Below are positions 1-35,745 of a stretch of DNA of 35,745 nt, piece after piece; position 1 is the first letter of the stretch, and every line of letters starts with the position of its first letter. The notes under the pieces are model-generated. The model was given only the letters and a program-made list of their open reading frames with translations. It was not told the DNA's origin and did not search any database. The stretch is from a virus. The stretch covers positions 1-35,745 of the IMG/VR virus record IMGVR_UViG_3300049847_000188. One strand, 5' to 3'. A program made the translations under genes and the position numbers.

Positions 1-336
1 AATCTCTTGGTGCAGCGAGTCGGCCGAGTTGTCGAGCCAGAGCTTGGCCGCATCGTCGGCACCGTGCACGTCGAGATTGAACCAGCGCGCATTGGCAGGC
101 GTCATGCCGGCCTGCAGCGAGCTGGCCAGGATGCGCCCGCCATCCGTGGCCGTCGAGTCGACAAGCCTGGCCTTGCGGTCGAGCGCCGTCTGAGCCGTCA
201 GCGTGTTCGACTGCAGGCCGCTGCCGCGGATCGGGAAACTGTGGTCGAAGCAGTCGCGCCACACGTATTCATGCGGCATGCGCAGCGAGCTCAACACGGC
301 CAGGCGCCGCACGATCTGCTGGGCATTGGCCGACAT
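1..336 (-). CDS. Portal (head-tail connector) protein, N-terminal part
   Basis: The reading frame starts at the ATG at 336, overlapping the stop of the upstream gene (ATGA-type overlap), and runs off the window after 112 codons. The visible N-terminus has a long helix with Arg residues, then a motif around HEYVWRDC and FPIRGSGLQ, then a segment ending in DGGRILASSLQAGMTP and RWFNLDV. This is the N-terminal pattern of podoviral head-to-tail connecting proteins, which form the dodecameric ring at the packaging vertex through which DNA enters and leaves. Such proteins are usually over 500 residues, so about four fifths is missing beyond the left edge. It belongs to the virion module whose remaining genes begin at the right edge of the window. 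The family call is from motif memory. Confidence 0.8.
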   Translation of the reverse strand, partial: MSANAQQIVRRLAVLSSLRMPHEYVWRDCFDHSFPIRGSGLQSNTLTAQTALDRKARLVDSTATDGGRILASSLQAGMTPANARWFNLDVHGADDAAKLWLDNSADSLHQEI

Positions 337-755
337 CAGGCGATCCCTTGAATGGGTTTCGTGGTCGTTGCTACCCGGGGAGTACCGGCCGACGACGTGA
401 CAGGGGCGCCGCCACCAAGCACGGAGGCGGTTGACGCCGCGGCGCCGGCCTGGGCTGCGCCGGCGCCCTTGGCCAGCACGCTCTTTGTTGCGCCGCCACC
501 GGTGGAGCCCGACGAGTCGCCAAGCGCCAGCACATTGGCCTGATACGCCTTCTTTTGCGCCACGCGCAGAGCGTTGGCCTCGTTCGCCGCGCCGACCTCG
601 GCGCTGACCTTGGCGGACGCATCAGCGGCCATCTGGTCGCGCAGCGCGTCCTGCTGGGCGTGCACGGCCTTGCGTGAGCTGTCCGCGTTGCTGGCGGCGC
701 TGGCTGTTGCAAGACCAATGGCAACCCAACCAGCAGCAGAGATTCCCGCAGCCAT
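336..755 (-). CDS. Small Ala/Ser-rich virion-associated protein upstream of portal
   Basis: 139 residues, starting one base inside the stop of the gene before it and ending in an overlap with the portal start. The N-terminus (AAGISAAGWVAIGLATASAA) is hydrophobic and could be a membrane or fusion-type helix. Residues 25-75 are a charged helical stretch with coiled-coil character (Ala, Gln, Lys, Glu), and the C-terminal half is low-complexity Gly/Ala/Ser/Thr. Similar small proteins precede the portal in BPP-1-like podoviruses and resemble the T7 gp14 type of internal virion protein. The same general design (hydrophobic N-terminus, Ala-rich helix) is seen in the gene at 28280-28798. The function is not established. 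Confidence 0.7.
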   Translation of the reverse strand: MAAGISAAGWVAIGLATASAASNADSSRKAVHAQQDALRDQMAADASAKVSAEVGAANEANALRVAQKKAYQANVLALGDSSGSTGGGATKSVLAKGAGAAQAGAAASTASVLGGGAPVTSSAGTPRVATTTKPIQGIA

Positions 756-1231
756 CAGTTGATCCTCGCCGGCATGCCGCCGAATGTGAGATGCCCCGAG
801 GCAATGCGCCGCGTCTGCAGCATCTCCGCCCCTTCGAGCAGCCGCTCCTCAAGCGTGGCCACGTCGCTGCAGTTGTCCGGGTTCGCGTGCACCGTGGTCC
901 ACCACGTGTCTGCATGCGCCAGGCCCACGCGCTTGGCGCCGGCAAACGATGGCAGCACGTGGTAACCGGTCAGCCGCTTCATGCCGGCCTCGGTCCAAAC
1001 GGTGATGTCGCCGGATGCGATGTTCAGGTGCTCGGACTTGTGCGCCGCGCCAGTCAGGCACGTGCCGGCTGCGATCACGATGGTCCGCGCGCACAGACCG
1101 TCCGCGAAGTGGTGCCAGGTCGGCAGCTCGACGCCGTGCCCCTCGCCCTCTGCTGCGAGCAGGTACTGCTCTAGGCGCTCGATCTGCTCGCGCGTCGGCA
1201 TGGCCGGCAGGGGCATGGCAAGTTCGTGCAT
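755..1231 (-). CDS. Cupin-like conserved phage protein
   Basis: 158 residues. The central part carries a predicted beta-rich run with His residues: IVIAAGTCLTGAAHKSEHLN, then GDITVWTEAG, then PSFAGAKRVGLAHADTWWTT followed by VHAN. Alternating strands with an early H-x3-H and a late His fit a small RmlC-type cupin barrel found widely in tailed phages near portal genes. Whether it binds a metal or sugar, or is structural, cannot be said. It sits 3 bases after the upstream gene and one base overlaps the downstream one, so the three pre-portal genes form one transcription unit. The fold assignment is by pattern only. Confidence 0.65.
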   Translation of the reverse strand: MHELAMPLPAMPTREQIERLEQYLLAAEGEGHGVELPTWHHFADGLCARTIVIAAGTCLTGAAHKSEHLNIASGDITVWTEAGMKRLTGYHVLPSFAGAKRVGLAHADTWWTTVHANPDNCSDVATLEERLLEGAEMLQTRRIASGHLTFGGMPARIN

Positions 1232-1234
1232 GGC

Positions 1235-1552
1235 TCAGGGCACGTAGTAGCCGTCAGAGCACAGCACCGGCCGGTCGACGCCTGCGGCGCGGGCCTCGGC
1301 GCTGGTCTTGCCCGACCAGTCCTCACCGATCAGACGCGCGCCGGTGCTGGGCTGGCTCAGGGGAGCCGGGACGGTCTGGGCCGCCTGCAGCTTGCTGTTG
1401 GCATCCGCTAGGGCGGCCGACAGTTGCGCGATGGTGGCATCCGCTGCGGCGAGCTTGGCCGCCAGGTCGCCGGCAGATTCATCCGGGCCGGTGTCGGCAT
1501 CCGCATGTGCGGCTGATGCGCCCGGCGTTTCGATGATCAAGTCTTTGGCCAT
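1235..1552 (-). CDS. Hypothetical coiled-coil protein
   Basis: 105 residues, start ATG at 1552 preceded by ACGGAG. The N-terminus is acidic (PGASAAHADADTGPDE). Residues 30-60 form a strong heptad-type Ala/Leu helix (LAAKLAAADATIAQLSAALA), and the C-terminal end carries GARLIGEDWSG and RPVLCSDGYYVP. The organisation suggests a small oligomerising virion or assembly factor. It is the first gene after a 55-bp gap that contains a 38-bp element repeated before the capsid gene, so transcription of the portal-proximal group may start or be reset here. I do not recognise the family. Confidence 0.6.
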   Translation of the reverse strand: MAKDLIIETPGASAAHADADTGPDESAGDLAAKLAAADATIAQLSAALADANSKLQAAQTVPAPLSQPSTGARLIGEDWSGKTSAEARAAGVDRPVLCSDGYYVP

Positions 1553-1576
1553 GTGGCGGGCTCCGTTTTAGTGGCC

Positions 1577-1614
1577 CGCGCATGCTCTGCGCTTCAGTGC
1601 GGCGCGTTCAAGCC
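1577..1614 (-). repeat. 38-bp intergenic element, copy 1
   Basis: Aligns without gaps to 33700-33737 with about 32 of 38 positions identical. Read on the minus strand it has the shared block GGCTTGAACGCGCC, an 8-bp variable middle, and the shared block GCGCAGAGCATGCGCG, whose GCGCA/TGCGC arms can pair. Each copy lies in a gap just upstream of a minus-strand virion-module gene. TTGAAC could act as a -35 element, but there is no good -10 seventeen bases on, so a late promoter using a phage activator, or an RNA hairpin, are both possible. Confidence 0.5.
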
Positions 1615-1901
1615 ACGGCCCTTCGAGCACTGGCGGCCGACATGCTGGCACGCTCACGCGGCGCGAACTCGCGCGGCTTGCCGCTGAGCTTGACCCACAC
1701 CGTGATAAGCCGCTCGCCCTCGCTGTGCCTGGGCTCGGTGCCGTCCAAATAGTTGCGCACGGCGCCTCGGCTCAGCTCCAGGTATGTGGCAAGGCGCTGC
1801 GTGCCCACTGCCACCCGTACCTCGGGGAAGGCAAAGTCCTGCTCGCCGATCAAGTACGCGATATCACCCAACAGGCGCGGCCAGTCGATGGATTGCGTCA
1901 T
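1608..1901 (-). CDS. Small helix-turn-helix-like protein
   Basis: 97 residues. The ATG at 1901 overlaps the upstream stop (ATGA), which decides the start over a longer in-frame ATG at 1919. The middle has an HTH-like stretch, RLATYLELSRGAVRNYLDGT, with the Leu/Ser/Val spacing of Cro/CI-type domains. It is followed by ERLITVWVKLSG and a basic tail. The last gene of the replication operon before the virion genes is a sensible place for a late-gene regulator, but that role is inference. Both this protein and its upstream neighbour begin MTQ-x-ID, possibly by chance. Confidence 0.6.
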   Translation of the reverse strand: MTQSIDWPRLLGDIAYLIGEQDFAFPEVRVAVGTQRLATYLELSRGAVRNYLDGTEPRHSEGERLITVWVKLSGKPREFAPRERASMSAASARRAVA

Positions 1902-2116
1902 GAATTTTCCCCTCGCCACTGCGCATCGGCCATGCCGACCAAGATCCCCACGATGGACCGAACGGCGCCGGCTGTCGGTTGCAGGCCTTCGCCCGGCGTG
2001 GTCAGGTAGCTTGCGGCGAACGCGCCACCGTCCGTGGCCGTGAACAGCGCGCAGCCGTTGTGCGGCGTGACCTTGATCGTCAGCGCACGCCCCGTGAAGT
2101 CAATGCGCTGCGTCAT
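1898..2116 (-). CDS. Hypothetical small protein
   Basis: 72 residues from the ATG at 2116, chosen because a GGGGGGAT purine run lies just upstream; an in-frame ATG at 2137 is possible. The sequence is mixed beta/alpha (FTGRALTIKVTPHNGCALFT, then GGAFAASYLTTPGE, then SIVGILVGMAD). It has no membrane segment or metal motif. It lies 49 bp downstream of the RusA gene and overlaps the HTH gene. The family is not recognised. Confidence 0.55.
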   Translation of the reverse strand: MTQRIDFTGRALTIKVTPHNGCALFTATDGGAFAASYLTTPGEGLQPTAGAVRSIVGILVGMADAQWRGENS

Positions 2117-2165
2117 TCCGATCCCCCCGCATGCCACACCGTCGCACGCTCACCATGCCGATGTT

Positions 2166-2522
2166 TCATTCCTGCGCCTCCTGCACGATCACTCGCACCA
2201 TGCCGCCCACCTCGTCCGCCGTGCAGATCGTGATGGTCCATCGGCTGTCGTCCACGCCCAGCACGTCGGCCAGACCATCCAGCCCCGCCTTCATGGCCGC
2301 CAGCATGTTATCCATGTCGCGCGCCCGGCGATCCGGCGGCACGAACTGCAGCGCCACGTGCAGACGCTCAGCCTGCAGCTTGCCGGCACCCTGGCTCTTG
2401 GCCGTCCACGCGCATGCCTCGCGGTAACGCTTCTTGTCGCGCGCCGTCTTGGCCCAATGGTTGCGCGCGTTGGGACTCAGGCCCTTGACTGGCCAGGGCA
2501 GCACTAGGTGCAGCGGGGTCAT
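2166..2522 (-). CDS. rusA: RusA-type Holliday junction resolvase
   Basis: 118 residues, the usual length of the RusA family. RusA cuts four-way DNA junctions as a dimer, and phages use it to debranch recombination or replication intermediates before packaging. The N-terminus LPWPVKGLSPNARNHW is the family opening. The acidic catalytic set is visible as RARDMDN (Asp69, Asp71) and VLGVDD (Asp91/92), matching the Asp70, Asp72 and Asp91 known to be needed in E. coli RusA, with the LxDGLADVLG helix between. The start at 2522 overlaps the upstream stop. It probably works with the RecT/exonuclease pair encoded at 13026-14647. Confidence 0.9.
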   Translation of the reverse strand: MTPLHLVLPWPVKGLSPNARNHWAKTARDKKRYREACAWTAKSQGAGKLQAERLHVALQFVPPDRRARDMDNMLAAMKAGLDGLADVLGVDDSRWTITICTADEVGGMVRVIVQEAQE

Positions 2523-2737
2523 CGCACCCCCTCCTGCAGCAGCCCACGCGCCCGCGCGTATTCGTCGCTCACGCGCCCGGCCCTGATCGGCCCTTCGTTG
2601 CGCCGCACGCCGGCCAAGTACTCGGCCCGGTCCCACCGGCCGGGCATGCTCAGCAGGGTGCGCACGTGGCGCTGCGTGGCGTCGTCGACGAAGCCCTGGG
2701 CGCCGTCTGTGTCTTCGAAGTCCTTCGGGTCGCTCAT
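2519..2737 (-). CDS. Hypothetical small charged protein
   Basis: 72 residues, joined by ATGA overlaps to the genes on both sides. The N-terminus is acidic (SDPKDFEDTDGAQGFVDD) and the rest is Arg-rich helix (RHVRTLLSMPGRWDRAEYLA, then RARGLLQEGV). It has no cysteines, membrane segment or known motif. Its position between RusA and the 172-residue helical protein indicates a replication or recombination accessory role, which is inference. Confidence 0.6.
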   Translation of the reverse strand: MSDPKDFEDTDGAQGFVDDATQRHVRTLLSMPGRWDRAEYLAGVRRNEGPIRAGRVSDEYARARGLLQEGVR

Positions 2738-3252
2738 GCCAGTGCCTTTCGGATCTGCTCGTTGATGTTCTCGGCCACAGCGGCTTGCGCTGCCATGACC
2801 TCGCCGCGGGTCGGCCGCGGGTCGTGGTTCAGCTGGGCGTCATAGGTGGCGATGAACTCGCGCACGGCCTGCGACTCTTCGCCGGTCAGCCCATACCGGC
2901 CGATGCGCTCGGCCCGTTCCTTCGCGGTCTGCACGGCCAGCGCAGCGCGCGAAATGTCGGCGCTGGTGTCTGGTCCCTCGTAGCCGATGCGCGCCAGCTC
3001 GTGCGCCGTGTAGCCGGCAATCAGCAGGTCGATCAGGTCGTCTTCCCGGCCCTGGCCTGACGTGAGCCGGGCCACGCACCCGTGCAGGTTCGTCAGTAGG
3101 TTCAGGCTGCTTCCGGCCGAGATGGACTGCGCCCGGCGGCGCATGCGATCTTGCGTCAGCTCGGCGCGCAGCATGCGCATGCGGTGCTGTGGCACACCGC
3201 GCAGCGGGTTTCGGGCGGCGCGCTCAGCTTCTCGGCGTTCTTCGCGGTTCAT
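2734..3252 (-). CDS. Hypothetical helical protein of replication operon
   Basis: 172 residues from the ATG at 3252, which overlaps the upstream stop. The basic N-terminal 45 residues (NREERREAERAARNPLRGVP) could bind nucleic acid. The remainder is predicted helical, with LIDLLIAGYTAHELARIGYE and a C-terminal helix ending NINEQIRKALA. Conserved-looking GLTGEESQAVREFIATYDAQ near residue 130 resembles phage proteins seen next to RusA and replication genes. No enzymatic motif is visible. Confidence 0.6.
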   Translation of the reverse strand: MNREERREAERAARNPLRGVPQHRMRMLRAELTQDRMRRRAQSISAGSSLNLLTNLHGCVARLTSGQGREDDLIDLLIAGYTAHELARIGYEGPDTSADISRAALAVQTAKERAERIGRYGLTGEESQAVREFIATYDAQLNHDPRPTRGEVMAAQAAVAENINEQIRKALA

Positions 3253-3665
3253 GCCGCCTCCCGCTGCGATCCGTCGTTCGCGGGCGCCTGGCGATTGAGG
3301 TTGAGCAGCGACGCCATCTTTTTCCGCTCGCGGTATGCGCGCTCGATTTCGAGCCTCCCCTTTGGCGCTGGGCGCTTGGCATCCACTCCATACCCAAGCC
3401 GCCACACCTTGCGCGTGTAGCCCCCCCGGCCGTCCATGTCCCAGGATGCCACGTGCAAACACCTCTCGCGATGCATGGCCATCAAATAGTTGCGCGCCGT
3501 CTGAGGCCGCAGACCGCTGGCCTCAGTCAGTTCCTCAAGCGTCGACGGGTTCTCGATCAGGCAGGCGATCAGCTTTGCCACACTGAGCGCCCCGATTTTC
3601 GTTTGCCTGCGCCCTTTGGCCATCGGCTTCAGCCATGGGCGGTCGGTGGTGTCGGGGGTTTTCAT
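3249..3665 (-). CDS. Winged-helix DNA-binding protein
   Basis: 138 residues with the start set by the ATGA overlap at 3665. Residues 25-62 read as a winged-helix core: ALSVAKLIACLIENPSTLEE, then LTEASGLRPQTARNYLMAMH, where the second helix is the likely recognition helix. It is followed by RERCLHVASWDMDGRGGYTR, a beta wing. The C-terminal 35 residues are basic. It could regulate the operon or assist the initiator at the origin. ArsR/MarR-like folds of this size are common in phage replication operons. The target is unknown. Confidence 0.7.
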   Translation of the reverse strand: MKTPDTTDRPWLKPMAKGRRQTKIGALSVAKLIACLIENPSTLEELTEASGLRPQTARNYLMAMHRERCLHVASWDMDGRGGYTRKVWRLGYGVDAKRPAPKGRLEIERAYRERKKMASLLNLNRQAPANDGSQREAA

Positions 3666-3877
3666 GCTTCGATTCCTTCCTCGATCCAGTCGATTTGCCC
3701 GGCAAATGCGCGCGCGCGTGCCGGGGCTGGTGGTTTGGTGGCCCTGCGCTTTGGCTTGGTGAGCCCCGCAAGCTTTGCACATTTCGGCCCCCAGGCCCGG
3801 ATGCGGCAGCGCGAATCCTCCATCACTGGTGTGTCCTTGCGTAACGCGAACGGTCGACCGCAGCGGGCGCAGTTCAT
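3662..3877 (-). CDS. Small zinc-ribbon protein
   Basis: 71 residues. The N-terminus MNCARCGRPF is a CxxC knuckle and a second Cys pair lies farther on (DSRCRIRAWGPKC), enough for one zinc site. The centre is very basic and Pro/Ala-rich (KPKRRATKPPAPARARAFAG) and the last dozen residues are acidic. It overlaps both neighbours by ATGA. A nucleic-acid-binding accessory of the helicase gene just upstream is plausible. Confidence 0.65.
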   Translation of the reverse strand: MNCARCGRPFALRKDTPVMEDSRCRIRAWGPKCAKLAGLTKPKRRATKPPAPARARAFAGQIDWIEEGIEA

Positions 3878-4830
3878 GTGCAGCGCTCCTCCCAGTTGAT
3901 CGGCTCAGCGCTCGGGTGTTCGACATAGCTCTGTGAGTCCTTGTGGTACCACAGCCCGAACTCCGGCTCCTCGCCAAGCTCGCGCTGTTTGCAGCACATC
4001 AGCACCGCGTCGGGCTCATCGCGCAGTTTCTGACCTCCCTGCCTGCGCTCTGCTTCTTTGGGCTTGTTGCGCCAAAACAGCATCACGTTGTCCACGAGGT
4101 CGGTGATTGCGCTGCTGCCGCTCACGTCGTACTTGTTCGGCCGCTTCCCCTCGTCGGCAAGTTTCTTGGTGTGTGCGACAAGGTGAATCGACATCCCAGT
4201 GTCCTTCCCGACCGAGCACAGCGCATTCACGAAGTCCTTCTGTGCGTTGTAATCGTCCGTCCCGCGAACGCACTTCATCAGGCTGTCGAGGACAAGGTGT
4301 TTCGTGCCCAGCTTGTCCGCGCAGTATCTCGCCATTGCCAGCGCCTCATCTGCCGATATCTGCCCGACCTGATCGTAAATCTTCAGCAGCCCCTCTGCCT
4401 GGCCTTTGAAATCGCGGATCAGTCCGCGCAGCAGGTTTTCTGCCTTGGGGATGCCGTGATAGCTGGCCGGGTCGCTGCCGATCCATTGCTGCACCATCCG
4501 ATTGAGCGTGCGACGTGGCAGCATTTCCAGCGAGGCAATGACCACGGGCTCACGCCTGCACACCATGTCGAGCGCTATCTGCCCAGTCAGCAGGCTCTTC
4601 CCGGTGCCGTTTGATCCGGCCCACAGGGTCACCTCACCAGGGTGATATCTGAACGTGTCGCGGGTCTTGTCCCACGGCAGCGCCCACCCAGCTGCAGCAG
4701 CCTGGGGCTTGCCGATCTCGTCAAGCATCTCCTGCAGGTAGTCCCCGACGTCGCGGACCTTGCGCCCGCCCACCGTCTCATGCATGTAGGCTGAAAAGTC
4801 GATCTCGTCCGGGATGACGTACAGGCTCAT
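3874..4830 (-). CDS. DnaB/RecA-fold replicative helicase-like ATPase
   Basis: 318 residues, a helicase C-terminal (motor) domain without the DnaB N-terminal or primase domain. Walker A is GSNGTGKS at residues 72-79 and Walker B is HLVLDS at 178-183. The sensor-type motif HLVAHTKK is at 216-223, and SSAITDLVDNVMLFWRN near 240 matches the end of SF4 helicase cores. It is expected to form a ring and unwind the fork during phage replication, loaded by the initiator encoded two genes upstream. No separate primase gene is visible, so host DnaG is probably used. The start overlaps the upstream stop. Confidence 0.88.
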   Translation of the reverse strand: MSLYVIPDEIDFSAYMHETVGGRKVRDVGDYLQEMLDEIGKPQAAAAGWALPWDKTRDTFRYHPGEVTLWAGSNGTGKSLLTGQIALDMVCRREPVVIASLEMLPRRTLNRMVQQWIGSDPASYHGIPKAENLLRGLIRDFKGQAEGLLKIYDQVGQISADEALAMARYCADKLGTKHLVLDSLMKCVRGTDDYNAQKDFVNALCSVGKDTGMSIHLVAHTKKLADEGKRPNKYDVSGSSAITDLVDNVMLFWRNKPKEAERRQGGQKLRDEPDAVLMCCKQRELGEEPEFGLWYHKDSQSYVEHPSAEPINWEERCT

Positions 4831-5186
4831 GACACCCTCCCGGCGCTGTCGAACACCCGCACATCGTCGCGGCTCAGGACGCAGCTTGAGACCACGCGAG
4901 CAGCGCCAGCAGCACAGATTCGCTCGTGTGCTGCCTCGACCCGTGGCAGATCGTCGCCGTCAACCTGAACACGCAGGCCGATGACCCATGCCCAGTCTGC
5001 CGTGCGGGCCGATTCTGCGGGGCTCAGGCACACGTAGGGGTTGAGCGGCACCCCTGGTGCCACCTCCATGCCGTTCGTGCGGCACAGCATGTTCTGATCG
5101 CTGCGCAAACCCACATCGACAATGACCCACCCGGCCGGCTTCATGCCCTGCATGCGGGCTGCAATGATCCGCTCGTGTCCGCGCAT
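4827..5186 (-). CDS. Hypothetical protein between initiator and helicase
   Basis: 119 residues. The ATG at 5186 overlaps the initiator stop (TAATG), which decides the start. Motifs include ARMQGMKPAGWVIVDVGLRS, NPYVCLSPAESARTADWAWV and a C-terminal RDDVRVFDS. This alpha/beta pattern is seen in small proteins next to phage helicases. Its place suggests a helicase-loader or single-strand-binding accessory, but no AAA+ or OB motif is visible. Function unknown. Confidence 0.6.
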   Translation of the reverse strand: MRGHERIIAARMQGMKPAGWVIVDVGLRSDQNMLCRTNGMEVAPGVPLNPYVCLSPAESARTADWAWVIGLRVQVDGDDLPRVEAAHERICAAGAARVVSSCVLSRDDVRVFDSAGRVS

Positions 5187-5929
5187 TACAGAACCCCGGC
5201 GAAGCTGTTGTGCTGCACGTCCTGAGCCTGCACCCCATCCGCCCATCGCTCTTGGTTCAAGTACGTCATCGGTGCCGGCTCGAATCCTTCTTTCCACGGC
5301 TTGGACTGCTTCATGGCCTCGATGTGCTTGATGATCTCGTAGGCCTTGCCTTCGAGCTTGTTCCGTGTCCAGATGTTCAGGCACCCTTTTTTGTTCGCCT
5401 TCCTTGCTGTGTTCGGCCACACATCCCAGAACTCAGCGAAGCCGGTAGGCGTAGCGGCGGGCGCCTTGGGCGCACGTGTTTTATTCTTTTCTGCTTCTGC
5501 CTTTGTATCTGTATATGCTATAGGTTGATTCGGTTGAGCCTGTTGAGTCTCGGTTGAGTCTTTGAGTTTGCGTTTGTGCCAGTACTCACGGTGATACTCG
5601 CGCCGGTCCTCTTCGCGCTTGATCTGCCGGTACATGACGTAGTTGACGACGCGCCACCCCCATGAGCGCCCCTCTGCAAGCGGAACGATCCGGCGCCCTT
5701 CCTCGGTCGGCGTGCGGCTGTCCGGGTCTGGACGCATCAACGCGCTGATGCCTCGCTCAAGAATCTCGCGCGGGATGGTTGTCCTACGCGCGATTGCTGG
5801 GATCGTCATGTCCACTGACCCTTCCTGATCGGCCAAGATCAGCAGTTGCTGGAATGTCACCAGCGCTTCCCACGGCCCGTTTGTGCATAGCGTGCCGTCG
5901 TAGATTTGAGAAAAAATCTTTGCGTACAC
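5186..5929 (-). CDS. Phage replication initiation protein (lambda O-like)
   Basis: 247 residues from a GTG at 5929, chosen because YAKIFSQIYDGTL is the usual first block of this phage family; the frame stays open farther upstream without a better start. The N-terminal winged-helix part has WEALVTFQQLLILAD, GSVDMTIPAIARRTTIPREI and a PDPDSRTPTEEGRRIVPL block. Next comes a very basic helix (MYRQIKREEDRREYHREYWH), a Gln/Thr/Ala linker, and a C-terminal helicase-contact-like domain starting at GFAEFWDVWP. Iteron-like repeats and an AT-rich tract lie inside the gene, as in lambda O. It probably melts the origin and recruits the helicase. Confidence 0.82.
   Translation of the reverse strand: MYAKIFSQIYDGTLCTNGPWEALVTFQQLLILADQEGSVDMTIPAIARRTTIPREILERGISALMRPDPDSRTPTEEGRRIVPLAEGRSWGWRVVNYVMYRQIKREEDRREYHREYWHKRKLKDSTETQQAQPNQPIAYTDTKAEAEKNKTRAPKAPAATPTGFAEFWDVWPNTARKANKKGCLNIWTRNKLEGKAYEIIKHIEAMKQSKPWKEGFEPAPMTYLNQERWADGVQAQDVQHNSFAGVL
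5477..5570. other. Candidate phage replication origin: iterons plus AT-rich tract
   Basis: Inside the initiator gene, 5523-5570 holds closely spaced copies of a GGTTGA/TGTTGAG motif (starts near 5523, 5532, 5541, 5552 and a weaker one near 5562), about 9-11 bp apart and in the same orientation. Directly beside them, 5477-5530 is conspicuously AT-rich for this genome. The longest unit, TGTTGAGTCTC, recurs exactly at 5952-5962 upstream of the gene. Iterons plus an unwinding element inside the initiator gene is the lambda ori layout. Protein binding is not shown. Confidence 0.55.
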
Positions 5930-5941
5930 AGTGGTTCTGTC

Positions 5942-5966
5942 CTGTTGAGGCTGTTGAGTCTCAACA
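5942..5966. promoter_or_regulatory. Palindromic operator-like site before the initiator start
   Basis: TGTTGAG-T-CTCAACA (5952-5966) is a perfect 7+1+7 inverted repeat and is preceded by another TGTTGAG (5942-5948). It overlaps the region just upstream of the proposed GTG start. The same half-site makes up the iterons inside the gene. Initiators often bind inverted iterons at their own promoter to repress themselves, so this may be an autoregulatory site. Confidence 0.5.
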
Positions 5967-5991
5967 TAGTACAACAGTTCGCGCTTGTGCG

Positions 5992-6195
5992 CTACGGCTT
6001 TGGCTTGCTGCACGCCGGGCAGATCAGCCCGCGCACCTTGTGCCTGGTCCAACTGGGCGATATCGCTACATGCTGGCCGCACATGCCGCAGCTCCTGCGC
6101 TGCCCTCTGGGGTCGATCACTGCGTGCGAGTGCGTGGCGATGTACCCGCCTTGATTGGTCTGGCCTACGCGGCGCAGTGGGGTGGCGTCGCTCAT
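5992..6195 (-). CDS. Small zinc-ribbon protein
   Basis: 67 residues with an ATGA overlap at its start (6195). CGMCGQHV and the late CPAC form a four-Cys zinc-ribbon separated by about 20 residues (the span includes SPSWTRHKVRGLI). The N-terminus is RRVGQTNQGGYIATHSHAV. It is directly upstream of the initiator. Similar ribbons are common in phage early operons as DNA-binding or transcription modulators. Function not known. Confidence 0.65.
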   Translation of the reverse strand: MSDATPLRRVGQTNQGGYIATHSHAVIDPRGQRRSCGMCGQHVAISPSWTRHKVRGLICPACSKPKP

Positions 6196-6416
6196 CGCGC
6201 TGCCTTTTCCGGCTTGCGAGCGCGTGCCTTGTTGTTCCACTCGTGGTGCCCCCACATATCGCACAGCCCATCGACCACCTGCGTCGCCCAGACGATGCGC
6301 TGACCATAGCGGCGCAGATTGCCCTTGATCCATAGCGGCGAGTCGCTTGGTCCTGGTGTGGCGATCAGCTCGGCCATGCGTGCTTTGTCGGGCATACCAT
6401 TTCCGGATTTGCTCAT
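6192..6416 (-). CDS. Hypothetical small early protein
   Basis: 74 residues linked by ATGA overlaps to both neighbours. Notable segments are PGPSDSPLWIKGNLRRYGQR and WATQVVDGLCDMWGHHEWNN, followed by a basic tail RARKPEKAA. The Trp/His cluster is unusual and could bind nucleic acid or metal, but no complete motif is present. It is part of the replication operon by position only. Confidence 0.6.
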   Translation of the reverse strand: MSKSGNGMPDKARMAELIATPGPSDSPLWIKGNLRRYGQRIVWATQVVDGLCDMWGHHEWNNKARARKPEKAAR

Positions 6417-6631
6417 GATGCACCCCCATCAACCGGCAGCCGCTTTTCGTGCACAGGCGACGTGCACATCCACATGAAATACGGCGCTTTGCCATCGCTG
6501 CCGAAACGGCCCTCGACTGCGCACAGGTAGCGCTTGCAGCCATTGCGCACGGGGCACGTGTCAGTCTCGGCGGAAAAATCGCGCCGGCCCAGGCAGCGCG
6601 CAACGTCGGCGGGTAGGTCGGCCCAACTCAT
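6413..6631 (-). CDS. Small Cys-containing early protein
   Basis: 72 residues from the ATG at 6631, which overlaps the upstream stop. It has CPVRNGCKRYLC followed after about 20 residues by YFMWMCTSPVHEKR, so Cys/His ligands for one zinc are possible. The N-terminus MSWADLPADVARCLGRRDF is helical. It resembles small phage proteins with a ferredoxin-like or zinc knuckle core, and nothing more can be said. Confidence 0.6.
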   Translation of the reverse strand: MSWADLPADVARCLGRRDFSAETDTCPVRNGCKRYLCAVEGRFGSDGKAPYFMWMCTSPVHEKRLPVDGGAS

Positions 6632-6918
6632 TCGGCACCGCCGCCTTCCGTGTCTGGCGTCTCGGGCGCTATGTGGCCGCGGCCTGGCGAATGGTGTCCA
6701 GCAGCGTGCAAGCCGGTGCACTGCTCACACCTTGCCGGGCTCGCATCGATCACGCCGCAGACCCTGCACCCAACGTGGCATGCTGCCGCAGGCGTCAAGC
6801 CGCGCGCTGCATGCAGCCCTGCACGGATCATCGCAGCGTGGATCACCTCATCGCGCTCTGCGTGCGTCAGCGGCTCGGCGGGAGAACCCCCGCCAAAATC
6901 ATCACCCATGCCAGACAT
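6628..6918 (-). CDS. Zinc-finger protein, first gene of replication operon
   Basis: 96 residues, ATG at 6918 preceded by AGAAAGAGG. The middle carries CHVGCRVCGVIDASPARCEQ followed by a final Cys, a four-Cys zinc ribbon of TraR/DksA flavour. The preceding helix (HAERDEVIHAAMIRAGLHAA) also recalls TraR-like proteins, which bind RNA polymerase. The DksA-type catalytic tip is not obvious, so this is a tentative analogy. It is the first gene after the hairpin region that ends the cassette arm, so it may shape transcription into the replication operon. Confidence 0.65.
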   Translation of the reverse strand: MSGMGDDFGGGSPAEPLTHAERDEVIHAAMIRAGLHAARGLTPAAACHVGCRVCGVIDASPARCEQCTGLHAAGHHSPGRGHIAPETPDTEGGGAE

Positions 6919-6930
6919 AAGGCCTCTTTC

Positions 6931-6971
6931 TGCCGCACTGCGGCACTGTTGTTACGGCGCACCCGTGCGCC
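6931..6971. other. Two tandem hairpins between cassette arm and replication operon
   Basis: TGCCGCA-C-TGCGGCA (6931-6945) and GGCGCAC-CC-GTGCGCC (6956-6971) are both perfect inverted repeats with very short loops. There is no T-run after either, so they are not classic rho-independent terminators. They lie in the leader of the 6918 gene just downstream of the 30-bp inverted repeat and may act on the mRNA. Confidence 0.5.
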
Positions 6972-6978
6972 ATGTAGC

Positions 6979-7008
6979 GGATTAGGGCGCAGTTATGCGA
7001 CCCAGCGA
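6979..7008 (-). repeat. 30-bp perfect inverted repeat, left copy (end of minus cassette arm)
   Basis: These 30 bases are the exact reverse complement of 16302-16331. On the minus strand the copy starts 11 nt after the stop of the last cassette-arm gene and contains GCATAACTGCGCCC, very like the left half of attC-2 (GCCTAACTGCGCCC). It looks like a half attC site. Both copies occupy the same place, at the outer end of an outward-reading arm. Confidence 0.75.
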
Positions 7009-7019
7009 CAAGTTCGACG

Positions 7020-7214
7020 TCATCGCTTCAGCCGCTCGTTGCATGCCTGGGCCGCCCACTCCGTGAGGCTCAGGCCCATGGCGTCAGCCGCGGCGCGCCA
7101 GGCAGCAAGCTCGGCCGGTTGGCAGCGCATCTCGAACCGAGCCGCCTTCGCTTGTCCTGGCTCCATCGGCTTGCGGCCCATCTTCTTGGCGGGGATGGCT
7201 ACAGGATTTTTCAC
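7020..7214 (-). CDS. Ribbon-helix-helix-like small protein
   Basis: 64 residues with a GTG start that overlaps the upstream stop (GTGA at 7214-7211), which fixes the start. After a basic N-terminus (KKMGRKPMEPGQAKAARFEM) the pattern RFEMRCQPAELAAWRAAADA followed by MGLSLTEWAAQACNERL is the beta-helix-helix layout of CopG/Arc or DUF1778-like proteins. These are DNA-binding dimers, often antitoxins or plasmid/phage repressors. The 52-residue gene upstream overlaps it, so the pair may form a two-component module. Fold assignment is by pattern. Confidence 0.65.
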   Translation of the reverse strand: MKNPVAIPAKKMGRKPMEPGQAKAARFEMRCQPAELAAWRAAADAMGLSLTEWAAQACNERLKR

Positions 7215-7369
7215 GACGCGTCCGAAACATCGACGTCTACGTATGACCAGTGATATCCATTTGATCCATACTCTTCTTCTGCTAGCCGCTCGCATTCGGC
7301 ATTATCGGCGCCATCAATGGAGCCAATTTGCTTGCCGTTTTCATTGCTGTAAATATAGATAGTCAGCAT
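7211..7369 (-). CDS. Small acidic hypothetical protein
   Basis: 52 residues, ATG at 7369 with AGGAGCAAG upstream, a strong ribosome-binding site. It starts LTIYIYSNENGKQIGSIDGA and ends HWSYVDVDVSDAS, a short beta-rich, strongly acidic protein (about a quarter Asp/Glu). It lies just after a terminator, so it may depend on read-through or its own promoter. It overlaps the RHH-like gene by GTGA, so the two are probably translationally coupled. It is too short for the usual ORF threshold but the codon use and RBS are convincing. Confidence 0.6.
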   Translation of the reverse strand: MLTIYIYSNENGKQIGSIDGADNAECERLAEEEYGSNGYHWSYVDVDVSDAS

Positions 7370-7385
7370 GACTTGCTCCTGATGT

Positions 7386-7404
7386 TAAAAAGCCCTTGTG
7401 GGCT
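7386..7404 (-). terminator. Rho-independent terminator
   Basis: On the minus strand AGCCC-ACAA-GGGCT is followed by a T-run (positions 7391-7386). The stem is short but perfect. It lies 5 nt after the stop of the 7410-7655 gene and would separate that gene from the 7369 and 7214 pair. Confidence 0.65.
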
Positions 7405-7409
7405 GGTGT

Positions 7410-7655
7410 TTATGCATGGAAGTTGCCTTTTGCATCGAAGAACTTGACAAGCGGGCCGCGAGCCGCGTCAACTTCAGCTTTCGTGGTGCAAACAATCCTA
7501 CGCGCGTTGTCCATGCCGGATGCCGGGCCGTATCCGAGCGTATCCAGCAGGGCGCGCAGGTCGGCATGATCTGCTGCGGTGGTGCCGCGAACGACCAGCT
7601 CTGCAGCGGGCTTACCGTTGTGGGCAATCTTTGCGGCGGTGAACTTGGGGGTCAT
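7410..7655 (-). CDS. Hypothetical early protein with its own promoter
   Basis: 81 residues, ATG at 7655 preceded by CGGAGCACAAC. Basic N-terminus TPKFTAAKIAHNGKPAAELV, then VRGTTAADHADLRALLDTLG, and a C-terminal beta-like RIVCTTKAEVDAARGPLVKF. It is probably an alpha/beta small domain. It is the first unit beyond attC-1 and, unlike most cassettes, is bracketed by its own promoter (7691-7719) and a terminator (7386-7404), so it is an independently regulated single-gene transcription unit. Function unknown. Confidence 0.65.
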   Translation of the reverse strand: MTPKFTAAKIAHNGKPAAELVVRGTTAADHADLRALLDTLGYGPASGMDNARRIVCTTKAEVDAARGPLVKFFDAKGNFHA

Positions 7656-7690
7656 GTTGTGCTCCGGTTGGTTGCTGATTCGATGGCTCT

Positions 7691-7735
7691 ATTCTGTACG
7701 GACAACAACGCTACGTCAAGCGCTTTCTGTACGGA
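7691..7735 (-). promoter_or_regulatory. Promoter with paired operator-like repeats
   Basis: On the minus strand TTGACG (-35, 7719-7714) and CAGAAT (-10, 7696-7691) are 17 bp apart. The 11-mer TCCGTACAGAA occurs twice in direct orientation (7735-7725 and 7702-7692), 33 bp start to start, about three helical turns. One copy covers the -10 and the other lies just upstream of the -35. Each is itself a near-palindrome around GTAC. This is the layout of a dimeric-repressor operator pair allowing co-operative binding. Confidence 0.6.
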
Positions 7736-7765
7736 AAGTATGTAAAGCCGCACGAAGTCAGCGAC

Positions 7766-7821
7766 GCCGAACTTATCGCTGCACGGGACGCCTGGCGGCG
7801 CCCGTGAGCTTTCAGTTAGCC
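7766..7821 (-). other. attC-1 (integron-type recombination site)
   Basis: Minus strand: GGCTAAC (7821-7815), then 42 bp, then GTTCGGC (7772-7766). The interior folds as GCT-CACGGG-CGCC with GGCG-T-CCCGTG-C-AGC, leaving two unpaired bases on one arm, as in true attC hairpins. The stop TAA of the 7816 gene is inside the first box. The R boxes deviate from consensus at one or two positions. Confidence 0.6.
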
Positions 7822-8010
7822 AGCAGCCTTCACCGCCGCTCGTTTTTCGGCCAGGTCGCGCGCATGCTGGCGGATCGCGTCAACGTCGCCAGGGTGCGCC
7901 CACAGGTTGCGCACTTCCACCAGGCCGGCGGCGTCGCGCTCTCGGCGAAGGTTGGCCTGGCGCTGGGCGGCAGTGAGTGGCCCCGCAGGGCCTGGTTGTT
8001 TGGCTGTCAC
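7816..8010 (-). CDS. Cassette protein, RHH-like small phage protein
   Basis: 64 residues from a GTG at 8010 that overlaps the stop of the 47-residue gene before it (GTGA); the frame is open farther upstream but that would run through the promoter. The N-terminus is a basic LTAAQRQANLRRERDAAGLV, then EVRNLWAHPGDVDAIRQHAR, then a basic C-terminal helix. The short strand followed by two helices is compatible with a CopG-like DNA-binding dimer. Proteins with this LRRERxxAGL and VRNxWAHPxD pattern are frequent in phages. The stop lies in attC-1. Confidence 0.65.
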   Translation of the reverse strand: MTAKQPGPAGPLTAAQRQANLRRERDAAGLVEVRNLWAHPGDVDAIRQHARDLAEKRAAVKAAG

Positions 8011-8150
8011 AGGCCAAGTTGCCGGATCAACTCGGCCGTGACGATCTGGTGAATTTCTTCTGCACTCGCTTGCGGGTGCAGGCGGCGGGCGGTTGCTTCT
8101 GCCTTTTGGTGCGCTTCGAAGAGGGCTGCGATGGCTTGTGCGGTGGTCAT
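8007..8150 (-). CDS. Short hypothetical protein, first gene of a two-gene cassette
   Basis: 47 residues, ATG at 8150 preceded by CCGGAGCAGCAAC. It reads TTAQAIAALFEAHQKAEATA followed by RRLHPQASAEEIHQIVTAEL and ends in a short IRQLGL, all helical. It is driven directly by the promoter at 8185-8213 and coupled to the RHH-like gene by a GTGA overlap. The pair has the shape of a toxin-antitoxin or repressor module, but neither protein matches a toxin I know. Confidence 0.6.
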   Translation of the reverse strand: MTTAQAIAALFEAHQKAEATARRLHPQASAEEIHQIVTAELIRQLGL

Positions 8151-8184
8151 GTTGCTGCTCCGGTTGGTTTGCTTCAGTGCCTTC

Positions 8185-8213
8185 AGTATAGCGCAGCGTT
8201 ACGCGTAACGCAA
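8185..8213 (-). promoter_or_regulatory. Cassette promoter with GTTACGCGTAAC operator
   Basis: On the minus strand TTGCGT (-35, 8213-8208) and TATACT (-10, 8190-8185) are exactly 17 bp apart, a strong sigma70-type promoter. A perfect 12-bp palindrome, GTTACGCGTAAC (8198-8209), overlaps the -35 edge and spacer, where a bound repressor would block RNA polymerase. The adjacent RHH-like protein is the obvious candidate ligand, which is inference. Confidence 0.7.
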
Positions 8214-8240
8214 GAACTATTTGCACCGTGTGCACATGCT

Positions 8241-8312
8241 GGCTAACTTACCCATCAACTCGGACCCCCAGCGGCTAGCGCCGCAGGGGTCCGGTTATGG
8301 GCGCAGTTAGGC
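8241..8312 (-). other. attC-2
   Basis: Minus strand: GCCTAAC (8312-8306), interior, GTTAGCC (8247-8241), 72 bp. The arms CCCAT-AAC-CGGACCCC-TGCGGC and the complement of the other arm (CCCATCAACTCGGACCCCC...) pair over more than 20 bp with about three extra unpaired bases on one side. The TGA of the preceding cassette gene is 9 nt from the first box. Confidence 0.75.
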
Positions 8313-8321
8313 CACTCAAAT

Positions 8322-8492
8322 TCAGACAGCGCAGCCGGCGTCGATGATCTGCAACAGCAGGCGCATTGCGTCGATCATCTCGTCGTAGTCAATCACGTCT
8401 TTTGCCGGGTCGCCGTTGTCTTCATACTCTATTGCTTCGCGCACCTTGGCAACCAGTTCGCGGTCGGTGTCGTCCATTTCGTATGCTTCCAT
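8322..8492 (-). CDS. Small, strongly acidic cassette protein
   Basis: 56 residues, ATG at 8492 preceded by GCGGAGAGAAGC. Seventeen Asp/Glu against five Lys/Arg, in blocks such as EAYEMDDTDRELV, IEYEDNGD and VIDYDEMIDAM. Helical throughout, ending RLLLQIIDAGCAV. The high negative charge and small size recall DNA-mimic anti-restriction or anti-repressor proteins of phages, but this is a property-based guess and no family is recognised. It is a promoterless single-gene cassette between attC-3 and attC-2. Confidence 0.65.
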   Translation of the reverse strand: MEAYEMDDTDRELVAKVREAIEYEDNGDPAKDVIDYDEMIDAMRLLLQIIDAGCAV

Positions 8493-8520
8493 GCTTCTCT
8501 CCGCTCCGGCCACCAGATTG

Positions 8521-8607
8521 GCCTAACCCTGCGTTGCAGCGGACGTGCCGCCAGCAGGGTGGGTACTCGAATGTCCAGCGGGCACGCCGCTGAACTCCAC
8601 GTTAGGC
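8521..8607 (-). other. attC-3
   Basis: Minus strand: GCCTAAC (8607-8601) and GTTAGGC (8527-8521) are both perfect consensus boxes, 87 bp overall. Inner boxes GTTCAGCGG and CCGCTGCAAC pair with one unpaired base. The TAA of the upstream gene is inside the first box. This is a textbook attC of the type found in chromosomal and environmental integrons. Confidence 0.85.
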
Positions 8608-8838
8608 CTGCCACTCGCCGAGCAAAACGCACGCCTGGCACTCCGGATCGCGGCCATTCCAGTTGCCTTGCTCTGGGCATCCGCCGTTGAATATGTGCTT
8701 GCTGTCGTCGGTCAATAGCTTCCACTTTGCGCGCTCTGCTGCAACCGCTGCATTCCATGTGTATTCTGCAAGAAGCTGCTTTTCTTTCGGCATGCCGTCA
8801 ATTGCCCAATCGCTCCAATGCTTCCGTTTTGCTTCCAT
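8602..8838 (-). CDS. Cassette protein, hypothetical
   Basis: 78 residues, ATG at 8838 after GAGAGGAAACC. It reads EAKRKHWSDWAIDGMPKEKQ, then AWN-like WNAAVAAERAKWKLLTDD, then a Cys/Asn/Gly-rich end (GGCPEQGNWNGRDPECQACV). Three Cys residues late in the protein could bind metal. The WNAAVAAERxKW stretch is familiar from small phage proteins. No promoter is visible in the cassette. The stop is the TAA of attC-3. Confidence 0.65.
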   Translation of the reverse strand: MEAKRKHWSDWAIDGMPKEKQLLAEYTWNAAVAAERAKWKLLTDDSKHIFNGGCPEQGNWNGRDPECQACVLLGEWQA

Positions 8839-8859
8839 GGTTTCCTCTCCGGACCACAG

Positions 8860-8944
8860 GCCTAACCTATCAATCAACCGGACGCCCCAAGCGCTCGGTC
8901 ACCTTGCCAGCGCCGTGCAGCGCCGGTTATTTCCGCAGTTAGGC
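8860..8944 (-). other. attC-4
   Basis: Minus strand: GCCTAAC (8944-8938), GTTAGGC (8866-8860), 85 bp, both perfect boxes. Inner arms AATAACCGGCGCTG and GCGTCCGGTTGATT pair imperfectly with unpaired bases. It is the same length as, and highly similar to, attC-5, and its arms are also shared with attC-9 in the opposite arm. Confidence 0.85.
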
Positions 8945-8945
8945 G

Positions 8946-9239
8946 TCACCACATCTGCACCGTGCCGCACACACGACACTTGTATTCGCGGCCGTTGGCG
9001 TACTCCTCCAGGTAAGCCATGTCCTCACTCCCGCATTCGCGGCAGTATGGCTCTTTGTATTCTTCTCCGCTTTCGCCAGTGCGCAGTTCATAAGGCCGTG
9101 CGCACTGCCCAGCAACACCGCCCTGCAGTTGCATCTTCTGGATAATCGTATCTGGCCAACTCGCTACCTCGGTCTGCTTTTTCTCGCTGAATTCCTTGCG
9201 TCGGCGTGCAATAGTTGCCGGCGTGTATTTCTCTGGCAT
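8946..9239 (-). CDS. Cassette protein with zinc ribbon
   Basis: 97 residues, ATG at 9239 preceded by GAAAGGAAACC. The basic N-terminus PEKYTPATIARRRKEFSEKK is followed by a helix and then a C-terminal four-Cys zinc ribbon: CRECGSEDMAYLEEYANG then YKCRVCGTVQMW. The two CxxC knuckles are about 20 residues apart, a typical rubredoxin-like ribbon. A transcription or nucleic-acid-binding role is possible. The stop TGA lies one base before the first box of attC-4. Confidence 0.7.
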   Translation of the reverse strand: MPEKYTPATIARRRKEFSEKKQTEVASWPDTIIQKMQLQGGVAGQCARPYELRTGESGEEYKEPYCRECGSEDMAYLEEYANGREYKCRVCGTVQMW

Positions 9240-9266
9240 GGTTTCCTTTCGCTTGGTGGCCCACAG

Positions 9267-9351
9267 GCCTAACCTATCAACCAACCGGACGCCCCAGGCA
9301 TCCACTCACTTTGCCGGCGCCGTGCAGCGCCGGTTATTTCATACGTTAGGC
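9267..9351 (-). other. attC-5
   Basis: Minus strand: GCCTAAC (9351-9345), GTTAGGC (9273-9267), 85 bp, both perfect. It shares nearly all of its outer thirds and much of its centre with attC-4. The stop TAA of the 9346 gene is within the first box. Confidence 0.85.
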
Positions 9352-9759
9352 ATGCTCGCGCACAGTGTTGCGTGCGTAGCGCAGCAAGTCCGCCAAGCCA
9401 ACATAGTTTCCGTATGGGCCGCTCCAGCACCCGGCATCGCCCCAAAGGCGCACTTGCCCGGCGTGGTTCAAACAGCAGGGCTTGTATCCAGGCTTGTTGC
9501 TGCACTGCCAGTGGCTCACGACAAAGCCGGTGTCTTTGGTGGTCTCCATCAGAATCACCTTGTCCTCCAAGCTCAAGCCGCTGTCCCACCACGGCCGCGT
9601 CTGGTGCGCTCTGGTCAGCGCCGCCATCAGCGTCGCGCCGTTGTCCAGCATGTTGTTCGCGGCGGCCAGGTCGGCGCATTGCTGATCGTACTCTAGGCAA
9701 TGCGCCTCGCTCAGAAAATGCTTGCCGTCTTTGGCTTCGTACATCGTCACGGTTTTCAT
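9346..9759 (-). CDS. Cassette protein, hypothetical, Trp/Cys-rich
   Basis: 137 residues, ATG at 9759 with GTGGAGAGC upstream. It starts KTVTMYEAKDGKHFLSEAHC, a start typical of a family of phage proteins in which a short strand is followed by a helix (CLEYDQQCADLAAANNML). The C-terminal half is rich in Trp, Cys and Gly (VVSHWQCSNKPGYKPCCLNH then GDAGCWSGPYGNYVG). It is the largest cassette protein. Biochemical role unknown. Promoterless, stop codon in attC-5. Confidence 0.65.
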   Translation of the reverse strand: MKTVTMYEAKDGKHFLSEAHCLEYDQQCADLAAANNMLDNGATLMAALTRAHQTRPWWDSGLSLEDKVILMETTKDTGFVVSHWQCSNKPGYKPCCLNHAGQVRLWGDAGCWSGPYGNYVGLADLLRYARNTVREHA

Positions 9760-9786
9760 ATATGCTCTCCACGATCTTATGGGCAT

Positions 9787-9844
9787 GCCTAACAATTCAT
9801 TGCAGCGGACGACCTGCGGGCTCCGCTGAATTCAAACGTTAGGC
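9787..9844 (-). other. attC-6
   Basis: Minus strand: GCCTAAC (9844-9838), GTTAGGC (9793-9787), 58 bp, both perfect. Inner arms TTCAGCGGA and TCCGCTGCAA pair with one unpaired base, like attC-3. This matches the classic short 59-base-element form. It follows directly the TAA of the 9839 gene. Confidence 0.88.
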
Positions 9845-10204
9845 CCCAAGGGCACCGTCTGCCACCCGCGCCAGGTAAGAAAGCTCGGCCGTATCGCCGC
9901 CAATCTCGATTTCCTCGTCCACGGTCATGTCGGCATAGGCGGGGTGCGACTTGATGCGGTCGCGGATTTCGGTCAGCGCGGCGCGCAAATCTCCAATCTG
10001 CTGCCGCGACATGTCCGCGTTGTTGCGTTCATGGTCTAGTGCGGCCTGGTCGTACAGCGGTTCTGGAATGGCAAGCGGTGGCAGCAGTGCCCCAGGGATC
10101 GAGTCCATGTGTGTCCAATAGCTTGCCTGTACGCGCCACGCCACAGGCCTAACTTGTCCATCAACCGGAATAACCCCGGCGCTTTGTGTTTGTGCTTCGT
10201 TCAT
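9839..10204 (-). CDS. Cassette protein whose N-terminus is encoded within attC-7
   Basis: 121 residues. The ATG at 10204, with GAGGAAACT upstream, lies in the loop of attC-7, so the first 17-20 residues (NEAQTQSAGVIPVDGQVRP) are read from the attC right arm; GTTAGGC encodes Val-Arg. The body has PVAWRVQ, then PEPLYDQAALDHERNNADMS, then an Ile/Asp/Glu-rich helix. PVAWR...PLY is a familiar opening for small accessory phage proteins. Function unknown. Stop in attC-6. Confidence 0.68.
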   Translation of the reverse strand: MNEAQTQSAGVIPVDGQVRPVAWRVQASYWTHMDSIPGALLPPLAIPEPLYDQAALDHERNNADMSRQQIGDLRAALTEIRDRIKSHPAYADMTVDEEIEIGGDTAELSYLARVADGALGA

Positions 10205-10246
10205 AGTTTCCTCGCCGGTGTTATCCGGTTATGTCGGCAGTTAAGC
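10147..10246 (-). other. attC-7 (contains a start codon)
   Basis: Minus strand: GCTTAAC (10246-10240), GTTAGGC (10153-10147), 100 bp. Arms CAT-AACCGGATAACACCGGCG and the complement of CGCCGGGGTTATTCCGGTTGATG pair over about 20 bp with unpaired bases. The ~30-nt loop holds the RBS and ATG of the next gene. The stop TAA of the 10241 gene is inside the first box. Confidence 0.75.
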
Positions 10247-10462
10247 GTCAACTTCCTCAACCGCCGCAACATCACAAAGATCATCGGCTTTGTCCCACGC
10301 TTCGCGCTCAGAGGCGTATCGGGTAGCTTCAAACTTGCGGCACGGGAACCCGTTGTCATAGTTGTAGGCGCCGTCTGCGTAGCGAATCACGTATTGACGC
10401 CTAACAGTGCGCTCAACCGGACCTTCGTCGGCGGGCTGCGTTTGTTCGTTTGTCGTGCGCAT
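10241..10462 (-). CDS. First cassette protein of the minus arm, hypothetical
   Basis: 73 residues, ATG at 10462 preceded by AAGGAGG, the strongest RBS in the arm. The N-terminus RTTNEQTQPADEGPVERTVR is encoded by the right half of a degenerate attC, just as in the 9839 gene (compare TQ...PVDGQVRP with TQ...PVERTVRR). The body, RRQYVIRYADGAYNYDNGFP then ATRYASEREAWDKADDLCDV, looks like a small mixed-fold domain. Promoterless; close to the early operator, so probably among the most expressed cassettes. Confidence 0.62.
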   Translation of the reverse strand: MRTTNEQTQPADEGPVERTVRRQYVIRYADGAYNYDNGFPCRKFEATRYASEREAWDKADDLCDVAAVEEVDA

Positions 10463-10497
10463 CAGGGCGCCTCCTTGTCCGGCCAGCTCTCATTCAT
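10399..10497 (-). other. attC-8, degenerate
   Basis: The right half is clear: minus-strand GTCCGGTTGAGC then GTTAGGC (10405-10399), matching attC-7. The left half is weak: GCTGGCCGGAC near 10480 can pair with the right arm, but the first box at the stop of the repressor gene no longer matches RYYYAAC. The RBS and ATG of the 10462 gene lie inside, as in attC-7. Confidence 0.45.
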
Positions 10498-10685
10498 CGC
10501 CACTCCTTTCTTGCCGGCGGATACCCGCGCACAGCCAGGATTGCCTTGATCTTTGTGAGCGTGATGTCATCCCCACTGAGCGCCCTGTACAGCGTGCTGC
10601 GCGAACATTTCGCCGCCCTGCTGACCGCTGCGACCGTCCAGCCGTTGCCGATCAGCCTGGTGATGTGTGCCTGTGCTCGTGTCAT
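10494..10685 (-). CDS. Cro/CI-like early repressor
   Basis: 63 residues, ATG at 10685. The whole protein is essentially one helix-turn-helix unit: RAQAHITRLIGNGWTVAAVS, then RAAKCSRSTLYRALSGDDIT, where VAAVSRAAKCSRSTLYRAL is the HTH, then LTKIKAILAVRGYPP. Size and position beside a divergent operator fit a Cro-type regulator acting on both early promoters. No separate large CI repressor with a cleavage domain is visible, so lysogeny is not demonstrated. First gene of the minus arm. Confidence 0.75.
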   Translation of the reverse strand: MTRAQAHITRLIGNGWTVAAVSRAAKCSRSTLYRALSGDDITLTKIKAILAVRGYPPARKEWR

Positions 10686-10706
10686 GGCTGCATCATACGC
10701 CATCGC

Positions 10707-10747
10707 TGCGACACTTGTGTATCTTTTTTTGGTGCACAAGTGTCGCA
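10707..10747. promoter_or_regulatory. Divergent early operator
   Basis: TGCGACACTTGTG (10707-10719) and CACAAGTGTCGCA (10735-10747) form a perfect 13-bp inverted repeat with a 15-bp spacer containing a run of seven T. It lies between the divergent repressor and 10830 genes. Weak promoter-like hexamers are present on both strands, but I do not commit to a -10/-35 assignment. It is the obvious site for the adjacent HTH protein. Confidence 0.65.
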
Positions 10748-10829
10748 AAAATAGCTTGCAATGCGTGGCGCCGTGTGCCAAAGTCCAGACATCGCAGCAC
10801 ACACCGCGCTGCACACCAAGGGGATCAAG

Positions 10830-11318
10830 ATGACTACCGGACACGATGTGACTGACCGATGGGCCGAAATGTGCCGCAGCGCCCAGAATGCGGGCGCAAG
10901 CAGGATGCACCTGCTGGAAGCGCACGTTCTGGCGGCGATGCAGGAGTGCCGCAGGCTGGGGGGCGCGCTCGACAAAGCTCGGCACCATATCGATACGCAC
11001 CTGGCGGCGATCGAACAACTACGAGCGCGCATCACGCCGCCCGATCCCGTTCGCGGCCTGACCCGTGCGCATGGCCTGCACCTGCTCAACGAGGCCGGCA
11101 AGCTGATTCCCGTCGACGCCGATTTCTCGGTGGACGAGGACGAAGGCGTGCAGGTCGAATATGTCTGGATCGGCGCGCACGACGTGGCCGGCATGTTTTG
11201 GGCATCGCACGCCGAGCGGCTGGCCGACCAGATAACCGCACGCCTGCGTGAAGACGCGGCCGAGCAACGCGCAGAGCAGCGCGGCGAGGCTCGCAAAGAA
11301 CTGAGGGCCGCAGCATGA
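10830..11318 (+). CDS. First rightward early gene, hypothetical helical protein
   Basis: 162 residues from the ATG at 10830, selected because AAGGGGATCAAG lies just upstream; the frame is open to 10761. The sequence has long amphipathic helices (RMHLLEAHVLAAMQECRRLG, HHIDTHLAAIEQLRARITPP), an acidic central part with an EDEGVQVEYVW beta segment, and a very charged, Ala/Glu/Arg-rich C-terminus (REDAAEQRAEQRGEARKELR). It overlaps the next gene by ATGA. No family recognised. Confidence 0.65.
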   Translation: MTTGHDVTDRWAEMCRSAQNAGASRMHLLEAHVLAAMQECRRLGGALDKARHHIDTHLAAIEQLRARITPPDPVRGLTRAHGLHLLNEAGKLIPVDADFSVDEDEGVQVEYVWIGAHDVAGMFWASHAERLADQITARLREDAAEQRAEQRGEARKELRAAA

Positions 11319-11659
11319 GCAAGCACACACCGGGGCCGTGGTTCATCGCCGGGTCAATGACAAAGTACATCGAAGCCAAGATCGGAAACGGATGGATTCA
11401 AGAAGTTGCATCTGTTGGTCCGACAGAAGCAGACAAAGGCTATGGCGCTCAACAAGAAGCAAACGCCCGCCTGATCGCTGCCGCGCCTGAGCTGCTGGAG
11501 GCGCTGCGCGAACTGCTGACGGACATGGTGATTGCGCAGGCAAACATGCGCAGCGCTGCGCGCCGTGACGCCAGTTGGGATGGCTGCTCCAATGCTATCC
11601 AGCCCCGAGTTGATGCAGCCCTCGCAGCCATCGCCAAAGCAACCGGAGACGCATCATGA
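11315..11659 (+). CDS. Conserved small phage protein (HTPGPW family)
   Basis: 114 residues. Begins SKHTPGPWFIAGSMTKYIEA and later has EANARLIAAAPELLEALREL, the two hallmark blocks of a family of small proteins very common in phage early regions and host prophages. The middle is a beta meander (AKIGNGWIQEVASVG). Biochemical role unknown. The ATG overlaps the upstream stop and its own stop overlaps the next gene, so the rightward early genes are translationally coupled. Confidence 0.75.
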   Translation: MSKHTPGPWFIAGSMTKYIEAKIGNGWIQEVASVGPTEADKGYGAQQEANARLIAAAPELLEALRELLTDMVIAQANMRSAARRDASWDGCSNAIQPRVDAALAAIAKATGDAS

Positions 11660-12006
11660 GCCAGACCCTCGCCCACCTCATCCGCGAAGAGCTGCGCGGC
11701 CTGCCAAGCTGCCGCGGTGACTGCGGACAACACCGCAAGCCTTGCCCATCGCCAAAAACATGCAGGATGTTCGTCGATGAGCTCGAATCAGCGCTCTACA
11801 CCAGCTTGCACCGGGTAACGCCTGCCAAGCCTGAGCCCGAGGAAAACAGCTTGCTCGCCTTCATCGACGGCTGGCTGACGAATGTCCACATGCTGGCCAT
11901 CGGCGGCATTGCTGCCGGGATCGTGGCGGCATGCTTTTTGATCGTCTACATCCTGACGGACTACGCCGATTTTGTGGCCCTGGTGGCGAGGATGCACACA
12001 CCATGA
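11656..12006 (+). CDS. Single-pass membrane protein with Cys cluster
   Basis: 116 residues. The cytoplasmic-type N-terminus has a cluster of Cys residues (CRGDCGQHRKPCPSPKTC), a possible metal site. Near residue 80 a hydrophobic stretch MLAIGGIAAGIVAACFLIVY followed by ILTDYADFVALVA is a clear transmembrane helix. It is the first of three small membrane proteins in this arm (with 12230 and 12696). An early phage membrane protein could act in superinfection exclusion or host takeover, which is inference. Confidence 0.65.
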   Translation: MSQTLAHLIREELRGLPSCRGDCGQHRKPCPSPKTCRMFVDELESALYTSLHRVTPAKPEPEENSLLAFIDGWLTNVHMLAIGGIAAGIVAACFLIVYILTDYADFVALVARMHTP

Positions 12007-12233
12007 ACGCACACAGACTTGCTTGCGCACTGGAAGACCCAAAGCGCTGGACTGCGCTGAGCGATGCCGACTGCGACGCAGCAGCTGCAGAACTGCGCCG
12101 GCTTGACGCACTGAATGCGCAGATGCTGGATGCGCTGAGGCGATCTCTGAAGTTGCTCGAATACGCCGGATGTGCAGCTTCTGATGAGGCCGCAGAAGCC
12201 CGCGCAGCCATCGCAGCAGGAGAGCAGAAATGA
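12003..12233 (+). CDS. Hypothetical small early protein
   Basis: 76 residues; the ATG at 12003 overlaps the upstream stop, which fixes the start. NAHRLACALEDPKRWTALSD, then a helical DADCDAAAAELRRLDALNAQ, then MLDALRRSLKLLEYAGC and an Ala/Glu tail. It is an alpha-helical adaptor-sized protein with no metal or membrane motif. Part of the overlapping rightward early chain. Confidence 0.6.
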   Translation: MNAHRLACALEDPKRWTALSDADCDAAAAELRRLDALNAQMLDALRRSLKLLEYAGCAASDEAAEARAAIAAGEQK

Positions 12234-12313
12234 GCCGCGCGACATTCTGGCAGGTGTACCTTTTCGCAGTTCTCCCGCTTTGCGCCTGCGGCATCTGGTG
12301 GTGCCTATCATGA
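12230..12313 (+). CDS. 27-residue membrane micropeptide
   Basis: 27 residues, starting in an ATGA overlap and ending in another one with the 12310 gene. The peptide SRATFWQVYLFAVLPLCACG then IWWCLS is one hydrophobic helix with aromatic ends, enough for a single membrane span. It is too short for most annotation. Conservation of both overlaps argues that it is translated and not just a spacer. Function unknown. Confidence 0.5.
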   Translation: MSRATFWQVYLFAVLPLCACGIWWCLS

Positions 12314-12699
12314 CCAGGCCTGAAAAAATGAGCGACGCGCAAATCATGCACGCACGATCCACGGCATGGGAAAAATGGGATGGCGAAGGTGACCAGCGGC
12401 TTTGGTATGCCCGTGTGATCGAGGCCGCCCGCGATGCGCAGTGGGAAGCCGCACTGGCAGACAGCGGCAAGCCTGCAACGCCCTACGCCTGGGCAGTCAC
12501 CGGGATGGGCCGCCTTTTTTTCGGTGCGTTCGCAGCGTTCGACGCAAAAGATGAGGCAAAGCGCTGCGGCGGGGATACGCGGGCTTTCCCCCTCTACACA
12601 TCGCCAGCGAACGAAAGCCCGGTGGCGCATGCGCCTGGTGTATGCATCGACATCAACGGCTCGTCCATGATTGGCACGAAAGGCAAGGTGACCCCATGA
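12310..12699 (+). CDS. Small accessory phage protein (AWAV...PLYTS motif)
   Basis: 129 residues. The N-terminal half is helical (KMSDAQIMHARSTAWEKWDG), the second half begins PYAWAVTGMGRLFFGAFAAF and has the block DEAKRCGGDTRAFPLYTS. A YAWAV opening with a late PLYTS end is a widespread small domain in phages of this host group, and the 9839 cassette protein has a similar PVAWR...PLY layout. Role unknown. ATGA overlaps at both ends. Confidence 0.65.
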   Translation: MTRPEKMSDAQIMHARSTAWEKWDGEGDQRLWYARVIEAARDAQWEAALADSGKPATPYAWAVTGMGRLFFGAFAAFDAKDEAKRCGGDTRAFPLYTSPANESPVAHAPGVCIDINGSSMIGTKGKVTP

Positions 12700-12878
12700 C
12701 CGACTCGCGATTTGACCAGGACACTGGCATTGATCGCCCGCCAGCCCGCCGGCATGGTGTGCTGCAAGATATTGTGCTGTGCACCCTACTTCTGATCAGC
12801 ATCGCCGCTGCATGGCTTTACGGCCTGGCGCTTGAGTGCTGGCGCGATGCGATCCGCTGGGCCACCGGCCGCGAATGA
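12696..12878 (+). CDS. Single-pass membrane protein
   Basis: 60 residues. Hydrophilic N-terminus (TDSRFDQDTGIDRPPARRHG), then a transmembrane helix LQDIVLCTLLLISIAAAWLY, then a short charged tail ending RWATGRE. The start overlaps the upstream stop. It is the last gene before a 147-bp gap and RecT. The gap shows no clear promoter, and has GAGAGGGAAC as the RBS for RecT. Confidence 0.6.
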   Translation: MTDSRFDQDTGIDRPPARRHGVLQDIVLCTLLLISIAAAWLYGLALECWRDAIRWATGRE

Positions 12879-13025
12879 CTTCGTGCGATCCCGCCCGCAA
12901 ACCCCGGCCAGCGCATCGGCAGGGCGGTTGATCGGGGCTTCTCTCGGCCCTCCCTGAAGCGGCATCGGACCACCCGCGACAAATGCAGCAACGGTTCACC
13001 ATCAACCAACTACCCGAGAGGGAAC

Positions 13026-13889
13026 ATGAGCAACGCACTGACCACCACCGGCAGCTTCTCGCTGGCCCCCCAGAGCCTCGATGAGGCCTTCCGATTCGCC
13101 GACATGCTCGCCGCATCCGACATGATCCCGAAGGACTTCCAGCGCAAGCCGGGGAACATCCTGGTCGCCATGCAATGGGGCGCCGAGGTCGGCCTGAAGC
13201 CGCTGCAGGCGCTGCAGAACATCGCCGTCATCAACGGCCGCCCGAGCCTGTGGGGTGATGCCGTCATCGCCCTGGTGCGCAACTCGCCGACCTGCGAATA
13301 CGTGATCGAAGAGGAAGAAGGCGACGCCGCCGTGTGCCGCGTCAAGCGCCGCGGCGAGCCCGAGCAGGTGCGCACGTTCAGCATGGCAGACGCCAAGACG
13401 GCAGGACTGGCCGGCAAGGCCGGGCCGTGGACACAATACCCGCGCCGCATGCGCCAGATGCGCGCCCGAGCCTTCGCGCTGCGCGACGTGTTCCCGGACG
13501 TGCTCAAGGGTCTGCCCGTGGCCGAAGAACTGATCGACATGCCGGCGGATGCTGTGCCAGAGCAGCGCCCGGCGCCAAAGCACATGGGAGCTGTTGAGCA
13601 AGTCAAGCAGGCCACGCCAGCGCCCAGCGAAGACCTCGTGAACGCCGCCCAGGACGCCAGCCTGCAAGGTGTGGCCGCCTATGCCGCATGGTTCGCCACG
13701 ATCACCAAGGACGAGCGAAAGCAGCTCGACGCGGCAGGGCACCACAAGGCGTGTAAGAAGGCGGCCGAGGAAGTCGACGCAGAGGCAGCGACTGCGCCAG
13801 AGGCTGACCCGCGCGCCGTGATGTACAAGGCCGCGCCGGCCGTGGCTGATGAGGTGGCGCCGGCCGTGGCTGATGAGGTGGCGCCGTGA
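13026..13889 (+). CDS. recT: RecT-family single-strand annealing protein
   Basis: 287 residues, ATG at 13026 after a GAGAGGGAAC RBS. The core (residues 8-150) has LAPQSLDEAFRFADMLAASD, PGNILVAMQWGAEVGLKPLQ, ALQNIAVINGRPSLWGDAVI and the later PRRMRQMRARAFALRDVFPD, the conserved RecT/Bet-type blocks. These proteins anneal complementary single strands, using ends made by the partner exonuclease encoded immediately downstream. The C-terminus is an Ala/Val/Asp linker made partly of a tandem 8-residue repeat. Confidence 0.9.
   Translation: MSNALTTTGSFSLAPQSLDEAFRFADMLAASDMIPKDFQRKPGNILVAMQWGAEVGLKPLQALQNIAVINGRPSLWGDAVIALVRNSPTCEYVIEEEEGDAAVCRVKRRGEPEQVRTFSMADAKTAGLAGKAGPWTQYPRRMRQMRARAFALRDVFPDVLKGLPVAEELIDMPADAVPEQRPAPKHMGAVEQVKQATPAPSEDLVNAAQDASLQGVAAYAAWFATITKDERKQLDAAGHHKACKKAAEEVDAEAATAPEADPRAVMYKAAPAVADEVAPAVADEVAP
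13833..13880 (+). repeat. Tandem 24-bp repeat in RecT C-terminus
   Basis: Two perfect adjacent copies of a 24-bp unit (13833-13856 and 13857-13880) encode the repeated peptide APAVADEV at the protein's end. It is a recent in-frame duplication and probably a length-variable linker. Confidence 0.85.
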
Positions 13890-14647
13890 TCGTCTACGAC
13901 ATGCCGCAAGGAAGTGATCAGTGGCACGCCGCCCGCGCTGGCGTGTGCACGGCCAGCATGTTCTCGACGGCGCGCACGCGAGTCGGCGGGCTGACCGACC
14001 AGCAGGCCGAGTACGTAAAGGCGCTGAAGGCAGGCCAGAACGAGCGCGAGGCGATGAGCCTGGCCGGCTACAAGGCCAGGCCGCGCGCCGCCGCCATCGA
14101 TGCCGCCATGGAAGGACGAGACACCAGCGAGCCCGGGAAGACGGCGCTCGACTACGCCTTCGGACTAGCCATAGAGCGCATCAGCGGCGCCCCGCTCGAC
14201 GACGGCTTCGAGAACTACTTCACCCGCCGTGGTCATGAGCTTGAGGCGACCGCGTTGGACCGGTACGAGGTCGATACGGGTCGCATGGTGCAGCGCTGCG
14301 GATTCGTCTGCACCGACGACCGCAAGTTCGGCGCAAGCGCTGACGGACTGGTCGGCGCGGATGGTGGCGTCGAGGTCAAGGCCTGGGTTGACCCCGTGAA
14401 GCTGCGCGCCGTGCTGACCCGATCGGACATCACCGAAGTCCGCGACCAGTGCCTGGGCGGGATGTGGGCCACCGGCCGCAAGTGGTGGGACTTCGTCCTG
14501 TACTGCCCTGCGCTGGACCCCATCGGCCGCGCCCTGACGATCATCCGCATCGACCGCGACGACAACGCCATCGACGCCCTCGAATCCGACCTGTTGGCCT
14601 TCGACAAGATCGTTGAGGGCTACCGCAAGCAACTGGAGCAAGAATGA
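13886..14647 (+). CDS. YqaJ-type (lambda-exonuclease fold) viral recombinase
   Basis: 253 residues with a GTG start overlapping the RecT stop (GTGA). Near the N-terminus QGSDQWHAARAGVCTASMFS is the family signature. FENYFTRRGHELEATALDRY gives the conserved Glu, and the PD-(D/E)xK core is visible as Asp153 (FGASADGLVG) and Glu163-Val-Lys165 (GVEVKAW). It digests one strand from double-strand ends to produce substrate for RecT. Genes in this order form a Red-like recombination system. Confidence 0.9.
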   Translation: MIVYDMPQGSDQWHAARAGVCTASMFSTARTRVGGLTDQQAEYVKALKAGQNEREAMSLAGYKARPRAAAIDAAMEGRDTSEPGKTALDYAFGLAIERISGAPLDDGFENYFTRRGHELEATALDRYEVDTGRMVQRCGFVCTDDRKFGASADGLVGADGGVEVKAWVDPVKLRAVLTRSDITEVRDQCLGGMWATGRKWWDFVLYCPALDPIGRALTIIRIDRDDNAIDALESDLLAFDKIVEGYRKQLEQE

Positions 14648-15069
14648 ACACCGCCACCACCGAAGCGCCGACCAGCGCACTCGCCGAGTACAACCGAACC
14701 GCCGCCGAGTTGGCGGACCTTCGCCAGCGCTTCGCGGGCGTGGTGTGGGACGTGGCCACCACCAAGGGCAACGCCGAGGCCCGCGCCGCCCGCCGCCGCG
14801 CGCTGTGGCTGGGAGAGCAGGCCCAGGAAGCGACCGCGCCTATCCCCATGCAGCCCGTGCCTGCCGCTGCAGACGAGCAGGCCACGATCAAGCTCGGCGA
14901 CATCTGCGCACGCATCGCGCCGTTGAGCATCAGCGCCGCAGGACTGGCAGAGCTCGGCATCGTGCACAGCGACACCGACAAGGCCGCCAAGCTCTACCGG
15001 CACAGCGATCTGCCGCGCATCCGCGATGCGCTGGTGCGGCATGTTGTGCGCACGCTGGGCGAGGCCTAA
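14644..15069 (+). CDS. Recombination-module accessory protein with HTH-like C-terminus
   Basis: 141 residues, ATGA overlap with the exonuclease. The N-terminal 60 residues are helical (EYNRTAAELADLRQRFAGVV), the middle is an Ala/Pro linker, and the C-terminal part ATIKLGDICARIAPLSISAA then GLAELGIVHSDTDKAAKLYR and PRIRDALVRHVVRT resembles a small DNA-binding domain common behind phage YqaJ genes. The stop TAA is inside the first box of attC-9, so the rightward cassette arm starts exactly at the end of this gene. Confidence 0.7.
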   Translation: MNTATTEAPTSALAEYNRTAAELADLRQRFAGVVWDVATTKGNAEARAARRRALWLGEQAQEATAPIPMQPVPAAADEQATIKLGDICARIAPLSISAAGLAELGIVHSDTDKAAKLYRHSDLPRIRDALVRHVVRTLGEA

Positions 15070-15147
15070 CTGCTGAAATAACCGGCGCCCGCCGAGCGCC
15101 GAGAAACAAGTGAGCCGGATGGCGTCCGGTTGATTGATAAGTTATGC
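15064..15147 (+). other. attC-9
   Basis: Plus strand: GCCTAAC (15064-15070), GTTATGC (15141-15147), 84 bp. Arms AATAACCGGCGCC and GGCGTCCGGTTGATT pair imperfectly, as in attC-4 and attC-5. The TAA of the 14644 gene is in the first box. Confidence 0.8.
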
Positions 15148-15173
15148 AGCGCCTGGTGCGCGGAGAGGAATAT

Positions 15174-15458
15174 ATGGACTGGATAGATCTAGTTGTCCGC
15201 GATGTCTGTGAGTTGGATTACACATCCCCGGATGGTCAAGCTGATGTAATGCTGGTGACTGCGGCAGAGTTGCGTGTGATTTTGGAAAACCATGCACCAT
15301 CAGAGCATGACGCCGAGCGCTACCAGTGGCTGCGCCGCTGGAAAGGCCAAGAGCACGAACCGCCGTTCACCGTGCAGCACGCACTACTGGACGGCGCGCT
15401 GTGGGGCGGCGATCTTGACGCGGCCATTGATGCGGCGAGAGCCGTTGGCGCTGCATAA
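15174..15458 (+). CDS. Cassette protein, phage DAERYQWLR-type
   Basis: 94 residues from the ATG at 15174, chosen because GCGGAGAGGAATAT precedes it; an in-frame ATG at 15144 lies inside the GTTATGC box of attC-9. The N-terminus is acidic (DWIDLVVRDVCELDYTSPDG), then a helix with SEHDAERYQWLRRWKGQEHE and a C-terminal GDLDAAIDAARAVGAA. The DAERYxWLR...AIDAA pattern is a common small phage/cassette domain of unknown role. The stop TAA is the second half of the GCATAAC box of attC-10. Confidence 0.68.
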   Translation: MDWIDLVVRDVCELDYTSPDGQADVMLVTAAELRVILENHAPSEHDAERYQWLRRWKGQEHEPPFTVQHALLDGALWGGDLDAAIDAARAVGAA

Positions 15459-15511
15459 CGCTAGGTTAAGCGGCTGGCCGTAGGCACGTCCGCTTGAACC
15501 GACAGTTAGGA
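15453..15511 (+). other. attC-10
   Basis: Plus strand: GCATAAC (15453-15459), GTTAGGA (15505-15511), 59 bp. Inner arms GGTTAAGCGG and CCGCTTGAACC pair with one unpaired C, as expected. Outer boxes each differ by one base from the strict consensus. Confidence 0.72.
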
Positions 15512-15525
15512 ATCATGGAGTGAAT

Positions 15526-15756
15526 ATGGCGCTAAAGATTTTTCACGATGGCAGTAAGGATGGCGAGATGCAGGAGAACTGCTGCATGTGCCGCAAGCCG
15601 ACGCGCTGGTGGTGTGGTACAGGTGCGCGCAATGTGGCGCTGTGCCATGACTGCGCGAAGACGACGAAGGCCAGCGAACTGCCGACCAAAGAGGCTTGGT
15701 GCGCGAAAGATCGCAAGTTGATTTCGACCTTGGCACGCCGACACTTTGGCTGGTGA
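15526..15756 (+). CDS. Cassette protein with Cys-rich zinc site
   Basis: 76 residues, ATG at 15526 with GGAG just upstream; an in-frame GTG at 15520 is an alternative. ALKIFHDGSKDGEMQENCCM then CRKPTRWWCGTGARNVALCH and DCAKTT provide CxxC and CHxC pairs, a compact four-ligand zinc knuckle, followed by a basic C-terminus ending LARRHFGW. Could bind nucleic acid. Promoterless; the stop TGA is one base before attC-11. Confidence 0.68.
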   Translation: MALKIFHDGSKDGEMQENCCMCRKPTRWWCGTGARNVALCHDCAKTTKASELPTKEAWCAKDRKLISTLARRHFGW

Positions 15757-15757
15757 T

Positions 15758-15815
15758 GCCTAACGTTTGACATGAACGGACGCCGAAGGCGGTCCGTTCG
15801 ATGGATTAGTTAGGC
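15758..15815 (+). other. attC-11
   Basis: Plus strand: GCCTAAC (15758-15764), GTTAGGC (15809-15815), 58 bp, both perfect. Arms CAT-GAACGGAC-GCC and the complement of GGCGGTCCGTTCGATG pair with two unpaired bases. It is an excellent attC by all structural criteria. Confidence 0.88.
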
Positions 15816-15832
15816 GTCCGTGGAGAAGCAAT

Positions 15833-15997
15833 ATGTTTGACCTGATCAACGTGTATATCAAGGTCGCCGGGCGATGGGTATACCAGGAGGGCACAAGGAT
15901 GCACAAGACACTTGCAGCATGCGCTCGGCATTACTCGGACGTGTACGGCATTGAGGTGCAGTGCAGGTTCGCCGCCAGCGAGGGAGATCATGGCTGA
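15833..15997 (+). CDS. Short cassette protein, first of two
   Basis: 54 residues, ATG at 15833 preceded by GTGGAGAAGCAAT. FDLINVYIKVAGRWVYQEGT then HKTLAACARHYSDVYGIEVQ and CRFAASEGDHG, beta then helix. The end overlaps the next start. It is shorter than usual ORF cut-offs but has an RBS, begins 18 bp after attC-11 as cassette genes do, and is coupled to the next gene. Function unknown. Confidence 0.55.
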   Translation: MFDLINVYIKVAGRWVYQEGTRMHKTLAACARHYSDVYGIEVQCRFAASEGDHG

Positions 15998-16328
15998 CCT
16001 GGCGCTGTATCCGGTTGATGAGGTGCAGCGGCTGTATGCCACCATCGCCGACCTGCGCGAGAGGCTCGCTGCAGCCGGCGATGGGGCGACCCTTGGCGCT
16101 GCTGATGTGGTGCTTTTGCGTTCCCTGGGCAGCCGGGAAATGACGCGGCGCGAGCTTGCCAAGGACACCGGGATGTCCGCCGAATACCTGCACGTCCGGC
16201 TGTACCGACTGCGGGCAGCCGGGAAGATCGAGCAGTCCGGCAGGAAGCCGCGCATCGGCAAAGGACAGGGCGAGTGGGTGTGGCGCAAGACGCCTAACTT
16301 TTCGCTGGGTCGCATAACTGCGCCCTAA
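15990..16328 (+). CDS. Cassette protein, winged-helix-like regulator
   Basis: 112 residues, ATG at 15990 overlapping the previous stop. A coiled N-terminal helix (YATIADLRERLAAAGDGATL) precedes a clear winged-helix segment: DVVLLRSLGSREMTRRELAK, then DTGMSAEYLHVRLYRLRAAG, then KIEQSGRKPRIGKGQGEWVW. The last residues (PNFSLGRITAP) are encoded by a GCCTAAC box and the 30-bp repeat read in frame without stopping, so the natural end may have been extended by the half attC. Last gene of the plus arm, convergent with the holin-like gene. Confidence 0.68.
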   Translation: MADLALYPVDEVQRLYATIADLRERLAAAGDGATLGAADVVLLRSLGSREMTRRELAKDTGMSAEYLHVRLYRLRAAGKIEQSGRKPRIGKGQGEWVWRKTPNFSLGRITAP

Positions 16329-16331
16329 TCC
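16302..16331 (+). repeat. 30-bp perfect inverted repeat, right copy (end of plus cassette arm)
   Basis: The exact reverse complement of 6979-7008. It contains GCATAACTGCGCCC, similar to the start of attC-2, and is preceded by GCCTAAC (16292-16298). No matching right half (GTTRRRY) follows, so it is a half-site. It overlaps the last codons of the 15990 gene. Confidence 0.75.
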
Positions 16332-16362
16332 TGCAACTGGCGCAGCACTGCGGCGTATGCAG

Positions 16363-16680
16363 TCACTTTCCCCGGTGGTGCTCCTGCGGGTCATCATCCA
16401 GCGGCGACGGCCCCGTCATACGCCGCGCCCAGGCGATCAAGCCGCGCCGCATGGGCTTTGACTCGCCCAGCTCCTGCGCGTACCACTCGGCCCGCAGCTC
16501 TTCAGTGCGGCGCTTTGCGCGTGTCTCACGTGCACGCTCGATCGTCCACCAGATGGTGGCAGCGGTCAAAATCAGCGGGGGGAGATTGACGCCGAAGATC
16601 GTGAGCGACGACAGCGATGCAGCCCAGCCGGTGGCGATGTCGGCGTAGCGCTGCAGCCACTTGGCGATGGATTGCATCAT
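16363..16680 (-). CDS. Holin-like small membrane protein
   Basis: 105 residues. The start at the double ATG (16680) follows the tail-spike stop by 13 bp; a good RBS is lacking. Residues 18-47 (GWAASLSSLTIFGVNLPPLI followed by LTAATIWWTI) form one long or two short transmembrane segments. The remainder is a strongly basic, coiled cytoplasmic tail (ERARETRAKRRTEELRAEWY). This size and layout fits a class II holin as in T7-like phages, placed after the tail fibre gene. A soluble endolysin gene is not visible next to it. Confidence 0.6.
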   Translation of the reverse strand: MMQSIAKWLQRYADIATGWAASLSSLTIFGVNLPPLILTAATIWWTIERARETRAKRRTEELRAEWYAQELGESKPMRRGLIAWARRMTGPSPLDDDPQEHHRGK

Positions 16681-16693
16681 GGAAATTGAATTT

Positions 16694-18847
16694 TTAGTAA
16701 GCCGTCCGGCATATTTCCCAAGCGACATTTGAATGCATCAGGAAAACCACTGACGCCCCATTAGCGCCCGGCGTGTAATTAACAGCGCCGGCCATCTTGA
16801 GATTTGCACCGTTCACGAATGTGCAGTTTGCATTTGTCACACGGACGACGAAGAATTTTCCTTCTATCAACCCAGACGTGAATGATGTAATGTTTGTTGC
16901 GCCGGCAAACGTGATCAGGTGAGAGCTTGCAGCAGACAATGAGCAGACGCCGGCCGTGACGGTCGTAATTGCTGTTGCACCTTTTGCAAGACTAACCGCC
17001 CCCTGATTCAGCAGCGGTATTTGCAGATTGTCAAAACTCGCAGTTCCAAACCCATATTGCCCATTGCCGGCGCTGAGTGTGGACGTTGTGTTATCTGTTA
17101 TCTGCTGCGACCCGGCGCCACCAACCCAATTTATTTTGGGGTTGAACACGTTTCCGCTCAGATCAATCTGCCCATTTGCGCCTGACAGAGTTATACCAGA
17201 CACGCCAGCAATGGCGCCGCCGGATGACCCCCATATGATGGTATTCCGGGTTACCGTTCTGCCAAGCCCGACAGACAGCACGCAGTTTATGAACGTCGTG
17301 TTGGCCCGCGTGCTGCTGGCAATTTTATTGAAAGCGCATACCCCGCCGTAACCTGATGACTGTAAATCTATGCCGATGGCAAAGCCGGCAAACATTAAAT
17401 TATTGATAATATCATTGAAGTTACCCTGGTCAGTTATTCCGGTCCCGCCATCAAGGCCCTCCATGTAGTTATTTGCGACAGTCCAATATTGCGCCTTGCT
17501 GGTCAGTATGATGCCGTTATAACAAGTAGACGCCTCACATTCTGTGATATGCCCCTTGAATATGTTTGCCGTCGTCCCGTCGCCTATCTGGTACGGGGTG
17601 AGCCACCCGCGCGAAGTATTCTTGCGCAGCGTGACCAAACCGGCATCGTGGTCGTTGTGCATGTAAAAGCCGATGCCAGTACGCGCAGCACCTAGCACAG
17701 CGGTGAACGCCCCGCCGTTGAAGGCGTAGTTGTTGTGTAGCTCAACAGTTGCGGCCCACGTACATTCGACGCCGTTGCCGGTTCCGAGTTGGTGCACCAC
17801 GTTGTGGTGGAACTCGCTTGTCGCGAAGAAGGATTCCCAATCAATTACGGCTGTTGTATTTGTGGCCGTGAATCTGATATAAGAAATGTCAGCCTGGCCG
17901 TTACCCGTAACCGCAACGTCCTGAACATATTTGAGCGTCGGGTTTGTGGCATGCGTACCTTTGATTACCGTACCGCCGAGATTCGTGATAACGAATGGCT
18001 CGCCGGTCCCTGCTCCGCGCCAAATAAATGGTTTACCGCGCGTGGTGGACGATCCTGGCATGACAAGCGAGTCATTGACACGGTAACCCCCAGCCGGTTG
18101 CAGAACGCTGCGCCCGGCTGCAAAGGCCGCATCAAGGGCCTCCTGCAGCGCCGCGCGACAGTCAAGCGTGTATGTATAGGCGAGGATGTCGGCCTTCTGC
18201 GCGTCCGAAAAGTGGCCCCAGAAATCTTCGTACCACTGCTGACGCCCAAGTTGCTGCAATTGCGCCTCTGCGGTCGTGCCGGTAAAGTACCCCCCGGCAT
18301 CGTTGCTGCCCACCAGCGCAGCGCCCTGGCCTGCGGTTGTGCTGGCAAGGGCTACCTGCAAAGCTGTCGCGCTTTGATCGGCCAGCAGCGTCACGGCGGG
18401 CTGGCCGAGCGCATCGAAGCTCAGCAGCTTGTTGGCGCGGTCTGTCGCCGTGGGTAAGTCTGTGGCCACCTCGCCAATCGGCAGCTTGATGGCACGCAGC
18501 GCCGCGTCGCGCGCCACTTCCTGCACCATCATCACCAGGCGGTCGAGGTCGGCATTGAGGTCAACCGCCTTCAGGTCGCCGTTCGGCTGGTAGTCGACAG
18601 ACCTGTTTTGCGCCGTCTCGCGCGCCAGGGTGACAATCTGCCCGGTCGTCAGCGTTCCCAGATAGGTGATGGTGCCGCCGCTGGGTGACCCGACGCCCGA
18701 CACGGTGTAGTCAATGCCCAGCGTCTTGGTCACACCGTCGACCTGCACCTCAAGATCGCCTGAGCTGAGCAGCAGGAAGCTGTAGACAAAGGTCGACGAT
18801 CCGGCATAGGCGTATCGGTTGCTAGGGATCTGTACCGTGACGGTCAT
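16694..18847 (-). CDS. Tail fibre / tail spike with beta-helix
   Basis: 717 residues, ATG at 18847. The N-terminus (TVTVQIPSNRYAYAGSSTFV and LEVQVDGVTKTLGIDYTVSG, then LARETAQNRSVDYQPNGDLK) is the T7 gp17-type tail-attachment domain, followed by DLDRLVMMVQEVARDAALRA. From about residue 220 (ADILAYTYTLDCRAALQEAL then GYRVNDSLVMPGS) it enters a right-handed parallel beta-helix rich in Asn/Gly/Thr/Val, like pectate-lyase-type depolymerases. The C-terminal 150 residues form the receptor-binding end. The DNA for the distal part is visibly more AT-rich than the rest of the genome. Confidence 0.85.
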   Translation of the reverse strand: MTVTVQIPSNRYAYAGSSTFVYSFLLLSSGDLEVQVDGVTKTLGIDYTVSGVGSPSGGTITYLGTLTTGQIVTLARETAQNRSVDYQPNGDLKAVDLNADLDRLVMMVQEVARDAALRAIKLPIGEVATDLPTATDRANKLLSFDALGQPAVTLLADQSATALQVALASTTAGQGAALVGSNDAGGYFTGTTAEAQLQQLGRQQWYEDFWGHFSDAQKADILAYTYTLDCRAALQEALDAAFAAGRSVLQPAGGYRVNDSLVMPGSSTTRGKPFIWRGAGTGEPFVITNLGGTVIKGTHATNPTLKYVQDVAVTGNGQADISYIRFTATNTTAVIDWESFFATSEFHHNVVHQLGTGNGVECTWAATVELHNNYAFNGGAFTAVLGAARTGIGFYMHNDHDAGLVTLRKNTSRGWLTPYQIGDGTTANIFKGHITECEASTCYNGIILTSKAQYWTVANNYMEGLDGGTGITDQGNFNDIINNLMFAGFAIGIDLQSSGYGGVCAFNKIASSTRANTTFINCVLSVGLGRTVTRNTIIWGSSGGAIAGVSGITLSGANGQIDLSGNVFNPKINWVGGAGSQQITDNTTSTLSAGNGQYGFGTASFDNLQIPLLNQGAVSLAKGATAITTVTAGVCSLSAASSHLITFAGATNITSFTSGLIEGKFFVVRVTNANCTFVNGANLKMAGAVNYTPGANGASVVFLMHSNVAWEICRTAY

Positions 18848-18889
18848 GCTGTGCGCCTCGCGTGGGTTGCGCAGGCGACGCGCCGTTGG

Positions 18890-20539
18890 TCAGTATTCCA
18901 CCGCTACTTCGTGCACGCCCGCTTCTGGGCGCCAATCCTGTCCGCCACCTCGCGGCGCGATCAAGCCAGCAACATGACGGCCGATCCGCTCGGGCTGCTG
19001 GGTGATGGCTCCGGCCAGGCTGTCGATGTAGTCGTCTGGCTGGTCAGTCACCGCCGGGTTCCAGTCGCGCATCTGGTCGCGCGCCGGGCCGGTCAGCACG
19101 CTGGCATGTGCCCACAACGTGCCCGAGCGCAGCGGCCCCTCAATGGCTTCGAGAATGCGTTTGTTCTTGTTGCCTGCTTCGTGCCGATCCGTCACACCGC
19201 AGTCAAACACGCCGGCCTGCTTCAGCGCCGCTTTGAGGTAGGTAGGCGCAAACGTGCCGGCACCGTTGGTCTCGACGACGATGCGCGGGATGTGCAGCTC
19301 TTTCACCAGCGCGGCAATCTGGTGCACCTGGCCGCCAGTGATGGTCTTGCCGTCGTCAGCGATCTCGGCCACCTCGCCCAGCAGCGACACGGCGCGGTGC
19401 CAGTAGCGCCGGCCGACGTCATCCTGCAACACCACGCAGAACGCCGATACATCGCTCTTTGGCTTGGCGCCAGCCGGGTCCCACTTGGCCGCCAGGCCGA
19501 CGATGCGCGCATTCCCAAGCCACATGCCCAGCTCACCATTCGACTGGCGCAGCACGGGCTCAACGGAATAGGCGCGGATCTTGGCCGGGTCGAGCCGGGT
19601 TTCGTGCACCGGCCGGCTGTGTAGCTGGTACTGGCTGTCCCACTCGTTGATGGTGCGGCAGCCGCGGCGCCGGGTCAGCATCTCGGCCCGGTCGAACCGC
19701 GCCGGCCAGGCGTGCCCTGCATAGAGGTCGACCAGACCACCCAGCACGCGAGCGAACATGATCACATCCCCCTTCACGGTGTAGTCGTCGCCCTCGGCCA
19801 GCAGCTTGGCGGTTTCGCCGAACCCGGCAAACACCAGCTCGGGGCGGAATTCGCACCGGTACTTGTGGCCGGTAGCCTGCTCGATGCGCTGGGCCCGTTC
19901 GAACATGCGGATGGTCAGGCAGTCCGCGCCCATGCGCTCCACCTCGTCATAGAGGCTGTCATGGGTGTGCGGCGTGCCGATGAACAGCTGCCGCGCGCCT
20001 GGCACCATGATGTGCGTCTGCTCGCCCAGGCGGTAGCGCATCTTCTCGCGTGCTTCGGGGTTGGTGATGTTGCGCGGGACCTCGACGTCATCGTTCTGTG
20101 CCTCGTCGCACCGGCTGGATGTGATGTTGCTGGTGATGCCGGCCGCCTGCATGGACGGGTTGCGCTCGTCGGCCGCGTCAGGGCACCACCAGAACGATGC
20201 TTCACCCTTTGCGCCCTTCTTGAACCAGTCTTTGGTGAGCGGATGCCGCTGCAACACGCTCTTGGTGTCGCGGCTGGTCTTGTACGCGGTCTTATCCTGG
20301 TCGCCCTGGTGCAGGATGCGATAGGTTGGGTCATCGTAGAACCGCCAGGCGTTGTACACGGCCAGCAGCGTGGATTTGCCGAAGCCGCGGAAGCACCGCA
20401 GACAGCCGAGCCGGCCGCGATGCTCCAGCCAGTGCACGGCCTGCCAGTGGATGTCAGGAACGACCCACCCGCGCTGGTCTGCCCACAGCGCAAAGAACGT
20501 GGCAAAGTTGACCTTACGGCTTGCCGTGGGTGCGCTCAT
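18890..20539 (-). CDS. terL: Terminase large subunit
   Basis: 549 residues. Walker A is RGFGKST at 51-57 and the Walker B-like DEAQ is at 144-147. The nuclease domain has AAKWDPAGAKPKSDVSAFCV (Asp), RIVVETNGAG and PDDYIDSLAGA (Asp), the RNase H-like triad layout. It resembles T7 gp19/BPP-1-type packaging motors, which pump DNA into the procapsid through the portal and cut it. The start at 20539 overlaps the small-subunit gene by 26 bp. Confidence 0.92.
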   Translation of the reverse strand: MSAPTASRKVNFATFFALWADQRGWVVPDIHWQAVHWLEHRGRLGCLRCFRGFGKSTLLAVYNAWRFYDDPTYRILHQGDQDKTAYKTSRDTKSVLQRHPLTKDWFKKGAKGEASFWWCPDAADERNPSMQAAGITSNITSSRCDEAQNDDVEVPRNITNPEAREKMRYRLGEQTHIMVPGARQLFIGTPHTHDSLYDEVERMGADCLTIRMFERAQRIEQATGHKYRCEFRPELVFAGFGETAKLLAEGDDYTVKGDVIMFARVLGGLVDLYAGHAWPARFDRAEMLTRRRGCRTINEWDSQYQLHSRPVHETRLDPAKIRAYSVEPVLRQSNGELGMWLGNARIVGLAAKWDPAGAKPKSDVSAFCVVLQDDVGRRYWHRAVSLLGEVAEIADDGKTITGGQVHQIAALVKELHIPRIVVETNGAGTFAPTYLKAALKQAGVFDCGVTDRHEAGNKNKRILEAIEGPLRSGTLWAHASVLTGPARDQMRDWNPAVTDQPDDYIDSLAGAITQQPERIGRHVAGLIAPRGGGQDWRPEAGVHEVAVEY

Positions 20540-20879
20540 CGAACGCCTGCTTCTTGGCCTTGTCGAGCGCGCGATTTACCGCTGCGCTGGCGCGTCGCTC
20601 CGCTTCCTTGATCTGGCGGTCAAGGTCTGCATCGTCCTCGGCTTGCGCGGCCGCGCCGCCGGGCTGCTGCCGGTCCAGCATGTCGAGGGTGAACCGCAAC
20701 ACGCCACCGGTGGCCATGGCGTTCTTCTTGCACCAGTAGCGGTCCCCGCGCTCCTGCTGCGTCAGGTCGGCAGGACCCACGCTGCCGCCCGGCCACTCGC
20801 CCGGGTCGGCCTCGGTCAGGAAGGTGTCGGCCAGCTTCTCGGCCAGGTCGTTCAGTCGCGCCACTTGATCAGGTCTCAT
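20514..20879 (-). CDS. Probable terminase small subunit
   Basis: 121 residues from the ATG at 20879 overlapping the upstream stop. RPDQVARLNDLAEKLADTFL, then an acidic/Trp segment with DRYWCKKNAMATGGVLRFTL, then a long charged helix (DDADLDRQIKEAERRASAAV then NRALDKAKKQAFDERTHGK). Position immediately before terL, small size and helix-rich oligomerisation-like C-terminus match small subunits of this phage group, which recognise the packaging site. Assigned from context more than from sequence motifs. Confidence 0.7.
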   Translation of the reverse strand: MRPDQVARLNDLAEKLADTFLTEADPGEWPGGSVGPADLTQQERGDRYWCKKNAMATGGVLRFTLDMLDRQQPGGAAAQAEDDADLDRQIKEAERRASAAVNRALDKAKKQAFDERTHGKP

Positions 20880-23398
20880 TGCCCTACCGCCTTTCCAATG
20901 TCCGGCGCCCGGTCCGGGCCGCCGGTGCCCAGCCGCCACCAGTAGCCCTGGCCCCATTCCTTCGCCGCGCGCTGCTGCATCTTGCCCAGATACCCTGGGC
21001 TTAGATTCTCCTGCAGCGCATGCATGCCGGCATGATCGAGTGCAGCCTTGGCGTACCACAGGTTCACATACGGCGCGTTCTGCCGGGCCAGGTTGATGGT
21101 CTCGGCCGCGGCGTGCGTCTCCTTGCCCTTGAGCTTCTTCCAGCTGTTCTCGATGCCGATGCCGGCGCCCTGCATCGCAGTGCCCAGCGCAGGACCCAGC
21201 GCCGTGCCGGCCATGCCACGCACCACGTCGCTGACGCTGTTGCCCGGGTCGTTGAGCAGCATGTCGCCGACGATGGACAGGCCGCCGCCTTGCGCCACCG
21301 CGCGCGCCCAGAACTTGGCCGCGTGGTCGCCGGTCATGTCGATGGGATCCTTGCCGGCCGTGACCTGCTTGGCCTGCAGCGCGATGGCGCCCAGGGCTGT
21401 GGTCGTGACCATGATGGCCCCGCCGTACATCAGCCGGTTAGCCATGGCCGGCGCGCTGCCGTCCGTCACCCTGGGCGCTTCAAGCATGCGCCGCCAGTGC
21501 CGCGACACCATGGCGATGGGAAAGCTCTTGAACTGCATCACCGACCGCGCCAGCTCGCCGCGCACCGTGCCGCGCTGCGTGGCGCCGCCGGCTGCAATGG
21601 CCTTGGTGGCAAGGTCCGGGTTCAGCACCGCGTATTCGCTTTCGTCGGTGATGAGGCCCAGCACCTTGGACACCACCTCGCCGGCCCGCTCGTCGCCGGT
21701 GGCGTGGATGGCTTCTGGCGTCAGGTGCTCGCGCCCCTGAAAGTCGGTCAACTGGGCCTGCGTGATCACGCCCCAGTCCGCTTCGGTGATGCCCTTGCGC
21801 TCCAGGTGGGTGCGGTCCCACTCGCCCAGCTTGGTCCACTCGGTCTTGGACAGCCTGGCCAGGCCCTGCATCATGGTGAGGCTGAAGGCCCGGCGCAGGG
21901 TGTCGGTCCAGGCGTTCATGAGTGACAACTTAAGCACGCTGTTGGCCAGGCGCCCGCTCCACGTCTGCGCCAGGTTGTCGCCGGTCCAGCGGTTAAGGTC
22001 GCCGGCCATGCTCTCGGCGATGATGCCGTGCGTGGTCAGGAAGTCGCGCGTGTCGCCGCTGGCGGCCACCTTGCCGTAGTTGCGGATCGAGTCCCAGTAG
22101 CTCAGGCGGTTGAACCCGGTGTTCACGAAGTAGGTGCCCAGGTCCGTGATGCTGCTGATGACGGCGCTGCCCAGCTTACCAAAGGTCTGGATGTTACGCA
22201 CGTCGGTGCCCACCTGGGCGATGCGCGCCGACTGCGGGCTGCTGGCCGTGCCGTTGATCATGTCCCAGTAGGACTGGGGCCGCAGGCCGAAACTGCGCGT
22301 CAGGTTGTCGGCCGGCGTGCCGTCGGCGTGTGCGGCCAGGTCGAACTGCAGGCGCATCTGTGCGTTCGGGTTCGGGCCGTAGCGCTCGACCAGGCCGATG
22401 TCGCGCGCCATGCGCCCTACGTGGCCCATCATGGCGTCATACATGCTGCCGCGCCCGAACTCCTGCACGTAGGACAAGAAGGCGTCGGCGTCCTTGAAGT
22501 GCAGCTCCCGGTGCTCGCTGCCGCGATTTGCCCGCGCGCCGCTGCCTTGAAAGGCGCCGGGCTCCTGCTTGTTCATGCCGTCCGTGCTGATCGTCTCCCA
22601 CACCCGGCCTAGGATGTCGCGCACCTCGGCATCGCCCAGGCGTGCGCCGGCCTCATCGACGTAGCGCGAGCGGTCCAGCCGGTCGAGCATCTTGCTCACC
22701 CAGGCATCGCGCCCGGCGGCCCGCACGCGCGCCGAGTCGTGCGGCTGCGGCAGGTAGCCGTAATCCAGCCGGCCCACGTCGCCCCCGGCGTTGTTGAAGC
22801 GCTGGCGCAGCTCCTCGATGGTGGTGAGCCAGGCCTTGGCGCCCTCCTGCGCTGCCTTGTTGCCGGTGCGCCCGTCCGCGTTGCCGAAGATCTCGGCCGC
22901 CACGTCGCGCGTCATCTGCGGGTTCTCCGCGTCGAACAGGAACATGGCCACGCGGCGGCCGGCGCCTGTGCCCTTCGTGGAGTCGACCGCGTCCATGAGG
23001 TCCATCAGCCGGGCCATCGATTCCTGCTTCACGCCGCTGATGTACTGGCCTGTGTGCTCGATGTCGCGCACCAGGGCCTGCGCGCGCTTGTCGCCGTCGA
23101 ACAGGCGCAGCATGTCGGCCACGCGCGCCTCGGTGGCCGCGGTCTTGACGATCTGCAACTGCACGTTGGCAACCTTGCGCGCGGCCTCGGCCTGAATGTC
23201 CTGCATCGCCCGGTCGGCAGCCATCATCATGCGCTGATCGGGCGTCATGGCTTGCCAATCCTTCTCGGTGCGCGCAAGCTCGCGCATCGTGCGGCGCATG
23301 CGGCTGTCGATGTCGGCGAGCTGGGCATCGGTCAAGGGGCGCTCTCGCCCGCCGGCCTTGGCCGCCGCCTGCACCGCTTCAATGCATTGGGGTTTCAT
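20876..23398 (-). CDS. Large internal virion (ejection) protein
   Basis: 840 residues. Helical throughout: N-terminal repeats of charged helices (DAQLADIDSRMRRTMRELAR, DQRMMMAADRAMQDIQAEAA), a central region with ISSITDLGTYFVNTGFNRLS and WSGRLANSVLKLSLMNAWTD, and a C-terminal part with hydrophobic stretches (MYGGAIMVTTTALGAIALQA) and WARAVAQGGGLSIVGDMLLN. This is the style of the third, largest internal core protein in BPP-1-like podoviruses, thought to be ejected into the cell to build the DNA conduit. Not enzymatic by motif. Confidence 0.8.
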   Translation of the reverse strand: MKPQCIEAVQAAAKAGGRERPLTDAQLADIDSRMRRTMRELARTEKDWQAMTPDQRMMMAADRAMQDIQAEAARKVANVQLQIVKTAATEARVADMLRLFDGDKRAQALVRDIEHTGQYISGVKQESMARLMDLMDAVDSTKGTGAGRRVAMFLFDAENPQMTRDVAAEIFGNADGRTGNKAAQEGAKAWLTTIEELRQRFNNAGGDVGRLDYGYLPQPHDSARVRAAGRDAWVSKMLDRLDRSRYVDEAGARLGDAEVRDILGRVWETISTDGMNKQEPGAFQGSGARANRGSEHRELHFKDADAFLSYVQEFGRGSMYDAMMGHVGRMARDIGLVERYGPNPNAQMRLQFDLAAHADGTPADNLTRSFGLRPQSYWDMINGTASSPQSARIAQVGTDVRNIQTFGKLGSAVISSITDLGTYFVNTGFNRLSYWDSIRNYGKVAASGDTRDFLTTHGIIAESMAGDLNRWTGDNLAQTWSGRLANSVLKLSLMNAWTDTLRRAFSLTMMQGLARLSKTEWTKLGEWDRTHLERKGITEADWGVITQAQLTDFQGREHLTPEAIHATGDERAGEVVSKVLGLITDESEYAVLNPDLATKAIAAGGATQRGTVRGELARSVMQFKSFPIAMVSRHWRRMLEAPRVTDGSAPAMANRLMYGGAIMVTTTALGAIALQAKQVTAGKDPIDMTGDHAAKFWARAVAQGGGLSIVGDMLLNDPGNSVSDVVRGMAGTALGPALGTAMQGAGIGIENSWKKLKGKETHAAAETINLARQNAPYVNLWYAKAALDHAGMHALQENLSPGYLGKMQQRAAKEWGQGYWWRLGTGGPDRAPDIGKAVGQ

Positions 23399-23594
23399 GC
23401 GTCAATCCTTGCTGTTCATCGCCGGCCTAGCCGGACTGTTTTCCATCGTGCCGCTGGCAACCTGGGCCGCTACAGGCAGCTGGCGCCGCGCGCTGGAAGC
23501 TGCCAGGGGATATGGCGCCCTGTGGCTGGCCATGGGTGGCTTGGCGGCTGTTGGTGCGGTGATCGGCCTCATCGCCGCGGCCCTCACGCCCTGA
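23397..23594 (+). CDS. Two-helix membrane protein on the opposite strand
   Basis: 65 residues on the plus strand, exactly filling the 185-bp gap between two minus-strand virion genes. The ATG at 23397 shares bases with the divergent start of the 23398 gene. LLFIAGLAGLFSIVPLATWA and YGALWLAMGGLAAVGAVIGL are two strong transmembrane helices separated by a basic RRALEAARG turn, then LIAAALTP. The hydrophobic pattern is much better than any minus-strand frame here. A moron-like small membrane gene (superinfection exclusion, holin-like or envelope-acting) is plausible. RBS is only a weak TTGGGG. Confidence 0.55.
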   Translation: MRQSLLFIAGLAGLFSIVPLATWAATGSWRRALEAARGYGALWLAMGGLAAVGAVIGLIAAALTP

Positions 23595-26268
23595 GCGCAC
23601 ACGCCGCGGCCACTTCCACCAGCCGCGCGTCGTGCGCGTCGTTGGCGGCTTCTTCCTTCACCCTGGCCAGCAGCTCGCCCACCTTCACTGGCGCATCCAT
23701 GCCGTCGAGCTGCACCAGCATGTCTGGATTGAGTATCGACACCTCAGCCGCGGCCCGGTCGAGCATAGCCTGTGGAGCCGCATTCTTGCCGTTCATGCCT
23801 TCCACCGCATCGGCGGCCAGATCATGCAGCGGTGTCGTGCTGTCGTTGCGCGCTGCGGCCTCGAAGTCGCTCAGCAGCCGCGCCCGGCTGGCGTCGTCCT
23901 TGGCCCTGTCCATGCCAAGTAGCAGGTTGCGCACCTCGGGCGGATGCGTGCTGTCGGCGAGGAACTGCGCGAGGGGCTTGCCGCTGTCTTCCATGTCGGC
24001 GTGGGCCTGCCGCGCGGCATCGATGGCGGGCTGGGCGCGGGACGGCGTAGGCTGGCGCGGGGTGGCCGGCTCTCCTGCGCCTCGCGCTGGCGTTGCTGCT
24101 TCAGGGTTCGGGGCTTGGGTGGTGGGTGGCGCATTGCGTGCTGGAGGCTCTGCGGGTTGGCTGGCGGCGTGCAATTCGTCAAGTGCGGATGCAAGGCCTG
24201 CCGGTGTTTTCGTGAAACCCACTGGCGGCTTCCCAATGTCGATGTAGGTGTCCACCGGCTCGCCCTCGTACATGTTCTTGTACTTGATCGAATCGAAGCC
24301 CTGTTCATGCAGGTGCGCCTTGATCGCAGCGGTGGCGGCGTCCGCCCCTTTTTTCGTGGATCGTTCGAGCGCGGCGGTCATCTGGGCTCGTTCTTCTGGC
24401 GTCTTGTTGAATTTGTTCCGTAGTTCCTGGATGTGCTCGGGCTCGGAGTCCAGCGCGTTCAGCCGTTCCGACTCGTTCAGATCCCAGAGCTTCTTCTCAA
24501 GTGGCGACATGTCGCCATCCGACTTAATGCCCCTGGCTTCATCTATCGCCCGGCCGACATCCCACGGCGCCCAGGTGCCCTGGTCAGGGATTTCGATGGA
24601 CTTGCTGAAGCGCTTCACCCCGCGCAGAACCCGGCCGTTTTCTCCAGCAAAAAGCCGCGCCGTTTCTTCGCTGGTCGTGAAGTGCGCGCCAAGCGCCGCG
24701 AAGTCGCGTGACCCCACCGCCGACAGTTCATCGAATGCGGCTGTTGGGTGCTGGGTGCCATGGAACAACGACAGAGGCTCGCCCGAGCCCGCATCAATTG
24801 CCGGCCCCACGATCTCATCCACCCGCACCGGCTCACCCCGCCCGAGCTGATCGGCCGCCGTCTCCACCGCCCGCACATGCGCATCGCGCCCGGGCAGGTC
24901 ATCGGCCGCCGTCAGCCGCGAGGCCTCCAGTGCAGCCGCCGCCTGGCCCACCCGAGCCGCCGGCACCAGATCGGGCTGAGCGTCGACGGCCGCGGCCACG
25001 TGCTCGTCAACCGTCTTGCCCAGGTAGGCGTTCACGCGCTTGAGGTAGGCCGCAGTTTCAGGGATCGTCGGCACGCCACCGCCGCGCACAATGGCCGCTT
25101 GCGCGCCGCCGCCGTTGTAGTGCGCCACGGCAGCATCCCAGTTGCCATAGGCGTCGTGCAGCTTGCGCAGGTAGCGCGCGCCCGCGTCGATGCTGTTCAC
25201 AGGGTCGGTGGGGTCGCCCCGGCCGAACTCCTTCCACGTGGCCGGCATGAACTGCATGACGCCCTGGGCGCCGGCCGGGCTGGTGGCGGTCGGCGCCGAC
25301 TTCTCGCCCGCGTTCTTGACTGCCAGCAGCACTTCAGGCGGGATGCCCTCGCGCTGCGCGGCCTGCACGGCGTAGGCGTCGAGCTTCACATCGTTGTAGG
25401 GCAGGGCCTGGCGCTCGGTCAGCCCCATCGCATTCAGCGAGCGCGGCGGCTCCGCGCCCGGCTTGGCCCGCGGCCCGCCGAACTTCGCTCCCAGGGCGCC
25501 CGGAACCAAGCCCATGCCCAGGGCCACCGGGTCGAGCGGGTCGAAGCTGTCGGCAATCTTGTCGTAACCGCCGGCCTTGAGGATAGCCCGCTCTGCAGCC
25601 GACTGGCCGACCATGGAGCCTTCGCCCACGGCCACGCCCTTCAGGGCCCGCGTCACCGCCGTCGCGCCCGTCATCGGCACCACCACCGACACGCCTGCCA
25701 CCGCGCCCGCGACGGCGCCGGCCTTGGTGCGCGTGGCCAGGTCAACGCCCTGCTGCTTGAGCCGGTCGGATTCCGTCAGGCCCACATCGCCGGCCAGTGC
25801 CAGCGGCGCCGCCGGGCCCAGCGTGAGACCGTAGCCAATGGCCTGGGCGCCGAACTGCGCCAGCCCGGCCACGACCTGCGCGCTGGTGTGCGTGGTGTTC
25901 GGGTCGGGCATGATGTCGGCCGCCCGGCGCCGGAAGGTGTCGCCCGCCTCGTTGCTGTAGCTGGCGCCCTGGTTCAGCAGCTTGCGGCGCGCGGCCTCGG
26001 AGTCGGCCTTCTCCTTGTCGGTCTGCCCGCCAAACATGCCGCCAGCGCCGGCCGTGCCGGTGGCGCCCAGCACGTCGCCAAACGCGCCCGTGATTTCGGC
26101 GCCGAAGGCGATGGCGTTTGCGCCGGCGCCGCCCAGGCCTTGGAATGGCGCCTTGACCAGATCCATGAACGAGAACCCGGGCGCCGCGGGCGGCTTGGGC
26201 GCTGCCGGCCGGCGCACCTGGTCATTCAGCGCCGCATCGGTGCCGGCTTGGAACATGCTGTCGATCAT
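23584..26268 (-). CDS. Ejection protein: lytic transglycosylase plus ADP-ribosyltransferase-like domain
   Basis: 894 residues. A glycine/alanine-rich N-terminal 270 residues is followed by an SLT domain (about 298-415) with likely catalytic Glu322 in NAGEKSA, then SPAGAQGVMQFMPATW and the terminal AAVAHYNGG. From about 498 to 678 (roughly 24235-24777) an ART-like segment appears: LSLFHGTQHPTAAFDEL, GAHFTTSEETARLF, and QGFDSIKYKNMYEGE then VDTYIDIG. The last 200 residues are a Pro/Ala linker and a helical domain. Lytic transglycosylases locally open peptidoglycan on entry; ART-like domains in such polyvalent proteins could modify host proteins or nucleic acids after injection. Confidence 0.82.
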   Translation of the reverse strand: MIDSMFQAGTDAALNDQVRRPAAPKPPAAPGFSFMDLVKAPFQGLGGAGANAIAFGAEITGAFGDVLGATGTAGAGGMFGGQTDKEKADSEAARRKLLNQGASYSNEAGDTFRRRAADIMPDPNTTHTSAQVVAGLAQFGAQAIGYGLTLGPAAPLALAGDVGLTESDRLKQQGVDLATRTKAGAVAGAVAGVSVVVPMTGATAVTRALKGVAVGEGSMVGQSAAERAILKAGGYDKIADSFDPLDPVALGMGLVPGALGAKFGGPRAKPGAEPPRSLNAMGLTERQALPYNDVKLDAYAVQAAQREGIPPEVLLAVKNAGEKSAPTATSPAGAQGVMQFMPATWKEFGRGDPTDPVNSIDAGARYLRKLHDAYGNWDAAVAHYNGGGAQAAIVRGGGVPTIPETAAYLKRVNAYLGKTVDEHVAAAVDAQPDLVPAARVGQAAAALEASRLTAADDLPGRDAHVRAVETAADQLGRGEPVRVDEIVGPAIDAGSGEPLSLFHGTQHPTAAFDELSAVGSRDFAALGAHFTTSEETARLFAGENGRVLRGVKRFSKSIEIPDQGTWAPWDVGRAIDEARGIKSDGDMSPLEKKLWDLNESERLNALDSEPEHIQELRNKFNKTPEERAQMTAALERSTKKGADAATAAIKAHLHEQGFDSIKYKNMYEGEPVDTYIDIGKPPVGFTKTPAGLASALDELHAASQPAEPPARNAPPTTQAPNPEAATPARGAGEPATPRQPTPSRAQPAIDAARQAHADMEDSGKPLAQFLADSTHPPEVRNLLLGMDRAKDDASRARLLSDFEAAARNDSTTPLHDLAADAVEGMNGKNAAPQAMLDRAAAEVSILNPDMLVQLDGMDAPVKVGELLARVKEEAANDAHDARLVEVAAACALRA

Positions 26269-28277
26269 GGGCCCACCTTGATGGTGATGCGCTCGCCCGC
26301 CTGGTTCGTCACCAGCCCGGTGCCGGCGCGCACGTTGTACCGACCCTGACCGGCATGCACCAGCGAAGCCTTGGGCAGCGCCTGCACGAACGCATCCAGC
26401 CGCATCGGCACGCCGCCAAACTGCACCATGCCGCCCGGCGCTTGCGCGGCCAGGTCATCCGGCGTGATGGCCTGCAGCTTGGTGTTGAAGTCCTTCTCCG
26501 CCATGCCGTAAGGCAGCGGCACCTTTGCGCCGTTGCGCTCGGTGATACCGCCCGTGGCCAGGCGCACCGCGCGCTCGATGTCCGGGCTGCCGTCCTTGGC
26601 GTAGTTGGCCGCGGCGATCTTGAACGCGGCGTCGATGGTGGCGTCCTCGGCCTCGCGGTTGCTGTAGGCGCCGCGGATCTGCTTGGCAATGGCGCCGGCC
26701 CAGCCCGTCTCCTGTGCGCGATCGACCATCACGCTCTTGTCCCTGATGGCCTGGTCGCCGCGCAGCACCAGCTCGGCCACGCGCCGTCCCTCGGTCGTGC
26801 CTGCGTTGGCGTACATCATGGCCAGACCAAGCGCGCCGTCCTTGTCGTGCAGCTGCTTGGCCAGCGCCGCGACGCGCTCGCTGTCGCCCATGGCCTCGCC
26901 CACCTTGCCCAGCATCGAGGCCGACTGGTCGAGCGGCAGCGTGCGCACGATCTTGGACAGTTGGTCAACCTCGGCCGGCTGCAGCGGGCTGACCTTGTGC
27001 CCGGCCCAGGCCTCGACGCGGCCAATCTGCTGCATGCGCTGCTGAACGATTTGCACCGTCGACGACGGGTCGGCCGCGTTGAACGTCGGCGCGTCCTTGA
27101 TCACGCTGGCCTGCTGCGCCGCCTCCCAGGGGTTGTCCTTGGCCGCGGCCGTCAGCTTGTCGTCCATGGCCTTCATGGCGCCGAGCAGCTTCTCGTTGAG
27201 CGGGTCCGTCCCGGCAACCGGGTTGGCGCGCTCGGCGCGCAGTCGCTCAAGCGTCGCGGTGCGCTGCGGCGCCGGCAGGCTGGCGAACCCGGCCACGGTC
27301 GCCTGCGAGGCCAGCAGATTGGCCGCGGCGCCCTGCATCTTGGTGCCGGCCGTCACCTCGGTCATCTGCTTGATGAAGTCGGGCGAGAAGTAGCCACCGC
27401 CCAAGGCAATGTCGGTGCCCTGGTTGAAGATGTCGGCCGCGGCCTTCTCATGCGCGAACTGGTCAGCATCCGCCCGGTTCGCCGCGGCGCGCTGCTGGGC
27501 GATGATGTGCTGCTCGTAGCCGAACAGCTGGTGCGTGAGCTGCACGCGCTTGAGCGGGTCCAGCGCTTCGCCCTCCGGGCCCTGCACCTTGAGCCGAGCT
27601 GCCTGCACGCCGGCCAGGTCACCGCGCGTGAGCGCATCGGTGCCCTGCGCGTCCAGCGTCGCCCAGGTGGCGCGCTCTTTGAATGCCTGCTTCTTGGTGG
27701 CGATCTGCTCGGGCGACCAGCCGGCGGCCGGGCCCGCAAAATCGACCATGGCGCTGAACTTCTCGTATGCCCAGCCCCCGCCGGCGCGCATGAACTCGCG
27801 CTGCATCTGCTCGCCGAAGGCGTCGACCGTGGCGCCAGTGTCGGCCTGCCGGCGCTTCATGACCACGCCGTCAAGGTTGCGCTGCAGGCCGCCGATGACC
27901 CCCGCCGTGTGCGCCTGCATGGTAGTGCGCATCTCAGGCTGGTAGCCTTCGAGCGCATCGCCCTGCAGCTTGCCGGCCTGCTTCTCGAAGGTGGCCCGGG
28001 CCTGGTCGGGGTCGATGCTGCCGTCTGCCACGCCGCGCGCCACGTCGTCGTGCACGCTGTGCAGGTCGTTGGTCAGGCTGGCCAGCTTGAGCGATGTCTG
28101 CGCCCGCATCTGTGCCTGTTGCAGCGCCGTGTTGCGCGCTGCCATGTCGTTGACGATGCCGCCGGCTGCGTCTGCCAGAGCCTGTTGGCCGCTCGACACG
28201 TCCAGGCGCTGCACGTTTACGGCCTGCGCCGGCTGCGCGACCGCGTTGCCGAAATTGCCCATCGGGATGGTTGCCAT
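26265..28277 (-). CDS. Internal virion (ejection) protein
   Basis: 670 residues, between a 2-bp gap and an ATGA overlap with its neighbours. Almost wholly alpha-helical and Gln/Ala/Lys/Asp-rich: NVQRLDVSSGQQALADAAGG near the N-terminus, SLTNDLHSVHDDVARGVADG, then many long helices such as QWAATLDAQGTDALTRGDLA-type repeats, and a C-terminal beta-like PLPYGMAEKDFNTKL and GRYNVRAGTGLVTNQAGERI. This corresponds to the middle internal core protein (T7 gp15-like position). No enzymatic motif. Probably packed inside the capsid and ejected with the DNA. Confidence 0.8.
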   Translation of the reverse strand: MATIPMGNFGNAVAQPAQAVNVQRLDVSSGQQALADAAGGIVNDMAARNTALQQAQMRAQTSLKLASLTNDLHSVHDDVARGVADGSIDPDQARATFEKQAGKLQGDALEGYQPEMRTTMQAHTAGVIGGLQRNLDGVVMKRRQADTGATVDAFGEQMQREFMRAGGGWAYEKFSAMVDFAGPAAGWSPEQIATKKQAFKERATWATLDAQGTDALTRGDLAGVQAARLKVQGPEGEALDPLKRVQLTHQLFGYEQHIIAQQRAAANRADADQFAHEKAAADIFNQGTDIALGGGYFSPDFIKQMTEVTAGTKMQGAAANLLASQATVAGFASLPAPQRTATLERLRAERANPVAGTDPLNEKLLGAMKAMDDKLTAAAKDNPWEAAQQASVIKDAPTFNAADPSSTVQIVQQRMQQIGRVEAWAGHKVSPLQPAEVDQLSKIVRTLPLDQSASMLGKVGEAMGDSERVAALAKQLHDKDGALGLAMMYANAGTTEGRRVAELVLRGDQAIRDKSVMVDRAQETGWAGAIAKQIRGAYSNREAEDATIDAAFKIAAANYAKDGSPDIERAVRLATGGITERNGAKVPLPYGMAEKDFNTKLQAITPDDLAAQAPGGMVQFGGVPMRLDAFVQALPKASLVHAGQGRYNVRAGTGLVTNQAGERITIKVGP

Positions 28278-28279
28278 GC

Positions 28280-28798
28280 TCAGCCCTTCGGATACGGGTT
28301 GCGGATCTCGACCGGTGCGGGCGCCTGCGTGCCAGAGAACCCGGGCCCGGCCGTGGCCCAGCCATTGGCGCGCATGGCGCCATAGCCCGAGCTGAGCACC
28401 GTTCCCACTGCCTTGGCATTGGCGTTCGATGCCGCCAGGTCACCCTGCGTGCGTGACTGCGAAGCGCCGGCCCGCAGCGCATTGGCCCGCCGGTCGCCGT
28501 TCAGGATCGTCTGGTAGACGTCGTGTGCACTGTCGATGCCGATCTGGCGCACCACCTCGTCAGCGCTGCCCTCGCCCACCTTGACGCCTGCACCTGCAAA
28601 GGCTGACGTGGCCGATGCATTGGCTTCGCGCCCGGCGCGGCGCACCAGCGTGGCCTGCTCAATGGCGGCTTGCTTCTCCTGCTCGGCCTGGTAGTCCAGC
28701 GCCTTGCCTTGCAGATGGCCCATGGCCCGGTCGGTCTGGCCTTGCTGGTAGGTCTGCCAGGCCGAATAACCGCCGATTGCTACTGCAACGAATGACAT
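28280..28798 (-). CDS. Small internal virion protein (gp14-like)
   Basis: 172 residues, ATG at 28798 after TGAAAGGGGCGCG; a longer in-frame start is not supported. The N-terminus FVAVAIGGYSAWQTYQQGQT is hydrophobic then Gln-rich, followed by a long Lys/Glu/Gln helix (LDYQAEQEKQAAIEQATLVR), then GVKVGEGSADEVVRQIGIDS and a Gly/Ala/Asn-rich tail. Position and form match the smallest of the three T7-type core proteins, which may span the outer membrane during ejection. Confidence 0.75.
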   Translation of the reverse strand: MSFVAVAIGGYSAWQTYQQGQTDRAMGHLQGKALDYQAEQEKQAAIEQATLVRRAGREANASATSAFAGAGVKVGEGSADEVVRQIGIDSAHDVYQTILNGDRRANALRAGASQSRTQGDLAASNANAKAVGTVLSSGYGAMRANGWATAGPGFSGTQAPAPVEIRNPYPKG

Positions 28799-28808
28799 CG
28801 CGCCCCTT

Positions 28809-31265
28809 TCAGTCGTTGACGGTGATCTTGCGCACGACCGCCAGCAGGTGCATGGGCAGCGGCTGGTCTTGCACGATGGAGATTTCCGATTTGCCGCGCT
28901 CCCACCCAAGCATCTCAATGCGCACGTTGCCGGTGAACAGCGGCGGCGGCACGTCCAGCACGTCCAGACCGAAGTGGCGGAATGGCACTTCCTGCTCGCG
29001 GCCTTCGCCGTCCAGCACCTTGGCGCCGACCGTGTTCAAGAACTTGAGCGTCACTTCGCCCGTGTGCACGCTGTTGCCCTGCGCCGTGCCGGTGCCGGTG
29101 CCGACCTCGGGTGTCAGCATGGTCAGCGTGGACTCGAAGTGCAGACCGATCAGCGTGCGGAAGCTGGCCCGCGACAGCGTGATCTGCCCGGATGTGACGA
29201 CTTTAGGCGTGAGCACCGACCCGTCCGCGATCACGTCGACCGTCTTGCCTTCCAGATGGCCCAGGCCGGTGAACACGGTTTGCCCCGACACGTTGTCGAC
29301 CGTCACCCCTGAATCCACGGTGCACCCGTAGACCGCCGCATCGGTGAATGGTGGAAAGGCGTTCGGATCAGGCGTCGTGGGCAGCATCGGCGCAAAGGTG
29401 CTGTCGAACCACTCGACATAGCGAACCGTGGTGCCGTTGACGCGCCGCCGCACGATGCACCAGACCTGCTCGCCACCGCTGATCGGGATGGACGACACCC
29501 ACTCGAAGGCGCCGTCCGTGTAGTGATGCGCCCAGCCGGTCACCTGCTGGTCACGGTCCATCGTGCAGGTGATCATGGAGCCATCGCCGAGCACCAGCCA
29601 GAGCAGCTGGTCGGGCTCTTGCTGGTAGGCCATGGACACCACGCCCGACGCCGTGATGTGCTCGGCCAGGATGGTGAGGTCCTGCGCCTGGTAACCGTCG
29701 ATGTTCAACTGGTAGGCCATGGCGCGCACCTTGCGCCCGGCACGCTGCACAAACACCGACTCGCGGCCGACGTTGAGCGGCCGCACGGTCGTGGAACCAT
29801 GCGACGACTGCGGCTTGATGGACACGCCCGTAGGGGTGATGGCCTTGCCCGGCACGCCCTCAAGCGTGAACTCGCCGCCGTAGGTGTGCACCAGCATTAC
29901 CCGCGACGCAGCCAAGAAGCTGATGGGGTTGACCTCATCGCTGGCGATGGTGAATGACACGCTGTCGGTGTCGAGCACGCCCTTGGTGAAGTCGAGATAC
30001 AGGCCCGTCTTGCTACCCCACAGGGTCTGTGGGTACTTGGTCGAGCCGGCACACCACAGACGCTGCTCATGCAGCGTGCCGGTGCGCGGGTAGCCGTTAG
30101 TCGAGCTCCACACCGGCTGTTCAAGCGACCACGACAGCGGCGGCGCAGCGATCAGGCTGGTGGACGCCGTCAGGATGGTGGCGACCACCTCGGTCGAGCT
30201 GGTCACGCTGGTGATCTTGAACAGGCCACCATTCACGCGAACGAAGCTGCCCGAGTCGCCAGACCGCCAGACATCGCCCGTGATGCCCCAGCTGCCGGGC
30301 GCGTAGCTCAGGGAGGCGAAGTCGCTTGACGTCGTGCCGGTGCACTGCGTGGCGCTCACATAGGTCAGCGTGACCTGGCCGACGTCGGCGTACAGGATCT
30401 TCCCGGTGTCTCCGGCCACGAACACCGATGCACTGGCGTCGATGGTGATGGCGCCCGACTTGGCCGTGAGCGTGAGCGTCGCAGGGCGGGTGACCGAACC
30501 GTACAGCGTCACAACCGATCCGGCCGGGTCCTTCGCGCTTGTCTTGACGAAGCCCTGCGGGGACACGTCAAGCGACCATGCCCCGCTGGCGACCGTGGTC
30601 GATGCGAAGGGCACAGATACCAACACCGAGATGTGCGTCGAGTCGGTGTAGCTCACCACCTGGCCGACACCTGCCGACGAAACCAGATTGCGGCCGTCGT
30701 CGCTGGCCAGGAACACCGCGGCACTGGCCGTGACGGTGATCAGGCCCGAGGTTGCCGAAAGCGTCAGCGTGGCGGCCGGCGTGTGCCCTTGCTCGTCGAA
30801 CGGTTCAACGGTGAACGGTGCGGCCGACAGGTCAAACGACGATGACGAGAAGCGCCGCAGCCGGTAGGGCCTGACCTGCGGGTGAAACATGAACATCGTG
30901 TCCGCGCCCTGGCAGAAGTCGATGTCCGGCAGCATGGCCGCGGTGTAGGGGCTCACCAGCTCGATGCCGGTGTAGACGCCTGACGGGCTGAAGATGCGCA
31001 CGTAGCTGTCGCCCACCTCCAGCGTGTAGGCCGTGTCCTTGTTGATCACGAACGGGATAGTTCGCGCCGCCTTCGATCCGCTCAGCTTGGCGGCCTGGGC
31101 GAAGCGCGTCCCTGCGCGCCGCACTGCACCGCCGTGGATCACGGGGTGGCAGTTGGTCATCACCTTGGCCGCGTTGTTGTACCGGTCGATGTCGGTACGG
31201 CCGCGCAGGCGCGGGCTGATCTCACCCGCGGTGAAATTGGTCTGGATGGTGCTGATGCGCGGCAT
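28809..31265 (-). CDS. Tail tubular protein B (nozzle, gp12-like)
   Basis: 818 residues. The opening PRISTIQTNFTAGEISPRLR then DIDRYNNAAKVMTNCHPVIH and GAVRRAGTRFAQAAK is the conserved start of the nozzle protein of T7-like tails. The rest is beta-rich with repeated SxTxSATSGLITVTASA-type strands and a C-terminal beta domain (FIRTLIGLHFESTLT-type). It forms the distal tail tube with tail tubular protein A encoded immediately upstream. Length is close to family expectation. Confidence 0.9.
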   Translation of the reverse strand: MPRISTIQTNFTAGEISPRLRGRTDIDRYNNAAKVMTNCHPVIHGGAVRRAGTRFAQAAKLSGSKAARTIPFVINKDTAYTLEVGDSYVRIFSPSGVYTGIELVSPYTAAMLPDIDFCQGADTMFMFHPQVRPYRLRRFSSSSFDLSAAPFTVEPFDEQGHTPAATLTLSATSGLITVTASAAVFLASDDGRNLVSSAGVGQVVSYTDSTHISVLVSVPFASTTVASGAWSLDVSPQGFVKTSAKDPAGSVVTLYGSVTRPATLTLTAKSGAITIDASASVFVAGDTGKILYADVGQVTLTYVSATQCTGTTSSDFASLSYAPGSWGITGDVWRSGDSGSFVRVNGGLFKITSVTSSTEVVATILTASTSLIAAPPLSWSLEQPVWSSTNGYPRTGTLHEQRLWCAGSTKYPQTLWGSKTGLYLDFTKGVLDTDSVSFTIASDEVNPISFLAASRVMLVHTYGGEFTLEGVPGKAITPTGVSIKPQSSHGSTTVRPLNVGRESVFVQRAGRKVRAMAYQLNIDGYQAQDLTILAEHITASGVVSMAYQQEPDQLLWLVLGDGSMITCTMDRDQQVTGWAHHYTDGAFEWVSSIPISGGEQVWCIVRRRVNGTTVRYVEWFDSTFAPMLPTTPDPNAFPPFTDAAVYGCTVDSGVTVDNVSGQTVFTGLGHLEGKTVDVIADGSVLTPKVVTSGQITLSRASFRTLIGLHFESTLTMLTPEVGTGTGTAQGNSVHTGEVTLKFLNTVGAKVLDGEGREQEVPFRHFGLDVLDVPPPLFTGNVRIEMLGWERGKSEISIVQDQPLPMHLLAVVRKITVND

Positions 31266-31266
31266 G

Positions 31267-31854
31267 TCACTGGCTCAGCGGGTCACGACGGGCAAAGCGC
31301 GAGGTGAGCAGGCGGAAGTCGCCCAGCGTCTCGGGCGGCTGGTCCTGCGAGTCCACCAGCCGGGCACGCCTCAGGATGGGCTCGATGGCCTGGTCGATCA
31401 GCTGCTCCAAGCTCGTGCTTTGCGTGATCGGGTAGGCCAGCACCTGACGCATGGCCAGGGTGACGGCCATCACCAGCAGCGGCGTCCAGGTGGCCTCGTT
31501 GGTGTTCTTGAAGACATAGCGCAGCTTCACCGGCGTGGCATCCGTCAGCAGCTTGCCGCCCTCGATGCGGTAGTCATCCTCCGCGCCACCGTCACCGATG
31601 GACACCATGCGCAGGAAGTCGGTAGGCAACGTGTACTGCAACGACCAGTCCCAGGCCGGCGTCTCGACGTCAGGATTCAGCAGGACCCGCGTGATGCAGC
31701 AATTCCAGGGGTGAGTGCTCAGCACGTAGTCGCGCACCAGCGGGTACAGGTTGGCGCACTGCCTGGCGCGGTCGCTGCTGTCGTCCAGCGAGCTGATGGT
31801 CTGCGCTCCGTTCATCAGCAGCGCGTTGGAGCAGATCGAGATGGCCGTCGTCAT
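31267..31854 (-). CDS. Tail tubular protein A (gp11-like adaptor)
   Basis: 195 residues from the ATG at 31854, supported by the family start TTAISICSNALLMNGAQTIS and a GAGG before it; an in-frame ATG at 31872 lies next to the terminator and is unlikely. Later RARQCANLYPLVRDYVLSTH then PWNCCITRVLL and LPTDFLRMVSIGDG are signature blocks. It is the adaptor ring between portal and nozzle. Confidence 0.9.
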   Translation of the reverse strand: MTTAISICSNALLMNGAQTISSLDDSSDRARQCANLYPLVRDYVLSTHPWNCCITRVLLNPDVETPAWDWSLQYTLPTDFLRMVSIGDGGAEDDYRIEGGKLLTDATPVKLRYVFKNTNEATWTPLLVMAVTLAMRQVLAYPITQSTSLEQLIDQAIEPILRRARLVDSQDQPPETLGDFRLLTSRFARRDPLSQ

Positions 31855-31873
31855 CACATGCCTCGCTGTCAAA

Positions 31874-31907
31874 GAAAAAGGCCCGGCGCCTGTTCAGCGG
31901 CCGGGCC
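31874..31907 (-). terminator. Strong rho-independent terminator
   Basis: Minus strand: GGCCCGGC (31907-31900), a loop, then GCCGGGCC (31887-31880), followed directly by TTTTT (31879-31875). It lies 24 nt after the stop of the 31931 gene and before tail tubular protein A, so it separates capsid-side from tail-side expression and would set the ratio of head to tail transcripts. Confidence 0.85.
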
Positions 31908-31930
31908 ATGTCGCCGCGCAGTGGCGCGGA

Positions 31931-32623
31931 TCAGTCCTGCACGTAGGCGACCTTGAGCGTCAGCACCTGGCCGGCGGCCAGCACCGCGCCAGCGACGACC
32001 GAGGTCAGGGTGCAGTCATCCGTCGCGCTGGCGAAGCCGTTGCTCACGTTGTTGCTGTCTTCCTGCGTCTCGTAGGCGCCGCCGGTCAACGTCATGGCAA
32101 CCGCCGAGCCCGTGGCCGTGGCCGCGTTGCTCAGCGTGATCGACACGCCGCTGATGCCGGTGATCGTCGTGTTGGACGGAATGCCCGTGCCGGCGATGAG
32201 CGAGCCCAGCTGGTAGGCGCCGAAGCTCGACTTTGCCGTGATGACGTTGGAGCCGGACACGGTGTCGGCCGTGGAGCTGTTCACCTGCTCGGCCGCGCTC
32301 GGGACCGCGCTGCCAGCCGACGCCACCGAGGTAGCCGCCAGGTGGCGAGCCGGCACCACGTTGTCGCCGAGGTTGACGGTGCTCGACGCCGTGCCGGCCG
32401 TGAAGGTCAGCTTCGACAGGTGGCCAACGATCTTGGCTTTCTGCGGCAGCTTGCCCCACACGATCTTGTCGGCAATGGCCAGCGTGGCGGCCGGCACCAC
32501 GAAGACCGCTTCCATGAAGCGGATGCGCCCGTGCTGCTTGTTGGCCTTGAGGCGCGTGGCCAGCGGCTGACCGAAGGCCGGGCCATTGGTGACCGTTTGC
32601 AGGTCAGAGTAGAAGGTAGCCAT
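31931..32623 (-). CDS. Capsid-associated (decoration-type) protein
   Basis: 230 residues, ATG at 32623 after GGAAAGGAATACG. N-terminal MATFYSDLQTVTNGPAFGQP is followed by a beta-rich body full of Ser/Thr/Ala/Val (TAGTASSTVNLGDNVVPARH, GVSITLSNAATATGSAVAMT). A GSxVI..SSFG..QLGSLIAGTG block looks like an Ig-like or adhesin-type insertion. Placed directly after the major capsid gene in the transcription direction, as decoration/head-completion proteins often are. Confidence 0.7.
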   Translation of the reverse strand: MATFYSDLQTVTNGPAFGQPLATRLKANKQHGRIRFMEAVFVVPAATLAIADKIVWGKLPQKAKIVGHLSKLTFTAGTASSTVNLGDNVVPARHLAATSVASAGSAVPSAAEQVNSSTADTVSGSNVITAKSSFGAYQLGSLIAGTGIPSNTTITGISGVSITLSNAATATGSAVAMTLTGGAYETQEDSNNVSNGFASATDDCTLTSVVAGAVLAAGQVLTLKVAYVQD

Positions 32624-32656
32624 GGTGTCGTATTCCTTTCAGGGTTGGCGCTGCGA

Positions 32657-33553
32657 TTACTCGAAGCATCCGATTTCGACGACGCCTTCGTCTTCCAGAC
32701 GCGCGGCAGCGATGGACATGCGGGCATAGACCTGCACGCTGTAGTTCTTGCTTGGCAGCACGTCGATGCTCGACACGATGTCCTTGCCGATGCCCAGGCC
32801 CATGCACGACTTGCTGTAGGCCACCGCAAAGCGGGTCGACACCGTGGAGTCGCGGAACAGGCGTTCCGAGCGCACGAACTTGAAGCCTAGGAAGGTGTCA
32901 ATCGCACCCTGCGACAGCGCCTTCACGCTGTTGTAGTCGATGGACTTGATTTCCGTGGTGCCGTACAGGTTCGTCAGCATCTTGGCGTTAACCACGATGA
33001 CGCGGGCCGTCTGCTCGGTCGTGCTCTGGCCATCCATCGCCATGCTCTGGTCGTCGTCGACCTCGTTGGCGTCGAGGATTTCCTTGGCTGCCAGCAGCTT
33101 GGCCAGCGTCAGCGACGTACCGCCAACGGCGATCTTCTGCGTGGCCGGCAGCGGGATCAGGCCTGTGTTGCTGCGCGCGTTGCCGCGGGCTGCTGCGAGG
33201 ATGATGTCATCCTTTTGGCGGTTCAGCGCCATGACGGCCAGCGAGGCATAGGGCGAGGTGGGATCAGCCAGCATGCGGATCTTGTCCATCTCATCGACCA
33301 GCTCGGCCCAGCCCTTGTCCTGCAGGTCGAGCCAGCGCCGGCTGTGCGGCACTTCGACGTACTTGGTATCGGCGTGACGGCTGGTGATGTCGTAGGCCTC
33401 GGCCTTGCCGATGCGCTCGACGCTCTTGCTCTGGCCGACAATGCTGCCTTCGATCTGGCACCACGGGGCCAGGCGGGATTGGCGCTGCTGGTACAGCGTG
33501 CGGAAGTTGGTTCCGTACTGCTGGACCATCGCCTCGGTGACTTGAAAGCTCAT
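32657..33553 (-). CDS. Major capsid protein (T7-like)
   Basis: 298 residues, ATG at 33553 preceded by CAGGAGTTACC. SFQVTEAMVQQYGTNFRTLY then QQRQSRLAPWCQIEGSIVGQ and AYDITSRHADTKYVEVPHSR opening, a long spine helix region and a central NTGLIPLPATQKIAVGGTSL, ending DEGVVEIGCFE. This N-terminal arm and E-loop arrangement is characteristic of BPP-1/T7-type HK97-fold capsid proteins. The gene is preceded by a strong hairpin and the 38-bp element, consistent with separately boosted capsid expression. Confidence 0.92.
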   Translation of the reverse strand: MSFQVTEAMVQQYGTNFRTLYQQRQSRLAPWCQIEGSIVGQSKSVERIGKAEAYDITSRHADTKYVEVPHSRRWLDLQDKGWAELVDEMDKIRMLADPTSPYASLAVMALNRQKDDIILAAARGNARSNTGLIPLPATQKIAVGGTSLTLAKLLAAKEILDANEVDDDQSMAMDGQSTTEQTARVIVVNAKMLTNLYGTTEIKSIDYNSVKALSQGAIDTFLGFKFVRSERLFRDSTVSTRFAVAYSKSCMGLGIGKDIVSSIDVLPSKNYSVQVYARMSIAAARLEDEGVVEIGCFE

Positions 33554-33690
33554 GGGTAACTCCTGATGGGGTGAACACGGGTTCGCCTGTCAGGTTGTCC
33601 AGCGTTACCGCCGGGCCTTGTCTACGCTGAGCTGCACCGGCTACCGTGCACCCTCGCGGGCTGTGGCCGGTTGTCCGTTCGCCATCTCGG

Positions 33691-33737
33691 GCCGGCATGC
33701 GCGCATGGTCTGCGCGGCATGCCGGCGCGTTCAAGCC
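33691..33737 (-). repeat. Strong hairpin and 38-bp intergenic element, copy 2
   Basis: GCCGGCATGCGCGC (33691-33704) and GCGCGGCATGCCGGC (33712-33726) pair over 14 bp with one bulge. The 38-bp part 33700-33737 is the second copy of the element at 1577-1614. The gap between the scaffold stop (33748) and capsid start (33553) otherwise holds no ORF. With no T-run it may stabilise the capsid mRNA or be a promoter region. Confidence 0.6.
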
Positions 33738-33747
33738 GGGACGGTTC

Positions 33748-34605
33748 TCACGGGGTGAAGGTGATCGCGCCGCCGGTCTGGCGCGGCTTGTCGCCGAAGC
33801 GCGCGGCATAGAACTGCTGCACCTTCTGCACGGTCTTGGCGTGGTCCGGGTGGCTGGGCTTCCAGTATGCCTCGGACTTTTGCAGCGACTCGACGTCGGG
33901 CTCGCTCATGCCGCCGGCAGCCGCAGGTGCACCCGTGTCCTCGCCCAGCTCGGCGCCGACCTTGGCCATGACGCGGATGAAGTCCGGGTCGTTGCCGTAC
34001 TTGGCCATCAGCTTGTCCACGTCGCCATAGGCCGCGGCTGCCTTGTAGGCCTGCTGCACGCCCTTGTTGAAGTCGGCGTCCGATTTCCACTCGGCCTTGA
34101 GCGCATCGGTGCAGGCCTGCGCATCAAGCGCAGCGCTGCCGGCCTGTTGCTGCACTGAGCGCTGCAGGAAGTCGGCCGTTACTACGTCGAACTGCGCTTG
34201 CGTGAGCCCAGCTGCATGCGCCTTGCCCAAGAACTCCTTGAAGCCGGGATGCTTGGCCAGGTCATCGGCCGTGATCTTGTCGGCCAGCGCCTCGGGCACC
34301 GTCACCTTGTAGTCGTCCACCGACTTGGGCGGCACATCGCCCGAGCCAAACCGCTTCTCAAGGTGGGCGTAGGCCTCTCCCATCTTCTTGGCCGAGTCCT
34401 CCAGGTTCAGCGTCTTGCCGTCTTCCCCGAAGACGCGCAGCTTTTCCGGCAACCATGCGTGCGGGTCGGCCGATACCTGAGGCGCTGCGCCGCTGCCAAG
34501 GACGGAAGAAGGCGCCGCAGTGGGTGCGTCGGCCGGCGCAGATGCGGGGACGGAAGCATCAATGGCAGGCGCGGTGACTGCATCGACAGAGGTGACATCA
34601 GACAT
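33748..34605 (-). CDS. Scaffold-like capsid assembly protein
   Basis: 285 residues, ATG at 34605. Acidic, helical and Ala/Lys/Asp/Gln-rich, with a proline-rich N-terminus (APADAPTAAPSSVLGSGAAP) and then WLPEKLRVFGEDGKTLNLED and YAHLEKRFGSGDVPPKSVDD, ending with a basic QFYAARFGDKPRQTGG and AITFTP. This composition and the position before the capsid gene is standard for podovirus scaffolds, which template procapsid formation and are then removed. The coil continues through KMGEAYAHLEK and LTQAQFDVVTADFLQRSVQQ. Confidence 0.82.
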   Translation of the reverse strand: MSDVTSVDAVTAPAIDASVPASAPADAPTAAPSSVLGSGAAPQVSADPHAWLPEKLRVFGEDGKTLNLEDSAKKMGEAYAHLEKRFGSGDVPPKSVDDYKVTVPEALADKITADDLAKHPGFKEFLGKAHAAGLTQAQFDVVTADFLQRSVQQQAGSAALDAQACTDALKAEWKSDADFNKGVQQAYKAAAAYGDVDKLMAKYGNDPDFIRVMAKVGAELGEDTGAPAAAGGMSEPDVESLQKSEAYWKPSHPDHAKTVQKVQQFYAARFGDKPRQTGGAITFTP

Positions 34606-35461
34606 GTTCAGGGGTCCTTATGATGGTCAGGGGTTTTGAGCGGACCAGTTCCACTCTGGCTTGGCTTCGCACCAGGCTAGGCCGGGGTGCGGAAATCTGC
34701 AGGGCAATCGGCATTGGACACCGGGCGCACCATTCGAAGCTGGCGCTTGCAGCCGGCGCCATCGTTGGCCTGCGTGGCTTGCCGATGACGGGCGGTAATG
34801 CCATGGCTCCCCATGCCATCCGCGCCCTGGCGCGCCGGGCGATCTGGTCATAGCCAGCCATATTGCCGACGTACTGCACCAGCACGGGAGTCTGCACTTG
34901 GGAGATGAAGCCCAGCTCGGCAAAGACAGCTGCCGCAACGACATCCGTGCCTTGGCCGTCGATGACTGGCGCATCGACTGCAGCAGCCCATGCAAACGAG
35001 CCAGCCGCGTCGGCGGCCAGCGTGTCGTAGTTTGGGGCCAGCGCATCCGCAGACCATGTGAACGATGCGGCGACATCAGGGGCGGTAGTCCCTGCCCCGC
35101 CAGTGCTGGGTGCGCCAGCAGCGGCCGACCACGCGAATGATGCCGAAACGCTCGCCGCATTGACGTCGATGAGCGGTGGCGCGCTGACGGCTGACCATGC
35201 AAACACGGCGGATACGGCCGGTGCGTTGACGCCCACCAGCGGCGCAGCGGCCGATGCGCTCCACACTAGGCCGGCAGAGACAGCGGGCGCCAGGACATCG
35301 ATGACGGGCGCAACGACGCTGGCCGACCAGGCGAAGGATGCGGCAACGGTGGGCGCCGTGACCGCGCCGCCAGCGCCGGCCGCGGCGGTCGGATCGTACA
35401 GGCGGACATCGTTCGCCCCGTCTGTCGGGACACCATAGACGAAGATGTCGTTGCCGGCCAT
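34598..35461 (-). CDS. Repeat protein with Trp-containing 20-27 residue units
   Basis: 287 residues, ATG at 35461; overlaps scaffold start by 8 bp. The start AGNDIFVYGVPTDGANDVRL then YDPTAA is a conserved phage opening. Residues ~35-165 contain six or more imperfect copies of APxVxAxFxWSAxxxAPxID-type units, with the Trp at regular spacing. The last 100 residues are less repetitive (YVGNMAGYDQIARRARARMA). Probably an extended beta-repeat rod on the virion or a spacer. Function unknown. Lies between portal-region proteins and scaffold. Confidence 0.78.
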   Translation of the reverse strand: MAGNDIFVYGVPTDGANDVRLYDPTAAAGAGGAVTAPTVAASFAWSASVVAPVIDVLAPAVSAGLVWSASAAAPLVGVNAPAVSAVFAWSAVSAPPLIDVNAASVSASFAWSAAAGAPSTGGAGTTAPDVAASFTWSADALAPNYDTLAADAAGSFAWAAAVDAPVIDGQGTDVVAAAVFAELGFISQVQTPVLVQYVGNMAGYDQIARRARARMAWGAMALPPVIGKPRRPTMAPAASASFEWCARCPMPIALQISAPRPSLVRSQARVELVRSKPLTIIRTPEHV

Positions 35462-35473
35462 GTCTCGGCCAGA

Positions 35474-35745
35474 TCAGGCCGGCGTGAATGCCAGCGTGTT
35501 GACGGTGGTACCTGCCACGTCTGGCGCGCCCGGCTTGTAAGCCACGATGTAAAAGAATCCCGCGTTGTTGCCCAGTCGGAAGGTGAAGGCGCCCGCGCCG
35601 TCAGAGGTGGTCTGCCCGACCTCGATGTCGGTGGCGGCCTCGAACAGCTTCACGGTGCACGTGCCCAGCGGCGTGCCGGTCGAATCGCGCGTGACGCCGG
35701 CCAGGCTGAAGGCACCGTAGAACTTGGGCGACCTGAACGGCCGCA
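35474..35745 (-). CDS. Virion protein with carboxypeptidase-regulatory/Ig-like domain, C-terminal part
   Basis: 90 codons at the window edge, ending with a TGA at 35474; the N-terminus lies outside. The visible RPFRSPKFYGAFSLAGVTRD then STGTPLGTCTVKLFEAATDI, EVGQTTSDGAGAFTFRLGNN and AGFFYIVAYKPGAPDVAGTT is a beta-sandwich of the carboxypeptidase regulatory-like type, common in phage decoration and tail proteins. It sits 12 bp before the 35461 gene. Probably cotranscribed with the portal gene on the circular map. Confidence 0.7.
   Translation of the reverse strand, partial: RPFRSPKFYGAFSLAGVTRDSTGTPLGTCTVKLFEAATDIEVGQTTSDGAGAFTFRLGNNAGFFYIVAYKPGAPDVAGTTVNTLAFTPA

Follow-up and report, generated by a model that had tools for sequence, protein, structure and literature searches.

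The window, by which we mean the whole 35.7-kb stretch of viral DNA analyzed here, most likely carries two arrays of integron cassettes in mirror polarity, one located downstream in each of the divergent early operons, with units that would be moved by an integron integrase (IntI). Integron-type cassettes in both early operons of this podovirus-type phage, with no integrase in the record, had been proposed in an initial annotation, and the attC and IntI searches agree with that proposal. What it missed appears, from the sequences compared, to be the main point: the cassettes are mirror cassettes, this organization is systematic in a group of phages, and the relatives of the window phage encode their own IntI.

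A covariance model, trained on 36 bacterial attCs only, detected exactly 10 attC sites in the 35.7 kb, with scores of 30.5-63.2 bits (E 1.5e-5 to 1.2e-13) compared with 10.0 bits for the best non-site match, in line with the at least ten sites originally claimed. All have the architecture of integron attCs, namely RYYYAAC and GTTRRRY boxes, paired arms, and unpaired bases in one arm. When the bottom strand, the attC strand that recombines in known integrons, was folded, 9 of the 10 sites folded better than shuffled controls (z -2.6 to -6.2), the weakest fold being that of 15453-15511 (z -1.4). Stem covariation in the attCs of the intI-carrying phage set amounts to 432 double-sided changes versus 143 in shuffles, in an alignment that was model-fitted and leans that way. 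The sites are listed below, with the strand denoting canonical attC polarity rather than gene direction.

7766-7821, plus: attC 1, 35.7 bits on plus, fold z -2.7; local genes run on minus
8241-8312, plus: attC 2, 31.1 bits on plus, 8.4 on minus, fold z -6.2
8521-8607, plus: attC 3, 63.2 bits on plus, 19.4 on minus; near-identical attC in phage contig L006, with other genes alongside
8860-8944, plus: attC 4, 57.8 bits, fold z -4.2
9267-9351, plus: attC 5, 54.9 bits, fold z -4.7
9787-9844, plus: attC 6, 49.1 bits, fold z -3.7; short type, boxes GCCTAAC / GTTAGGC
10147-10246, plus: attC 7, 35.9 bits
15064-15147, minus: attC 9, 58.9 bits on minus, 10.0 on plus; local genes run on plus
15453-15511, minus: attC 10, 30.5 bits on minus; near-identical attC in phage contig L013, with other genes alongside
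15758-15815, minus: attC 11, 44.0 bits on minus, 11.9 on plus, fold z -5.7

A degenerate "attC-8" that had been placed at 10399-10454 scored 9.0 bits, the level of background, and was rejected as an attC. The loop of attC 7 contains GAGGAAAC, which resembles a Shine-Dalgarno sequence, and an ATG at 10204 that may start the next gene. The window yielded no Rfam match at gathering thresholds and no tRNA; no match was obtained for the array region in INPHARED (megablast, blastn) or for one window attC in PLSDB (blastn/megablast).

At all 10 window sites, attC polarity is opposite to that of the genes, being plus in the minus operon (seven sites) and minus in the plus operon (three sites), which is the reverse of the strands first assigned (attC-1 to -7 on minus, attC-9 to -11 on plus). 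The same-direction gene and attC with a stop codon near R'' that define a canonical cassette are found at none of them; the window displays the features of mirror cassettes, that is, a reversed attC, a stop at the R' box, and a Shine-Dalgarno sequence after R''. Because of this opposite polarity, the stop-bearing "first box" of the initial annotation is the complement of R', not R'', although its count stands, with 7 of the 10 preceding genes ending in the box TAA. The arrangement extends well beyond the window: among 30 scorable phage arrays, with near-duplicate contigs removed, 29 are mirror and one is canonical (91 versus 2 genes), compared with 22 canonical and no mirror arrays among the 22 of a broad bacterial sample, and 10 canonical and one mirror among 11 Burkholderiales arrays (phage versus bacterial, Fisher p about 1e-15). 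Polarity was scored with codon-scored genes; scoring by the longest open reading frame (ORF) at the box was dropped as noisy in GC-rich sequences, two window sites having been misread as canonical due to antisense ORFs. No loss of polarity or of box conservation was seen across relatives, and neither mirror polarity nor a phage integrase clade was found in the open-access literature.

A mirror unit consists of an attC, a Shine-Dalgarno sequence, a gene, and a stop codon located in or beside the R' crossover box. The stop falls on the box TAA in 31 of 74 cases and occurs as TGAC just ahead of the box in another 21 of the 74, and a Shine-Dalgarno sequence with a start codon is present on the gene side of 129 of 182 sites compared with 15 of 184 on the other side. 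The genes of the window arrays are as follows.

7020-7214, minus: small gene (ORF) that looks ribbon-helix-helix-like by eye, with the ending TGAC-GTCGAAC at the left attI-like site
7410-7655, minus: small gene (ORF) of the unit closest to the left attI-like site, downstream of attC 1; no PHROG match
7816-8010, minus: cassette gene ending on the TAA within R' of attC 1; attC-bearing phages L201 and L202 have homologues
8322-8495, minus: cassette gene, Shine-Dalgarno directly past attC 3
8602-8841, minus: cassette gene ending on the TAA within R' of attC 3, with its Shine-Dalgarno following attC 4
8946-9242, minus: cassette gene, weak zinc-ribbon match; shares 80% identity along about 55 aa with a cassette from phage contig L011
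9346-9771, minus: cassette gene ending on the TAA within R' of attC 5
9839-10114, minus: cassette gene ending on the TAA within R' of attC 6; start may be 10204, within attC 7
10241-10462, minus: gene that opens the minus operon and ends on the TAA within R' of attC 7
14644-15069, plus: phage gene following RecT and exonuclease and ending on the TAA within R' of attC 9; attC-phage G018 has a homologue
15144-15458, plus: cassette gene ending on the TAA within R' of attC 10; Shine-Dalgarno suggests a start near 15174
15520-15756, plus: cassette gene (ORF) before attC 11
15833-15997, plus: cassette gene after attC 11, 54 aa, read from sequence
15990-16328, plus: gene that closes the plus array; weak winged-helix-like match

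The description of these units as mostly promoterless fits a crude scan in number, with two promoter-like sites versus 2.0 expected, one of the two lying inside a cassette. Two of the window cassette proteins had no match in INPHARED, and an operator-like palindrome, GTTACGCGTAAC, is absent from the other loci examined. In related phages, cassettes encode DNA methyltransferases, Dam, Mom, exonuclease, and dATP/dGTP diphosphohydrolase; the methyltransferases, Dam, Mom, and the diphosphohydrolase fit a role in genome modification and counter-restriction.

Both arrays end at a putative attI, the two ends forming the halves of a 69-nt inverted repeat (the plus-array sequence is written in the gene direction).

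16293-16330, plus: attI-like site at the plus-array end, GCCTAA/CTTTTCGCTGGGTCGCATAACTG
6980-7014, minus: attI-like site at the minus-array end, GTCGAA/CTTGTCGCTGGGTCGCATAACTG

The motif is otherwise seen only at the attI of phage intI genes, where the boundary upstream of intI is conserved and resembles the window end repeats, the match being confined to two short blocks with different spacing. It was found at none of the array ends of the other intI-less two-array phages examined.

Integron integrase loci in IMG/VR number 48, many with an array just upstream in the standard intI/attC geometry, and attC-bearing phage contigs include IntI matches above the family cut-off. About 23 distinct phage IntI form one clade (100/96 support) nested among Burkholderiales IntI; the latter mostly share 55-66% identity with the phage type. 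The IntI of the phage relatives look intact, with catalytic residues present. In the intI phages, the conserved order runs from mirror cassettes through attI to intI, which is usually followed by the phage's own integrase, and then to late genes. No LexA-like box was found before 43 viral intI genes, versus 14 of 27 bacterial ones. The material comes almost entirely from metagenomic assembly, and none of the isolated phages in INPHARED encodes an IntI that exceeds 60% identity to the phage type. Bacterial contamination was excluded as the source of the arrays because they adjoin terminase, tail, and phage integrase genes.

The intI gene that makes an integron complete is present in these relatives and missing from the window record, in which neither intI (TIGR02249) nor any tyrosine recombinase candidate was found; late genes directly follow the attI-like site, without the intI-then-phage-integrase arrangement. 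The large terminase subunit (TerL) of the window is ~60% identical to that of contig L142/L237. With at least two nearby attC sites and no TIGR02249 match in the record, the window corresponds to a cluster of attC sites lacking an integrase (CALIN), and since it keeps the gene order of its relatives minus intI and int, it looks like a CALIN-type, non-autonomous member of the mirror-cassette phage group. Given that the record lacks intI and a tyrosine recombinase candidate, the arrays could also be fossils. Overall, these phages probably represent a separate class of integrons, in which an IntI clade taken once from a Burkholderiales-type integron, with no detectable SOS box and located beside the phage integrase, would shuffle early accessory genes as mirror cassettes within a phage-only pool; the window would be a non-autonomous member, with arrays in both early operons and IntI supplied in trans.

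Rather than hairpins fixed in place without cassette turnover, the outcome that the initial annotation had set against its own reading, related phages display turnover. The sister phages L240 and L241, which are 99% identical, differ by whole-cassette insertions or deletions with breakpoints exactly at the crossover base (AA/C), and two window attCs, 3 and 10, are found again in other phages, where the genes flanking them differ on either side. This recurrence cannot be explained by cassette exchange alone. It could reflect a situation in which the attC-like repeats are no longer acted on by any integrase and serve as homology linkers, with genes shuffled through homologous annealing by RecT and exonuclease, both encoded beside the plus array. 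We consider this unlikely, given that the sites retain their bulged bases, box pairing, and stem covariation, the sister-phage breakpoints lie at the exact IntI crossover base rather than within homology, and the relatives retain an intact-looking IntI with its catalytic residues.

A chance capture of ordinary bacterial cassettes from a host chromosomal integron, which would make the window a plain phage CALIN, would account for an attC type common in bacterial integrons and has precedents in known phage CALINs. It is nevertheless improbable: all 10 window sites are reversed, whereas the bacterial arrays checked are mostly canonical, as are those of Tetrasphaera phage TJE1 and Shewanella phage M16-3; the closest copies found for window attCs sit in other phages, not in bacteria; and the cassettes of related phages carry phage-type genes, such as those for DNA methyltransferases, Mom, and exonuclease. 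Finally, the hairpins might have no link to integrons and serve instead as transcription terminators or as mRNA structures separating small genes: they are intergenic, and two of the attCs contain terminator-like matches (9313-9334 and 15082-15102). However, both matches are on the opposite strand from the local genes, the sites fit the attC model down to the boxes and unpaired bases, and in relatives they border intI and attI, making this explanation very improbable.

Under the mobile mirror-cassette model, each unit reads, in the gene direction, /C, reversed attC, GTTRRRY, Shine-Dalgarno, gene, and stop in or just before RYYYAA/, with the slash marking the integrase cleavage point, so that any inserted unit would bring its own ribosome-binding site and closing stop codon. 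Transcription of the cassettes would be driven by the phage early promoters, and units would move through IntI-catalyzed recombination between folded attC bottom strands, with the IntI for the window phage probably borrowed from a related phage or a host integron; attI-like sites may be kept at both array ends. Due to the reversed polarity, the folding strand is the coding strand, which is displaced in transcription and, should replication forks move in the gene direction, would form the template for the lagging strand. GC skew neither located an origin nor settled the direction of replication. Placement of the attC bottom strand on the lagging template favors recombination (Loot et al. 2017, PMC5371416); the likely advantage of mirror polarity would thus be more recombination than in stable chromosomal arrays.

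If this model is correct, a phage-encoded integron would be a precise mover of single genes, each with its own ribosome-binding site and stop, that leaves the operon undamaged. Phage early regions contain many small, fast-changing genes, some with counter-defense functions, and how these are exchanged is an old question. Mirror polarity also offers a ready natural experiment on the reason for the orientation of bacterial cassettes, since it makes the coding strand the one that recombines. Furthermore, it would keep the phage and bacterial cassette pools apart, because a phage cassette in a bacterial array would be antisense to the array promoter.

Clusters of attC sites in phages are already known: one report describes 17 integrase-less clusters, with five of six tested sites recombining with IntI1 (Qi et al. 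2023, PMC9892861), and many more were found here in IMG/VR, so that a phage CALIN is less unusual than first thought. Those clusters, for example that of Tetrasphaera phage TJE1, resemble the window in combining attC arrays and small genes with no integrase in the record, but the polarity of TJE1 is canonical and that of the window is mirrored; a phage integrase clade, mirror polarity, or a conserved phage-integrase locus is not mentioned in the parts of that report consulted. Shewanella phage M16-3 and Vibrio anguillarum phages, described there as carrying complete integrons, share with the phage group an intI and attC array within a prophage, but the M16-3 array has canonical polarity and a divergent layout, and the IntI of this phage clusters with bacterial IntI, outside the phage clade. 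Sedentary chromosomal integrons of Burkholderiales and other Proteobacteria have the same attC architecture and intI/attI/attC geometry as the phage group; however, their cassette genes run in the attC direction and away from intI, whereas phage cassette genes run toward it, and LexA-like boxes are common before their intI, whereas no such box was found before phage intI. In reversed-intI integrons, such as that of Treponema denticola, intI is flipped, such that intI and the cassette genes are on one strand. The phage group likewise has both on the same strand but, unlike those integrons, retains the standard intI/attC geometry, with the cassette genes flipped instead.

When every position of the window was scored with a covariance model trained on 36 attC sites from bacterial integron arrays and on zero phage sites, exactly ten attC sites emerged, at 30.5-63.2 bits, with the best non-site match at 10.0 bits. 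This bears out the integron-type attC sites recognized in the initial annotation; the proposed eleventh, attC-8, scores 9.0 bits, below that non-site match. Single-strand folding clearly beats shuffles at nine of the ten sites. The attC sites are asymmetric, with extra unpaired bases on one arm, and those of the window score 30-63 bits on one strand and no higher than 19 on its complement:

7766-10246, minus operon: seven attC sites, plus strand
15064-15815, plus operon: three attC sites, minus strand

Genes are thus opposed to attC polarity at 10/10 sites, an arrangement referred to here as mirrored, as opposed to the canonical arrangement of bacterial integrons, in which attC and genes run the same way. 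The stop codons assigned to the "first box" of the sites do lie there, but because the genes run against attC, that box represents R' read on the complementary strand, with the stops at the crossover point. At 10147-10246, the loop of the site contains a Shine-Dalgarno sequence and a possible start (ATG at 10204) of the next gene.

When polarity was scored against genes predicted with a codon model, all 22 scorable arrays of a broad bacterial sample were canonical, as were 10 of the 11 scorable arrays among 20 Burkholderiales loci picked by integrase similarity (L310, a Burkholderiales genome contig, being set aside). After removal of near-duplicates, 29 of 30 scorable arrays on phage contigs were mirrored, in a sample that is no random census, since its contigs were collected through a single attC sequence pattern, through a search starting from three phage integrases, and as relatives of the window by terminase. 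The difference gives a Fisher p of about 1e-15, with the arrays being related and not fully independent. Of 74 stop codons in phage arrays, 52 occupy one of two positions, the box TAA (31) or a TGAC directly before the box (21), and a Shine-Dalgarno sequence with a start codon lies beyond the other end of the site in 129/182 cases, against 15/184 on the opposite side; the mirror cassette therefore reads attC, ribosome binding site, gene, stop.

The window, an IMG/VR virus contig of 35,745 bases, encodes terminase large subunit (TerL), major head protein, head protein, tail protein, replicative helicase, replication initiator, RecT, and exonuclease. Its terminase has hundreds of IMG/VR relatives, the closest 76% identical, and shares 45-57% identity with terminases of Yersinia, Alcaligenes, and Acinetobacter phages. 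A repressor-like region near 10.5-10.8 kb lies between the two divergent early operons. Further sequence features include:

10690-10764, between the divergent operons, adjoining the repressor-like gene: inverted repeat GCGACACTTGTG / CACAAGTGTCGC, a probable operator
7691-7745 and 8146-8222: units with promoter-like and palindromic sequences, TTGACG-17-CAGAAT with CTTTCCGTACAGAAAG; GTTACGCGTAAC (8146-8222 is 79% similar to 4614-4685 of contig L006)

No integron integrase (IntI) was found in the window. Three attC-bearing phage contigs encode IntI above the curated cut-off with catalytic residues aligned, and a scan seeded with them yielded 48 viral loci, many with an attC array of standard geometry immediately upstream. 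In a tree whose bacterial part comprised 27 integrases from the broad sample and 20 from Burkholderiales, a single clade (support 100/96) nested among Burkholderiales integrases unites 23 viral IntI and that of L310. L310 (G168:C13:1-13000), which combines this phage-clade IntI with a likewise mirrored array of seven attC sites in a Burkholderiales genome, is probably a prophage. Nine further viral integrases fall outside the main clade in two separate groups (L264, L266, L267, L268, and L274; L270, L272, L273, and L275), whose arrays the covariance model scores poorly. A LexA-like box was found in the 300 nt preceding 0/43 viral intI genes, compared with 14/27 bacterial and only 4/19 Burkholderiales genes. 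In L285 (Virus Rctr41k, KX853513), IntI is annotated as xerD, the operon genes all lie on one strand, and two weak attC-like sites follow intI.

Phage intI loci share an order of genes, mirror cassettes, attI, intI, usually a phage integrase, and convergent late genes. The phage integrase is of the tyrosine type, or the serine type in L261; in L241 (9050-10972), a ParB-like gene directly follows intI in its place, which suggests that L241 is a phage-plasmid carrying a mirror integron. In the window, this order recurs at 15.0-20.5 kb without intI and int, and TerL is 60% identical to that of contig L237/L142. Several other contigs (G004, G016, G017, G018, and G022) likewise carry attC sites in both orientations, consistent with one array per divergent operon. 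Upstream of phage intI lies a conserved block, AACTTAAATTC...GTCGCATAACT, with all sequence ahead of AAC variable. A motif from its two ends matches, among viral loci, only phage attI sites and two 69-nt inverted repeats of the window, one ending each array, and has no match in bacterial loci. The resemblance of these repeats to attI is only suggestive, since both sets were already known when the motif was defined, and the spacing differs.

In the metagenomic assemblies analyzed, L240 and L241 are 99% identical in shared parts, yet each holds one whole cassette absent from the other. The breakpoints fall at AA|C, which corresponds to G|TT when the attC top strand is read; their attI-adjacent cassettes also differ. 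Two window sites, 8521-8607 (in L006) and 15453-15511 (in L013), recur almost unchanged with unrelated genes on both sides. For the former (L006 5459-5545), the cassette body itself is swapped, a change not accounted for by site-specific exchange on its own. Across about 55 aa, one cassette gene of the window shares 80% identity with a cassette gene of L011.

Recombination is favored when the attC bottom strand is on the lagging template (Loot et al. 2017, PMC5371416). A gene reversed relative to attC has the bottom strand as its coding strand, which would be displaced during transcription and, if phage forks run with the genes, would also be the lagging template. The mirrored polarity of the phage contigs analyzed here differs from that of the published phage examples that could be scored, TJE1 and M16-3, both of which are canonical.
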